The notes beneath the pieces were generated by a model, which worked only from the letters and a program-made list of their open reading frames with translations, had not been told where the DNA came from and did not search any database. DNA of 64,000 bases, from assembly GCA_036023115.1 (NCBI GenBank), contig JAYKKT010000088.1, positions 5,665,001 to 5,729,000 on the forward strand, given 5' to 3'. Source of the stretch: Brasenia schreberi (lineage: Eukaryota; Streptophyta; Magnoliopsida; Nymphaeales; Cabombaceae). Below are positions 1 to 64,000 of this stretch, one piece after another (position 1 is the stretch's first letter; every line of letters begins with the position of its first letter). The translations under genes and the position numbers were made by a program.

Positions 1-1308
1 CTGCAAATTGTTGCCACTCATCTGAGGAGAACATTCTCTTTAAAGCTTGCTTTTGTCTCACAATACTCTATACAGATAAGAAGTTTGTTGCGAACCGAGT
101 TGCAGCTGTGTGAAGAAGCTCTACACCTTCTGTGTATCTCCTCATCATACACAAAATAAATGCATGGTTGTAAATGAATTTTGTAATATCTTGGCAACAC
201 TCAGTTGCTGCCTTTATTTCATCCATCTCACCAATGTCCTCGAGAATGAGATCTAAATAATGGGTTGCACATGGTGTTCAGTAGAAAGTCCCATAAATAT
301 CAGCTAACTCTGTCCCAACTGCTTTGTAGTTAGCTACATTATCTGTAATCAATTAGACTATATTTTCCAGCCCAACCTCCTGTATAATCTTATCAAATTC
401 CTCTCGTAGGATCTCTGCAGTGTGCCTCTCCTCTGACATATAGAGATCTCAAAAACATGAGTCCTTTAGGACAATATACAAGAAAGTTTAGCAATGTCCT
501 TCCTCGCCTATCGGTCCATCCATCTGTCATGATAGTGCATCATGTTTCCTTCTACGATTGTCTCAAAGTTGAACAATATTGCTGCACTTCAATGACGGTC
601 TGATCTAATATCTTTTCTCTCAACTTCTGATAAGAGGGCATCCTTGTTAGCAATTGCATCTGCCATTCCTTGAAAATGAAAACTTTTTGCTGCATTAAAT
701 GAAATGCATGCATCATAAAACCATCTGCCCACTGCAAGATCTGCTTGATCATGCAATTGTTCTGAAGCCATAGCAGCACGAATTCTTGGCTGAGCACCAG
801 GTGTAGTGGAAGGAGAAAAGAACGAATGTATGCTAGAAGAAGAAGCTCTTCCTCTACTCCTTCCTGAACTTCCTCTTCTGCCACCTCCAAAGTCTTCAAC
901 TATAACCCTCTTTCCCCTGCTAGGTGCTCGCGAACTGCTACTACCAATATCTGTTCTAGCATCTGAAGGCAAACTATCAGTGAATCCAACTCTAGTGGCA
1001 GTAGCATCATCAACTTCTTTACACATATGAAAATCATCCTTTTGTTGTCTACTTTCCTATATGCTCTCAATCATCTACAAGCATTTCCATTTAATACCTT
1101 CTGGCACACTTCTAACTCTGCCTGTGCATGGTGCAACTTCTTTCCTAGTTCATGCTAGGTGGTGTTTCAACCTTGAAATTCCACCACTAACCACCTTTTC
1201 ACAAAATAAACATATGATTTTTAACCTTGAACCCTCAATTAGTATACTCCACTGTCATGCTGGATCATCAGACTTTGAATGAGAGTCTCTACCATCCCTT
1301 CCTGCCAT
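1..1308 (-). pseudogene. hAT transposase pseudogene (BED zinc finger + DUF659), 3' end outside window
   Basis: Start codon at 1308-1306 (MAGRDGRDS). The BED-finger segment follows (LKIICLFCEKVVSGG then SRLKHHLA), interrupted by stop codons. A serine/glycine-rich linker at about 1026-800 leads to the conserved plant hAT block ADLAVGRWFYDACISFNA near 730. Further left come the DUF659 motifs: MTDGWTDRRGRTLLNFLVYC near 500, ITDNVANY near 340, TPCATHYLDLILEDIG near 260, then FIYNH. Frameshifts between about 590 and 550 and several stops (for example between BED and linker, and in the VTDN region) make it non-functional. The family role is cut-and-paste transposition using the TIR and subterminal repeats. 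The C-terminal dimerisation domain would be off the window. Confidence 0.8.
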
Positions 1309-1708
1309 CTCATTGGAGTACTTTAATTCAAACAAAAACCTAAAAATAAAAGCACTTCGTAAATCCTCCAATCTTCAAATAACACTCAAATCGAGTGTCT
1401 CTCACTTCATGAATGCAATAAAAATCGTATACAAACACTTAATAACTTCATATTTTGTCATTAAAAAAAAATGAAATAACAAAAAAAACAATAAATATAA
1501 AAGAAAAAAATAGAAAAAACATTCAAAATATACCTAAATCCGAGTTTGGAGGCTTGGACGGACACCGTAGGATACGATTTTAGAGCTTTGAATACCAAGG
1601 AGGTGAAAATCGACTCTTAGAGAGCTTGAGGAATCCAAAAGGAGAGAGGAAACCCACGAAAAATCATGGGTTTCTCTCAAGCCGGGACCCTTTATAAGGG
1701 TCCCAAGA

Positions 1709-1824
1709 CGTATCGCTACACACCGTATCTTGCGATACGGCCCGTATCGTACGATACAGTGCGATACGCCCGTACCTGCGATACGACCCGTATCGTACGA
1801 TATGGTGCGATACGGACAACACTG
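1709..1824. repeat. hAT subterminal repeat cluster and terminal inverted repeat
   Basis: About 115 bases packed with GTATCGTACGATAC-type palindromes: a perfect 14-mer at 1744-1757 and a one-off copy at 1790-1803. Between them lie half-sites of the form TGCGATACG. The outer end (1815-1824) reads CAGTGTTGTC on the minus strand. In hAT elements such clusters are transposase binding sites; here that is inferred from position and from the matching cluster at 38637-38820. Confidence 0.7.
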
Positions 1825-3429
1825 GTATTCAGTCCATTGTAAAGCCCGAGTGTGTTCTATGAACTTGGGCTAAGTCGAGTCATGTGTAACTTGGCTTAGT
1901 GTGGTGTAAGGTTCATTGTGGGCTAGGTCTAGTGGTGTGTGTTAGTACCAACTAGGTTGGGTCAAGTGTTGGTTGGGTCTTGTATCGGTTTTGTATTGGA
2001 TCGGATATGGATCCTTAGGTTAGTTGTGAGTCGTGTTAGTGTTGGTCCGGTTCATGCTTGAACCGAGAGACTCATTTGGAGGGAACGGTTAAGCAGTGGG
2101 GAGTTGCTGGCTTAACTGATCCTTGCATGTTGTGGTGAGTTGGCATTGATACAAGCTGCGGTTATCAGGAATTCCAAGCAGCAGCAACACGTTGGAGTTG
2201 GCTGCTGAACAACTGAAGCTTGGAGCCTTGGCGGGAACAGTTGCAGCGGTTCCATGCATGAGCCTTAAGTGGTAGCATCACGATGGAAGCAGGAGGCTAG
2301 AGCACTCCGTGAAGCTGAGTTCTGTGAAAGGCTGGAGAGTTCCCGTGAAACGCTGAAGACTTGAAGAGGCGGGAGTTCCCGTGAAATGTTGAAGACTTGA
2401 AGAGGCGGGAGTTCCGTGAAAGCTGAGGTTCCCGTGGAGTGGAAGACGTTGAAGGATTGGAGGAGCTGAAGTGTCTGCGTTCACGGCGACAACAAGTGGG
2501 TAACGACGGTTGGAGCATGGTGCGTTGAAATACAACAGCCAACCGAGCGTTCCTTGTTGTAGCAGGTCAGCTGAGTGATCAGTGGAGCACTTTAACAAGG
2601 AAGCGAACCTCCTCTCCAGCAATGTGGTCGCGTGTTCTTCGTGCAGCAGAAGGCAATCGTGTGGAGTTGTACAACCATAAGCAGCAAGTTGCGGCAACAG
2701 TGGGTAGTCGTTACATCCCCTACGGACAGACGCTAGGGAAGTGTTGCGGGCAGACGTTGTTCCCTTGTGAAAGGAATAACCAACCGATTGTGCAGCTGGA
2801 AATTTTCTGCAGCAAGGTGCGGCCAGGTCTTCTACAACAAAGTGTAGCTGAGTCTTCCTTGGATAGCAGTGCAGCCACCTATCTCTTGGTGAACAGAGTG
2901 CAGCAGCATAGCCGAACATTATCTGGTGCTGAAGAAGGGAACCTGTGGCAGTTGCAGGTTTAGTGGCTGTTGTGAGGAGTGCAACTGTGTTCTGCAATGA
3001 GGTGCAGACATTCCCTTGAGTCTTGTGACTCAGCCAGGTGAAGCCGAGTGCCACAGCCAACAGTGCAGTTGAACCTCCCAGTTGTGTGGGTAGTCTTCCA
3101 CCGTAGGATTTAGCTAGGCGAGTGTGTAAACTCAGCTTGGTTCGGGTGTGAACCATAACTAGCTAGGATCTGTGTGAGACAGGTTTGTATTCCGTGGAAG
3201 TATGGTTTAGTTCAGTCCATTGTACTTGTGTGTTATGTTCTGTTTTAGAACATAGAGTGCGTGGAGAATGTGTGCAGTCAAGCATGAGCAGGGGCTATCC
3301 GCTGAGGAACGTATACAGCGAAGAGAGAACACGTTCTGAATTGGGGCTGATAGAATCACGTGGTGATTGTAGCCATCACGGGCTGACGAAGGCGTCGAAA
3401 AATTTGGTGTCAAAATTCATCCCGTGACA
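1825..3429 (+). repeat. 5' LTR of the LARD-like element (lacks its first ~150 bp)
   Basis: Matches 5811-7519 nearly throughout. Differences include a 36-bp tandem duplication here (2339-2410) and loss of about 124 bp that are present at about 6916-7038 of the 3' LTR. It ends CCCGTGACA at 3429. The minus strand holds an open frame of 292 codons (3156-2278) with no recognisable domain. Confidence 0.75.
2339..2410. repeat. 36-bp tandem duplication within the LTR
   Basis: Two adjacent 36-bp units starting GTTCCCGTGAAA at 2339 and 2375, differing at a few bases. The 3' LTR has only one unit, so the duplication arose after the two LTRs separated, or was lost from one. Confidence 0.85.
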
Positions 3430-3431
3430 GT

Positions 3432-3444
3432 TGGTATTAGAGCC
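3432..3444 (+). other. Primer binding site (initiator Met tRNA type)
   Basis: TGGTATTAGAGCC, two bases after the LTR end. It differs by one base from the classical plant PBS TGGTATCAGAGCC that is complementary to the 3' end of initiator Met tRNA. Confidence 0.8.
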
Positions 3445-5646
3445 TAGTTGCTCTATTCCATGCATGTTCTGTTGGAAAATTGATCGAAACACACATTCGG
3501 AAGCAAACTGAATGAAGACAGCAGAATTCTGACAGATGGTTTCTGCAGAATTTGTAGTTCGGCTTTGGACTATGTAGGCTGATTGGAACAGGACTAAAGC
3601 TATTTCAAGGTGGAGTATTTCTATCAAAATTTGATAGAAAGCATTTAGTTCGTGAAGATCACGAAGGTTGCTGTCCGAAAACTCATGCAGAAGTGGAGCG
3701 AAAAACCAGTTTTGCAGAAATGGAACGTCTGCGAAATTCTTGTGTAGACTGAACTGTTTGATATTTTTTTTTTAGACTAACATTTTGTTTCTCAGTGTGA
3801 AGACATCAAACAGGGACAAGGTGACTCTGAACAACAGAGAGGCAAGAATTTTGGAAGAAATCCACCAGAAAAGTTATTTTCCACAGTTGCAGACAGGCTA
3901 TTATACAAAACCCGAATATAGATTTTGGCGGTTTTGTATAGTCAGTTTGATAGGGCAAATTAAGTTGGATTGAGCCTACATTTGGCACAAGTGTTCTTTG
4001 CATATCAAACTTGTTCTAGGTCTTTTTGGTTTTTCAATTCGGTATCTGTAAGAGGTTAGTTTCAAGTATTAAAGTTGATCAAAAATCAGCTGTGCGGTTC
4101 TGCAGAAAATCTGCTAAGTCTGTAAAAACCATTCGATTTTGGGTCTGTTAGCTCTAGGTTCGTGTCAATTCTTGTAAACAAGCTGTATACATAATGAAAA
4201 AGACAGGAACAAGAGCCGGGGAAGACATTGGTCATCCCCACTGACCAAAGACAGGTGATTTGTTGTGATAGATCTTGCAGAAGATGGAAATTTTGCAGGT
4301 ATCCCAAGCTGGACTTCAACAAGACTTGGAATGGAGCCTAGCTCAGATGAGCTTGCACGTAGCTTAGTTGGAGGAGCAGACAATGCAGACATTCACCGAA
4401 CCAGAGTCCATCCAAGGGAACTCAGCCCAGCCTAATTCCAGTCCGAGTATATGCGTGATCAGGCATGCAAATCTTGTTCCTCAGTTTCTGCATTTCCCAT
4501 TGCACAAGTGACGAATGTGAGTGAGAGGAGTGATTTCCTTGCAACCGAAGCACAATAACAGGCCATTCCGAAGGCCATAACGTCGGCGGATGTAAGCCGA
4601 GTAAGTGGTGGTGAATGGGAGTTGGTGCTAGTCAGGGAGAGGTAGGTGCGAGATGTAGTGACATTCGCACGCTGGTACAAGTGAGTGACCAGAAAGGACC
4701 TTCCTTGGCACTGGGAGTTGCATACTCACGACGGGTGGATGTGGTGCCATCCCGAGAGTCGCATTGTAGGCCTAGGACAACCAGGTGGGTAGCCAGTAGG
4801 CATGTGCACATGAGCAGAAAATGGGCAGATGGCCCAAGAGAGAGGAAAAGATGGGACTGGAGCCGACTTGTGAGAAGGTCGAAGAGAAATTGCCGATGGT
4901 GCTGGGGGAGCACGCATCGGAACACCTATGGTGGATGTAAGGAGCACGAGTGCTCGAGAGTTCGAGTGAGGATGAGAGGTCCTCCATGTGGTCGAAGGTC
5001 TCAAGATGTCTCCCGAGTCAAACACAGTAGGTACATCCCGAGAGGCGAGTGGAGGCGAGTGGGATTGGTACCAAGAGATAGGTGCGCAGATGATGCTCAT
5101 GCCGATTATAGATCCCGTTTCAAGTAGGAAACGTGGAGAGTCTTGTCGCCGGGTTCCTCGGAGGAGCGAGGTTAGACACCGGGACAAGGCAGCGTTCCAG
5201 GTGGGGAACATAGTGTAAGTGTGGCACGAGATGTGTTGGGAGCTGCCGGACATGTGACCAGTGAGAGGCAGATGGTAGAGCCGGGTTTCACCAGTGGCAG
5301 GGGGTCGTCCAGTGGGGACAAGGACCGGGTGCAAGGGTCACTCAGGGCAGTAGCGAGGGTGCCAGCCGAGGAGTTGGTGGGCGTCAGAGGTAGAGCTCCA
5401 ATGCTAGCGCCCGCACATCGTCAATGAACTAGCGCCAGACCAGAGCCATGTCACAGGAGGCGGATGGCCAGCAGCAGCATCAGGGCCGTACCGCAAGAGG
5501 CGGGTGGCCAAACACTAGATCGGGAGCCGAAGTCGAGGTTTCTTCCAGAAGCTGAGTGAGGAGAAGGAGCAGAGGGCTGAGGACATGAAGAGTGTTCAAA
5601 GCGAGGCACATGATCACGAGACCTCGAGGGCGAGGTCTAGCTTGGT
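3445..5646 (+). other. Internal region of the LARD-like element, no pol domains
   Basis: About 2.2 kb, GC-richer in its second half (4600-5650). Open frames exist on both strands (for example 4615-5127 plus and 5334-4726 minus), but none shows zinc-knuckle, protease, RT, RNase H or integrase motifs and their composition looks incidental. I see no gene here. Confidence 0.6.
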
Positions 5647-5647
5647 C

Positions 5648-5656
5648 GGGGGAGAG
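5648..5656 (+). other. Polypurine tract
   Basis: GGGGGAGAG ending one base before the 3' LTR start (TGTCACAGG at 5658), the expected place for plus-strand priming. Confidence 0.7.
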
Positions 5657-5657
5657 T

Positions 5658-7519
5658 TGTCACAGGACAGATTCCTGTGGCACCCGCGCCCGCGCGCACC
5701 CGTCCCATCCTTTGTTCGATAGCTTTAAAGAGCGTGAGCGCCAGGCGATGCATGGGCGTAGACGCACACACCGATTGATGTAAACCTCTCTTGTACGTGT
5801 ATGTTTTGTATTCAGTCCATTGTAAAGCCCGGGTGTGTTCTATGAACTTGGGCTAAGTCGAGTCGTGTGTGTAACTTGGCTTAGTGTGGTGTCAGGTTCA
5901 TAGTGGGCTAGGTCTAGTGGTGTGTGTTAGGACCAACTAGGTTAGCTAGGTTGGGTCAAGTGTTGGTCGGGTCTTGTATCGGTTCATGTATTAGATCGGA
6001 TATGGATCCTTAGGTTAGTTATGAGTCGTGTTAGTGCTGGTCCAGTTCATGCTTGAACTGGGAGACTCATTTGGAGGGAACGGTTAAGCAGTGGGGAGTT
6101 GCTGGCTTAACCGATCCTTGCATGCTGTGGTGAGGTGGCGTTGATACAAGCTGCAGTTATCAGGGATTCCAAGTAGCAGCAACACGTTGGAGTTGGCTGC
6201 TGAACGACTGAAGCTTGGAGCCTTGGCGGGAACAGTTGCAGCGGTTCCATGCATGAGCCTTAAGTGGCAGCATCACGATGGAAGCAGGAGGCTGGAGCAT
6301 TCTATGAAGCTGAGTTCCGTGAAAGGCTGGAGAGTTCCCGTGAAATGTTGAAGACTTGAAGAGGCGGGAGTTCTGTGAAAGCTGAGGTTCCCGTGGAGTG
6401 GAAGACGCTGAAGGATTGGAGGAGCTGAAGTGTCTGCGTTCACGGCGGCAACAAGTGGGTAACGGCGGTTGGAGCATGGTGCGTTGAAATACAACACCCA
6501 ATCGAGCGTTCCTTGTTGCAGCAGGTCAGCCGAGTGATCAGCATAGCACTTCAGCAGGGCAGCGAACCTCCTCTCCAGCAATGTGGTCGCGTGTTTTTCG
6601 TGCAGCAGAAGGCAACCGTGTGTAGTTGTACAGCCATCAGCAGCAAGTTGCGGCAACAGTGGGCAGCCGTTACATCCCCTGTGGACAGATACTAGGGAAG
6701 TGTTGCGGGCAGACGTTGTTCCCTTGTGAAAGGAACAGCCAACCGAGTGTGCAGCTGGAAGTTTTCTACAGCAAGGTGCGGCCAGGTCTTCTATGGCAAA
6801 GTGTAGCCGAGTCTTCCTTGGACAACAGTGCAGCCGCCTATCTCTTGGTGAACAGAGTGCAACAGCACAGCCGAACATTACTTGGTGTTGAAGAAGGGAA
6901 CTTGCGGTAGTTGCATTGCTGAAGAACGTACTCTTGCAGCCGGGTGTGTGCAGCAAGAGGGGGCAGCCAATCGTTCATTGTGCAGTAAGCAACTGAGTCT
7001 AACTCTTGATGAAGAGTGTAGCCGTGATGAGCAGCACGTTTAGTGGCTGTTGTGAGGAGTGCAACCGTGTTCTACAGTGAGGTGTAGACATTCCCTTGAG
7101 TCTTGTGACTCAGCTAGGTGAAGCCGAGTGCCACAGCCAACAATGCAGCTGAACCTCCCTGTTGTGTGGGTAGTCTTCCACCGTAGGATTTAGCTAGGCG
7201 AGTGTGTAAACTCAGCTTGGTTCGGGTGTGAACCATAACTAGCTAGGATCTGTGTGAGATAGGTTTGTATTCCATGGAAGTGTGGTTTAGTTCAGTCCAT
7301 TGTACTTGTGTGTTATGTGTGTTATGTTTTGGTTTTAGAATATAGAGTGTGTGGAGAACGTGTGCAGTCAAGCACGAGCAGGGGCTATCCACTGAGGAAC
7401 GTGTACAGCGAAAAGAGAACACGTTCCGAATTGGGACTGATAGAATCACGTGGTGATTGTAGCCATCACGGGCCGACGAAGGCGTCGAAAAATTTGGTGT
7501 CAAAATTCGTCCCGTGACA
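5658..7519 (+). repeat. 3' LTR of the LARD-like element (1862 bp)
   Basis: Complete LTR with terminal TGTCAC/GTGACA. From about 5811 it aligns with 1825-3429. It holds about 124 bp (6916-7038) missing from the 5' copy. A minus-strand open frame of 227 codons (6956-6273) corresponds to the longer antisense frame in the 5' LTR. Confidence 0.75.
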
Positions 7520-7520
7520 G

Positions 7521-7675
7521 TGTATTACATGCAAGTCAAGAGAATGTCAGGTGGTCTAATGCCTTGAGTGCACTTTATCACCATATACTCTCACACATAT
7601 TACACCTTTTGGGAGTCGAACTCCCCACCAGCTTTGCTAGAGCGTTCTATCGTTGACCTAAAACTCGAGTCGTTA
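7521..7675 (-). mobile_element. tRNA-derived SINE-like element
   Basis: On the minus strand, a box A-like stretch (TTTAGGTCAACGA, 7661-7649) is followed, at tRNA-like spacing, by a strong box B, GAGTTCGACTCC (7623-7612). Between them is GCTCTAGCAAAGCTGG. The head resembles the SINE at 62836-62952, which shares GCTCTA and GGTGGtGAGTTtGAaTCC. The 3' end is unclear and abuts the LTR end at 7519. It could be a decayed tRNA pseudogene instead. Confidence 0.5.
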
Positions 7676-9165
7676 TATTGTAAAAGGCGAAAAAGTATAA
7701 TTTATTAAATAGCTTTTGGACGGGCGTTTACTGATGATTTTTTATGGCTGCAGGCATGTGCGTGTTAAGGTTTGGCCTTCCATTCTAACAAAAGAAAATT
7801 TATAATTAGAAAAACTAGATCCAGATGCACCTCTAAGTAAGATGGTTTTTGAAAACCACACTACTTTTTGACATAATAAAAAAGCAAGCTAAGAACTTAC
7901 TGAAACCTAAAACAGTAACTGAAGCGAGAACCATTGACCCACACTGGGGCTTATAGTTCAACAATTACGGAAGAGGCGTATGGTTTATGAAAACAAGGGA
8001 GACAAAACTTAGTCGTGTGTTATTAGAAAACTGCATACATAAGAACAAAAAACTGATATATATAGTAAATCATTGTTCTCATTTTCTTCGCACTTAGTTT
8101 TCTACAATCCAAAAGTATGCCAAAATTTGTGAAAGTAGGAGAGGTGCAATTATGGGGAAATAAAAAACATGATCCACATTCACAAATTTTGACGTGCTTT
8201 TGGTTCACAGCAATAACATGTAAAGAAAATGAGAACAATTATTTTATACTTTAAGCATAAAACAGTATGCAACTAAAATATTTCATGGGCCAAGAACTAT
8301 AAGATTACTTATCTCAGAATAGTAGAGATGTCAATATGCCCCCCCCCAAACACACACATATAGTTTTCCAATTACATATTTACATGTATAGATGTATAGT
8401 TTTTTATTACTATATATATATATGTGTGTGTGTATATATATCTATATATGTATGTATGTGTATATATAGTACATATACATGTATATATATGGCTTATATA
8501 TTACATATATATATATAGTTTTATTACACGTGTATGTGTATATGGCTTGTTGAAGCCTAAAACCTTGTGGTTGGGTTTGTATTTCAAGCATATTTGGATC
8601 TGGCTTTGTGGGTCCTGCCTGCCATTTGGATCTACTTCAAATATGGGCTAGAATTCTCCGGCCTGCCCGAGCTCCTGGACTAGGCCCATTTTGACATCTC
8701 TACACAATAGATATGTTGGGTTTGAGTTTTCTTCTTTTTTGTTGAGATAAAAAAAGTATCACAATTGCACAAAATGGTTATTTATTACTTATATTGTATC
8801 CCATTAAACTTTAAAAGCAATCCACTAGAACTATTGCTAATATGATCTTAGTTTCTCCACTCAAAGACCATCAATGTGCCTATGCATGTATTAGCATCGA
8901 AAATAAGACGTCACCAAAGGCTCTATACGAAAACCTAAGGGACTCATTAAAATTGAAATATTTATAATGATATTGGGTTTTCAGAAAGTACAAAACGACT
9001 TGAAGCAACCGATCCTCCTGTAATATGTGAGTTGCCTCAAAATAAGTTTATACATCATAAATCAAATTCTCCCCTAGGATGGGTTTGGACTCTAAATTCA
9101 TAGTTGTTGTTCTTTTCTACTACCTTTAGGCCCAGAATTTTAACTTTTGCAGGCTCATGAAATTT
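7676..9165. other. AT-rich intergenic sequence, no gene recognised
   Basis: No domain-bearing frame on either strand. It contains a TA/TG-rich low-complexity run (8411-8519) and a short run of C at 8339-8347. Otherwise I see nothing supportable. Confidence 0.6.
8411..8519. repeat. Compound TA/TG/GTAT microsatellite
   Basis: Interleaved TATATA, TGTGTG and GTAT runs, ending in another TA run near 8519. Open frames over it only reflect the repeat. Confidence 0.85.
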
Positions 9166-9169
9166 TGAG

Positions 9170-9958
9170 TAGTACCCATATAAACCGTCCCCATAATATT
9201 ATTGCCACTAAGAGGTAGTACCTATATGTACATGAGAGACTTATCAACAAGATTACGTGATGTTGATTCCACTTCCAATGCATTCAGTCAACTTAACATG
9301 TCAATCCTCATATGTTCTTTCCCTTGATCATTGTCTGAATCATCCATCCTTTGCATGATGATCGTAGTGCAAACAAAGTCCACTTTCTTGTATTATCACT
9401 CATTTAAGTAGTATTAGTCATCATAATACTAACACTCTTATCTAAAAGATTCTTTGGCCTTATCCTTCTTTTTTTGGTCACCAATTTTTCCTCGATGTGT
9501 ATGTGTGGAAGATTTGATCATATATATTTTTGTATATCCTACTTATTTTCATTCTTCTCACCATTCTACCTAATGTGTCATTATCATTCTTATTTGAACT
9601 ATTTAGCTGACAATTATCAAGTAGATGTTTCACCATTGTAATAGTTGGCTCATTACATCTACTTCAATATGTTGGTGGTATTGCTCGAAGTTTCCCAAAC
9701 AATCACTTGTGATGTCACACCTATAATCACAAGCATCCGTATGTTGTTCAATAAATTTTGAATTGTGGTGTTCAACTCACCCATAAACCGGTCAAAGCCT
9801 TTCGCAGTATGAGCAACAACATCTAGTGTGGATAACAACTTCCCCAACCTAGTAAGTTGCATGTCAAAGTCAAGCAAGATGCCTGATACTTCAGCAATGT
9901 CATCCACTAGTATGGTTTTCAACTTTCCTTTTTGAGGTTGAACAGAGTCTCCAACCAT
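9170..9958 (-). pseudogene. Gypsy gag N-terminus fused to protease-region remnant
   Basis: The minus strand from 9958 reads MVGDSVQPQKGKLKTILVDD and continues through GELNTTIQNLL and GVTSQVIVWETSS, an N-terminal gag segment also present, more decayed, at 12765-12480. Sequence 9640-9170 matches 11870-11340, the knuckle-to-protease part of the other copy. The gag core found at 12330-12030 is missing here, so this copy has an internal deletion. Assignment to Ty3/gypsy rests on the other copy's gag core. Not functional. Confidence 0.55.
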
Positions 9959-10069
9959 CTAATTATAATTATTAGTGGCTATAGTATAAACATAGAGAAT
10001 GTTGATGAGGGTGAGTTACCTTTTTTATCAACAAGAGGGTGGGGTGTCCTGACCCACTCTTTGTACTAT

Positions 10070-10860
10070 GAATCAAACCGATTATAATACCAAAGTTATT
10101 ATATACCAAGTGTTAGAATCACTCAATGATTGGTGCTTAATCGATTCCAATTAAGCAAGTCTTCACCAAGATGATGACACTTCAATGAAAGCTTAAAATT
10201 GATGATTAAGCATTGATTGAGAGTAAGCAAAGAAACTTAAAGAAAGTAAAGTAACTTGTGTCGTGATATGCTTAATAACCTAGGATGCATGACTCTTATT
10301 AAGTACGAAAGCAAATGAGTAGCCATGTTTAATGACAAGACTCAAAACTAAGTACTAGAGTTGTCAAGGTATTCCAAAGTAGGTGTCTGGCTACACAACC
10401 ATAGGAAAAATTCAGTATGGAGGATCCCGAGTCACATTCTCCTTCACTTAAGCACTTGATGACCTCAACAAGCTTCATGGTGGTGCTCTTGCATCTCTCT
10501 TAAAGCTTTGGTACATGTTCACATTCTCTCTATCTTGTTTAACGACAAGACTCAAAACTAAGTAATAGAGTTGTCAAGGTATTCCAAAGTAGGTTTCTGG
10601 CTACACAACCATAGGAAAAATTAAGTATAGAGGATCCCGAGTCACATTCTCCTTCACTTAAGCACTTGATGACCTCAACAAGCTTCATGGTCTTGCATCT
10701 CTCTTAAAGCTTCTGTACATGTTCACTTCTCTACCCAATGTACCTCTATCTTCTGCAACTCCTATCATTCACTAGAGTGTAGGTACTAGTAGCATGTAGT
10801 CAATCATTAATGAGCTCCAATCGATTTGCCTTGGACGTTACATATCTGCATGATAAGCCT
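10070..10860 (-). repeat. Gypsy LTR-like remnant with 210-bp tandem duplication
   Basis: Lies where the 5' LTR of the minus-strand gypsy copy should be. A degenerate PBS complement is visible near 10079-10095 (ATTATAATACCAAAG). The sequence is related to 12865-13330, 25940-26305 and 26660-27025 (shared CACTTCAATGAAAGCTTAA, ACTAAGTACTAGA and ACACAACCA segments). A block starting AATGACAAGACTC at 10331 is repeated with period 210 from 10541 (AACGACAAGACTC). Confidence 0.5.
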
Positions 10861-11339
10861 TAAGTTTACTCGCTAGAAAACTAGTGTGCAATTAGTCATT
10901 AACGAGCTCCAATTGAAGTACTAGATCCCCCACCCTCATGATGATCGACTAGGTACCGTAATCTCTTTGAACTATGATAGTATTTTGCCTAACAACAAGG
11001 CCATGACACCACATCTAATATGTCTACTCTTTCACACTTTACATACCGCAGTTAGGCAAAATCATGCCACTGTAGTTGATCAACGCAAAAGTGTATGGTT
11101 GGCAATGTCTTAGAATGTTGTTCAACAACCCCTTGTTGTAACTTTTCTCCACTCGAAGTGCTGATTTCTTTCAAACCTAACCATCATCTAGAGATACCGT
11201 ACAAGCAACACATGGTTGGTCATATCTCTATGTAGCTTGTCCTCAAGAATTCTATATCCAATATCATATGATACTCATCCAACAAAACAATTATGAAGTT
11301 GGTTTCTCCTTGTCAACTTCTCACTTGAATTGGTATAAC
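10861..11339. other. No feature recognised
   Basis: Repetitive-looking non-coding sequence between two gypsy remnants. I see no domain, RNA gene or clear repeat boundary. Confidence 0.5.
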
Positions 11340-12765
11340 AATTGACTCCCCCTAACTTTGGGCATCATGAAGGTTTGAGTAGTATTAGTATTGACCACCC
11401 CATTGTATTCTTACCATTAAGAGTCAATGTTACGTACATGAGAGACTTGTCAATAGGTTTGCGCGATGTTGATCCACTTCCAATGCATTCAACCATCTCA
11501 ACGTACCAATCCTCATCTGTTCTTCCCTCGATCATTGCTTAAATTATCTGTCCTTTTCATGATAGTTTCAGTGCAAACAAAATTGGCCTTCTTTTATTCT
11601 CACTCATTTGTGTAGTGTTGGCAGCCACAATACCAACGCTCTCTCCTTAAGGATCTCTTAGCCTTATCCTTTTTGCATGGTCACCATTCTTCCTTCGATC
11701 TAGAAGATTTAACCAGATATCTTTCTATGTATCTTACTGATTTCCATTCTTTCTACCATTCTACATATATGTGTCATTGTCATTCTTATTCAGAGTAATT
11801 CATTGATGATTATCAAATATAAAATTTTCCACCATAATAACATTAGAAAGGGTATGCATGATCATTTTTTTTCAGATCCTTAACTACCTATGGCTATAAT
11901 CCCTGAAGGGACTTGAATAAACAATCTTTTAAGCTCATCGTCCAAATGCTTGATATAAGGGTCTAGTATGCCTTGATCTACTCTTGCAATGATCTATTAT
12001 GCTTGAAGTCGTCTAGTTTCCTCTTCACAGTTATCTTTTCTGCATGAGAAAGCGTTCTCACAATGCCCGCTTGCACTTATCCCAAGATTTGATGTGAGAC
12101 TGCCCTATCTCAATATCTTTCTTCATGCGATGCCACCAAAGCATGGCGTCATCTTTCAAAAATGTGACAACCACTGCCACTTTTGAGTCTTTGTCCTCAA
12201 GTTGTGCAACCTTGAGGTAGAGATTCATCTCATAAAGAAAGTTTTCTAATACCTATGTATCATGACTACTCGCAAAGACCTATGATTCTCTAGCCTTGAT
12301 GCTATAAATAGGTTTGCTTCCCTAACATTCCTGTGTCCATGCTCATTTGTTAACTTGCACTCAACTCCAACCAATCAGGGTAATATTGGTCCATAGAGTG
12401 TCTCTCAAGAGGTTGGGCAACAATGTTCTCAACCTTCTCTAGTTGGGTTATCACATTGGTTTCAATTTGTTAAAGGTATTGTCCCAAGCACTCCAAACAA
12501 TCTCTCGTGACGTTGCACACACCCACAAGCAACCATACATTGTTCAAATTGTAATCCTAAACTTGACCATCAATCAATTGAAACTTTCTGCAACATAAGC
12601 AACAACAACATCCAATGTGACTACCAACTGCTTCCATTGGTAAGCCGCACCGCACGCCAACATCAGACATGATACCTGACGCTTCAGTGGGGTCGGTCGC
12701 TCGTATGGTTTTCGACTTCTCCTTTCAAGGTCGAATGGGATTGCCAACTATCTAAGGATCAATGG
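11340..12765 (-). pseudogene. Ty3/gypsy gag-protease pseudogene
   Basis: Read on the minus strand: gag N-terminus (12765-12480), then the retrotransposon gag core at about 12290-12030. The core reads MNLYLKVAQLEDKDSK, VVTFLKDDAMLWWHRMKK, then SWDKCKRAL followed by a stop and ERF. A degenerate zinc-knuckle-like segment lies near 11640 and a protease-like segment near 11480-11350 (RKPIDKSLMYVTLTLNGK). The AMLWW...MK, SWD and ERF signature is that of gypsy capsid proteins. Stops and frameshifts are numerous and no RT follows to the left, where the sequence runs into the remnant at 9170-10860. Confidence 0.6.
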
Positions 12766-12844
12766 CAATAGTGTAAACATAAAGAACGTCGATGAGAGTG
12801 AGTTACCTTTTTGCTATCAACAGGAAGGGATGCATCCTGAGTCG

Positions 12845-13330
12845 AATTGGCTCCAATGCCAAAGTGTTACATATCAAGCACTAAAATACCCAATGACTCA
12901 ACACTCTCTACCAAAGCTTAATTGATTCTAATCAACCAAGCCTTTACCAAGATGGCAACACTTCAATGAAAGCTTAAGACAGATGATTGTAGAGGGTCTA
13001 TTCGAAGTAAGCAAATAAACTTAAATAAAGCAAAATAAGTTGTAACACTTCAATGAAAGCTTAAGACAGATGATTGTAGAGGGTCTATTCGAAGTAAGCA
13101 AATAAACTTAAATAAAGCAAAATAAGTTGTATTGATAGGAGAAAGGTGTGTGGTCCAGAACAAGTTGAATAACTCAGAATGTGAGAATACAAAAGCAAAG
13201 GGGTGCTCCTGTCTAGCGCAATGCACCAAACTAAGTACTAGAATTGTTAAGATGTTCCTATACAAGGGCCTAATTATACAACCAAAGGAAATATTCAGTG
13301 TGGTCCCTGAGTCATAACACATCAAGTTCT
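12845..13330 (-). repeat. Gypsy LTR-like remnant with PBS complement
   Basis: A PBS-like sequence on the minus strand (TTGGCATTGGAGCC, around 12865-12850) lies just right of the gag pseudogene, where a minus-strand element should have its 5' LTR. The LTR-like part resembles 10090-10520 and 25940-27025. It includes a perfect 87-bp tandem duplication (12957-13130). Confidence 0.5.
12957..13130. repeat. Perfect 87-bp tandem duplication
   Basis: Unit AACACTTCAATGAAAGC... starts at 12957 and again at 13044. I found no mismatch by eye, so it is recent, or an assembly duplication, in otherwise decayed sequence. Confidence 0.85.
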
Positions 13331-14852
13331 CCATTGTTTTGAAACTCCGAGCACCCAAAAACCTTACCGATAAGGCAATGTCTACAGAATGTCAGCTGAC
13401 AACACTACCTACGGTAATAGTTTAAAAGCACTAGCTGATGCCTGGTTGGCTCGAACTTCATTCAAATCTGCATGCAACTGTCGTATTTGCTCCTCAAGCA
13501 TGGCTATCTACTTCAAGACAATCATGGATGCAAGGATTGATTCTGGTACTGTAGTTGAAGACTACGACCTAGTATTGACCATTGTGTACAATGATAATGT
13601 TAACCTTGATAGAATGTTATTCGCTCTGTCTGCTATTAATGGTGGCTGTCAAGCATCAAGTGAGAGACAAGATGAACCCAGTCAATAGGATACCTCCCAG
13701 TGTCACGGTCTTCGACAAGAGAGGTTAGCATGACCCCAAAGCAATCCTCCTTGATTGATTCACCTCGTGTAAACTTCAATAAATATGAAACCCATGCTAC
13801 TTTTAACAAAGTGAAATAAAATGGAATCCCAAAAATCTCTCCAAATGGACCTCGTCGAATCAAATGTGGTTCCAACAACCAAATGTGGGTCCAACACCCT
13901 CAACTATGGGCCCCACATGCAGCAACGGTGATCAAATGTAGATACACAGCCTATCCAAGCACATAAATGCAGCGAAGTGGCTCAAGATAGTGCATAGTCA
14001 CCTAATGTCAATCAAATGTGACCAAGCATGGTTGTGACTGCCACCAAATGTCCGCCAAATGCATACTATGAGATGGAACCAAACCATAAGCGTTTTCCCA
14101 AGATGATAGTTTTTGCTTGAAATCATGCAAGTCACGTCAGTGAAGTTTGGCCAACACAAAGCCGAATTTGCTCTCAATATAGCGTGATAAAATTTTGAAA
14201 AATCATGATTTCCTAGTGAAAGAAAATATGATTTGATCCAAATACTTTTATAGATTCGTGAAAGTGTCAAACAACTCCCTACAAAGTCTTATGAGAAAAT
14301 ATGCATGGGTATGACCACAATGAGTTTTGCAAGATCGCTCACAAATATGAGATAAATCCACCTCTGACTCTTCACCTCTGCCTGTTCACACTCCAAATTA
14401 TCAGATTTCTATACAAGCAAATCCAAGCTGACTTCATCCAGGTGTGATGGTATTCCAGCAACAATTTCACGACCAAAAATTGGTTGCTTCCACCCATAAT
14501 CTATATCAAACCAAATGTGTACACAAAAAACAGAAATGTGGTTGTAAAACAACTAGCAAAATACTTACTTTTCTAACAAACAAAACATCCAACTTCCGTC
14601 ATTTTTCTGTAACAAATTGAGATTGTAATCTTTTGCAAGATCAAACCTTTGGGCAGGAAAAGGTTCCATGAAAAATCATCTACGAATCGATGGAAGATCG
14701 GATCCAAAAAAGCAATTTTTCCAAAACTCTAATGCATAGCCATATCTGGTCCTTGCAAGGTTCCACAACAAACATCAACCCTCCACTGCAATCTGACTGT
14801 GCTCCTAGCCTCCCCAAGGACGGACTATCCACGAACAAACAACAACAAACAG
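13331..14852. other. Unassigned sequence, probably decayed LTR-element DNA
   Basis: Short frames on both strands (13389-13688 plus, 13878-13636 minus, 14270-13998 minus) have no recognisable domain. Composition and neighbours suggest old retroelement sequence, but I see nothing specific. Confidence 0.45.
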
Positions 14853-15025
14853 AATAGTTTTCCAAGGTCGGAATTGTTCGAAACAACTCCAAACATAAAC
14901 GTGAAAACTCGAAATTATGTTGGCCACCTTCTAATAGTTTTCCAAGGTCGGAATTGTTCGAAACAACTCCAAACATAAACGTGAAAACTCGAAATTATGT
15001 TGGCCACCTTCTAATAGTTTTCCAC
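14853..15025. repeat. 80-bp tandem repeat, two perfect copies plus a partial third
   Basis: The unit starting AATAGTTTTCCAAGG occurs at 14853 and 14933, identical by eye. A third start at 15013 diverges after about 13 bases. Confidence 0.85.
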
Positions 15026-17810
15026 CACCAAAGACCACTAAATTTGGTCTTTATGCACTAATACCACATCTGTCACCATGCGAGTTCTAGTGACCGGCAT
15101 TAGCAACGCACTAACCAACCCTTTATCCAAACGCCAAAATATATATTATAGCATTGTTATCACTCAAGCGGAAGAATAAACTCACATACCTTTTTAAGGA
15201 TGCAAAGGATGAATACAACAAATATCAAATCTTCAAAAGAGTTCCTTTATTGATCTATAGTTGGCCAAATACAAGAAGCTTAGAGAGGAGTCCACGCAAT
15301 ACCACAATGATAATGCCTAATGGGTTAATCCACTTGGTATCTGGTTCTACCCTCAAAGGTATAGACGAGAAAGAAGACGGCCGACAATAGAGTCCTTGAC
15401 TCCCATCTTTCTCTCTCTCTCAAGCACTCATCCTTAAAATGAACTACACGATTCTCTTTTATAGACCAAGGGACCTATACATGGATCCTAATGGGAGATG
15501 GGATATGGATCCAGCTCCCGTCCTAGACTCTTACATGAGACCAAGGGACAGGTACCGGCCCGGGTGCAGCTCTGTCATAGAAAACCTTGCCACATGCGTA
15601 CCATGCACTTGCACCATGCGCCTACTGCTCCAGACTTAATAACAAAGTTACCCATCTTTTAATCTTAGCTTGAATGATTTTTCTGTCACAATCATTAGCC
15701 ATGAGAATGGTATCTCCTTTGGAAAATCGAACTCATGACACATCTTGTGAATCAGCCCCTGTAGAAGCTATAGCACTTTTCATGGTAATATACATTTCAA
15801 TTTGGTGCTTTTGGCATTTATGTTACATTATAAGTCCTCGCAGTAAACTCTTTTGATGGAGGCACTTTTGTTTTATGAAATCATAAACATCTCAACTGTT
15901 CCATAGCAAATTTACAATGTGTAGTAAATATCCTTTGATTTTCTCATGATATTTAATTTGCTGAAAACGGAATTTGTTACAATTTTATTTCTTACCAAAT
16001 ATGATGAGAACTTTTTACTTTTTCATATGTTTAAAAATATAAATATAATAGTTTTCCTGAAAAGCAAAAAGATATCATTATATGACTTGTAGTGAAATTA
16101 TTGTCCATATCCAGAAAACTAGTAGAAGTCAAGTGCTTTTGGATCTAGATATTGGGATATATGTCTGGATCTATTGTTTAAGGTGTCACTGATTCATAGA
16201 TTTAGAAAACTTTTTAGTGTACGGTGAATCATTCATGGTCCACAAAACCAACCGAACAAACATATCTAGGAACGGGGTTAGTATGCTTGTATAGCCTGCA
16301 CATATAACCGTGGGTAATACATCTTCTTTGAAGCTTCCATATGGCTCTCATGTCATTGATCACTCAATAGGTATTCTTATGCATCAACATCCTCATAAGT
16401 TTCAAAGTTCTAACCTTGTTCGTATGATCATGTGGAAAGAATTTCCATGTGTGGCCACACTACTTATAAGCTCTGGTTTGGGCTAATATTGGATTTCAAA
16501 TACACCATATTCAGGTAAAATTTTTGGCTTTCTTTTGGTTTTTGGTAAACAAACATGCCAAGCAGGTCATGTTTTGAGCCAAATCGAATGCTCTTTTTCT
16601 TTTTGTTACAATAGGAGGTTGAAGCCTAATACACACCTTGTGAGTTGAGCCCAATATCTAACTTGTGGGAGTCAGAGAGACCCACTAGTTGAGAACATGC
16701 TCTACGTGCCAAAGTGGATGCCTTTGAATGCCAGATAGAAGTGTCTATGGTTCACTTTCAATCAAAACTCAGTCCTTTATATTGCATGTCTAGGTCACAT
16801 TCAAACGGGTCTGAATTGGTACAAGAAAATTAGCTTGGAAATTTTTTGAGCTGGTTTGGGATTTAGTGGAGTTTGGGTTTGACAACACAACAATCACGCT
16901 CTAAAAGAGACAATCATGTTCAGGTTGATTTTTTTTCTTACAGGGTGATTTAGATTTCGATATACATGCCCTTGATTTGAATTGATTCAGAGAAAAGAGG
17001 CGTTAGGCAATCATTTCAAGGTAAGGGTCATTGTCATGGGGTGCTTTGTTGGGGATTCAACTAACACGTGCCGCATGTGGCATAGGGGTCAAGTATGTTG
17101 GGGCTAAGCTTGATGGGCACTGACCACATTCAACTTGCAAGAAGGTTTATTCCTCCAAAATTTGGTTTACTGCCAATGTGTGTAGATAAATCAGTGTGCC
17201 AATCATTTGGGCACTAATCACTAAGGCTCGAGTGGCTATAGCTAGTGGGATTACAAGTTCTAGTGTGAGTGTTGAAGGATAGTATCTTAGGGCAAGCATA
17301 ATGAGCGAGATGGTGCAGACCGTGAAGATGATTGGGATATCTGATCAATTAGAGACAAATCTCCATGTTCTAAAGGCTGCCACTCCTGCGAATATTGAAC
17401 AATTGGCAAATTCAACTGATTGTTGCTGAATTCCACCATCTTTAAGTTGCATAATTTTAGTTTAGGTAGAAACCACTAGTTTGAGGTCGTGATCAACCAT
17501 GATTTGTAGGGACTTGAGTATGATTGACAAGTATATATTTGGTTTATTAAAGTTGTCCTATGAGGAAAAACATTATTACAAATTTATTCCATGTAAGATA
17601 GAAAACTTTATTGTATTTGGTTTATTATAAAGTTGCCATGTGGAATAAAGTTTTACTATACATTTAATCATTCTAAGGAAGGGTGTGATATCTCTTTTAT
17701 TAGAGATTTATTTGAAACATGCATTTTAGCCCCTCTTACTCGTGCGATGATGGTTCGAGGGACAACTATGGGTTTAGTGATAATTTGGAGGACCAACCCC
17801 TATTGACCGC
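15026..17810. other. No gene recognised
   Basis: The 15060-15640 part has an LTR-like look (TCTCTCTC leader-like run, conserved-looking GGGACCTATACATGGATCC), but no partner copy is in the window. 15850-16480 is AT-rich. 16480-17810 has scattered repeat-like text. No reading frame carries a domain. Confidence 0.45.
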
Positions 17811-19320
17811 ATGGGCTGTGTGAATGCTCTTCTTGGGCAGATTTTTCAACAGATGGAGAAGGTTAAATACATGAAGATTGAGTAGGATACAGTAAGGAAA
17901 GTTATGACTACTTTAGCAAATGCTATGAGCTTGATGATGACAACTCAATCAACTCTACCACTACCGAGTCCCGTAGAGTTTTATGCAAGTGTTGTGAGTA
18001 TGAGTGGAGCTACAACCTTTGTTCTCATCCATCATATGTCTTTCATGGACTTGACGTAGACAGATGGAGGAGTAGCCCACACAAAGAGAAATGATGGATC
18101 TAGTAGAGGTAGTAGAGCACCTAATCAACCTTTGAAATGTATGGATCAGAAGTGAGATAGTCAATCGGGTATGTCTTCAGGACAACAATCAAGTATTTCT
18201 TTAGGTGGCCAAAAAACTCCTCTAATACGTGGTTTGTTGAAGCAACATGGACCTTACTTTATTTGTCAAGAGCCACATTTGATGCAAGAGAGGTCGATGA
18301 TGGTGAAGAGAATCTTGAGGATCTTGGTAAGACTGGACCAGTTTTTTTATCACTTCTTGATTGTCATATAAATGAGAGTTGGGACACATCAACTAGACAT
18401 TTACATGGAGGCTTGGGTGGGATGATATGCTATTCATGCCTTGATTGATTTTAGGACAGCACATTCCTTGATATTGCACGCCATTGCATATTCTATGGGC
18501 TTGGTGGTCACGACTTCAGATCGTGAAGACAATAAATTTGACACCTAGTAGACTGGTGGGATTACATGAGCATGTTGATTTCAAGTTGGATGTTGGTTAG
18601 GGGAGCATGACTAAATGGTGATGGAGCTTGATTTATATCCTCTATTCTTGGGTATGAATTCTTGCTCTCCAATAAGTTGATGGTCATCCCACATCTTAGA
18701 GGAGTCATATTCATGAACAAGAGGCAACTAAGATTCATCCCTTACATGGATTTGAGTAGTATACCGGTTGATGAATCATGTACAATACTGATTATCATAC
18801 CTTGATTCAAGCTAGAAGGAGGCTTGTCATCTTGAAGATGTTGGTTTAAGGTGTGAGGACCACGATCGGTAGTACGAGGCCCAATTATAGGCGTAACAAC
18901 ATATTGGGGTGCTAGGCCCAACTAGGAGAAGTGACACATGGTGGAAGCATTATAGTGGGGTGGTTGTAGGGCCATGTGTGCTTATTAAAGGCAGGGTGCA
19001 TGGTGCACATACGTTGCAACATTGGGTACATGGCATGCTGGCCAGATGACCACTATACACGAGTGATCTTGGAGATACTACAATAGAGCAACTAATAGTT
19101 CAGCTTGGAGCCGACCAACTTGTGTAGCAGTGTAGATCAAATGGGGTCAATAGTTAGGTTGTTAAGGCTATAATCAATGTATCAAGTGCGTGATGGTACA
19201 TGGTGCATAGATGAGTGTCCTTGTGTGAGCATGCAATTGGAGGTGGATACCGACTCAATTGAGGGAACAACCATCATGGTGGAGTTCGCTTGTCAAGACC
19301 TCGAGGACAAGTTCTTGTAA
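17811..19320 (+). pseudogene. Gypsy polyprotein remnant (gag end, protease, pol C-terminus)
   Basis: Plus-strand traces of a gypsy element in several frames. Near 18420-18510 is a protease-like ALIDFRTAHSL...AYSMGLVV, where canonical copies have ALVDSGAsHSFI. A segment at 18680-18760 may be related to the protease-RT junction. The 3' end of pol is near 19270-19320, CQDLEDKFL then stop, the usual plant gypsy terminus. RT, RNase H and integrase are deleted. No part is functional. Confidence 0.45.
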
Positions 19321-19496
19321 TGAGAGTTCAACCATTAATAAAGAATCTACATTTAGAAAGTAAAGAAAAGTTTTTATTCTTCTTCCCTTCTATATCTATA
19401 CAATATGTGTATCACCCTAGAAAGCTCTATCGTCTAGAGATGAGTAGGTCAGTCCATGAGGCATCCCTATTCTACACAAGGGCATATTGATCATGA

Positions 19497-21886
19497 GCTA
19501 TTGGAGGGAAGTATAGATGTTCCTTGCTTAGTTATTCCACAACATGTGTTGAGGAGAATCATATTGAGATAATTGGGGGCAGTTGTCACCATCACCTAGT
19601 GCTTTTAGGGACCGTTTTCATAGATCTAGTAGAGGGGTAGTGACATATTATACCCTAAATCATGCCACCATCTCTAAACATATATAGAATAATCTTTGTT
19701 GGAAAAGCCTTTTTTCTCCCAATAGACCACGACCCGACACTCTACGTAGCTATAATTGCCCACTACCTGTGACCTCTTGGCCCACCCTTCTTTCAAACTA
19801 CACATGCACACCTATGCTCCGATTAAAAGCAAGAGGAATAATTTGATCTTTGCTTTCAAATGTGAAATATTTATTTGATGATTATTCTCTCTTATAATAG
19901 CTAAATGAGAGCTTAAATGAATAAGTCCTATCAAATAGAAATGAATCCAAATGGGTCGCTCTAGACCCAAACCAAATAACTCCTTAAATGATCCAAATGT
20001 TACCAAACTAAATCCAAATAACCTATAATCTTTAAACATCCTAACGTTGGTTACACATTACTATTTATTACATAATCAAAGCAAATACAAAAGATCTAAA
20101 CAAAACTACTCAAATGTGCCAATAGCTAAACTCTGGCACATGTGATGTATGTATGTGGAACATTCATACCTAGCATTGCAACATCTCTACTTCGACCAAG
20201 AGAAACCTCACCCTCAAAGTCCAAGAAGTCTACTATAGTATTGCTTTCATTGTTGAGTTGAGCTCCACTGCAAGTTGTATACTTTCAACCTCTAAAATGT
20301 CGACCAGTACCCATACATAAGAACACTCATATGTGTACCATGCGCCAACATCCACTAGATAAATTGACAATTGCCTCATATGTCCACCACGACGACCCTA
20401 CCACTAGGTCCCATCTAGCGTACGACATTATCAAAGTTGTCTGATCTCGAGACACATCATCGGTCTCTCTGTCACATCACTTCCAAGGCCTTTCATGCGC
20501 AACTATCATCCTACCAGCTCATTACATGCTCTGCACCATACTACAGGTGCATCACACACTCTACCTCTAGCATACTTACTCTCTTGCAACCACCCCACTA
20601 CAACTCATGCATCATATGTCACCGCCTCTGATTCAGCTTGGTACCCCAATCAATTACTACACCTGAAACAAATCTTCGACCTCACATAGATGGTCATAGT
20701 CCTCTCCCATGTTGAAAACCACCACCATATGGTCTAAACAAAGATCGGCTATCCTTGCCATGGATCCTCTTTAGCCACAGTCTAGTGCTAAAGAAGAAGG
20801 CAACATACGTATCCAAGATGGTCTTCTATAAACTACACTATGGAAAAAAGCCTCCATACTCATCATCCATCCATACTAGTCCATTGAGATGCAGTGCCAC
20901 CAATGTCTTTACTGTAGGTAAGAAATCATACTTTGAGCCTCCTCAACCACAAAGATAATCCTTGAATTTGGCTCATCCGAAATCATATTAAAAAACTCAC
21001 AAGGTACCGTTTAAGTTGTATCATGATCATTGCAAGACTATCCTTGGGCTCCTCTCTATTGGGACATCCATCGTATCTGCACCAAGATAGTGCTTAGAAG
21101 TGTCCATGAGAAAACTCATATTAGTGCAACTATGTGAAGTGTCACCATTGTGTAGTTCTATGAGAAAGGTATGTCGTTTCCTATAAACTCGGTACCAGAA
21201 CATGGAATCAGTTTGATGGACAGATCTCCTCTTCCAGTTTCTACCATAACTTAGCTAGGTTCCACCATTTCCTAGGTTGCTCTACCCTGTGTAGAACTAC
21301 CTATAACTATCACATGAACCAACATGTCGTCACAATTGGTTGGATGCGGTAGAACATGAAATTATTGAAACAGACACTTTTGAAGGTCCACCTTTTGTCA
21401 ATACACACATCCCAAAGGCTCTAATACAAAGTTATTACCATCCCTCTACTAGGTCCATGAAAATAGTCTGTAGAAATGCCTAGTGATAGCGACAATTACA
21501 CCTGATTGCCTCAATCCATTTCTTCTCAACATGCAATGAAATAATCAAGCATGGAACAACCACTCTTCCCTCCAATAGCCCATCATTAGCACACCCTTTG
21601 TGTGGTTAGGAATCCCCAAAGATCAACCTACTCAACTCTAGTCGATGGAGCTCTCTCTAATGTGTACACATATGCATGTAGAGATGAAAGGAGAAGAACT
21701 TACCTTGTCTCTCCAAATATAGAATCTCTATTAATGGTTGAACTCTCATTACTGGAGCTCAATGAGAGCTTAAATATCAAAACCCTAATCAATAAAAATG
21801 GATTCTAATGAATCATTCCAAATTGAAACCAAATGAACCTAAACTATACCCAAATAAGCAACACCTTAATACTAGCCATATATAAC
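19497..21886. repeat. Inverted gypsy-end repeats flanking decayed sequence
   Basis: Sequence at 19497-19640 (TTGGAGGGAAG..., GTTGTCACCATCACCTAGTG, GATCTAGTAGAGGG) recurs as its reverse complement at about 21580-21430. This shows that the 3' end of one gypsy copy is present in both orientations about 2 kb apart. Sequence near 19890-20000 also resembles 21750-21870 (AATGAGAGCTTAAAT). The middle (20150-21430) has no recognisable gene. Confidence 0.5.
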
Positions 21887-22157
21887 TGTTGAAGAATATG
21901 AGTTTAGAGTCAGTTTTAGTACATTTTATGTCTTAGGATAGTAAATTTGATATTTTAGGTATTATTGTAATTGTCTGAAGTTATAAGGGTATTTTGATAA
22001 TTTTCTACACTAGGGGGTATTTTGGTTATTTTATATTTTACAATTTTTTATATAAAGACTGATAGGTTGTACTCCTTCGATCTCCATGCTGTTCTCCTTC
22101 ATCTTTTGTTCATGTTTCTTATTATTGATTATCCGTTGTGCAACCACGTTTTCAACA
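21887..22157 (+). repeat. 5' LTR (271 bp)
   Basis: TG...CA ends. It aligns with 24036-24373 but lacks about 66 bp (a T/GA-rich stretch with a GGGGGGG run) that the 3' LTR has at about 24220-24285. Several point differences imply an insertion that is not recent. Confidence 0.9.
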
Positions 22158-22170
22158 TGGTATCAGAGCC
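22158..22170 (+). other. Primer binding site (initiator Met tRNA)
   Basis: TGGTATCAGAGCC directly after the LTR, the exact classical plant copia PBS. Confidence 0.9.
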
Positions 22171-22207
22171 TATTAACGGATATTGGCAGTGATGGTGCGG
22201 TGAGCAT

Positions 22208-23134
22208 GGACACAAGGTGGTGGTTTTAACGCATGCATATGGTTTGCGCTCTGGGGTGCGATATATGATTGGTGGATTGAAGGTTTATTATATACCTTGG
22301 AAGCCATTTACGATGTAGAGCACCTTACCAACATTTTATAAAACGTTTCCGATTATAAGAACAATTCTCATTCGTGAGGAGATATCTTTAGTACATGGGC
22401 ATCAAGCATTTTCAACTCTTTGTCATGAGGCCTTCATGCATGCAAGAATGATGGGTTACAAAGTTATATTCACTGATCATTCTCTTTGTGGGTTTGTTGA
22501 TATTGGGAGCATTCACATGAATAAAGTGTTGCAATTTACTTTAGCAGATGTTAGCCAAGCTATATGTGTCTCTCATACAAGCAAGGAAAACATAGTATTG
22601 CACTCATGTTTGCCTCCTAAAAAGGTGCTTTTGGTATCGAATGTAGTGGACACCACTATGTTCAAGCCTGCTTTGGAGAAATCAACGATGACAAAATTAT
22701 TATCATCGTCATTAACAGATTGGTGTATCGAAAGGGTGTGAATCTGCTGGTCGAGGTTATACCTGAAGTTTGCAGCTTGCACCCTAATGTTAACTTTATA
22801 ATTGGAGGGGATGGACCTAAGCGAGTGCGTTTGTAGGAGATGAGGGAGAAACATTGTTTACAAGATAGAGTTGAAATGTTGGGAGCAGTTCCACATGCAC
22901 AAGTAAGATCTGTGCTCATCCGTGGCCACATTTTTCGTAAATAGTTTCCTTATTAAGGCTTTCTGCATAGCAATTCTAGAAGCTGCTAGTTGTGGTTTGC
23001 TTACTGTCAACACGAGAGTTGGGGGTATTCCAGAGGTTCTGTTAGAGGACATGATTGTGCTTGCAGATCCCATACCAAGCAACATGGTACAAGCAATTAG
23101 TGAAGCAATCATCAACTTTTGTAATCTAAAGTGA
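22208..23134 (+). pseudogene. PIGA: Captured PIG-A (GPI GlcNAc-transferase catalytic subunit) cDNA fragment
   Basis: Recognised as the plant homologue of PIG-A/Gpi3 (SETH2 in Arabidopsis), the GT4 glycosyltransferase that adds GlcNAc to phosphatidylinositol at the ER. Visible blocks in order: [12 protein letters not shown]...RSGVRYM (22208), [79 protein letters not shown], then after a frameshift near 22690 [47 protein letters not shown], and after another near 22935 AFCIAILEAASCGLL and TRVGGIPEV. The EX7E motif reads K-AFCIAIL-E, so its first Glu is lost. There are at least two stop codons. Both ends of the protein are absent. Coding blocks run without intron-sized gaps, so the source was probably spliced RNA. 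Confidence 0.9.
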
Positions 23135-23184
23135 TGCACAACAACTGTTTGACAAAATATCTAAGAAGAGTTGATTTACCTACA

Positions 23185-23345
23185 CATCAAGTGTTAGATG
23201 AAATGTCCAAGAGAAATATTCAACTGCACATCAAGTGTTCGATGAAATGTCTAAGAGAGATGTTTACCTGCATATCAAGTGTTTGTAGAAATGCTCAAAA
23301 AGAGATGTTTACCTGAGTATCAAGTGTTTGAAGAAATGTCTAAGA
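23185..23345. repeat. 44-bp minisatellite, about four units
   Basis: ATCAAGTG recurs at 23186, 23230, 23274 and 23319 (period 44, 44, 45) with GAAATGTCTAAGAGAGA in each unit. It lies directly after the PIG-A fragment and has no coding signature. Confidence 0.85.
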
Positions 23346-23490
23346 GGGATAAAAAAATTTAAGAAAATAGTAAAGAAGAGATTAATACGTGATTAATGTC
23401 TCCATTGGAAAAATAACATGAAGAAAGTTTATAGAAAAGAGATTATATTAAAGATTGCAGTTATGAGTACTGAAGAATTTTTTTTTATGC

Positions 23491-23930
23491 AGCCAAAGAT
23501 GCTGCTTGAGATAATTAGCCAAGAAGACTAAGTTTATATTGCAGCCAGAAATGCTTCTTGAGATGATCAACCAGGAACGTGGAGTTGATATTGCAGTCAG
23601 AGATGCTGCTTGAGATGGTCAGCTAGGAAGGCTGAGTTGATATTGCAGTCATAGATGTTGCTTAAGATAATCAGCCAAAAAGGCTGAGTTGATATTGCAG
23701 CCAGAGATGATGCTTGAGATGAACAGCCAGGATAGCTGAGTTGATGTTGTAGCCAGAGATGCTACTTGAAATGATTAGCTAGGAAGGTTGGGTTGAAGAT
23801 GTTGTAGCTAGAGATGCTGCTTGAGATGATCAGCTAAGAAGGCTGGGTTGAAGATGTTGCAGCCAGAGATGCAGCTTGAGATGATCAGCAAGGAAGACTA
23901 GGTTGAAGATGTTGCAACCAAAGAAGGTTC
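23491..23930. repeat. 52-bp minisatellite expanding to 55 bp, about nine units
   Basis: The motif AGCCAGAGATGCTGCTTGAG recurs with period 52 at 23491, 23543, 23595, 23647, 23699 and 23751, then with period 55 at 23806, 23861 and 23916. The longer units carry GAAGATGTTG in place of GATATTG. Stops occur in all frames read. The array fills the 3' half of the element. Confidence 0.9.
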
Positions 23931-24027
23931 TGAAGATCAGATCAGTCATGAAAACAGATGAAGAATGTTGCAGACAGATGAAGAATTTTTGGCAAGTTTG
24001 GAGTTCGAAGTATCTCACTCCCAACTT

Positions 24028-24035
24028 AAGGGGGG
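24028..24035 (+). other. Polypurine tract
   Basis: AAGGGGGG immediately before the 3' LTR start, consistent with plus-strand priming. Confidence 0.85.
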
Positions 24036-24373
24036 TGTTGAAGAATATGAGTTTAGAGTTATTTTTAGTACATTTGATGTCTTAGGACAGTAAATTTGAT
24101 ATTTTAGGTATTATTATAATTGTTCAAAGTCATAAGAGCGTTTTAGTAATTTTCTATACTAGGGGTATTTTGGTTATTTTATATTTTACAGCTTCTTATA
24201 TAAGGGCTGATAGGTTGTATTAGGGTTTAAGTTGCTAAGATTAAGAAAGAGAGAGAGGGGGGGCGGCCTCCATTGGAGGTCTGCCCCCTCCTCCGATCTC
24301 TATGTTTTTCTCCTTCATCTTTTGTTCATGTTTCTTATTATTGATTATTAGTTGAGCAACCACGTTTCCAACA
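24036..24373 (+). repeat. 3' LTR (338 bp)
   Basis: Longer partner of 21887-22157. It ends TTTCCAACA at 24373 and is followed by the ATAAC target duplication. Confidence 0.9.
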
Positions 24374-24378
24374 ATAAC

Positions 24379-25929
24379 TGCGTATTTTATATACAAAGCA
24401 AATACAAAATCTCATAAGCAAATTTCTCGAAGGCATGACAAAGGGCGTGAGCCTTTCGCATCATGCATGTCGCGCATATGTGAAGCACTTGAAATTGGCA
24501 CTACAACATGATAGGGTTTGTGCATATCAGGATGTGTCATGGATATATGACAGGAACCTCTACCTAGATGTGCTATAACAGGATATTGTGAGAGACTTCC
24601 AGCCAATTGGGTGGGGGACCGAAGACTAGAGGTGTGGCTCACTATCGAGGGGTAAAAGGCTGGGAAAATAAAGTAGGACAATGGCATGTCCAGGGCAGCT
24701 GATGCAAGCATGGAGTTGTCTCCTTAGGATCTTGAGAGCAATGTCCCCCTCGAAAGGGGAAGAGTTGTTATCGGGCAATCATAGGGGGTTCGACTCATGC
24801 ATGCCGCACCTTGCAAGGGAGTCAGGTGCTTCGAGGCTAGTCTCGATGGACACCTTGCCACATTTATCTTTTAAGCATGTTCATCCGCCAACATTTGGTT
24901 TAATGTAGGAATATTTACTTTTGTTTTGAGTTATTGTAATAAGCATATTTGGGATCCGGCACTAGTATATGTTTAGTGTCTAGCTTGAACCCTTGTACAA
25001 AAACAAATTCTTAAGATCCAAGTTCATTTACTTTACATGCAGTTTGGATCTACTGTGGGTCATTAGGGTTTGATTTTATTTGTTAGAACTGAGTACGTAA
25101 ACCTCCTTTTTAAGGTCTTGTAAATGTTCAACCACCACTTGATTAATAAAAATATCGGTGGGAGTGAGGATCTTCATCATTGTCTTTCTCTCCATCCTTA
25201 CCAGGTACACAAGTGCATGAGTGTGTTCACCACAAAAATGTCCTCAAACCGGAGACAATGATAGAGTTGGTGGAGGAAGGAGAGGCTAGACGAAGTGTGG
25301 ATCACAAGCCACATACCCATGGTGGTGAACCAAGGGGCTGATTGGACCAAGTTTTTGAACCATCATTGGACCCTAGCACGGTTGGTGGTTGTCCAATGGG
25401 TCACTCAGTTGAGGGGCATTAAGAGGACTCTAGTCAAGAACCTATCCAACTGAGTTTGACACTAACGAACATAGGCTTGTTACAGAGAGGCATAATGGCT
25501 CTGACAGGTGGAGTTCATCAGGAATTAAAGGAGCTCAAAATATGTGTGTGAGAGAGACATGAACGAAAAAGAATTCATGGCCTTTACATGAAAATTCTCT
25601 CTAACCGTGGAGATAATTATATCAAATTACGTTAAACTAAAAAAAAATTGAAGCTTCTCATAATCAACAAGAGCCAATGCATTGGTATATTTACTCTTCG
25701 TAATTGGATTGATATGTTTGATTCTCGATCTTGCATTACTTTAAGAGATGGAATTCACATCAATCATGCTTAGCAGTCAAGTAAGTTGCCTGTCAAAAAG
25801 GTAAAACTTCGTTGTATCATTCTTGGTGTTGGGAATTAGATTCGAAACAAGTGGGTTGATCCATCTTGGTGGTGCACTTTCTTATGAATGATTGAATTAA
25901 AACCTATAGAGCAGTTGTTTCATTGTATT
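24379..25929. other. No gene recognised
   Basis: Mixed, partly LTR-like sequence. The 25080-25200 stretch, with TGTTAGAAC, AATAAAAATATCGG and TCTTTCTCTCC, resembles an LTR promoter-leader. No partner repeat or coding domain was found. Confidence 0.5.
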
Positions 25930-27040
25930 ATTGTTACCCAATCACTCGAAACTCATGACCAACGCTAGGTTGTACATAATATAGCAAGCCTTCACCAAAG
26001 ATAAAGTGGTCCAGCGAAAGGTTAAGACAAATGATTGAGAGGGTCGATTGGGAGTAAGTAAGAAAACTTGAAAATAAATAAGAAAGCAATATAAGATTAT
26101 ATTGATAATAAAAATGATATGTGGTCTGCGACATGCTTATAACTTATATGCGAGACACTTATTGAGTACCAAAGCAATGGTGCCCATATCTAAAGGACCT
26201 AAAATTAAGTACTAGAAGTTATCATGTTATTCCCATATAGAGACCTAATTACACAACCACGATGCAAAAATTCACTTATGCAAGGTTTGCGGGTCACATT
26301 CTCCCCAACTAAGCGCTTGACAACCTCGGCAAGCTTTGTTGGTAGTGTTGTTGCATTTCTTTGAGAACTTCGATACACAATCCACTTCTTGACTCCCTTT
26401 ATGTTCATCTTTTGCATCTCTTGTCCTCTAAGATGTAGGTATCCATAGTAGCTACAACATGTACATTTCATGTCTGCGTGATAAGCCTTATGTTTACTTA
26501 CATAAAAAGCAGTTTATATTTGGCCATGAACAGGTTCAAGCTGAAACATCCATGTATAAGGTTGTCATGCAAGAACACTTTGAAAGATACCTTACTCGTC
26601 AATACTTCGAGTTGAATCAGCTCTAATACAAAAGTTGTCATGCCCCGAATTTGGAATCACTCAATAACTTGAAACTCATGATCGGTACTAAGTTGTGGAA
26701 CTTAGCAAACCTTTATCATAGTGGTTTAGTAAAAGCTTAAGATTGATGATTAGGAGGATCAATTGAGGGTAATAGTAAGGAAACTTAAGAATAAATAAGA
26801 AAGCAATGTAAGATTGTATTGATAGCAAAAAAAGGTGTGTGATTCGCGATACACTTATAACTCATATGTGAGACTTTTATTGAGTACCAAAACAACGGAT
26901 GCCCCGTGTTTGAAGTATGACCCAAGACTAAGTACTAGAAGTTATCATGTGATTCTCATCCAAGAGTATGGTTATACAACTATGATACAAAAATTCACTC
27001 GTGAAGGGTCCCTGAGTTACATATGTAAAATGTTATAAGG
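25930..27040 (-). repeat. Two adjacent copies of a gypsy LTR-like sequence
   Basis: 25940-26305 and 26660-27025 are direct, diverged copies sharing AAGAATAAATAAGAAAGCAAT-type text, ATTGAGTACCAAA, ACTAGAAGTTATCATG and CAAAAATTCACT. They are related to the LTR-like remnants at 10090-10520 and 12865-13330. A degenerate PBS complement (CAGCTCTAATACAAAAG, 26620-26636) lies between them. They probably represent a minus-strand LTR pair with the interior lost. Confidence 0.5.
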
Positions 27041-28668
27041 AATACTTTAGAAGATCAGTTGAACTCATACCTTAACACTAATGTTGGAGAATCTATAAGA
27101 ATGATTGAGATCTAATATAGATCCAACTTTCTATTCCCTCATGGGATCCGAGCAGTCCCCACCAAGGCTCCTCTTTCTTAAGAAATAGCCATCTCTTGAG
27201 CACAGGTTTAGTCTCGACTTGAATGGAGAAAATGGAGTAATATATTACCCAAAGGTGTCGAAGAAAATTTAAACATTATCTTTGTACTAGAAAGCCTAGG
27301 TAAATTTGGTCATGTTAGAAATTCTAGAAGCGATTATATATAGCTTTGGACATACAAAAGTCGCAGTGTTTGCAAACTCAACTTGAAGAAAAAGAGGTTC
27401 ACATAGACCCAACTGGTTGGACCTGCCCCATGGCTTCAACCGAAAAAACAAACTGAGCTAGGTACCTGCTGGAACTGGAATCCATGAAAACGGACATGGA
27501 ACCATGGACCACCGGTATGGTTCTAGTTCCACCTTCTATGGAACCAGAACTTGTAGTTTCAAACGCTGGTTTCACTTTTTCAAACAAAAAAATAATTTAA
27601 AAATTTTGATTTTTTTTCTTGTTCCGAGAAGTTGAGGACTTAAACTAGAAACCAGAGACTTTGAACTAAAATAACTCCAGTTCCATAGTTTAGGCCTCGC
27701 AATCAAACAACTTAATGGACCGAAAATCAGTTATGAACGATCATGGAATTTAAGAACTAGAGCTGAACAGAATTATATGGATAATTGAAACACACTGACA
27801 ATTTTCGGATTCGATCTGTTTACTTATTTGGCTTGGGCTCGTTAGATGAAATAAGTCTATTTGTTGGTTTTGCTGATTGAATGGACCTGTTGGTTTCAGC
27901 CCTCTTGAGGCGGTGTTTAGTTCTAAGGCTTGGGAATATAGAACCAGTTCCTATAATAATCAAACGACGGTCTCGGCAGGCATGGGGTCATACCTGATTA
28001 CGAGGCCCATCCTGGGGGTGGGCTCTTAGAACTGAAATTGTAGTTCCAGTTCCATCGCTCCAATTATGGAATCAAACATCTCCTAAAAGGGCTTGAGCAG
28101 CTTGTAGATCAGTCTGTCTCGGTTCAATTCAATACGGCTCGTTCCTCAATCATTCGAAGAAATGTTTGATCGTGACCTTAATTGAGCTGGATATGAATAA
28201 TGTGTTTTCGGGTTGGCTCGTGAACACAATGTACAGACTGTGTTAAGTTTGCTGATGTTGAGTTTCAGGAGCTGGTTTGGTAGGTGGGAACACAATGCAT
28301 CATTTTTTGTTTATCGCAAGTGGTTAAGCAGGCCCCTACCTACGCACACCCCAGTATCCAAACTTGAGACCTTCAACTTGACGATTCGTTTGAATTGGCC
28401 CTTCGCGAAAAAGCCATGGCTCATTCATAACACATACATATATAACTGAGAGTTGCTAGACACCCTCTCATGTCAAACTCTACTAGGTGATTTATGTCAT
28501 CCGTGCGATCGTGCTAATGATGCGGATCAAGTCGCCCATCAACTTTGATATAAGGTTGGATGTCAGTGCATTAAACGCAATGACTATCATTCAATTGATC
28601 GCGCAGACGATGGTAATGATCAAATAATGTTTAGCATTAGAAGCTCTTTAGCAGCTCCGACTCTCTCT

Positions 28669-28670
<2 letters not shown>
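27041..28670. other. No gene recognised
   Basis: Contains many GGAACC/GTTCCA words between 27400 and 28080, reminiscent of the terminal regions of hAT-type elements, but no transposase or TIR pair is visible. Nothing else supportable. Confidence 0.5.

Positions 28671-28726
<56 letters not shown>
28671..28726. repeat. (TA)n(TG)n microsatellite
   Basis: About 26 bases of TA followed by about 30 of TG. It sits at the 3' side of the minus-strand SINE-like unit next to it and may be its expanded tail. Confidence 0.9.
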
Positions 28727-28727
<1 letters not shown>

Positions 28728-28730
28728 TCA

Positions 28731-28835
28731 CGTGCACCCCCCCACCCCAGCCCAAAGTTGAACTCCCCTATCCCCAGCAGGGATGCCTCAACACCCCACG
28801 AATTGAGCTAATGCTATGGGTGCTAAGGACACATA
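28731..28835 (-). mobile_element. tRNA-derived SINE-like element
   Basis: Minus strand: box A-like TTAGCTCAATTCGTGG (28811-28796), then box B-like GGAGTTCAACTTT (28766-28754) about 29 bases later, the spacing of a tRNA gene. It continues into a G-rich stretch and then the CA/TA microsatellite. The CCA-type acceptor pairing of a real tRNA gene is not seen, so a SINE or tRNA pseudogene is more likely. Confidence 0.5.
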
Positions 28836-29999
28836 TTTTTCCAAAATGCATAAGATAACCACACTAATTTCTGAAATCCTGAATAGGTATGGACACTGGG
28901 ACCAGGCGAATAGACCAAGATTGAAACTCTAACTGGGTCATGTTTACCAACTCCAGCGCAGATCTCAAGCCGAATCAGCAAACCTGTTTATCTGGGTTAG
29001 GTCTCAAATTTGGGCCTATTTCAGTTGTGGGTCGGGTTTTATGTATAACATGTTTGGATCGAGACTTTTTTTTAACATGAACTCGTTCTTACCAAATACA
29101 TTTGTGAACAGATCATACCGAGCTGAACCCAAACCCTTTATGCCTTCACACCTCCCGAAACTAAAACTGTTTTTTGTATAATTACAATTAAACTAGATTA
29201 ATAATATGAAAACCATGAGTTATTTCTTCAGCTTCTGATAATGTATTGACTGATTCAATCTTCATTTTACACTTTTATGGTTTAATGTAAAGTTCATAGT
29301 TGGTGCCCATTATGAAGATTACTTTTATTATAGAGGGTTGTGTTCGGGTCATACCTTGATCCAACCTAACTCATACCTCAAATTCAAATGAAACTGCTCA
29401 AATTGTAGAGGGTTGGGTTTGGGTCACTAACTTTACACTGAATTTCAGAACATATCCATTTAAACCCAACCTGTTTGCCCAAGTGGGTGTATCTTCATGT
29501 ATCTGAATCCCAAAATCAACGTTTCATGGCGGATCGTGCTAGGTTTTAATAAGTTGCCCTGAGGGATGGAGGTTTTAATTGGTTGGGCAATTTTATCTCG
29601 AGTTCATTCACGAACCCAACCAACATGGATTCCGTTTGAGCCCATCGAGCACAACGTCGAGCTCATCTTAATCAAGCTCGTTCATGAGCCCGCTCAAGCT
29701 TAAAAGTAAGCGATCCTTGAGTTCGAGTCACACAAATGTAGCTGGAGCCAATCTTGAGCCTCCAGACTGAGCTTGTGCATGAAGAGTGGTAAGCAATGGG
29801 TAAACAAAGCCGAGTCGGGTTTACGGTCAGCTCGACCCGATTACTTCCTTGCTATTGAGTTAGGATTTAAGTTTCAGACCCGATTTGCACATCTCTCTTA
29901 AACCGACCCGAAACGGACCCAGTTTACAGCCCTAAGTGAAGGCCGGCCCGCACGTCGGTCCCGAGGAGGCCTTTTGGACGGAGATCAGGAGGGACGCAG
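28836..29999. other. Intergenic, no gene recognised
   Basis: Contains repeated GAACCC/GGGTTC-like words (29000-29900) but no domain-bearing frame. It ends at the promoter of the BiP locus. Confidence 0.5.
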
Positions 30000-30084
30000 A
30001 TGAGAGTCTCTTCGATCCGACGGTCATCGAAGCCCCAACGCACAAGCTCACCTGATTGGTGAAGAAGTGGCCCGATTCGTTTTC

Positions 30085-30095
30085 ATTGGTCCACG
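30085..30095 (+). promoter_or_regulatory. ER stress response element II (ERSE-II)
   Basis: ATTGGTCCACG, an exact match to ATTGG-N-CCACG, 77 bases upstream of the TATA box. Confidence 0.8.
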
Positions 30096-30118
30096 GCAGC
30101 AAAATGATGCCGAATTCG

Positions 30119-30136
30119 CGTCACCGCTCGGTGACG
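30119..30136. promoter_or_regulatory. Palindromic TGACG bZIP-type site
   Basis: CGTCACCG and CGGTGACG as perfect 8-bp inverted arms with a 2-base spacer, giving a TGACG core on each strand between ERSE-II and the TATA box. Confidence 0.55.
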
Positions 30137-30268
30137 AAGTTTTCCCCCTACTTTCAGTGCGTATAAATGACCTCCATGACAGTTCGTCCTCCAAAAGGAG
30201 AGAGAGAGAGTGAGAGAAGCGAATTGTCAGACCTACGCTTTGTGTGACGCTCACGGAGTTAGGGCGGC

Positions 30269-30326
30269 ATGGATCGCTCCAGAAGGAACTTGCATTCTCT
30301 TTGTTTCCTGGCCATTATATCGCTCG
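30269..30326 (+). CDS. BIP: BiP exon 1 (most of signal peptide)
   Basis: Starts at the first ATG after the TATA box (GGCATGG context) and encodes MDRSRRNLHSLCFLAIISL plus one base. The donor is CG|GTACTT. The basic then hydrophobic composition is that of an ER signal peptide. Confidence 0.85.
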
Positions 30327-30719
30327 GTACTTTCTTTCTTCCTCTCTTTCTCTGTGATTTTGTTACGTGACTTTCTGTTCGTTTAGATCTGTGTTATTCT
30401 GCTTCAGAAAAGAGCCATTTCCTCTGTTTTTGATGAGAAATCCTCCATCAAGCCAATTTCTTTCATTTCGCGGTTTATCCGTGAACCAAATTTGGTTAAA
30501 TTTGAGATCGGAATGCCTGAAGTTTTCCTTCTTCCTTTTTACCCCTCTTTGGAGGAAATCAGATTTACACTTTGTCTAGGTTAGTTGATTCGTCCTTCCT
30601 CTTTGTTGCTTTCGCTTCTCTGTATGAGCAGAGTAAGATCGAGTTACTTTTCCTTGTTGAGCTGTGACTACCTTTGCTTTTCTATCTTTCTCAGTTTAGC
30701 TTGCAATTGACACACTCTC

Positions 30720-30745
30720 ACGCACGCACGCACGCACGCACGCAC
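30720..30745. repeat. (CGCA)n microsatellite in BiP intron 1
   Basis: About six tandem CGCA/ACGC units. Intron 6 also has a mixed CA/GT/TA run at about 33540-33590. Confidence 0.85.
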
Positions 30746-31394
30746 AACAGACGCTCTGTAATTCTCTACTTCTATAATCTACAAATCTGAATTAAATTTT
30801 GGAAAAGTTTAGGGTCTGGTGTAAGACGCTCTCGCTCTACTCCTGGATTTTTTATATCTTATGTGAATCGGTATCCTGCGAAGTTTGATTATTCGACGCT
30901 CTGAGGAAAAAATCTCGGTGCTTTTTATCGTCTACTCTCATGATGTTTCTGCTTATCTGCTCTAATGCATCCATTCAGTTATATTAGATATAACCTTTTG
31001 TTTTGGTTGTTTTCCTAATGGACTTTCTAGCACGTTCCTTCCATATAATGGCCTAGCCAGGTATGACATTGCTTGATCTGGTAGGGCAAACGACATTTAA
31101 CTGAGGGCACCATAGGTTGTCCGTGAAAAAGATTCATGGGAGAGACATCGATTATTTCGCATGAATCATTTCCACATCACTTGAGTTTACTTGGGCTTCA
31201 GCTGCCCATGGTTACAATTTGATTTCGATTCTCTAATCGTTGTTACGCTTAAATTACTGATTGCTCGCAGTGGTTCTCTGAGATCGTACTTTCTTAGATT
31301 CACCTGCCCTCTGCGTGCATGATTACCCCCTTTCGATTAAAATTTTAGGAAGGATGCGAACTCGTAACTAATCTTCTGTAATCTTTTTGATCAG

Positions 31395-31662
31395 GATGCC
31401 TTTTTGCATTCACCATTGCCAAAGAAGAGGCTGCCAAGCTGGGAACGGTCATTGGTATCGACCTTGGAACAACATACTCTTGTGTTGGTGTTTACAGAAA
31501 CGGTCATGTGGAAATCATTGCCAACGACCAAGGAAATAGAATTACCCCATCGTGGGTGGCTTTCACAGACAGTGAAAGACTCATGGGTGAGGCTGCTAAG
31601 AATCAAGCAGCAGTAAATCCAGAAAGAACCGTCTTCGATGTCAAGAGACTCATTGGTAGAAA
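31395..31662 (+). CDS. BIP: BiP exon 2 (end of signal peptide, ATPase lobe I start)
   Basis: Acceptor GATCAG|GATGCC. Encodes [20 protein letters not shown], the phosphate-1 loop [30 protein letters not shown] and on to FDVKRLIGR. Donor AAA|GTAAGTG. Intron 1 before it is 1068 bp. Confidence 0.85.
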
Positions 31663-31727
31663 GTAAGTGTCCAGGAATCTTGGGTTTCCACCAAGGTTTC
31701 TTTTTCATAATCCGTGTTTGTGGACAG

Positions 31728-31906
31728 TTTTCCTTATAAGATTGTGAACAAGGATGGGAAACCATACATACAAGTCAAAATTACAGATGGTGAGACAAAG
31801 GTATTTAGCCCTGAGGAAATCAGTGCCATGATTCTGACTAAGATGAAGGAAACTGCTGAACAATTCCTCGGGAAGAAAATTCATGATGCTGTGGTCACTG
31901 TCCCTG
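31728..31906 (+). CDS. BIP: BiP exon 3 (shortened at its 5' end)
   Basis: The only acceptor keeping frame is GGACAG|TTTTCC, giving ...[14 protein letters not shown]. Intact BiP has about 12 more residues before PYKIV. The bases TTTGTGGACA just upstream look like the old exon start with its AG lost. It continues to DAVVTVP; donor CCTG|GTAACA. Confidence 0.75.
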
Positions 31907-31948
31907 GTAACATGAGCAAATTACAACTTATTTCTCCTGCTATGTTGA

Positions 31949-32278
<330 letters not shown>

Positions 32279-32367
32279 TAACATGAAATTATATAGAAGA
32301 AATTTGTTATTTCCATAAAAATTTCCTTCTGCTATTAATGCCTGCTATTTCTCCTTCCCTTTTTCAG

Positions 32368-32784
32368 GTGAGGATTTCGATCAAAGAATCATGGAGTACT
32401 TCATCAAGCTGATCAAAAAGAAGCACGGAAAAGACATCAGCAAGGACAACAGAGCTCTTGGAAAACTGAGGAGGGAATGTGAGCGTGCCAAGAGAGCACT
32501 CAGCAATCAGCACCAAGTCCGCGTTGAAATTGAATCACTTTTTGATGGTCTTGACTTTTCCGAGCCACTTACCCGAGCTCGTTTCGAGGAGTTGAACAAC
32601 GACCTCTTCAGGAAGACTATGGGCCCGGTCAAGAAGGCCATGGACGATGCGGGGTTGGAGAAGCATCAGATTGATGAGATTGTTCTTGTTGGTGGAAGCA
32701 CCAGGATCCCCAAGGTTCAGCAGCTTCTCAAGGACTTCTTTGATGGCAAGGAGCCCAACAAGGGTGTCAACCCTGTCTATTCAG
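32368..32784 (+). CDS. BIP: BiP exon 5 (carries the frame-breaking deletion at its 3' end)
   Basis: Acceptor TTTCAG|GTGAGG. Encodes [11 protein letters not shown] through the adenosine motif [20 protein letters not shown] and KGVNP. The final 9 bases TCTATTCAG match the usual exon end (Ser-Ile-Gln) but are read out of frame because roughly 218 bases before them are gone. Frame would be kept only if a weak internal GT at 32775 were used as donor. Confidence 0.8.
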
Positions 32785-32874
32785 GTATAATTGAAGTTTC
32801 AGTGAGGAGCTTCTACACTGTCTTTAGTCTTCCTTGCTAGAATCTGGAGTAAATATTATTTGTCTCTGCTTTAG

Positions 32875-32957
32875 GTATTTGAGGGTGAAAGGAGCCTGAC
32901 AAAGGATTGTAGGCAGCTCGGGAAGTTTGATCTTACTGGAATCCCACCTGCTCCAAG
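32875..32957 (+). CDS. BIP: BiP exon 6 (substrate-binding domain segment)
   Basis: Acceptor TTTAG|GTATTT. In the ancestral frame it encodes [20 protein letters not shown] then TGIPPAPR. In the frame delivered by exon 5 it reads straight into a stop. Donor AAG|GTACAT. Confidence 0.8.
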
Positions 32958-33920
32958 GTACATATTGTCTCTACCGTACTTGGTATTGTTCATTAAATTA
33001 CTAAATGGTCACGAGTGTATAGGCAGTACCGCCATTTGGGTATCTTTGCTTCGTTTCCTGTGATGCATTCCAATGTGCGGCATATCAGTGACGATATACG
33101 ATATGATTGAGTAGGTTGCAATGATATATTAAGTAAGCTTGTCAAAATGTTAGATCATACCTAAGATCTCATGGGATTCCGAGGATTGAGGATTGTAGGA
33201 TGAATGCGAAGGACCATAAAGATCCTAAATTAAAAAAAATTTAAACATTATATAATATGTACATAATTCTATAATTCTAATTCATGAGTAGAATTCATAT
33301 ATTAAGGCTCTACGATATTGATCTCTTTAGCATATATTCATTTGCAATTGATCATTCATTCATATCCAACATAGATCCTGAGCTTGGTTCCTTCAGTTGG
33401 GATCTGGCAATTTCAACTTTCATGGGATCGGATGACTGTAGATTTAAGATTCAACTGAAGATTTTAACAACCACTGTTTTAGAATATGGAGGCGTACAGT
33501 AAAATACAGAAGTAATCCATATCATAGCATATTTTTGGGATGTGCACACGCATGTGTGCACGCACACACACATGTATATACACACACGCATCATGAAATG
33601 ATAAGTTATCTGGGGTATATTTGCTTATTGTATTGTTGACCCTCTATGATAAAGGTTGTGGATGTATACTTACAACTGGTCTATTTATAATACCACAAAT
33701 GGTTCTTTAAAAACGTGTCCATTTAATCCAATTATGCGTACTAAAACTAGGAACTTAGGAGCCCTCAAATGCTCCATATTTTCAAATTTTGGATGTTTGG
33801 CATTGCATCGATAGTGTATGCATCAAAATTCTGGCTCATACCTTTTTTGCTTCTATGTCATTCCAAACACCTCAAAGTTGTTTGTTACTGATTATTGCTC
33901 TTTGCCATCAATCTTCTCAG

Positions 33921-34419
33921 GGGAGTTCCTCAGATTGAGGTCACATTTGAAGTCGATGCCAACGGCATCCTGAATGTGAAGGCCGAGGACAAGGGCACCG
34001 GCAAGTCAGAGAAGATCACCATTACCAATGACAAGGGCCGGCTCAGCCAGGAGGAGATCGAACGGATGGTGAGGGAGGCTGAGGAGTTCGCTGAGGAAGA
34101 CAAGAAAGTGAAGGAGAGGATTGATGCCCGCAACAGTTTAGAGACATACGTCTACAACATGAAGAACACCATCAATGACAAAGACAAACTGGCTGACAAG
34201 CTCGAAGGCGACGAGAAGGAGAAGATTGAATCGGCAGTGAAGGAGGCTCTCGAGTGGCTCGATGACAACCAAAGTGCTGAGAAGGAGGACTATGAAGAGA
34301 AGCTCAAGGAAGTGGAGGCTGTTTGCAATCCCATCATCTCGAAGGTTTACCAGAGATCTGGTGGCCCTAGTGGCGCTTCAAGTGGTGATGAAGACGAAGA
34401 GTCGCACGATGAGCTATGA
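33921..34419 (+). CDS. BIP: BiP exon 7 (substrate-binding domain, lid, HDEL)
   Basis: Acceptor CTCAG|GGGAGT. Encodes [19 protein letters not shown] through the helical lid and an acidic tail ending HDEL, stop at 34417. The frame is fully open, with normal third-position bias. The preceding intron is 963 bp and AT-rich. Confidence 0.85.
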
Positions 34420-34660
34420 GGAACTTTCTTTTCTTTTCTCATCCTTTTCTGTGATTCTTTGTTCGTTCGTGTCTGTGAAACTTTAGACGATAGCATGACA
34501 TGAAGGGGAGGACAAACGTTGAAGTTTTGGCCTTTGTAGTTTTGGAACCTGATTTCTTTTATGGAGGTTCCATTTTTCTGTGACAATTGACCAACTACGC
34601 CTGAGTTGTAGCTAGATATTTTACGGTGTAAAATGATGCTCGATTTCTCTCTCTTTCTCT
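34420..34660 (+). other. Probable BiP 3' untranslated region
   Basis: T-rich sequence after the HDEL stop. No canonical AATAAA close by, so the end point is a guess; a CT-rich run begins near 34645. Confidence 0.4.
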
Positions 34661-35180
34661 CTCTTGCTGGGGGCTGATCTCAACATGGCCTGCTCATGTT
34701 AACTCGTCTCCTACTCGCTCGTGTTCATTGATTTACCAACAATTTACGTTTGACCGTGTTCATGAGTTGGCTTTTATATAAATAATGAGTCGAATTATAA
34801 TTCATTTGGATTCGTTTGTGCTTTGAACTCGTTGTGTGTTTGTTTTAGCTCTCATGTTCATAATAATATCTTAGTACTGCGTAGATGTACATGGGCTTGT
34901 GAGGTTATAATAAGTAACGGTTCATAAATTCGATTTTTTTTAGAGCGAGGCTTCAGCCGGACACACTTCATTTTCTGCCCCAATTACGATCATGAACCTA
35001 AGAAGTCGTGAACAAGTCGATCATGATTTGGTGCTTGAAGGATTACCAATGCGAGGAAGGTACATGATATCCGAAGTTGGAAAAGCCGATGGACCAATTC
35101 TCCTTTGCCAAAGTTGGGAATAACCTCCGCATGACAGCCCCGCTTGCTCTACTTCTACAACTGCGGCTGTGAACGCCCAT
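34661..35180. other. Intergenic, no feature recognised
   Basis: No gene or repeat boundary seen until the AACCC at 35181-35185, which serves as the left target duplication of the next element. Confidence 0.5.
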
Positions 35181-35185
35181 AACCC

Positions 35186-35593
35186 TGTTGGAGATTCTTT
35201 GCTTCCGGCGATGTGCTTCAGTTCTGTCCTGTAGCGTCTGTTCACTTGGAAAGTATTCAGTTCTGTCCTTTAGCGTCTGTTCACCTGGAAAGTATGCAGC
35301 AGAAATTGGTTGTGTTTGAGGTTTTCACACAGGAGTTTATTGGGAGAAGAACTCGGTTTGTTTTTCCTTTTCTCAAACTAATTTTTTAGTGTCTTTTCAG
35401 TATTAGCTCCTCCTCTTCCCGGATTTTCTTCCTACAGCTTTCCTCATCTGGAGCGTTATCTAGAGCGTTACCAAAAATCTCGGTAACGTCCTCTGGTTAT
35501 GATCCTCCCTTATCCAAGATACAGGTAACGGTCTGGATGGTCAGTCCAGTTATTACCTGTGCTGGATGAGCCGAAAATGGCCACAATACATCA
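35186..35593 (-). repeat. Inverted copia LTR (408 bp)
   Basis: Reverse complement of the family's LTR, from TGATGTATTGTGG (at 35593) to CTCCAACA (at 35186). It contains an internal duplication of CAGTTCTGTCCTNTAGCGTC (about 35229 and 35267). Confidence 0.85.
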
Positions 35594-35705
35594 TCTCCCA
35601 CTTGGCCATTCAAGCTAAGTGTACAAACGTATTGGTTTCCTCCTACTCTTACAGGGTTTCACTTAGTACTGTCTTTCCATGATTGCTACTGCAATCGATA
35701 TCGTT
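35594..35705 (-). repeat. Inverted 3' internal (pre-LTR) segment of the copia family
   Basis: Reverse complement of the segment before the 3' LTRs at about 36800-36921 and 39725-39839, including the purine-rich AAGTAGGAGA. It stops abruptly at the start of the direct LTR. Confidence 0.8.
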
Positions 35706-36059
35706 ACATGTGTTGTGGTCATTCTTGTCTCATCCAACACAGGTAACGGTTGGACTAGCCATCCAAACTGTTACTTGTATATTAGATAAGGGAGGATCAT
35801 AACCAGAGGACGTTACCGAGATTTTCGATAACGCTCCAGATGAGGGAAGCCACAAGAGGAAAATCCGGGAAGAGGGGGGGAGCATGCTGCCTATTTAAAT
35901 GAAGCAGCTGATATAGAAAAGACACTGAAAAATTAGTCTGAAAAAAGGAAAAACAAACCGAGTTCCTCTCCCCCCTTTGTGGAAACTTCAAACACAATCA
36001 ATTTTTGTTGCATACTTTCTAGGTGAATAGACATTACCGGAAGCAAGGAATCTTCAACA
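35706..36059 (+). repeat. Direct copia LTR (about 354 bp)
   Basis: Aligns with 36922-37325 but lacks about 50 bp near its end (the ACAAGATGGAACAGAACTGA region). Ends CTTCAACA and is followed by the PBS. The exact first base is uncertain by a few positions. Confidence 0.8.
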
Positions 36060-36060
36060 T

Positions 36061-36073
36061 CTGATATCAGAGC
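36061..36073 (+). other. Degenerate primer binding site
   Basis: CTGATATCAGAGC directly after the LTR, a two-change version of TGGTATCAGAGC. Confidence 0.7.
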
Positions 36074-36105
36074 ATCGTCATTGATCCTGTACAAAAAAAA
36101 AATCG

Positions 36106-36651
36106 CTTGATGTTGGTAGCTTGATGTATGTTATGTTGTGTGCAAGACCTGATATCAACTTTGTTGTTGGTCTTGTAAGTAGATATCAAAGTAATCTTAG
36201 TTGGCAGCACTGGGTAGCTGTGAAAAGGATTTTAAGATATCTGAAAGGAATAAAAGACTTGAAACTGTGTTTTCAAGCAGATGAACTGAAAGTGGTAGGA
36301 TACTCAGACACTAACTTTGTTGAGAGCAAAGATGACAGAAAATCAACTTTGGGACAAATATTCTTATTTGGAGGTTGTGTTGTTTCTTGGGCATGTAAGA
36401 AACAGGGTTGTGTAGCATTGTATACACAGGAAGCTAAGTATGTATCTTGCTGTATGGCTGCAACGAGTGTCGTCTGGATAAGCCGCTTCATAAGAGATTT
36501 GAAGTTGGAAATAACCGACGAGCCAATTGTTATTTATTGTGATAACAATGCAACAATTACTCTTATTAAGAAATACCACTATGTTCATGCATCAGAAAGG
36601 AAATATCCATCTCATACATGCCAACAAATGATATATTGGCAGAACCCTTGA
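36106..36651 (+). pseudogene. Copia RNase H remnant
   Basis: The PBS region is fused almost directly to the end of pol: LMYVMLCARPDINFVVGLVS, WVAVKRILRYLKG, VVGYSDTNFVESKDDRKST, WACKKQGCVALYTQEAKY, DNNATITL. It is very similar to the RNase H of the element at 43824-46658 but lacks the SGVDCTKSKHI stretch. It goes out of frame near 36610, after which the family's LADPLTKGI end is visible only in another frame. gag, protease, integrase and RT are deleted. Confidence 0.85.
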
Positions 36652-36754
36652 TAAAAGGCATAACAGAGGAACTTTTATAAAAAATGTTACTAACATGAGT
36701 TTGAGGTACGTTTGATTGTTGTGTAAGAAAATAACCACACAACAGATAAAAGTG

Positions 36755-37761
36755 TTGTATAGGTAAACAACATACAACGGATAAATTGTTGTGTAGGAAA
36801 ATAACCACACAACGGGTATCGATTAAAGTAGCAATCATGGAAAGACAGTACTAGGTGAAACCCTGTAAGAGTGGGAGGAAACCAGTATGTGTACACTTGG
36901 CTCGAATGGCCAAGTAGGAGATGATGTATTGTGGTCATTCTCGACTCATCCAGTACAGGTAACGGCTGGACTGGCAATGTAGACAATTAGTTACCTATAT
37001 CTTGAATAAGGAAGGATCATAACCAGAGGACGTTAATGAGATTTTCAGTAACGCTCTAGATAACACTCCAGATGAGAGAAGCTGCAGGAGGAGAATTCGA
37101 GAAGAGGGGGGAGCATACTGCCTATTTAAACGAAGCATCTGATACAGAAAAGACACTGAAAAATTAGTCCGAGAAAAGGAAAAACAAATCGAGTTCCTCT
37201 CCCAGAAAACCCCTGTGTGGAAACCTCAAACACAATCAATTTCCACTGCATACTTTCCAGGCGAACAAACGCTACAAGATGGAACAGAACTGAAGCACGT
37301 CGTCGGAAGCAAGGAATCTCCAACAAACCCGCCCTAGGTAAGGGCGGGGTAGACCGGATATCAGCAAGGCAAGTCAAGATTATCATCTCCACAATTTGCT
37401 GGATCCCACAACAATGCCCCAAAGCAACATTTGAGACTGTCATCGGATGGTTTTCGATGATGGAATTGGTGCCCAACACTAACCAGCCACGTCTTTCATT
37501 CTATCGATTGTTTGGTTACACACACCATGGTACCTTGTGTGTGCAATGGTAATGACCGCCACAAGGAGTCCATGCACCACTTTTAAGGAGCCTAGGGTTA
37601 TGATCTCACTAGTGCTCGGCTGCACCCGTGCGTAGACATATTTGGTTTCGAATTACTCAGAAACTTGAATTGTAACCAAACCATTCAGCAGATGGTTTCT
37701 AGTTTGGTAGTTTCGGATCTGGTTTTGATTTCAGTTTCATAGCAGTTTTGGATTAGTTTCA
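36755..37761 (+). repeat. Segmental duplication, copy A (about 1 kb)
   Basis: Matches 39671-40675 with few differences. It begins inside the copia 3' internal region, spans the whole 3' LTR and continues about 435 bp into flanking sequence. The breakpoints are not element ends, so this is a DNA-level duplication rather than a retrotransposition product. Confidence 0.85.
36922..37325 (+). repeat. 3' LTR of the composite copia insertion (404 bp)
   Basis: Starts TGATGTATTGTGG after AAGTAGGAGA and ends AATCTCCAACA; AACCC follows. Confidence 0.85.
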
Positions 37762-38095
37762 GATCCGGTTTTGATTTCGAGTAGTTCTGAATCTGGTTTT
37801 GAATCCGGTTTCTAACTGATTTTTGGATCTGGTTTATTATAGTTTTGAATCTGGTTTCGGGTAGTTTTGGATCCAGTTTTGGGTGGTTTTTTATCCAATT
37901 TTTTGATGGCTTAGAATATGGTTTTGAGACAATTTTGGATATGATTTTCAGTGGTTTCGGATTCGTTTTTTAGACAGTTTTGAATCCAACTTCAGGCCAG
38001 TTTTGGATCTAGTTATGGGTGATTCTAGATCCAATTTTTGAATGCTTTTGAATTTGATTTCGGGCGGCTCCAGATCCGATTTAGTTATATAACTA
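37680..38095. repeat. Degenerate GGTTTTGGATCTG repeat tract
   Basis: More than twenty imperfect copies of a TTTTGGATCYGGTTTC-like word with irregular spacing. It resembles the GGTTTCGG-rich stretch at 42180-42400 beside hAT copy 3, so it may be the subterminal region of a related element. Confidence 0.6.
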
Positions 38096-38636
38096 TTAAA
38101 CAATTTAAACTATATAAGACTATAAGTTATATAAGACTATATAAGTTTATAGTAATGTATTATATTATATTAGAAAAAGTATAGTTGCATTATATAAGTT
38201 TTCATAAGTTATAACTTATAAGTATTACATTCATTCATTAATTTATGTATACATGATATATTATAATATAAAATATATGTAAACTATGTAATAGTAATAA
38301 AAGAAATAATGAGGTTGACTATAATTCACTCACCAATGAATTATGTCTCATACATATCCTTTTGGGCATAGAGGAATTAAAGCTCATGTAGTTCTCTTAC
38401 CTTTTGGTAGAAACCCTTTACCTAAAATGATTGACTTTGAACTTAATCATCATTGTTTTTCTATGTTTGTGTGGGATTCGTATAAATAATACTCGTGTCA
38501 ATTCCTCCTTTAGTAGTATAATATTCGGTATATATGTCAACTGATACTTTTTCACACTCTTGTGCTCGACACCTTTTTCTTGTTTAATCATCTAGGCACG
38601 CTTGAGTTTGTAAGGTCTTGAATTTTAAGTTAGAAT
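38096..38636. other. AT-rich sequence, no feature recognised
   Basis: TATAAGTTATA-like low-complexity text (38100-38300), then unremarkable sequence up to the hAT end. Confidence 0.5.
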
Positions 38637-38820
38637 GAGTGTTATTCATATCACGCCATATCGTACGATACGGTGCGATACATATCATATCATAAAGCTC
38701 CACGATACGAAACACACTAGTGCATCACACAGATAAAGTTATCGGGTCATATTGTGTGATACAAGTTGTATCGTATGTTATAAATTATATCGCCATATCG
38801 TATGATACGAGCGATACGAC
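38637..38820. repeat. hAT subterminal palindromes, copy 2
   Basis: TATCGTACGATA at 38659-38670 followed by CGGTGCGATAC, and a one-off copy TATCGTATGATA at about 38796-38807 with GCGATACG after it. Same words as at 1709-1824. Confidence 0.7.
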
Positions 38821-39187
38821 GAACAGAAACTCATGTTTCTACAGGTTTTTGGTGTTTGTTAAAGTATGTTGAAAGCTCTCAAGGTAGTCTTCAATGGCTC
38901 CAAGGTGTTCAAGGCTCCCAAAGTTCTCTACGACGTGTGTGCAAGGCTCCCAACTCAGGTTGTGATATACATTTTGAGTTTTTAAAAAAAAATCTTTCTA
39001 TTTATTATTTTTTTGTGTTTTTCTTTTTTTTTTGAATGACAATATATGAGGTTATGAAGTGCATGAATATGATTTTTATTGTATTCGTGAAGTGAGAGAC
39101 ATTTTATTTCAGCATTAAGTGAAGATTAGACATTTATGAAGTGCTTTTATTTTTAAGTTTTTTATTAGATTGAAGTGTTCAATTGAG

Positions 39188-39670
39188 ATGACAGGAAGGG
39201 GTGTTAGAGACTCGCAATCTCGGTCTGATGGACAATGGGGTACACCAGTTGAGGGAAACAAATTAAAAATAAAATATTTGTTTTGTAAGAAAGTGGCTAG
39301 TAGTGAAATTTCATTATTGAATCACTATCTCATAAGGACTATGAAAAAGTTGTTTTTTATACAGGCAGAGTTAGAAAATTGCTAGAAGTCATTAAATGAT
39401 AATGTATACAAATAATTGAGAGTATACTTGAGAGGAGAAAACAAAAGAATGATTTAGAAATGTTTAAGGAAAATGATGATAATGATGTTGGATTTGGTGA
39501 TATTATTCTTTCTGATGGTAAGACAGAGGTTGGTAGTAGTAGATCTCGACTATCAACTAAAGGAAAGAGGATTATTGAAGATATTACAAGTGAAAGTTAT
39601 AGAAGAGGAACATACAATCATTTTTTCCTCCTAGTACTACACATGATATTCAACATAGAATTCATATTGC
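39188..39670 (+). pseudogene. hAT transposase N-terminal pseudogene (BED finger), truncated
   Basis: MTGRGVRDSQSRSDGQWG aligns with the start of copy 1. The BED segment reads LKIKYLFCKKVASSEISLLN, with the first Cys present and the pair degenerate. Stops and a frame change follow (39385 to 39460), then the linker VGSSRSRLSTKGKRIIEDI. The reading is lost where the copia block begins, before ADLAVGRWFYD. Confidence 0.75.
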
Positions 39671-40675
39671 TTGTATAGGTTAACAACATACAACGAATAA
39701 ATTGTTGTGTAGGAAAATAACCACACAACGGGCATCGATTGAAGTAGCAATCATGGAAAGACAGTACTAGATGAAACCCTGTAAGAGTGGGAGGAAACCA
39801 GTATGTTTGTACACTTGGCTCGAATGGCCAAGTAGGAGATGATGTATTGTGGTCATTCTCGACTCATCCAGCACAGGTAACGGCTGGACTGACAATCTAG
39901 ACAGTTACCTGTATCTTGAATAAGGAAGGATCATAACCAGAGGACGTTAATGAGATTTTCAGTAATGCTCTGGATAACGCTCCAGATGAGAGAAGCCGCA
40001 GGAGGAAAATTCAAGAAGAGGGGGGAGTATGCTGCCTATTTAAACGAAGCATCTGATACAGAAAAGACACTGAAAAATTAGTCCGAGAAAAAGAAAAACA
40101 AATCGAGTTCCTCTCCCGGGAAACCCCTATGTGGAAACCTCAAACACAATCAATTTCCACTGCATACTTTCCAGGTGAACAAACGCTACAAGATGGAATA
40201 GAACTGAAGCACGTCGTTGGAAGCAAGGAATCTCCAACAAACCCGCCCCAGGTAAGGGCGGGGTAGACTGGATATCAGCAAGGCAAGTCAAGATTGTCAT
40301 CTCCACGATTTGCTGGATCCCACAACAATGCCCCAAAGCAACATTTGAGATTGTCATCGGATGGTTTTCGATGATGGAATTGGTGCCCAACACTAACCAG
40401 CCACGTCTTTCATTCTATCAAATGTTTGGTTACACACACCATGGTACCTTGTGTGTGCAATGGTTATGACCGCCACAAGGAGTCCATGCACCACTTTTAA
40501 GGAGCCTAGGGTTATGATCTCACTAGTGCTCGGCTACACCCGTGCATAGACATATTTGGTTTCGAATTACTCAGAAACTGGAATTGTAACCAAACCGTTC
40601 AGCAAATGGTTTCTAGTTTGGTAGTTTCGGATATGGTTTTGATTTCAGTTTCATAGTAGTTTTGGATTAGTTTCA
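39671..40675 (+). repeat. Segmental duplication, copy B, with copia LTR 39840-40239
   Basis: Near-identical to 36755-37761. The LTR (39840-40239, 400 bp) ends AATCTCCAACA, followed by AACCCGCC as in copy A. The left breakpoint truncates hAT copy 2 and the right one abuts hAT copy 3. Confidence 0.85.
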
Positions 40676-41640
40676 TATTCTTTGTAATTTACAAATAGCA
40701 CACGTATTTGCATCAACATTATCAAGTAAAATTAAAAAAAATTACAGGATAATTGATACTCTTCAAAAATCAATTTTAACATAATAAATATTTTGTGCAA
40801 CATATGATTTATCAAAACAATGAAGTGGAAGAAGGCGTTTTTGGATTGACCAATTCTCGTCTATCAAGTGAATAGTAACCCTCATATATACTTGCAATTG
40901 TAATTATCAGTCCATATATCAGCATATAGTGACACACTATGCTCAAATTAAACAAAAAAATTTAGCTAACTCTTTCTTTTCCTCTTTATATAATTTACAA
41001 ATATGTCTACTAATAAATTGCCTAAAAATAAGTATAACTAAAGTATTATGAGCATTTTACATAATCAACAAATCTAAGTTTTTGATTAAAATTAAAAGAA
41101 AGATGTTATACTCTCACAAAACGTGTAAACTCCTCCTTATCTTGAGTGAAATTGTAGTGAGAAAGCCCCATGGAAATAGATCCACTACCAAATGAACTTT
41201 CCTGTGCAAAAAATTGAGTTTGATGAACAAGTAAACCAATTATGATTGGATGCTTTTTCATAACATGATTTTTTAATGTGCTATAATAGTCTTCTGGCTT
41301 AAATTGTATATCTTATCATAATAGTTGCACTTCTTCTGATTCACGTTGCCTTGTTCATAATATAATTTTACAAAGTGAATTTTAAATAAATTAAATCCTC
41401 ATGACTTAGTTTTTGGAGGGTATCCTCCCCATATAAGTTTTATTTTTTTAACTTCCAGTACCAAAATGGTTTCCTACACAAATAATACGTTAGCACCTCT
41501 ATCGTTGGCGCTACTTATATTTATTGTGCTTTCTTGATCGATTGGTATTGACATCACTCCTTGAGGAAAATGGCAACTTCAACTTCTATTCAAAATGACT
41601 TTTCTTTTGTTTTTGAAACTAGAAGAACCATCACCATGGT
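40676..41640 (-). pseudogene. hAT transposase pseudogene (RICESLEEPER-type), copy 3, C-terminus missing
   Basis: A different hAT lineage from copies 1 and 2. Minus-strand readings in several frames include HVMKKHPIIIGLLVHQTQFF near 41250, GSISMGLSHYNFTQDKEEF near 41140, then SLYADIWTDNYNCKYI near 40920, SIQKRL-like WSIQK near 40850 and LIFEEYQLS near 40750. The last block corresponds to the conserved TADIWT...Y.W.IQKR...FD..H..I hAT segment. Stops and frameshifts are frequent. It ends abruptly at the duplicated block. Confidence 0.6.
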
Positions 41641-42400
41641 AAGTCACTCACTTAACAAAAAATAATAAATTAATTAAGAATACTACTATTTATATAACAA
41701 AGTTGTAAGAGCAAGACAAGAACAAGAGGTATATGAAGGCTACAAGAGCAAGAGCATGTGGGTTTTATGATTTCGGATTTGAAATATGTTATTTATAGAA
41801 CAAAAATACTATTCATGAACAACAAACGATCATTCAAACAATTAGCTTAGTAGTATTAAAAATATTTAGCAGCTAGCCAATACCCGAGTGCTACATGACA
41901 CTCGAGTACAACTTGGGACAACGAACGCCACATGGTGCCCACTTTACAGCCTAGACCGCTTGGCCAATACTAGGGCACCATGTGGCACCCAAGTATCTTG
42001 TGATAGGACAACTGTTGTCACATTGATTGTTATTTATATATTATATATTAAAAATCTAATATAATAATATATAATATAGTTTATTAATTATTATATTTAT
42101 TATGTAGTATATAATATATAATAATGAATAAGAGAGTGCCACGTGACACTCTAATTTATATATCTTTTAATCATTGGATCTAGGTCGAAATCAAACCCAA
42201 AACCATCGAACTTCAGATTATGGGTTTGGATCTAGAACCGCCGGTTTGAATTGGAACAAAACTGCCAGTTTTTATAGTGGTTTTGGTTTCGGACCAGTTT
42301 TGTATATATACACACGGTAACCAAACCAGGCCATACTTGGTTCCGGTTTCGGATGGTTTGTGGGCCGGTTCAGTTACGATTTGAGCTTCCGGGTTGGGTC
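41641..42400. other. Probable 5' terminal region of hAT copy 3
   Basis: AT-rich with partly inverted CACTCGAGT / ACTCGGGT-like words at 41885-42000 and GGTTTCGG/GGTTCCGG-rich text at 42180-42400. No TIR could be fixed. Confidence 0.35.
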
Positions 42401-43599
42401 AAAACCGATCATGTCTACCCATGCGGCTTGTGAAGTTGGAAGTTATTGACCGGCAAAGAAGAGTCCCAGACCCTTCTTCCTCTCTCTTCAACCTCCATGT
42501 ATACACGACACACCATGACACAAATGGACACCTCAGGTGGGATACAACTCGGGTATGGTTGGACCCCTCATGCCTCGAGGACCCACACAGTGGCTTCATA
42601 ACCCACAGACACCACTTGGGTCCGGATTGAGCCCCATGCATATGAAGACCCAAACTGGCTACAAGACCCAAAGACACACTCCCTCAGTTAAACCTCCCTT
42701 TGTCAGATGAAACCTTCCTAAAACCAATGTGAACTTCCTTTCAGCTAAAACATGCAGCTCATTTGGCCTGCTTATTACATCACTCAACTCAAAACTACAA
42801 ACCCCCCTTACGTTGGCGTGAACCCCCCTAGAACAGAATCCAAAAGCAAACAGAGCTTGACCCTATGACTAGTGTGAATCGGCACACATGCTGATCGAAC
42901 CGTCAAAATCAATGGGATCACAATCCTTCTCGGTTGAGTGAAACCTTGCCCTCGAGGTCTCTTGGACTTCATCGCATCTGTGCATGAGCTCCCCTAGCTA
43001 AACCGATTCCTCCCATCTAGTGTTGCCTCCTTTGATGCGTCATCCTCCGATACGAGCATGCCTTTGTCGATGTTGAACTGAGTCCTCCAAGTTGTGCTCA
43101 CCACAAGCCGATCATGACACAGTGTGACTATTGCAGATTACCCGACCGACCAGTTTGATTCATGGTGAACAGGCCATTGCACCTTATCGGTCTCCAGTGC
43201 CAGCTGCTTGCCCCTTGCAGGTTCATGGCACTCGGCTTGTCATGTCAACACTCGTTGGCCAATGTATTGTTGATTGGCCTGGTGTGTGCTCCTTTAGAGC
43301 TCTACCTCAACCGCTTCCATTTCCTCCTAATGTGACATATACCCCACTGTTGCCCAACAACCATTTGCGATTCACCACGGGGGTGGCCTCTGAGATCACC
43401 AATCTCCAACTCTCCCATGTAAGCCCGAGGTTGCCTCAACCCTAGTAAGGTAGTGTCCTCCATGCCACCTTATCGGGAGGTTTTTTCTTGTGTGCAGAAA
43501 CCTCTCATGTACCGTTCTTGTTCTAGGCATGATGTCTGCTTGAACTACCTACCCTCTTGCTTAAAGAGAGGGTCATCTGTTCTTTGGCCAATAGTTTCC
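42401..43599. other. Decayed gypsy sequence, no clear domains
   Basis: Lies downstream, in minus-strand sense, of the gypsy protease piece at 43823-43600, where RT should be, but no RT motif is readable. 42590-42800 is shared with 50745-50960 (AGCCCCATGCA, GCTACAAGACCCAAAGACA, GATGAAACCTTCCTAAAA). Confidence 0.4.
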
Positions 43600-43823
43600 C
43601 CCGTCACCTGCTTTGGTTGGCTGCACTGGTAGTCTTTCGTCGACTGCCTCTCCTATTGGTGCTCAGTTGCTTACCTCTTATGTACACTAAACCATCAAGG
43701 TGGAAACCTACTACTGTCTTGGATGCCTGAAAGAAATTGCAACCAAGAACTATTGGAAAGCCCATCAAATTTTCTACCAACATGTCCAAGAGACCTACCA
43801 TTCGACACATCCCTTGCCATACC
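43600..43823 (-). pseudogene. Gypsy protease C-terminal piece (left half of split element)
   Basis: Minus strand: IVLGCNFFQASKTVVGFHLD then GLVYIRG, matching the ILGMDFL..-type end of gypsy protease. The N-terminal side is across the copia insertion, at 46659 onward. Confidence 0.5.
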
Positions 43824-44219
43824 TGTTAGGTTGTGGCCATTCTCGGCAACCCAACACAGGTAATAGTTGGACTCACCATCCAGTCCGTTACCTGTATCTC
43901 GGGCTGAAGATACGATGGTCATAACAGCCGGACCGTTATAGGAAATCTCAATAACAGTCTGAATAAGAATAATCCAGATAAGGGAAGCCTAATAGGACAA
44001 CCGGGAAAGAAGGAGCACGCACTGCTCTATAAATACAAAGCATTGCATAATAAAAAACATATCAAGTGAAAACATCTTTCCCCAAAAAACTCCACTGTGA
44101 GGAAACCTCAAAAACCAGATATCACTTACCTTTTGTTCCGTTGCAGGCGTACCTGGGAGAGCTTGAAAGTAGATAACTGAAAGCTCGGAAGTAGCCGAAA
44201 TCAGGTGAAGAAATTAACA
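43824..44219 (+). repeat. 5' LTR (396 bp)
   Basis: Starts TGTTAGG, ends GAAATTAACA. CTCTATAAATA near 44030 is a likely TATA box. Confidence 0.9.
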
Positions 44220-44224
44220 TTCAC

Positions 44225-46123
44225 ATGTAAAGATCCTTGATCGGTCTAGAGATAAGCTAGATAGTAGGTCCTTAAGATGTATATTCATTGAATATCCAAA
44301 AGGTTTAAAGGGATATCGATTTTATCATAAGGGCCACAGACTGAGAGAAAGCAGAGATGTTGAGTTCTTAGAAGATACTAAGAATGATATTCTGGAAAAC
44401 AATGATGAATGTACTGATGATCTAGTAGATCTACATCAATCATCATTAGAACCTATAGAAGATCTTCCTAAAACAACTGAAACCTTAAGTTGACATAAAA
44501 GGCCTAAGGCCACTCTGTCCTACTTAAAGGATTATCACACTTATCTTGCAGAAGAAGTGTGTAATTTGGTAGATTTAGATGAGTTGACTGATACTTATCA
44601 ACAAGCTATGAACTCATCGAAAGCAACGGGGGAAAGCCATGGATGAGAAAATGGAATCTATTGAGAAAAACTAAGTTTGAGAATTGACTAATTTGCCAAA
44701 AGGAATGAAAGATATAAGCTGTAAATGGACCTTGAAAAAGAAATACAAAGTCGATGGTTCAATCGAAAAGTTTAAAGCGAGGTTGGTTGCAAAGGGATTT
44801 TCACAAAAGGAGGGGATAGATTATGCTGAGACATATGCAAAATTTGCATCCATAAGAATAATCCTTGCAATATCTGCATATTATGACTTAGACTTACATC
44901 AGTTAGATGTAAAGACAACTTTTTTAAATGGAGATTTAGATGAAGTTATATACATGCTACAACCCGAAGGATTTATAGTTGAAGGCTAAAACAATAAAGT
45001 GTATAGGTTGAAAAAATCCCTATATGGCCTGAAACAGTCACCTCGCCAATGGTATTTGACTTTTTAAAATATCATTATAGAACTTGGGTTTGTGGCTAAT
45101 AAACTTGATCACTGTATATATGAATGGAACAGTGGGAGCCACTTTGTCATCCTATCATTATATTTAGATGACATATTGTTGATTGGGAATGACAATGAGA
45201 TGATTGTCAAAACTAAGTCATGATTAAACTCAAAGTTCGAAATGAAGGATATGAGGGAAGCATCCTATATCCTGGGTATAAAGATCTCTCGAGAAAGAGA
45301 ATCTAAACTATTATGCCTGAGTCAGGAGAGATATATAGATTATATTCTCAAAAAGTTCAAAATGAGTGAATGCAAGTCTGCTGATACACCCGTTGTAAAA
45401 GTGGTTAAAGTAAGTAAGGTTGATTATCTCGGTGAAGGAGATGATAAGCCTAACTTTCCTTATGTACAAGCTGTGGGTAGATTGATGTATGTTATGTTGT
45501 GTACAAAACCTGATATCAGATTTGTTGTTAGTCTTATAAGTAGATATCAAAGTAATCCTAGATGGCAACATTGGATAGCTGTAAAAAGGATTTTAAGATA
45601 TCTTAAATGAACAAGAGACTTGAAACTGTGTTTTCAAGCGGATGAACTAAAAGTAGTAGGATACTCAGATGCTGACTTTGCTAGAAGCAAAGATGATAGC
45701 AAATATAACTCAGAGCAAATATTCTTATTTGGAGGTGGTGTTGTTTCTTGGGCATGTAAGAAATAGGGTTATGTAGCATTCCATACACAGGAAGCTGAGT
45801 ATGTGGCTTGCTATATGGTTGCAATGAGTACTGTCTGGATAAGCCTCTTCATACATGATTTGAAGTTAGAAATAACCGACGAGGTAGTTGTCATTTACTA
45901 TGATAACAATGTAGCAATTACTCTTACCAAGAGTGGAGTTGATTGCACAAAAAGCAAGCATATAATTGTTAAATACCACTATGTTCATGATATGGTTATG
46001 AGAAAGGAAATATCCATCTCATACATGCCAGCAAATGATATGCTGGCAGACCCCTTGACTAAAGGCATAACAAAGGGACTTTTCTCAAAACATGTTACGA
46101 ACATGGGTTTGAGGTATGTTTGA
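44225..46123 (+). pseudogene. Copia integrase end, reverse transcriptase and RNase H pseudogene
   Basis: Begins with the integrase C-terminal motif (CIFIEYPKGLKGYRFYHK). RT follows: CKWTLKKKYKVDGSIEKFKA, RLVAKGFSQKEGIDY, LHQLDVKTTFLNGDLDE, LYGLKQSPRQW, and the active-site box LYLDDILLIG with both Asp present. RNase H: VGYSDADFARSKDD, EAEYVACYM, DNNVAITLTKSG, LADPLTKGITKGL. Most blocks remain in one frame and the damage is mainly in-frame stops (for example after EGFIVEG, near 45068, 45224, 45608 and 45765). Not functional. Confidence 0.9.
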
Positions 46124-46261
46124 TTGTTGTGTAGAGAAATAACCACACAACGGGTATTGATTGCAGCAACAATCATGAAAGGACATTACTAGGTAAACCC
46201 TATAAAAGTGGGAGTAAAACTAGTATGTCAGTACACTTCACTCGAATGACCAAGTAGGAGA

Positions 46262-46658
46262 TGTTAGGTTGTGGCTATTCTCGGCAACCCAGCACAGGTA
46301 ACGGTTGGACTGGCCATCCAGTCTGTTACCTGTATCTCGGACTGAAGATATGATGGCCATAATAGTCGGACCGTTACTGAAAATCTCGATAACAGTTTGG
46401 ATAAGAATGCTCCAGATGAGGGAAGCCCAGTAGGATAACCAAAAAAGAAGGAGCATACGCTACTCTATAAATAAAGAGTAGTGCATAACGAAAAACATAT
46501 CAAGAGAAAAACATCTTTCCCTTAAAAACTCCATTGCGAGGAAACCTCAAAAATAAGATATCACTTACCTTCTGTTCCATAGTAGGCGTACCTGGGAGAA
46601 CTTAAAGGTAGACAACCGAAAGCTCGGAAGTAGTCGGAATCAAGCGAAGAAATCAACA
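46262..46658 (+). repeat. 3' LTR (397 bp)
   Basis: Pairs with 43824-44219; preceded by AAGTAGGAGA, the polypurine tract. Ends AATCAACA. Confidence 0.9.
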
Positions 46659-46698
46659 ATACCCACCACTAGGTGTAACAATACCCACCACTAGGTGT
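46655..46698. repeat. 22-bp tandem duplication across the LTR end
   Basis: AACAATACCCACCACTAGGTGT twice. The first copy includes the last four LTR bases, so the duplication happened after the copia insertion. Confidence 0.85.
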
Positions 46699-47600
46699 GG
46701 CCCTCTGATTGCCAGCTAGATGCCTCCAAATACAAGCCACCTTCTATGCCGTGGCAGTGGACACGATGCAGTGGGTTGTGCCTGAGTGTCATGGCTTGCA
46801 CCTTATGCCAGTTGAATAGTTCCTCCACAAAGATGATGTTGACGCTCGGGTCCTCCTACATCTCCACCGTGTTGAGCAGCTAGATGGGTGCGACATGTGC
46901 AATGTCCTTACTTAAGATCATACTAAAGATTCTTTTCTTCTATTCTTACCACAACATGTGTCCTTCTAGGGCAGTCATACATCCAATGGGGACCTTGACA
47001 AGCATTGCACGATCCTGATCCCTTATATTTTCAAATTAGTGTCACCTTCCAACCGTTCGAAGAAGTCTCCTCACCATTAGCATCCGCATTCGGTTGACAC
47101 TTGATTCAACCATCTACATCCATGTTAGGAACCACTATGATTCTGTTCTCCCCCACCACGATTGGAACTCTCCTTATTGTCTTTACGGTCACATTGAAGA
47201 TCCATCAAACCTTCGGCCATAATCATGGTCATGTAGACATCCATGCACGAACAAGAACAACTTCTCCTTGTCCAGCATGTCATCAATCGCCAACAAAACA
47301 GTGTTAAATTGTCACACATACTCATAGACACTCATCGTGTCCTCCATCGTAATTAGGGTCTTGCAGGCTTACCAACTCGCATGGGACCTGCTTGAAGCAA
47401 CCGGTCATCTTCCAGTATCTGCACCGCATCAAAATATGTCTCGATATTATAAATTCAGTTTTCCACTGTCTTCGTGTCCTAGACACCCAAAAATTTCTTG
47501 GGTTCGGACATCTTTGGCACCGGAGTGCAAGTGTAATAACCCCGGTGTCTATCGGGCAGAGTAAGGTTTGTAGTGCCTCAACCAACAACATCACCTACAA
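46664..47600 (-). pseudogene. Gypsy gag-protease piece (right half of split element)
   Basis: Minus strand from about 47520: SEPKKFLGVRTRRQWKTEF, then near 47350 LEDTMSVYEYVCQFNTVLL and AIDDMLDKEKLFLFVHGC, the gag pattern EYV..F..L...I....E..KLF.F..G of plant gypsy elements. Toward 46700 it becomes protease-like and is interrupted by the copia element. Stops and frameshifts throughout. Confidence 0.5.
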
Positions 47601-48109
47601 TTGGGTGCGTGCGGGTTGGTTGGGGCCTGGGTGCAACTGATATATCTTGTCTTTTGGAAATGCCATGCATTTCACGACAATCAATGGCTACATGTGTGTC
47701 TTTGGGGGTCAGTGGCAGAGGACAAGGACATGGTCTGGATCATGATTGACATTGTAGATACTTCTTTCTTTGTGAACCTCCTTTTAAAATGTCAAGGAGT
47801 CCTCATCTAGTGCCTCCGTTCCCTTTATAGTCGACCTCGAAGAATGAAGGGAGGTTTTCCCAAATGTAGGTCGGTTGGACTTGTCATTTCTTCCAACCAT
47901 CCCTTGATTCATGAAGATTTTTTAAATTCAAATACGGGATTTGAATCTCAAATCACTGGGCCTTATCCAATTAGATTTGTCCTTACCCAAAATTGGAAGG
48001 GAAACCTTTTGTGGGTCACGACCAGCTAGTTTGTCAGCCATCGTGTAACACTTTTCTAATTGCAGGGAGGTTTTGGTATTTGAAAACCGTACATTAATAA
48101 CATCTAATT
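47601..48109. other. No gene recognised
   Basis: Presumably the 5' side (LTR or leader) of the minus-strand gypsy element, but no PBS or LTR partner was found. Confidence 0.4.
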
Positions 48110-48750
48110 CATGTTTAGTGTCCCTAATGCATCATTAATATATGTGAGTTAAAAAGTCACATGTGAGAGACTTATTTATGTGAAGATCAAAAGAAGACAA
48201 AGTTTAGTCTCATATCGAAGAATGAGACAAACTCACATATCCTTTTATATAGTTGATAGCTCATGAACTTTAGTTCAAATAGCTTATGAAGGACATACTA
48301 TACTATACAAGTGCATTCAGTCGAGCCATATTGGGCTTGGGAATTCTCTTTGGTTTATTTTTTTGCACGAAAAACTTTTGATCTCATGGTCAAAAGTATG
48401 TCTATGCAAAAACAGTTACGGGACGAAAAGGTGTGTCATTTGGATCAGATCCATGATCCATCACGTATCCTATAAATAAGAGATTTGGGATCCCTAATCT
48501 GTACTTATGTGATAAACACTCTCTCCTCCCTTCTCCTCTTTGCGTTCCCCCTCTAGTCGTGGTGTTCCTTGCCCGTGGAGGTTGCCTGTCATCATGCCCC
48601 TTTAGTCAAAGGCAACTCAGGCATGGCCGAGATCGACTCTAAGCAAGGTATGTTGCTTTCAGTTATGTGTGTTTTATCTTAGGAGGAAAGTGTAGGTACT
48701 CGTACGCACTTAGTGGAGCGATGATTTCTCTAACACAAGTCTGCAAGGGC
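48110..48750 (+). repeat. Probable copia 5' LTR remnant
   Basis: Looks like an LTR promoter: CCTATAAATAAG near 48470, a CT-rich leader at 48515-48560, and it is followed within 300 bases by copia gag. There is no partner LTR in the window, so limits are uncertain. Confidence 0.4.
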
Positions 48751-49009
48751 GACTCACGCTAATAAATTCTAATTTTGTTTGCTTGTGTTTTCTTGTATGG
48801 TTTGTTTATGGCTTACTTTGGATATGTGATTGTATTTGATTGTAGCATGTTTATAATTATTGCATATTGGTTTCTTATGCATGTATTTCTATGGTATTTC
48901 CCAACAATCTTGGAGAAATCAATAAATGTCTTTGTTTGCTACTCTCCGACTAAAGGTCGACTTGACCTTGATGTCGAAAAAGGTTTTTGGTCTCATTTCA
49001 AATGTTGAT

Positions 49010-50650
49010 AGCAACGTATGAAAATAAAATTAACCATGTTAGGGGAGTCAGATTATCCCCAACCCGATGATACTGACTCTAGAAGCTTGAATAAAATCTC
49101 TGGGTGGAAGAAAAAGGACACACTATATCGTTATTGTATATTATCGTCATTATTGAATGTTTTATTCAGTGTTTATAATTTTTCTCCTTCCACAATAGTA
49201 AAAGATCTATGGGACTCGAGCTTGAAAAGTATTTTGTGGCCTAGTTCCTGAAGTATCAAATGATAGAAGAAAAATATGTGACTTAACAAGCCCACGAGTT
49301 TCAGTTTTTATGCCATGGTCTGAAGGAAGTCGACATGGAGCTTCTTGATGAGTTTATTGTTATATCTATTATTGAAAAATTTCCTAAGTCTTTGGAGGGC
49401 TTCATCTTAGATCTCAAGGATAAGAAGGATACGATGAATCCTGATAACCTAACGGTAGATATACAATAGAGGAAGAGCACAAAGTCATAAACCCATTATA
49501 CATGTAGACAATACTCTTAGGGTAAACCTGATGGTCGGAAGGGAACAACCTAATGATTCTAGGAAAAAGCAGGCAAAGCATAAATTAATGGTCAAGATCC
49601 AAAAGAAACTGAAGAACAAACTGAATTGGCTTTGTTGTTAGGTTGGACATTGGGTGAGGGATTGTCCCTCAAAGAAAGTCAAGAAACCTATGACCGCTGA
49701 AGGAGTTATTATAAACATGGTGACCATTGCGCATACTAGTGACGGGTATTTATCTCTTAATCCCTATCTCATTTTCATTTATGAGTCACACTACTGAATT
49801 GTAGATAATGAAGCAATTGTACACGTTTGTGCTAACCAATATCTTTTTATGTCTTACCAAGTCGTTTGTGGCATAATTGTGACCTTATAAAATCATTCAA
49901 CTACTGAAGTCAAGGAAGAAGGGCATGTGCACTGAAAGTTTTCTTTGACAAAATTTTAACTGTTTAGAAAGTTAAACATATTCCAATGATTTGTTGAAAT
50001 ATCCTTAGTGGCCTTACTTAGTTGGGGATGAGTTAAGGTTATATTACAAATATAAAAAAGTCGAAATTACCTGACTTAGTACAAGGTATTTCTTTAGAAA
50101 GGGCTATTTGTGTGATGTAGAGAATCTGTTTAAAATTCATTTAGAAACAATTGTTCATTCTTGTATGAATTTTAATGCTAATAATAAAGATGACTACAGT
50201 AAATATTGTTATATTTACTTACTTAAAAGTTTTAAATATTTAGAAATGAGGCACAAACCTAAACTCGCAAGGTACTTAAATGATTAAAGTCTAATAGGAG
50301 AAGAGAATATATCTCAAATCTTTTTCAAGTATACTGTCAAAACAATGGTATTGTTCGTTAGGTTATTGCTCCGTATTCTCTTCAGTCTAATGGGATAACT
50401 GAAAGAAAAAATAGAACCTTGTGCAATATGGTTAATGTTTTATTTAATGATTTGGGTTACCTACCTACATGTTGGGAAAGCTTTGAATACAACTTGTCAT
50501 ATTCTGAGTATAATTTCTCATAAGCATAAGGGAAGTAGTCCATTTAAGCTTTGGAATGGTCGAAAGATCAATCTCAAATATTTCAAAGTGTGAAAGTGTC
50601 TTGCGAAAGTTCTTATCGTTTAACACAAGAGAAAGAAATTGGGACCTAAA
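49010..50650 (+). pseudogene. Copia gag-integrase pseudogene
   Basis: Gag (UBN2 type): DLWDS...LEKYFVA.FLKYQMIEEKYV, AHEFQFLCHGLKEVDMELLD, EFIVISIIEKFPKSLEGFIL and DLKDKKDTMNPDNLTVDIQ. A damaged zinc knuckle near 49640 (GHWVRDCPSKK) follows. Integrase traces near 50190-50560: NNKDDYSKYCYIYLL, then ERKNRTLCNMVN in broken frames and KGSSPFKLWNG. RT and RNase H are absent; the copy ends near 50650. Numerous stops. Confidence 0.7.
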
Positions 50651-50997
50651 ACAATGATGTTATATTTCTGGGTTAGATGGAGACGAGCTATGCATAAAGC
50701 AAGACCTTGACTCACAAACACAAACATCTAAGGCGAGACATCACCTTGATTTGGACTAAGCCCCATGCACACTGAGACTCAAATCAGCTACAAGACCCAA
50801 AGACATACTCACACGGCTAAACCTCCTTTTGTTGAATGAAACCTTCCTAAAATCAATGTAAACCTCATTTCTTTCAACACATGTGACATTCATTTGGCCA
50901 ACTAATTACATGACTAAGAGTCAAGACAACAAACTTCCCTTGGATTGTTTTAAACCGCCCTTAAACGTAAACCAAAGACAAACTAAAGGGTATTAAT
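50651..50997. other. Dispersed repeat segment shared with 42590-42800
   Basis: 50745-50960 repeats text found at 42590-42800 with moderate divergence. No coding content. It ends at the MULE boundary. Confidence 0.5.
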
Positions 50998-51520
50998 AAA
51001 GACGCACCCCAAATTACTAAGAGCACACCCTCATTTCCGTTTTACCCTTGTTTGCAAACATCTCTATCCTCTCGTCTCCCTCAACTCATGCTTCTTAAGA
51101 CTCGCTTCCTCCACCACTCTCTTCTCTTGGTTGTTGTTTGGCATGTCTTTTTCATCATCTCTATCATCGATTATCTATCATCCTTCGTCATCTTTCAAGA
51201 CCACCACCATCATCCTCACCTCAAAGATCACCACCAACCATGACATGTAAGCTTTTTTACTCTTGAACTAAGAAGGAGACGTGTCAAGATAGTGTCTCTT
51301 TCTAGTAAGAGACGTGATCTAAACACGTCTCTTTCTGGTAAGAGGCGTTGACCAGTCATATCTCTTACCAAAAGGAGACATACTTGAGTTGTGTCTCTTG
51401 TGTGAAGGAGATGTCACCTGACCACATTTCTTGCTTGAATGAAACAATGCCAAACAACATCTCTATCTTTAAAGAGACACGGCCTTAGCACATCTCACCC
51501 TTCTTAGAGATGTTCATTAC
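50998..51520 (+). repeat. Left MULE terminal inverted repeat region
   Basis: The outer ~50 bp pair clearly with 61910-61855. Further in, similarity is carried by CTC-rich leader text and by repeated AAGGAGAC/GTCTCTT words. Confidence 0.6.
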
Positions 51521-51574
51521 ACACATCTATGTGAATGTTTGTGATGCTAATGTTATTCAATTTGTTCTAGACGT

Positions 51575-52573
51575 CAACTAATTCAAGTGATGATTCAAAG
51601 GCAATTATATTCTTCGATTGTGAGGGAGATGAAATTGACTAATCACCATTATTTCATACTAAATAGTATTTTGTAACCCATAATAGTTGCTTAACTATGA
51701 AAGAGAATCTGAAAAGCAATATAATATTATGTTTATAATTTTTTGTTCGAAGTATAAAGATGGAAGTTTTAAGGTATGACTTGGATGTGAAATAAGTGGT
51801 ATGTATAGAAATAAGAAATATATTGACGAAAAGAGCAGTTGACTTATCTCTATCAAAAAAAGTAAAATACCTAATTTTACTTAAAAGAGATTGTGAAATA
51901 ATGGTTTATGGAGGTTATTAGTTGCTAATGGAACACATAATCATCTCTTGGGATTGTATCTTGAAGCACATGCATATGCAACCAGGTTGCCTGTTGTTGA
52001 ATATCAAGTGACTAAGGATATGGCAAAATTTATTATAAATTGTCTCATATAAAATAGGGAGATAGACTCAAATATGTCCATGATGAGGCATACCTATCAT
52101 GTGAGGATTAAGTTACAAAAAAAATGAAACGAGTGGTCAATCAGTTTTATAACAATTATTATATCAAACTAACCTTCGCCGATATTATGCATGATATTGT
52201 AAGCTACTTGGGACTGATTATATTGATAATATTGTTTTTGCTCATCTATCTTCACTTTAATTATTGCATGTATTCCCAAAAGTTATATAGTTTGATTGTA
52301 CATACAAGAATAATAGGTATTAGATGTTTTTTTAAATTGTTGGATTTACCTCAACCAATAAAAGTGTATCTATAGCATTTGCTTTTATGAGCATAGAAAA
52401 AGAAGATAATTATGAATGAGTATTGAGACACATTAGGGAGTTATTTTTCTCAAATAAACTCTCGAATCTAATATGTATTGATCATGAGTTAGTATTGATG
52501 ATTGCAATTGACAATATCTTTTTCAAGACCACACATCTTTTATTTAAACATCACATTGTGAAAAACATTGAAG
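51575..52573 (+). pseudogene. MULE transposase pseudogene, N-terminal part and MULE core
   Basis: Readings in broken frames: an N-terminal DNA-binding-like part with many stops (51575-52130), then the MULE catalytic core. The core reads DCTYKNNRY near 52293, EIVGFTSTNKS-like VGFTSTNKSVSIAFAFMSIE near 52335-52395, KEDNYEWVLRHIRELF, CIDHELVLMIAIDNIF near 52470, and THLLFKHHIVKNIE at 52530. This is the FAR1/MULE order DCTYKTN...AFAF...E.E..Y.W.L...DRELALM.AI...F. The reading continues after the copia at 58217. Confidence 0.75.
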
Positions 52574-52915
52574 TGTTAATGTGTCATGTTTATGTTAATG
52601 TGTCTTATTTTGTTAATGTCCTGTAAAAGTTTCAAATGTATGTCATGTTTAGTGTCTAAGTGAAAGTTGTGTTTGGACCCAATGGATCTGGATCAGATCC
52701 ATTGGGAACCATGCCCTATACTTAGGGGTAATTGGGTCTTTTAAGTTAGATTAGGTTTAGTATAAAGTTCGGGATTCATTAGAGTTGAAATCAATTAAGA
52801 AGAAAGATCAAGCAGTTGCCCAATAAGGGGTCGATTCTTGTAGAAATACAAAATATGATGAATAAAAGTTTCTTCTTCGATTCTTGTCAATGAAATAGGT
52901 TGATTGATAGCAATA
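52574..52915 (+). repeat. 5' LTR of the full-length copia (342 bp)
   Basis: Starts TGTTAATG and ends GCAATA, an atypical TG...TA end. The limits are fixed by the PBS directly after it and by the target duplication beyond the 3' LTR. Confidence 0.9.
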
Positions 52916-52928
52916 TGGTATCAGAGCC
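52916..52928 (+). other. Primer binding site (initiator Met tRNA)
   Basis: TGGTATCAGAGCC abutting the 5' LTR. Confidence 0.9.
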
Positions 52929-53614
52929 TTGCACACAAATATAGCAAACAACGAAGGTACTTCATTCCTGAAAAAAAATTCAAGTAAGTTTATATTAGTT
53001 CCTTGAATGTTTGATAAAAAAAGAAGAAGACTGTATTAATTTATCAAACAGAGTGTTGACCACCCCTTATTTGGTGAAGTAAGGTTGATCAGTCATTAAA
53101 TCAACCAAGATATTAACCGTGGGTGAATAATCACGAGTAATAAAAGGGAAAAACTCTTCATCAGTGACAGCGGGTGACTCTTCATCAGTGGCAGTGGGTG
53201 AATAATGAAAGTTTTTTTTCTCCCTTGAATCAAGAGTAAATCAATGATAGCAAATCAGATTGAATTGATAATCAAGTCGTCTTTTGTCTGATCAGTTGTT
53301 ATTGATTAGTAATTTGTCGTGTGACATCAGTGAAGAATATTAGATTGTTGACAACAAAATTAATTGTATGCAATCATTAATATCATCATCGATAGCCACC
53401 TGAGAAAAGGGAAAGAAAGTATTAGAAATATCGAGATAATTTTTCTACTGAACATATATAGAGATATTTGAAGAACGTTGCAAACACAACAAATCAGATT
53501 GAGTATCGTATTGAGTATACAAAATATTATTGAAAACGTGTACAACTACCATCATCAATCAAGGTATTAGATAAGAAGGAATTAATTTTTTAATACTTGT
53601 AGATCTTGATCAAG

Positions 53615-54556
53615 ATGGATGGAAGATTTAAAGAAGAAACTATGTCAGTCATATATGGACAAGATCAAAAGATCGAACCATTCCAAATTACAAACATTCA
53701 GCTAGATGAATAAAATTATAGAGAATGGGCTAGGTCTATTGAGCTTGTATTACGGTCTAGAGGAAAAGCATCCATTATTAAACATAATTCACCACCTTTA
53801 GAGGGAAGCAGCGCAGACTATGAACGGTGGGTAAAAGAATATGCTCTTGTAAGTTCATGGCTAATTCAATCAATAAATCCATCTATCAGTAAGACTTTTA
53901 TGTATATGAAATCAACCGCTGAAATTTGGACTGTAGTGGAAGAAGCTTATTCTAGACAGAAGAACATAGCAAAAGAATACGAGATTATTGAGAATATAAC
54001 AAAGTGTCGCTAAGGAACCAGATCAATAAGTGAGTATTATGGTGAATTTCACGAACTCTGGAATGAACAAAGACATATTGTGGAAAACAAGTGTAGTCAT
54101 TGTATAAAAGAGAGAACAACTGAAGTTGATATTCAAAAAGTGTTCGATCTGCTATGGAGAGTTTCATCAGATTATGAATCTATCAAATTAAATATTCTAA
54201 GCAAGGAAGAACTTTCGTCACTCGGCACAATATATTCACTTTTGCTAAGAGAAGAAGATAAAAAGAATCTAAAGAAAGGTGAACATATACAAGTTAAAAA
54301 ATCTACATTTGTTGGTAGAGGACAAAGCAATTATCAAAGAGGAAGAGACTCAATCAGAGGTAGAGAAAGAGGTAGAAATCAATATTATGATGATAAGAGC
54401 AAACTACAATGCACACATTGTGGAAAAAATAGGCATATAAAAGAACATTGTTGGGAAATTATTAGAAAACCTCCAGAATATAGAGATTATGGTAGTCATG
54501 TGGCAACCATATCTGAAAAAAAAACTGAGATGAATCCTATAGATGAAGTGACATAA
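53615..54556 (+). pseudogene. Copia gag pseudogene
   Basis: Starts MDGRFKEETMSVI. The UBN2-type gag shows NYREWARSIELVLRSRGK, DYERWVKEYALVSSWLIQSI, AEIWTVVEEAYSRQ and ISEYYGEFHELWNE. The nucleocapsid knuckle CTHCGKNRHIKEHC is intact (54410-54451). In-frame stops occur after NIQLDE (about 53711) and after ITKCR (about 54011), and the frame closes at 54554. Gag would form the virus-like particle and bind RNA. Confidence 0.9.
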
Positions 54557-54619
54557 TTGAAGAAATAGATTGCAGAAATTGAAACACGTTTACGGGATCA
54601 ACCTTCAACTTCTTCATCA

Positions 54620-55090
54620 AAAACATAATCAAGTCCTCCTGCTTCCTACAACATCAATGATAATTATTCATTTAAAGATTCTCTAGTTTTTTCTAATTGG
54701 ATAATAGATTCAGGGGCTACCGATCATATGGTAGGAAACAAGTCTAATCTCATGCAGTATGAAGTGAATTTAACCCTTCAGTGTGTAAAAGTAGCAAATG
54801 ATTCATTGATTCCTATGGCAGGATAGGGAACAATTTAGAGAGATAATCTCAGACTTAATTCAGTGATATATATTCCAGAATATCCTATAAATCTACTTTC
54901 AGTAAGTTCATTAGTTAGAAATATGAATTGTACAGTTACATTCTCTCCATATGGCTGTGTTTTTCAAGATTTGAGGAGGGAAGAATCTTTGGTCGTGGTG
55001 AACTACACAATGGTTTATACATACTACTTGGAGATTAGATTCCAAAATGTCAAAGAGCATTGGCAGCTAGTACTATTAAAGAGAAAATAA
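54620..55090 (+). pseudogene. Copia protease pseudogene
   Basis: The aspartic protease motif IIDSGATDHM is intact at 54700-54730, in the same frame as gag. Stops occur near 54825 and 54837. The following block YIPEYPINLLSVSSL is the usual protease C-terminal region. Confidence 0.85.
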
Positions 55091-56125
55091 AAGTTTGGCA
55101 TAGTAGATTAAGACATTTACCTGTCTCAAAAATAAGAGAGTTTGTCTCATTTTCAATTCCTAGTGATGTGACTCTTCAATGTGATGTATGTCAAAGAGCA
55201 AAGCATCATCGAGCGACTTTTTCTAGTAGTGAATCAAGATCAGTTATTCCTTTTGAGTTAATACATTCTGATGTTTGGGGACCATGTGTGATACCTTCTA
55301 TTGGAAATTTTAAGTACTTTGTTACTTTTATTGATGATTACTCTCGCCTTATCTTTGTTTATTTAATGAAGTCTAAGTCAGAAATATCTTCAATTTTCTC
55401 TTAGTTCATAATCTTATCAAAACTCAGTTTGGTTATACTGTTAAAATTCTCAGATCATATAATGGTGGAGAGTATTGTAATGCATAGCTGGACTCATATC
55501 TTCAAGCTCATGGTATTATACATCAAACATCTTGTGTTTACACTCCACAACAGAATGGATTAGCAGAACGGAAGAATCGACATATTTTGGAAATTGCTAT
55601 AACACTACTTCTTAAACATAATGTTCCAAAATATTTTTTGTCAGAAGCCGTTCTTACAGCAGTGTATATTATGAATAGAATTCCAACTGTAACTCTTGCA
55701 GGAAAGTCTCCATTTAAAGTGATTAAACATGAAGATAATCCATTCCATCTCATGCCTAGAATATGTGACTATGTTTGTTACATACATGTTCATCAACAAT
55801 TCAGAGATAAGCTTGATCCAAGAGCGATCAAATGTATTTTCATTGGATATTCTTGTGAGAAGAAAGGATATGTCTGTTATCATCCTAATTCTCATAAAAG
55901 ATATATTTCTATGGATCTAACTTTCTTTGAAACTACTCCATATTACAAAAATTCAAATGATCTTTCAGCTTCTACTTTCAAAGAATCAGTTGTTCTGCCA
56001 AGAATCAGTGGAAGTGAAGAAATAGAGAAGAAAGATTCCTTTGCAGGAACGGATCAAATCCCAGGAGACAATAGAGTACAAGTATACAGAAAGGGGGAGA
56101 AATATTTTTATGAACAGATAAATTG
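55090..56125 (+). pseudogene. Copia integrase pseudogene (second catalytic Asp lost)
   Basis: GAG-pre-integrase VWHSRLRHLPVSKI and C-x2-C (CDVCQRAKHH) are present, then the core IHSDVWGP (first Asp) and IDDYSRL. After a frame change near 55400 it reads LRSYNGGEYCN, where copia integrases have RSDNGGEY, so the second catalytic Asp is Tyr. QQNGLAERKNRHIL keeps the Glu. C-terminal: CIFIGYSCEKKGYVCYHP. At least one stop and two frame changes. Confidence 0.85.
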
Positions 56126-56309
56126 AGAAGATGAATCAAGGGGGAGGAACAGTATCTGATTCAAACAACAGTATAGAATATTCAAAGAATGAGGACTTAG
56201 GTGACTCAATGTTCCCATAACACTCAGAAAGGGAAAAAGATCATGTCGTAAGTATCCAATTTCTCAATTCATATCTTATGAGCGATTATCAGAAGGTTAT
56301 CATAATTTT

Positions 56310-57280
56310 ATGTTAAAGGCTGAGATGTATCAAATTTCTAAAAATTACTTTGAAGCATCTAAAGATAAGCAGTGGGTTGAAGCTATGAAGTTTGAAATTC
56401 AAGCATTGGAAAAGAATAAAACTTGGGAACTCAGTGATCTACCCGAAGGCAAGAAAGCAGTCTCATGCAAGTGGGTTTATACAATAAAATACAAAGCAGA
56501 TGGTTCATTAGAAAGGTATAAGACAAGACTAGTTGCACGAGGATATAGTCAAGCATATGGAATTGATTATGAGAAGACATTTGCACCGGTATCTAAACTC
56601 ACATCTATACAAGTTATTATCAGTATTGCAGCTCAAAGAAACTGGGTAATGTGACAACTAGATGTGAAAAACGCTTTTCTACAAGAAGAACTCAAAGAAG
56701 AAGTTTATATGGAATTACCACCTGGATATCAGAACCCGACAAAACAGGTATGTAGATTAAAAAAGGCTATCTATGGGTTAAAACAATCTCCAAGAGCTTG
56801 GTTTGAGAAAATCAGTAGAAGTATTATAAACTTGAGTTATCGAAAGAGTGTAAGTGATCATACATTGTTCTTTAAGAAGGGGACAAATTAACTTTACTAT
56901 TAGTCTATGTGAATGATATTATTGTAACAGGTGATGACATCGAAGAAATTCAAAGATTAAAGAAGGACCTTTATCCGTTATTTGACATTAAGGATCTTGG
57001 AAGATTACATTATTTTTTAGGCATTGAAGTAGCCTACTATGAAAATGGTATCTTTCTTAATCAAAGAAAATATACGTTGGATCTTTTACAAGATGTTAAG
57101 ATAGAAAACTGTAGACCTACATATACTCCAATGGATGTAAATCACAAGTTACAGCTGGAAGATGGAGCTGAAAGAGTTTATGTGACCAAATATCAACAAT
57201 TGGTTAAAAAATTAATATACTTGACCATCACACGTCCAGATATAGCATATGCAGTGAGTATAGTAAGTATATTTATGTAA
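56310..57280 (+). pseudogene. Copia reverse transcriptase pseudogene (YVND active site)
   Basis: KQWVEAMKFEIQALEKNKTW, VSCKWVYTIKYKADGSLERY, RLVARGYSQAYGIDYEKTFA and QLDVKNAFLQEELKEEVYME are clear, as is YGLKQSPRAWF. The active-site box is LVYVNDIIVTGDD, where YVDD is expected, so the first Asp is Asn. A stop interrupts at 56653 and a frame change occurs near 56890. Confidence 0.9.
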
Positions 57281-57862
57281 TCTTCATCTAAGCATCATAT
57301 GGATATTGTGTTTTACATATTAAGATATTTTAAGACAACTCTAGGACATGGAATCACTTATAAAGCTAATGGTCACACCAATATTGAAATTTATACAGGC
57401 GCTGATTGGGTAAGTTCAGCAGAGGATAGGAAATCAACCACAGGATATATAACCCTTATTGGTGGTAACATAGTTTCATGGAAAAGTAAGAAACAATCGA
57501 TTGTCGCTAGATCAACAGTTGAGGCAGAATACAGAGCAATAGCTTCATGTATATGTGAGGAAAAATGGCTGAGATCTTTACTGATGGAAATGGACTTATT
57601 CACTGAAAAACCTATACCTATATTTTGTAACTGCAAAATAGTGATACAGATAGCCTCAAATCCAGTGTACCATGAAAGAACAAAATACATTGAGATAGGT
57701 TGTCATTTTATTCGGGATAGTGTACTTGCAAAGGAATTTCAGTTAGAACATATGCAATCAGGACATCAATGTGCAAATATGTTGACTAAGGCAGTTACTA
57801 GAGATCTACTTCAGAGATTGTGTAGCAAGTTGGGTGTAACATCCATCTTTCACCCAACTTGA
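57281..57862 (+). pseudogene. Copia RNase H pseudogene
   Basis: ADWVSSAEDRKSTTGYITLI, GGNIVSWKSKKQSIVARSTV, EAEYRAIAS, then IQIASNPVYHERTKYIEIGC (canonical copies have HIEVDCHF) and MLTKAVTRDLLQRLCSKLGV. This is the usual copia terminus, ending just before the purine tract GAGGGGGA and the 3' LTR. The catalytic pattern D...E...D is partly altered (FCNCKI for CDN). Confidence 0.9.
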
Positions 57863-57869
57863 GGGGGAG

Positions 57870-58211
57870 TGTTAATGTGTCGTGTTTATGTTAATGTGTC
57901 TTATTTTGTTAATGTCCTGTAAAAGTTTCAAATATATGTCGTGTTTAGTGTCTAAGTGAAAGTTGTGTTTAGACCCAATGGATCTGGATCAAATCCATTA
58001 GGAATCATGTCCTATACTTAGGGGTAATTGGGTATTTTAAGTTAGATTATGTTTAGTATAAAGTCTGGGATTCATTAGGGTTGTAATCAATTAAGAAGAA
58101 AGATCAGACGACTGCCCAATAAGGAGTTGATTCTTGCATAAATAGAAAGTATGATGAATAAAAGTTTTTTCTTCAATTCTTGTCAATGAAATAGGCTGAT
58201 TGACAGCAATA
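57870..58211 (+). repeat. 3' LTR of the full-length copia (342 bp)
   Basis: Preceded by TTGAGGGGGAG and followed by TGAAG. Same length as the 5' LTR, no indels seen. Confidence 0.9.
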
Positions 58212-60200
58212 TGAAGGATATATTATTCAGTTGACATGAAAGAAGGAAATAGCTACAACATTTATGATCAACTGGTAGAAAGTTATTTCATTGACAATTG
58301 ATCATATGTATGATGAGCAATTAGTCATCATGGATTCAAAGTGGAAGAATTTTTCTATTGTACATTATGTTAGGGAATAATGGTTGAATATTTACAAGGG
58401 GAAGATAGTGTCAGCATGGAATGATCAATATCATCATTATGACACACGTTCTACTAATAGGTATGTTCATCACTCTTTGTTAGTGTCTTTGACTACTATG
58501 GGAGTTTTTTCTATATTCATCAATGTGTAGAGTTGAAAGTGCATACACGAGATTAAAAGGCTTTATTGGCATCTTAATCTATAAGATTTTATATGTTGTA
58601 GACTCAACTTTATTCGTTGATTAAGTTACAAATTACAGAAACTAAGAAGTTTTTTGAGGAGTTGAGGACCATCAATCAACATTGTCTTAGAGAGTTTTTA
58701 AAAATAATTTGGCATGTGGAGAAAATAATATCATGTCATGTGCTTGATTTAATAAGAAACCAATCTATTAGCATGTGGTTGCATGTTGGGCTAATTACAT
58801 GGATTTCCATGTGCTCATCAACTGAATATATTACTCAAAGCTAGCCAATTGATACAGTTGTTATCTATTGATCTATTTTGGAAAAAGCTAAACATGAAAT
58901 TAAAGCTATCCAATATAATTGAGAATCACAAGACTAAAATAAGTGAGACAACTCAACTTGATGAATTGGTTCAACAGTTGAAAGATTATCTAGTTTTAGA
59001 GTGATAAAGGTATGCAATTGAAGTGTTAGGCAATTGCTTGCATCTAGAATTCATGGTCCTACATGAGCCATCAGTTTATTATCCCAAAGGTCGACTACCT
59101 AAAAAGTCTATGAAGAAAGACTTGTTATCATAGGAGTACGTAGAGATGAGTATTGCTTAGAGTAAGCCCAGGCAAAGCATTGGTCGTAGTCGCGAGGGTA
59201 TCTCTTGCACATGGAATTTCTTCTTTATAAGATAGTGTTAATCTCATTCTTGATGTTGACTCGGTACATCAATATTCAAATTCCCCAATACCTCCATAAC
59301 CATTATAAAGATTGGACTTATAACATGCATCTTTTGCGATTGAGTTATGCTAGTTTATTATTCTATAAGTTTTTCGATGGTGGATGTTGTAGGAAAAGAA
59401 AACTATAGTTATCAAGTAATTGGGGAAATTCTAAATAAGGGAGATTCATATTGATCGTAAGTTCATAGAGAATGTTTGTTGGATGTCCAAGCACATTGTA
59501 ATATTTATTCTTGAGTTTTTATTGTAGAGAGTAGTGTTGATGTCATTTTATGCACCGGTGCATATACACCTAATTTGTGAATCTCCATGCTAGATATGGA
59601 TTCATCATTACAACATATTGGAACATAGTATTAGTGTTACTTTCTAGGGTTGGATAGACTATTTATTTGTCATTGATATCACATGTTGATAGACATTTTG
59701 TGTACGATATATGATATATATGTTATCACAAATCCAAAAGACGTGATTACTAAGAATACCTACACTAAGATTGATATTCCTTGGTGCATGTTTATAGGAG
59801 AAAGAACATGGTTGGACTCTAATAAAAAAACCATTGTGTTTAGGGAGCAAACCAATCCATATAGGAGTCCTTACACTGATCTTAATACTCTGCTCGAATA
59901 CCAAAGTGTTGTAAACAAAAGCAGTATGAGCTTTGTCTCTCCCATGTAGTATCTCGTGGACCGTAGTGCACTTTATAAGCATGTGACTTCCCAAGCCTAT
60001 GTGCAAATGTGAGTTTAATTGGTACAAAAGAAATCATCTATTGGTGGCCAAATTATTGAACTATACGATCAGGCATATACAAGTCTGCAATATCTAAGCA
60101 CCGAATACAACCATGGTATTGTGAGATCTTATATATGTTGGAGTTCAAGCAATTATCATGAGTGTATGACTAACACCCAATCTACATTAGATAAACTATG
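58212..60200 (+). pseudogene. MULE transposase C-terminal part with SWIM-like motif and OTU-like remnant
   Basis: Continuation of the transposase: VREWLNIYKGKIVSAWNDQY-like text (58360-58430), TRSTNRYVHHS, then CGCMLG-stop-LHGFPCAHQL (58774-58824), the SWIM-type CxHG.PCAHEL motif of FAR1/MULE proteins. Next come PRGRP-like PKGRLPKKSMKKDLLS (59080-59130) and SIAQSKPRQSIGRSR-like text. At 59380-59640 FDDVVDVGRKENYSYQVIGE then GFIITTYWNIVLVLLS resemble the two conserved halves of the OTU-like module (VVDV..DGNCGFRA...; G.IIA..YN.V...) found attached to some plant MULE proteins, with the catalytic Cys region lost. Stops and frame changes throughout. Confidence 0.6.
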
Positions 60201-61380
60201 AAATAAATATTTCGTGTAAATAACAATTATAAAAGTAATGTGTCAAATGAGTAATTGGTGTTACAATATATTATTTTGATGATTATGTATCTTATCCATA
60301 GTCATCAAATCTATTTGTTGAAGGTAAGAAGTAAGCCATTTAGTAGGAGAATGCCTATTACTAATATTTTTTATTCATTTCCTTGCTCGTACCTATCCAT
60401 CAACACATTCAGATCACATGCTCACTCTAAACGCTAAAAAATACTCATAAATCCATATCTAAAAAAATATTTCATCAATATGTTATTTATCAAAAAAACA
60501 AACTACAATAACATATAGATTACGATGAGGTAGAAGTAAGCCATGTATAAATAATCTAATGTTGTTGCACCCCAAGCGTATCTACCAAGCCTCAAAATAT
60601 CGTGCCCTAATATTTGCATGATAACAATTGGTACTCTACCTCTCGATTTGTCTTGATATATGATACACATAATTTGATACAAGAAGAATAATATATCTAT
60701 CTTTTCCAATGATAGTTGCTTCTAATGTTTCTATTCTCGAATTAGACTAAACTTAATTGATTCAAACTTAATTTCCTATATCACTTGATCAATAGGTAAC
60801 TCGAGACAATAAGATAAAATGCCTTTCTTGTTTCGCTCTATCATCTCTGTCGTCAAGAAGACAAGTTCTTTACTCATAGGAAGACCAAAAACTTTTGATG
60901 TTTCTAGTCTCTAATTAAACTAAGCTTAATTAATACTGACTTAATCTCCTACATCACTTCATCAAGAGGTAACTCAAGAAAATAAGATAAAATGCCTTCT
61001 TTGCTTCACTCCATCACCTTTGTCATCAAAGAGACGAGTTCTCCACCCATATGAACACCAAAAATCTCATCCATATCATGAAGGGTGATAGATATTTCAC
61101 CTCATGACATGGGAAAACTATTAGTATTTGATTGCTAACATTCCATAAATGTGCTTATCAAGGAATGATTTATTATCTCAAAGCAATACTCCTTGCTCTA
61201 ACACCCACTTTGCTTCACAATATTATACCAACTAACAGGTTGCACCTCAAATAGAAAAAGAAACTTTCATTTACTCGAATCATTGCAAAATATTACGACC
61301 TTCTATATGTCCACTATACACCATTTTTATCTAGTATTAAGATAATTTTTTTATCCAATATTAAGATAAAATAGTACAAA
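60201..61380. other. MULE 3' internal sequence, no gene recognised
   Basis: AT-rich. ATTAGACTAAACTTAATTGA and related text at 60735-60830 recurs at 60905-61010 (period about 175; shared AAGATAAAATGCCTT). No coding domain. Confidence 0.5.
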
Positions 61381-61402
61381 AAATATAAGATATTTTGTTT
61401 AA

Positions 61403-61580
61403 CAATCATAACAAGAGAGAGACATGAAATGAGCATCACTCCTTTGAAACATACACACGTATGTTGCATCCTTTTATAAAGAAAGACACATACAATCATA
61501 ACAAGAGAGACATGAAATGAGCATCACTCCTTTGAAACATACACATATATGTTGCATCTTTTTATAAAGAAAGACATATA
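61403..61580. repeat. 90-bp tandem repeat near the right MULE end
   Basis: CAATCATAACAAGAGAG starts at 61403 and 61493, each followed by ACATGAAATGAGCATCACTC and ATGTTGCATC. Two near-identical units. Confidence 0.85.
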
Positions 61581-61915
61581 CATGATGCATTTCTCTATAA
61601 GGAGAAATACACACTTGTTGCATCTCTATAAGGAGAGGTGCATGCAATGAGCATCTCTCCTTGTAAAGAGATGTAACTCTGTAAAAAATTATGAAAAAAT
61701 AGCATGAAAATTGACGAGAATGAGAAGAAAACTTTATGTTCGAAGGGACCTACGAGAGAGAGGTTGTTCGATATGTGAGGACGAGGTGAAAGAGAGAGAA
61801 GTCACACGGTAAGGTGAGAGAGAGATTGTGTGATTAGAGAAGAGGGAGTTGAAGTTAAGGGTAAGACGAAAATGAGGATGTATACTTAGTAATTTCGAGG
61901 TGTGGGGTTTGGGAA
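61581..61915 (-). repeat. Right MULE terminal inverted repeat region
   Basis: The outer part (61855-61910) is the reverse complement of 51003-51050 with several mismatches. GAGAGA-rich text inside pairs loosely with the CTCTC-rich left end. Confidence 0.6.
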
Positions 61916-62099
61916 TGAAAGTGAAAACCTCCTCGAGGACCGGTTGGAGCTTAGCCCAAAGCTATGTTCGAGACCGAAGTCTATGTTAGTCGTTGACTCA
62001 CAAAACGTGTTGCATTTTTGTAATTTACGCGAGTCAATCAGCGAAGCGCTTGACGTCGCCGTAAAATGGTCGTTACCGTAAAATATTCAATCGCCCATC
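61916..62099. other. Proximal upstream region of the MSH4-like gene
   Basis: Holds a repeated CCGTAAAAT (62059 and 62076), TGACGTCGCC (62051) and otherwise no obvious TATA box; a TATA-less promoter is plausible. Confidence 0.4.
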
Positions 62100-62108
62100 T
62101 TTCCCGCC
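62100..62108 (+). promoter_or_regulatory. E2F-type binding site
   Basis: TTTCCCGCC, an exact match to the plant E2F consensus TTTSSCGS, 20 bases before the start codon and therefore likely in or near the 5' leader. Confidence 0.6.
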
Positions 62109-62127
62109 TTCGCGAGCGAGCGAGAGA

Positions 62128-62193
62128 ATGGAAGAGGAAGGGCGAGAGAGATCGAGTCTCGTCGTCGGGCTCATAGAGAACAGAGCGAAAGAG
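62128..62193 (+). CDS. MSH4: First exon of a MutS homologue, probably MSH4 (partial gene)
   Basis: ATG at 62128 opens 22 codons, MEEEGRERSSLVVGLIENRA then KE, ending at donor GAG|GTAGGC. I recognise GLIENRAKE as the N-terminal segment of plant MSH4, the meiosis-specific MutS homologue that with MSH5 stabilises crossover intermediates. In the family the next residues are of the VG.AAFDL type and would be on exon 2, which is not in the window. Only 22 residues support the call, so the identity is provisional. The frame has no lesion. Confidence 0.5.
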
Positions 62194-64000
62194 GTAGGCG
62201 ATCGTGATTTAATTTCTGTTAGCGTTGACATTGTTACTGCTATCGACTATCTGATTCCCTTTATTTGCATTCGTAAGTTCTAGAATCGCCATTCTCCGCT
62301 GGATCTGCTTTGAATTCCCTTATAGATTTTTCTTGTCCCTGTGAGCAGGGCGCCGTTAATCGATCGGAAAGATATGTATTACTTTTGGCGTGCAGACTGC
62401 TAGTTATCTGAAGACTTCCGTCGTGTTGATACTTACCGATATCTGTTTCAGTGTATAACTGCACGGTCAGCATAGAGTTCCTTCATTGAGAGTTTAAAGT
62501 AGGTCTATATTGGAGTTCATCCTTTTCGTGTGGTTTATGAAGGTGGAAGGAGCAGTAATACATGATGGAAGTAGTACTCTCTCAAGACGTCGATTATATT
62601 TATATCGAACGTCTTCTTCGGTTCTGAATAAATCATTCTGATGGTCTTCTTTCGTGCTTTACATGTAAATTTGTCATTATTGACGGGTTTGTTTGGAATC
62701 CAAATAGAGCTGGTACACGAATTGAACGAACTGGCTTAGGTTGTTTGGCCTCATCTCTTTACTCATATGACGGGAACTAAAATAAATAGTGTGCTTATTT
62801 ATGTGGCAACTATCTCTAAAATTGTCTAAAAGAAATGGCACTAGGCATTAGCCCACCTGGCGGGGCGCTCTACTTAGAAAATGAAGGTGGTGAGTTTGAA
62901 TCCTAGGGTGTGCACACCTGGCTCTGACCCCTCGGTGTAACAAAAAAAAAAGACGAGAAAAAACGTGTCCGACATGAAGCAACATCAAAACCATCATATA
63001 CTGATAATCGCGTTTTCTATTCTATCACAAACTAACTATATTTATGCATTACACATTTGAAATATGTTAAGATGTTTATTCTTATCTTTATTTGAATTAT
63101 TCAAATGAGATATTGAGCATTTTCTGCTTTCAGTGCTTATGTGTCGTACGGTTAAAACTGACAGTTTTGTGATATTTTTCCAACAAGGTGTACTTCCTTT
63201 TCCTTTTGACTGCTATTTTGTCGAACTTATATTTTTTTCTCATTTGGATGCGAAACTCTTTGAGTATGTGTAGATTTTCATCTTCCAACATGTATCTTGT
63301 CATGTCTGCTTGATTCTTTTCCTAAATAGATGTTAAGCTTGTCCTTTTCTTATTTTGGTGGCACTGTCTTGAGAGCTTTAGGGTAGTGGCGATGTTGATA
63401 CCAGTTTTCAACGTTGAATTCTGCTACGTCATGATTTATGTTTTCCCTGGAGTGCTCTGACAGAAATCTCTGTTTTATGATACCCACGAGAGAGACACAA
63501 TCTCTGTGCCATTAAATCTGTATAGTTCGCATTTCGTGCTATTGCAATGAGTACTGATAAAATTTGCGCTACTTCTTTCACAAATATTAATATCTTGATA
63601 AACAGTTAAATCGTGTGGTTGGCACGTCTCTATAATCATGTTCAGTACTTACTGAAAAAAATGGGAAATTGGATCACTCGCTGGAGGTTACTGTTGCTAC
63701 ATATTGGTGATGTTACACTAGGTGCATTAGTCTTCCTGATCTTCTAGGTTACTGAGAATTTGTAAGAGAAATTAAGGTCCCAAGTTGTTGGTACCATCCA
63801 TGACAATGCATTAGTTAGATAAAGAAAAAAAAGAAGGAATTGTATCCCAGTCATGTAATCGGTATTGGATAATTATGTTTAGAGAACCTGTAAGAAGGTA
63901 TGAAAAAGTAGATTTTGAAAGTATTAAAAGAGATAGAGGATGACCACAAAAGTGTTGGAAAGAAACAATAAAGAATGATCTAACTTATTGTGAGTTAACT
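62194..64000 (+). other. Intron 1 of the MSH4-like gene (at least 1.8 kb, runs off right edge)
   Basis: AT-rich, intron-like. No second exon could be recognised before 64000. It contains a SINE-like insertion at 62836-62952. If a different short downstream exon exists, it was missed. Confidence 0.45.
62836..62952 (+). mobile_element. tRNA-derived SINE in the intron
   Basis: Box A-like TTAGCCCACCTGG (62848-62860), box B-like GAGTTTGAATCC (62892-62903) 31 bases later, then a short body ending in about ten A (62941-62951). Head text GGGGCGCTCTA and GGTGGTGAGTTTGAATCC is shared in part with the minus-strand element at 7521-7675. Confidence 0.65.

Follow-up and report, generated by a model that had tools for sequence, protein, structure and literature searches.

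A PIG-A-carrying LTR element of Brasenia schreberi, probably one of a non-autonomous family that acquires host mRNAs by template switching

Studies of how plant retroelements pick up mRNA have dealt with single cases, Bs1 among them, or drawn up genome-wide lists. TRIMs are defined by their very small size, and Pack-MULEs are one element type that samples many host genes into chimeras. In passages of PMC13317346, Bs1 of maize is described as an LTR element with fragments of three host genes. Gene-bearing TRIMs, for example GmaRetroS15 of soybean, appear in excerpts of PMC4717578 as small non-autonomous elements with exon-only fragments of up to three genes and 5-nt duplications; 30 elements in 7 subfamilies, of 1172-1449 bp, are reported, and the same excerpts treat Pack-MULEs as DNA transposons whose cargo has introns. 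For LTR retrotransposons of pepper, rice and sorghum, PMC5664825 and PMC3726574 report host genes inside them by the hundreds to thousands; in pepper, NLR copies lie mostly in non-autonomous LTR elements (PMC5664825).

Positions 21887-24373 (2487 bp) of the window, by which we mean the whole stretch of 64,000 nucleotides analysed, hold a complete non-autonomous LTR element (Table 1). Paired LTRs, TG...CA termini, a short duplication that is exact on both sides, a PBS, which we take to be of the initiator-Met tRNA type, and a purine tract together mark it as an LTR retrotransposon; neither gag nor pol was found in the two ORFs scanned, as befits a non-autonomous element. The two LTRs are the same at 242 of 270 aligned bases, and 23 of the 28 mismatches are transitions. 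A first-pass annotation of the sequence had described a complete small LTR element with PBS, purine tract and ATAAC, a description that alignment and the positions of all parts bore out. It had also named, as grounds for doubt, LTRs that belong to two unrelated insertions: there was one insertion, with LTRs of the same family, a shared ATAAC, and PBS and purine tract in place. The tandem repeats of 44 and 52 nt in the 3' block, a signature of the family that goes unmentioned in the first-pass annotation, span 23162-23937. Read by eye, the 44-nt repeat (window 23134-23350) translates into a HQVFDEMSKRDVYL-like sequence that recalls a PPR motif.

Table 1. Parts of the PIG-A-carrying element, in window positions.
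Feature	Positions	Strand
Target-site duplication ATAAC, 5' copy	21882..21886	.
5' LTR, 271 nt; a block of ~68 nt is absent relative to the 3' LTR	21887..22157	+
PBS TGGTATCAGAGC, directly after the 5' LTR	22158..22169	+
Family leader, ending in TGAGCxTGGA, similar to the end of PIG-A exon 1	22170..22210	+
Tail of PIG-A exon 1; microhomology makes it overlap the leader	22201..22216	+
PIG-A exon 2, with a 1-nt deletion and an in-frame stop	22217..22788	+
PIG-A exon 3, fused without intron to exons 2 and 4	22789..22944	+
PIG-A exon 4	22945..23035	+
PIG-A exon 5, broken off within the exon	23036..23110	+
Short filler between PIG-A and the family 3' block	23111..23133	+
Constant 3' block, first part, with tandem repeats of 44 nt from 23162 on	23134..23350	+
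Constant 3' block, 52- to 55-nt tandem repeats	23488..23937	+
Polypurine tract AAGGGGGG, adjoining the 3' LTR	24028..24035	+
3' LTR, 338 nt	24036..24373	+
Target-site duplication ATAAC, 3' copy	24374..24378	.

The LTRs differ by a K2P divergence of 0.114. At a substitution rate of 1.3e-8, used in PMC5664825, the insertion would be ~4.4 million years old, a figure that deamination inflates and whose rate may not fit this plant. When the flanks of the element were searched in the genome, they aligned in order to one old repeat copy (C88:5325600-5326450), with low identity and with unaligned bases at the insertion point, and point only faintly to this place as a possible empty site. The upstream flank (window 21187-21891) is repetitive: the scored candidates (40 of 196) match in 40/40 cases, others at 69-76%, and one match is inverted and lies ~2 kb off, within the window (~19317-19636).

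The PIG-A segment (~22201-23110, ~910 nt) lies in element sense and starts ~31 nt past the PBS; the first-pass annotation had proposed intronless PIG-A content of ~0.93 kb with a start ~40 nt after the PBS. In the genome searched (1.055 Gb, 92 contigs), both genomic PIG-A loci, on contigs C73 and C91, align to the intron-free segment exon by exon only. Of exon 1 only the final 16 nt are present, at the start of the segment, which stops inside exon 5; its four exon-exon junctions (1/2, 2/3, 3/4 and 4/5) coincide with splice sites of the C73 gene. Because all four match splice sites of a PIG-A gene in the same genome, the source was a spliced mRNA, as the first-pass annotation had suggested, and the alignment to genomic PIG-A that it had recommended confirmed the junctions and the absence of introns. 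Over 909 bases the segment is 94.1% identical to the C73 gene; over 906 bases it is 92.3% identical to the C91 locus, which may be a decaying duplicate.

Over 341 residues, the product of the host gene is 91% identical to a Victoria cruziana protein with PF08288, and PIG-A-named proteins from many plants are among its best 120 matches. A window ORF fell just below the PF08288 cut-off (9.8e-6, 26.6 bits against 27 bits), NCBIfam gave weak glycosyltransferase-type matches only, and a PDB search with PIG-A exon 2 as query returned no match. Compared with the gene, the window segment has in-frame stops and two 1-nt indels, and therefore encodes no PIG-A protein. Against the C73 gene, C>T or G>A changes were counted at 19/69 CHG, 6/40 CG and 14/292 CHH sites of the window copy and A>G or T>C changes at 6/508; the same classes in the copy on C70 gave 7/42 CHG, 4/36 CG, 8/199 CHH and 4/361. 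In this unpolarised comparison with the present C73 gene, the concentration of the window changes at methylation-prone sites is what a silenced transposon would be expected to show. The C73 gene is open across the exons read. At the second locus (L011, C91:6082500-6091500), exon 2 is longer by 1 nt and the spliced reading shifts frame.

Scoring of the candidates (35/35) yielded seven intronless PIG-A places in the genome, the window included. Four are in sense, those of the window, C70 (L009), C76 (L041) and C68 (L037), and have a common start joint and differing ends. An element with DnaJ cargo and without PIG-A (L016) has the same leader as the window element, running to GGTGAGCGTGGA, and PIG-A exon 1 ends in TTGAGCTTGGACACAAG: leader and PIG-A meet in a 10-nt near-match, TGAGCxTGGA. 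The leader end is matched as well at only 1 of the 1803 positions of the PIG-A gene region, introns included. L037 keeps the leader G in the joint motif, but the sequence upstream is a U-box ARM gene. This element is a three-gene chimera, with (in query positions) the ARM gene at 19-746, PIG-A at 742-968 and a PPR-like piece at 967-1180, the ARM assignment coming from Pfam and the PPR one being made by eye; the PPR piece has six further genomic places at 91-98%, genes and elements unsorted. We infer that the capture of PIG-A preceded that of the ARM gene, which entered at TGAGC. In L009, which lies in reverse orientation, a 5' LTR and leader are present at ~2944, beside a reading that resembles copia (WHKRLG, by eye); a 3' LTR was searched for there and none was found.

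The three other places, on C92, C91 and C42 (L035, L036 and L040), carry spliced PIG-A in antisense and belong to a diverged subfamily. They probably go back to a separate event, and simple switching onto mRNA is no explanation for them. Transcription of these copies, should it occur, would yield antisense PIG-A RNA. By eye, L035 has HSP90-like and PPR-like readings too.

PIG-A is one cargo of many. The first-pass annotation had asked whether further copies share the PIG-A segment; they do, yet it had underestimated the scope, as the family carries many other genes. Members share LTRs, leader and the 3' block of 44-/52-nt repeats, but pieces of different host genes fill their middles, among them fibrillarin, HSP90, cellulose synthase, starch synthase, UBA1 and PPR, and several elements fuse two or three genes. 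Twenty regions, the top matches in the genome, were taken blind to cargo; besides both PIG-A genes and the copy on C70 they comprise 17 further relatives. The middle could be delimited in 16 of the 17, L025 being dropped for want of a detected 5' LTR, and L022 has no middle, which leaves 15. Beyond leader and repeats these show no mutual similarity longer than 60 nt, with the exception of L027 and L028 (~190 nt after the LTR). Host-gene domains were recognised by Pfam in 12 of the 15, 11 above cut-off and a PPR in L024 below it: kinase (with Pcc1, from a second gene), cellulose synthase zinc finger, DnaJ, APH, pyruvate kinase, SRP54, fibrillarin and PfkB, with PPR in four. A RanBP zinc finger and PB1 were also matched among the middles, without a named member; for L012, L015 and L020, Pfam gave no assignable host domain.

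The cargo lies mostly in sense. Sense ORFs of the middles (94 of at least 50 aa) match 18 Pfam models, among which some overlap and one is a LINE model; antisense ORFs (110) match 2, one of them strongly (Aa_trans, 2.1e-13). The 144 flank ORFs, taken from both strands, match 7 models, all PPR or transposon, in a control in which the L013 flank is shorter than the L013 middle and the L026 flank overlaps a neighbouring family element. The only gag/pol-type match among the 94 sense ORFs of the 15 middles was LINE-type RVT_1, in 3 members. At 3944-5546 of L017, LINE-type reverse-transcriptase-like readings were seen by eye next to the host gene fragment.

Two further samples were taken, both blind to cargo. 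The first four forward-strand new rows from 40 leader matches had host domains in 4/4: AMP-binding with glycosyl hydrolase 3, ribophorin I, RNase PH with rhodanese, and Ezh2 MCSS. Element L045 has the last of these, in a fragment similar to a Polycomb EZH2-type gene, with a match below cut-off (Ezh2_MCSS, 1.3e-5, 25.3 bits against 27). The purine-tract motif TCTCACTCCCAACTTRAGGGGG occurs at 1851 genomic places with up to 1 mismatch (reversed control, 0), which is not a family count: copia elements are included and diverged members missed. Every eighth among ~100 sites listed, all exact and on low-numbered contigs, was read over 2.4 kb upstream, and host domains were present at 6/12 (UBA1, starch synthase, HSP90, RRM, ribosomal S10, and a PPR below cut-off), a copia element at 1/12 and nothing recognisable at 5/12. 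Exact 5-nt duplications were found in 13 of 20 loci with at least two LTR-like copies, the window included, the 3' end being placed 10-11 nt from the prediction in 5 of the 13; the remaining 7/20 had no accepted duplication, and the one in L009, which needs shifted ends, was left uncounted.

The spliced state of the cargo extends beyond PIG-A. In L027, fibrillarin sequence is continuous across six exons of the C72 gene and is followed by two apparent exons of a second gene. The HSP90 cargo of L054 is spliced, with 3' exons that precede 5' exons and re-entry within an exon; eight more intronless stretches match it at 94-97% (two of them at C47, the others on C90, C52, C73, C81, C71 and C48), as if an HSP90-bearing lineage had multiplied. 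In L044, three genes follow the leader, the first with its segments in reversed order, the second represented by two exons and the third by three; a sister element that is 96% identical lies at C80. Introns were absent in 4/4 intron-containing cargo cases tested, namely PIG-A, fibrillarin, HSP90 and the L044 genes; PPR, the commonest cargo family, gives no splice test, because PPR genes are often intronless. Back-splicing or circular RNA was tried as a source of the reversed order in the L054 HSP90 and the L044 first gene and was rejected, re-entry lying inside exons in the fetched gene pieces; two switches on one mRNA would fit that order better.

It is very likely that the window element belongs to a large non-autonomous LTR family that repeatedly acquires host mRNAs by template switching of reverse transcriptase. 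Repeated switching is what the 10-nt near-match at the PIG-A joint points to, together with the later entry of a second gene at that joint in one descendant. A helper would package element RNA together with host mRNAs. During minus-strand synthesis, reverse transcriptase would jump from element RNA into PIG-A mRNA within exon 5, and return to the leader where the end of exon 1 nearly matches it (TGAGCxTGGA). The resulting chimera would then be integrated as cDNA and later retrotransposed, and individual copies may shed or add cargo through further switches. Such switching is read from the junctions; cargo that is mostly in sense and layered or chimeric (L037, L044, L054) speaks for it. Against it stand the antisense cargo (the three PIG-A places and the Aa_trans ORF), for which simple switching gives no explanation, and the lack of an assignable host domain in 3/15 middles and in 5/12 purine-tract samples.

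Spliced sense cargo would likewise be the outcome of read-through, if an element in or near PIG-A had given a chimeric transcript that was spliced and then retrotransposed, and the first-pass annotation had offered read-through and template switching side by side. The latter is favoured because PIG-A breaks off inside an exon at one end, and at the other only 16 nt of exon 1 are retained, which meet the leader in a 10-nt near-match. Read-through is unlikely, since element sequence encloses the cargo on both sides, genes from different contigs meet in one element, segments of one gene stand in reversed order, and no element sequence besides the PIG-A exons was found in the 9-kb PIG-A loci (L010, L011). 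The same spliced structure would be left by a LINE-type processed PIG-A pseudogene that already existed and was flanked by chance by LTRs of separate insertions. We hold this to be extremely improbable: the LTRs are of the same family, with one shared duplication and with PBS and purine tract directly at them; PIG-A has LTRs on both sides and no poly(A) at its end, which lies inside exon 5; and the elements at C70 and C76 have the same leader-PIG-A joint. Capture at the DNA level in the style of Pack-MULEs or Helitrons, with introns lost afterwards, has in its favour the multi-gene mosaic cargo described for such elements, but the absence of introns from all four cases tested, the LTR ends and the 5-nt duplications leave it a barely credible alternative. 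Both of these last proposals were rejected, on the shared joint and LTR signals for the pseudogene and on spliced cargo with LTR ends for DNA-level capture.

The family was probably moved by a helper of copia type. A site on C22 (L047, L058, L059) matches Pol_BBD (6.1e-13) and, below their cut-offs, gag_3 (0.00028) and RVT_2 (6.8e-5), and has a reading that by eye resembles copia RNase H. It resembles the family in the purine-tract region (49 nt, 90%) and in its LTR (~70% alike over ~180 nt); its 5' LTR was not found within the stretch read. A stronger RVT_2 piece in L058 sits before gag and probably belongs to another element. The C22 site is a candidate, no more, for a relative of the helper. 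A tentative and rather doubtful extension is that capture sustains the family, whose own sequence would have shrunk to ends, leader and repeat-bearing 3' block, with helper particles that package cellular mRNA freely and most progeny gaining fragments. The family would then be an ongoing exon shuffler, with hundreds of multi-gene chimeras in one plant genome, and the 3' block or the leader could be a packaging or switching signal. Possibly the constant 3' block, too, goes back to a gene piece that was captured long ago and became tandem.

A family of many members with constant ends and changing cargo would make junctions, microhomologies, orientation, mRNA choice and the order of events countable in one system, and is a natural record of the uptake of host messages by retroelements. 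It is also a warning for annotation: captured fragments can inflate gene counts and mimic retrogenes. In the open-access literature, most subscription papers lying outside it, we found no PIG-A-carrying element, in agreement with the first-pass annotation, and no family with such frequent, changing and layered cargo, which is not proof of absence.

The window element fits a known kind, that of LTR elements with gene fragments (Bs1, gene-bearing TRIMs). With Pack-MULEs the family shares a similar working, but it has LTRs and spliced cargo and is therefore not of that kind; among the repeat pairs found, none is an inverted repeat at the ends of the window element. In size it lies outside the TRIMs, at 2487 bp for the window element and 1314-4769 bp for 12 others with an exact duplication. 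GmaRetroS15-type elements (PMC4717578) are likewise small and non-autonomous, with exon-only fragments, up to three genes and 5-nt duplications, whereas the present family (1314-4769 bp in 13 elements) has a repeat-bearing 3' block and host domains in 12/15 middles. The surveys of pepper, rice and sorghum, in the sections cited, found genes across many elements, with a focus on NLRs in PMC5664825; here one family carries short, often chimeric fragments of many gene classes. Bs1 is likewise an LTR element with host gene fragments (PMC13317346), and exon-only fragments of PIG-A, fibrillarin, HSP90 and the L044 genes lie inside LTRs as in a gene-transducing element of that type. Bs1, however, is one element with three transductions in that account, whereas here different genes are spread over many members of one family, and it can be worked out which of two captures came first.
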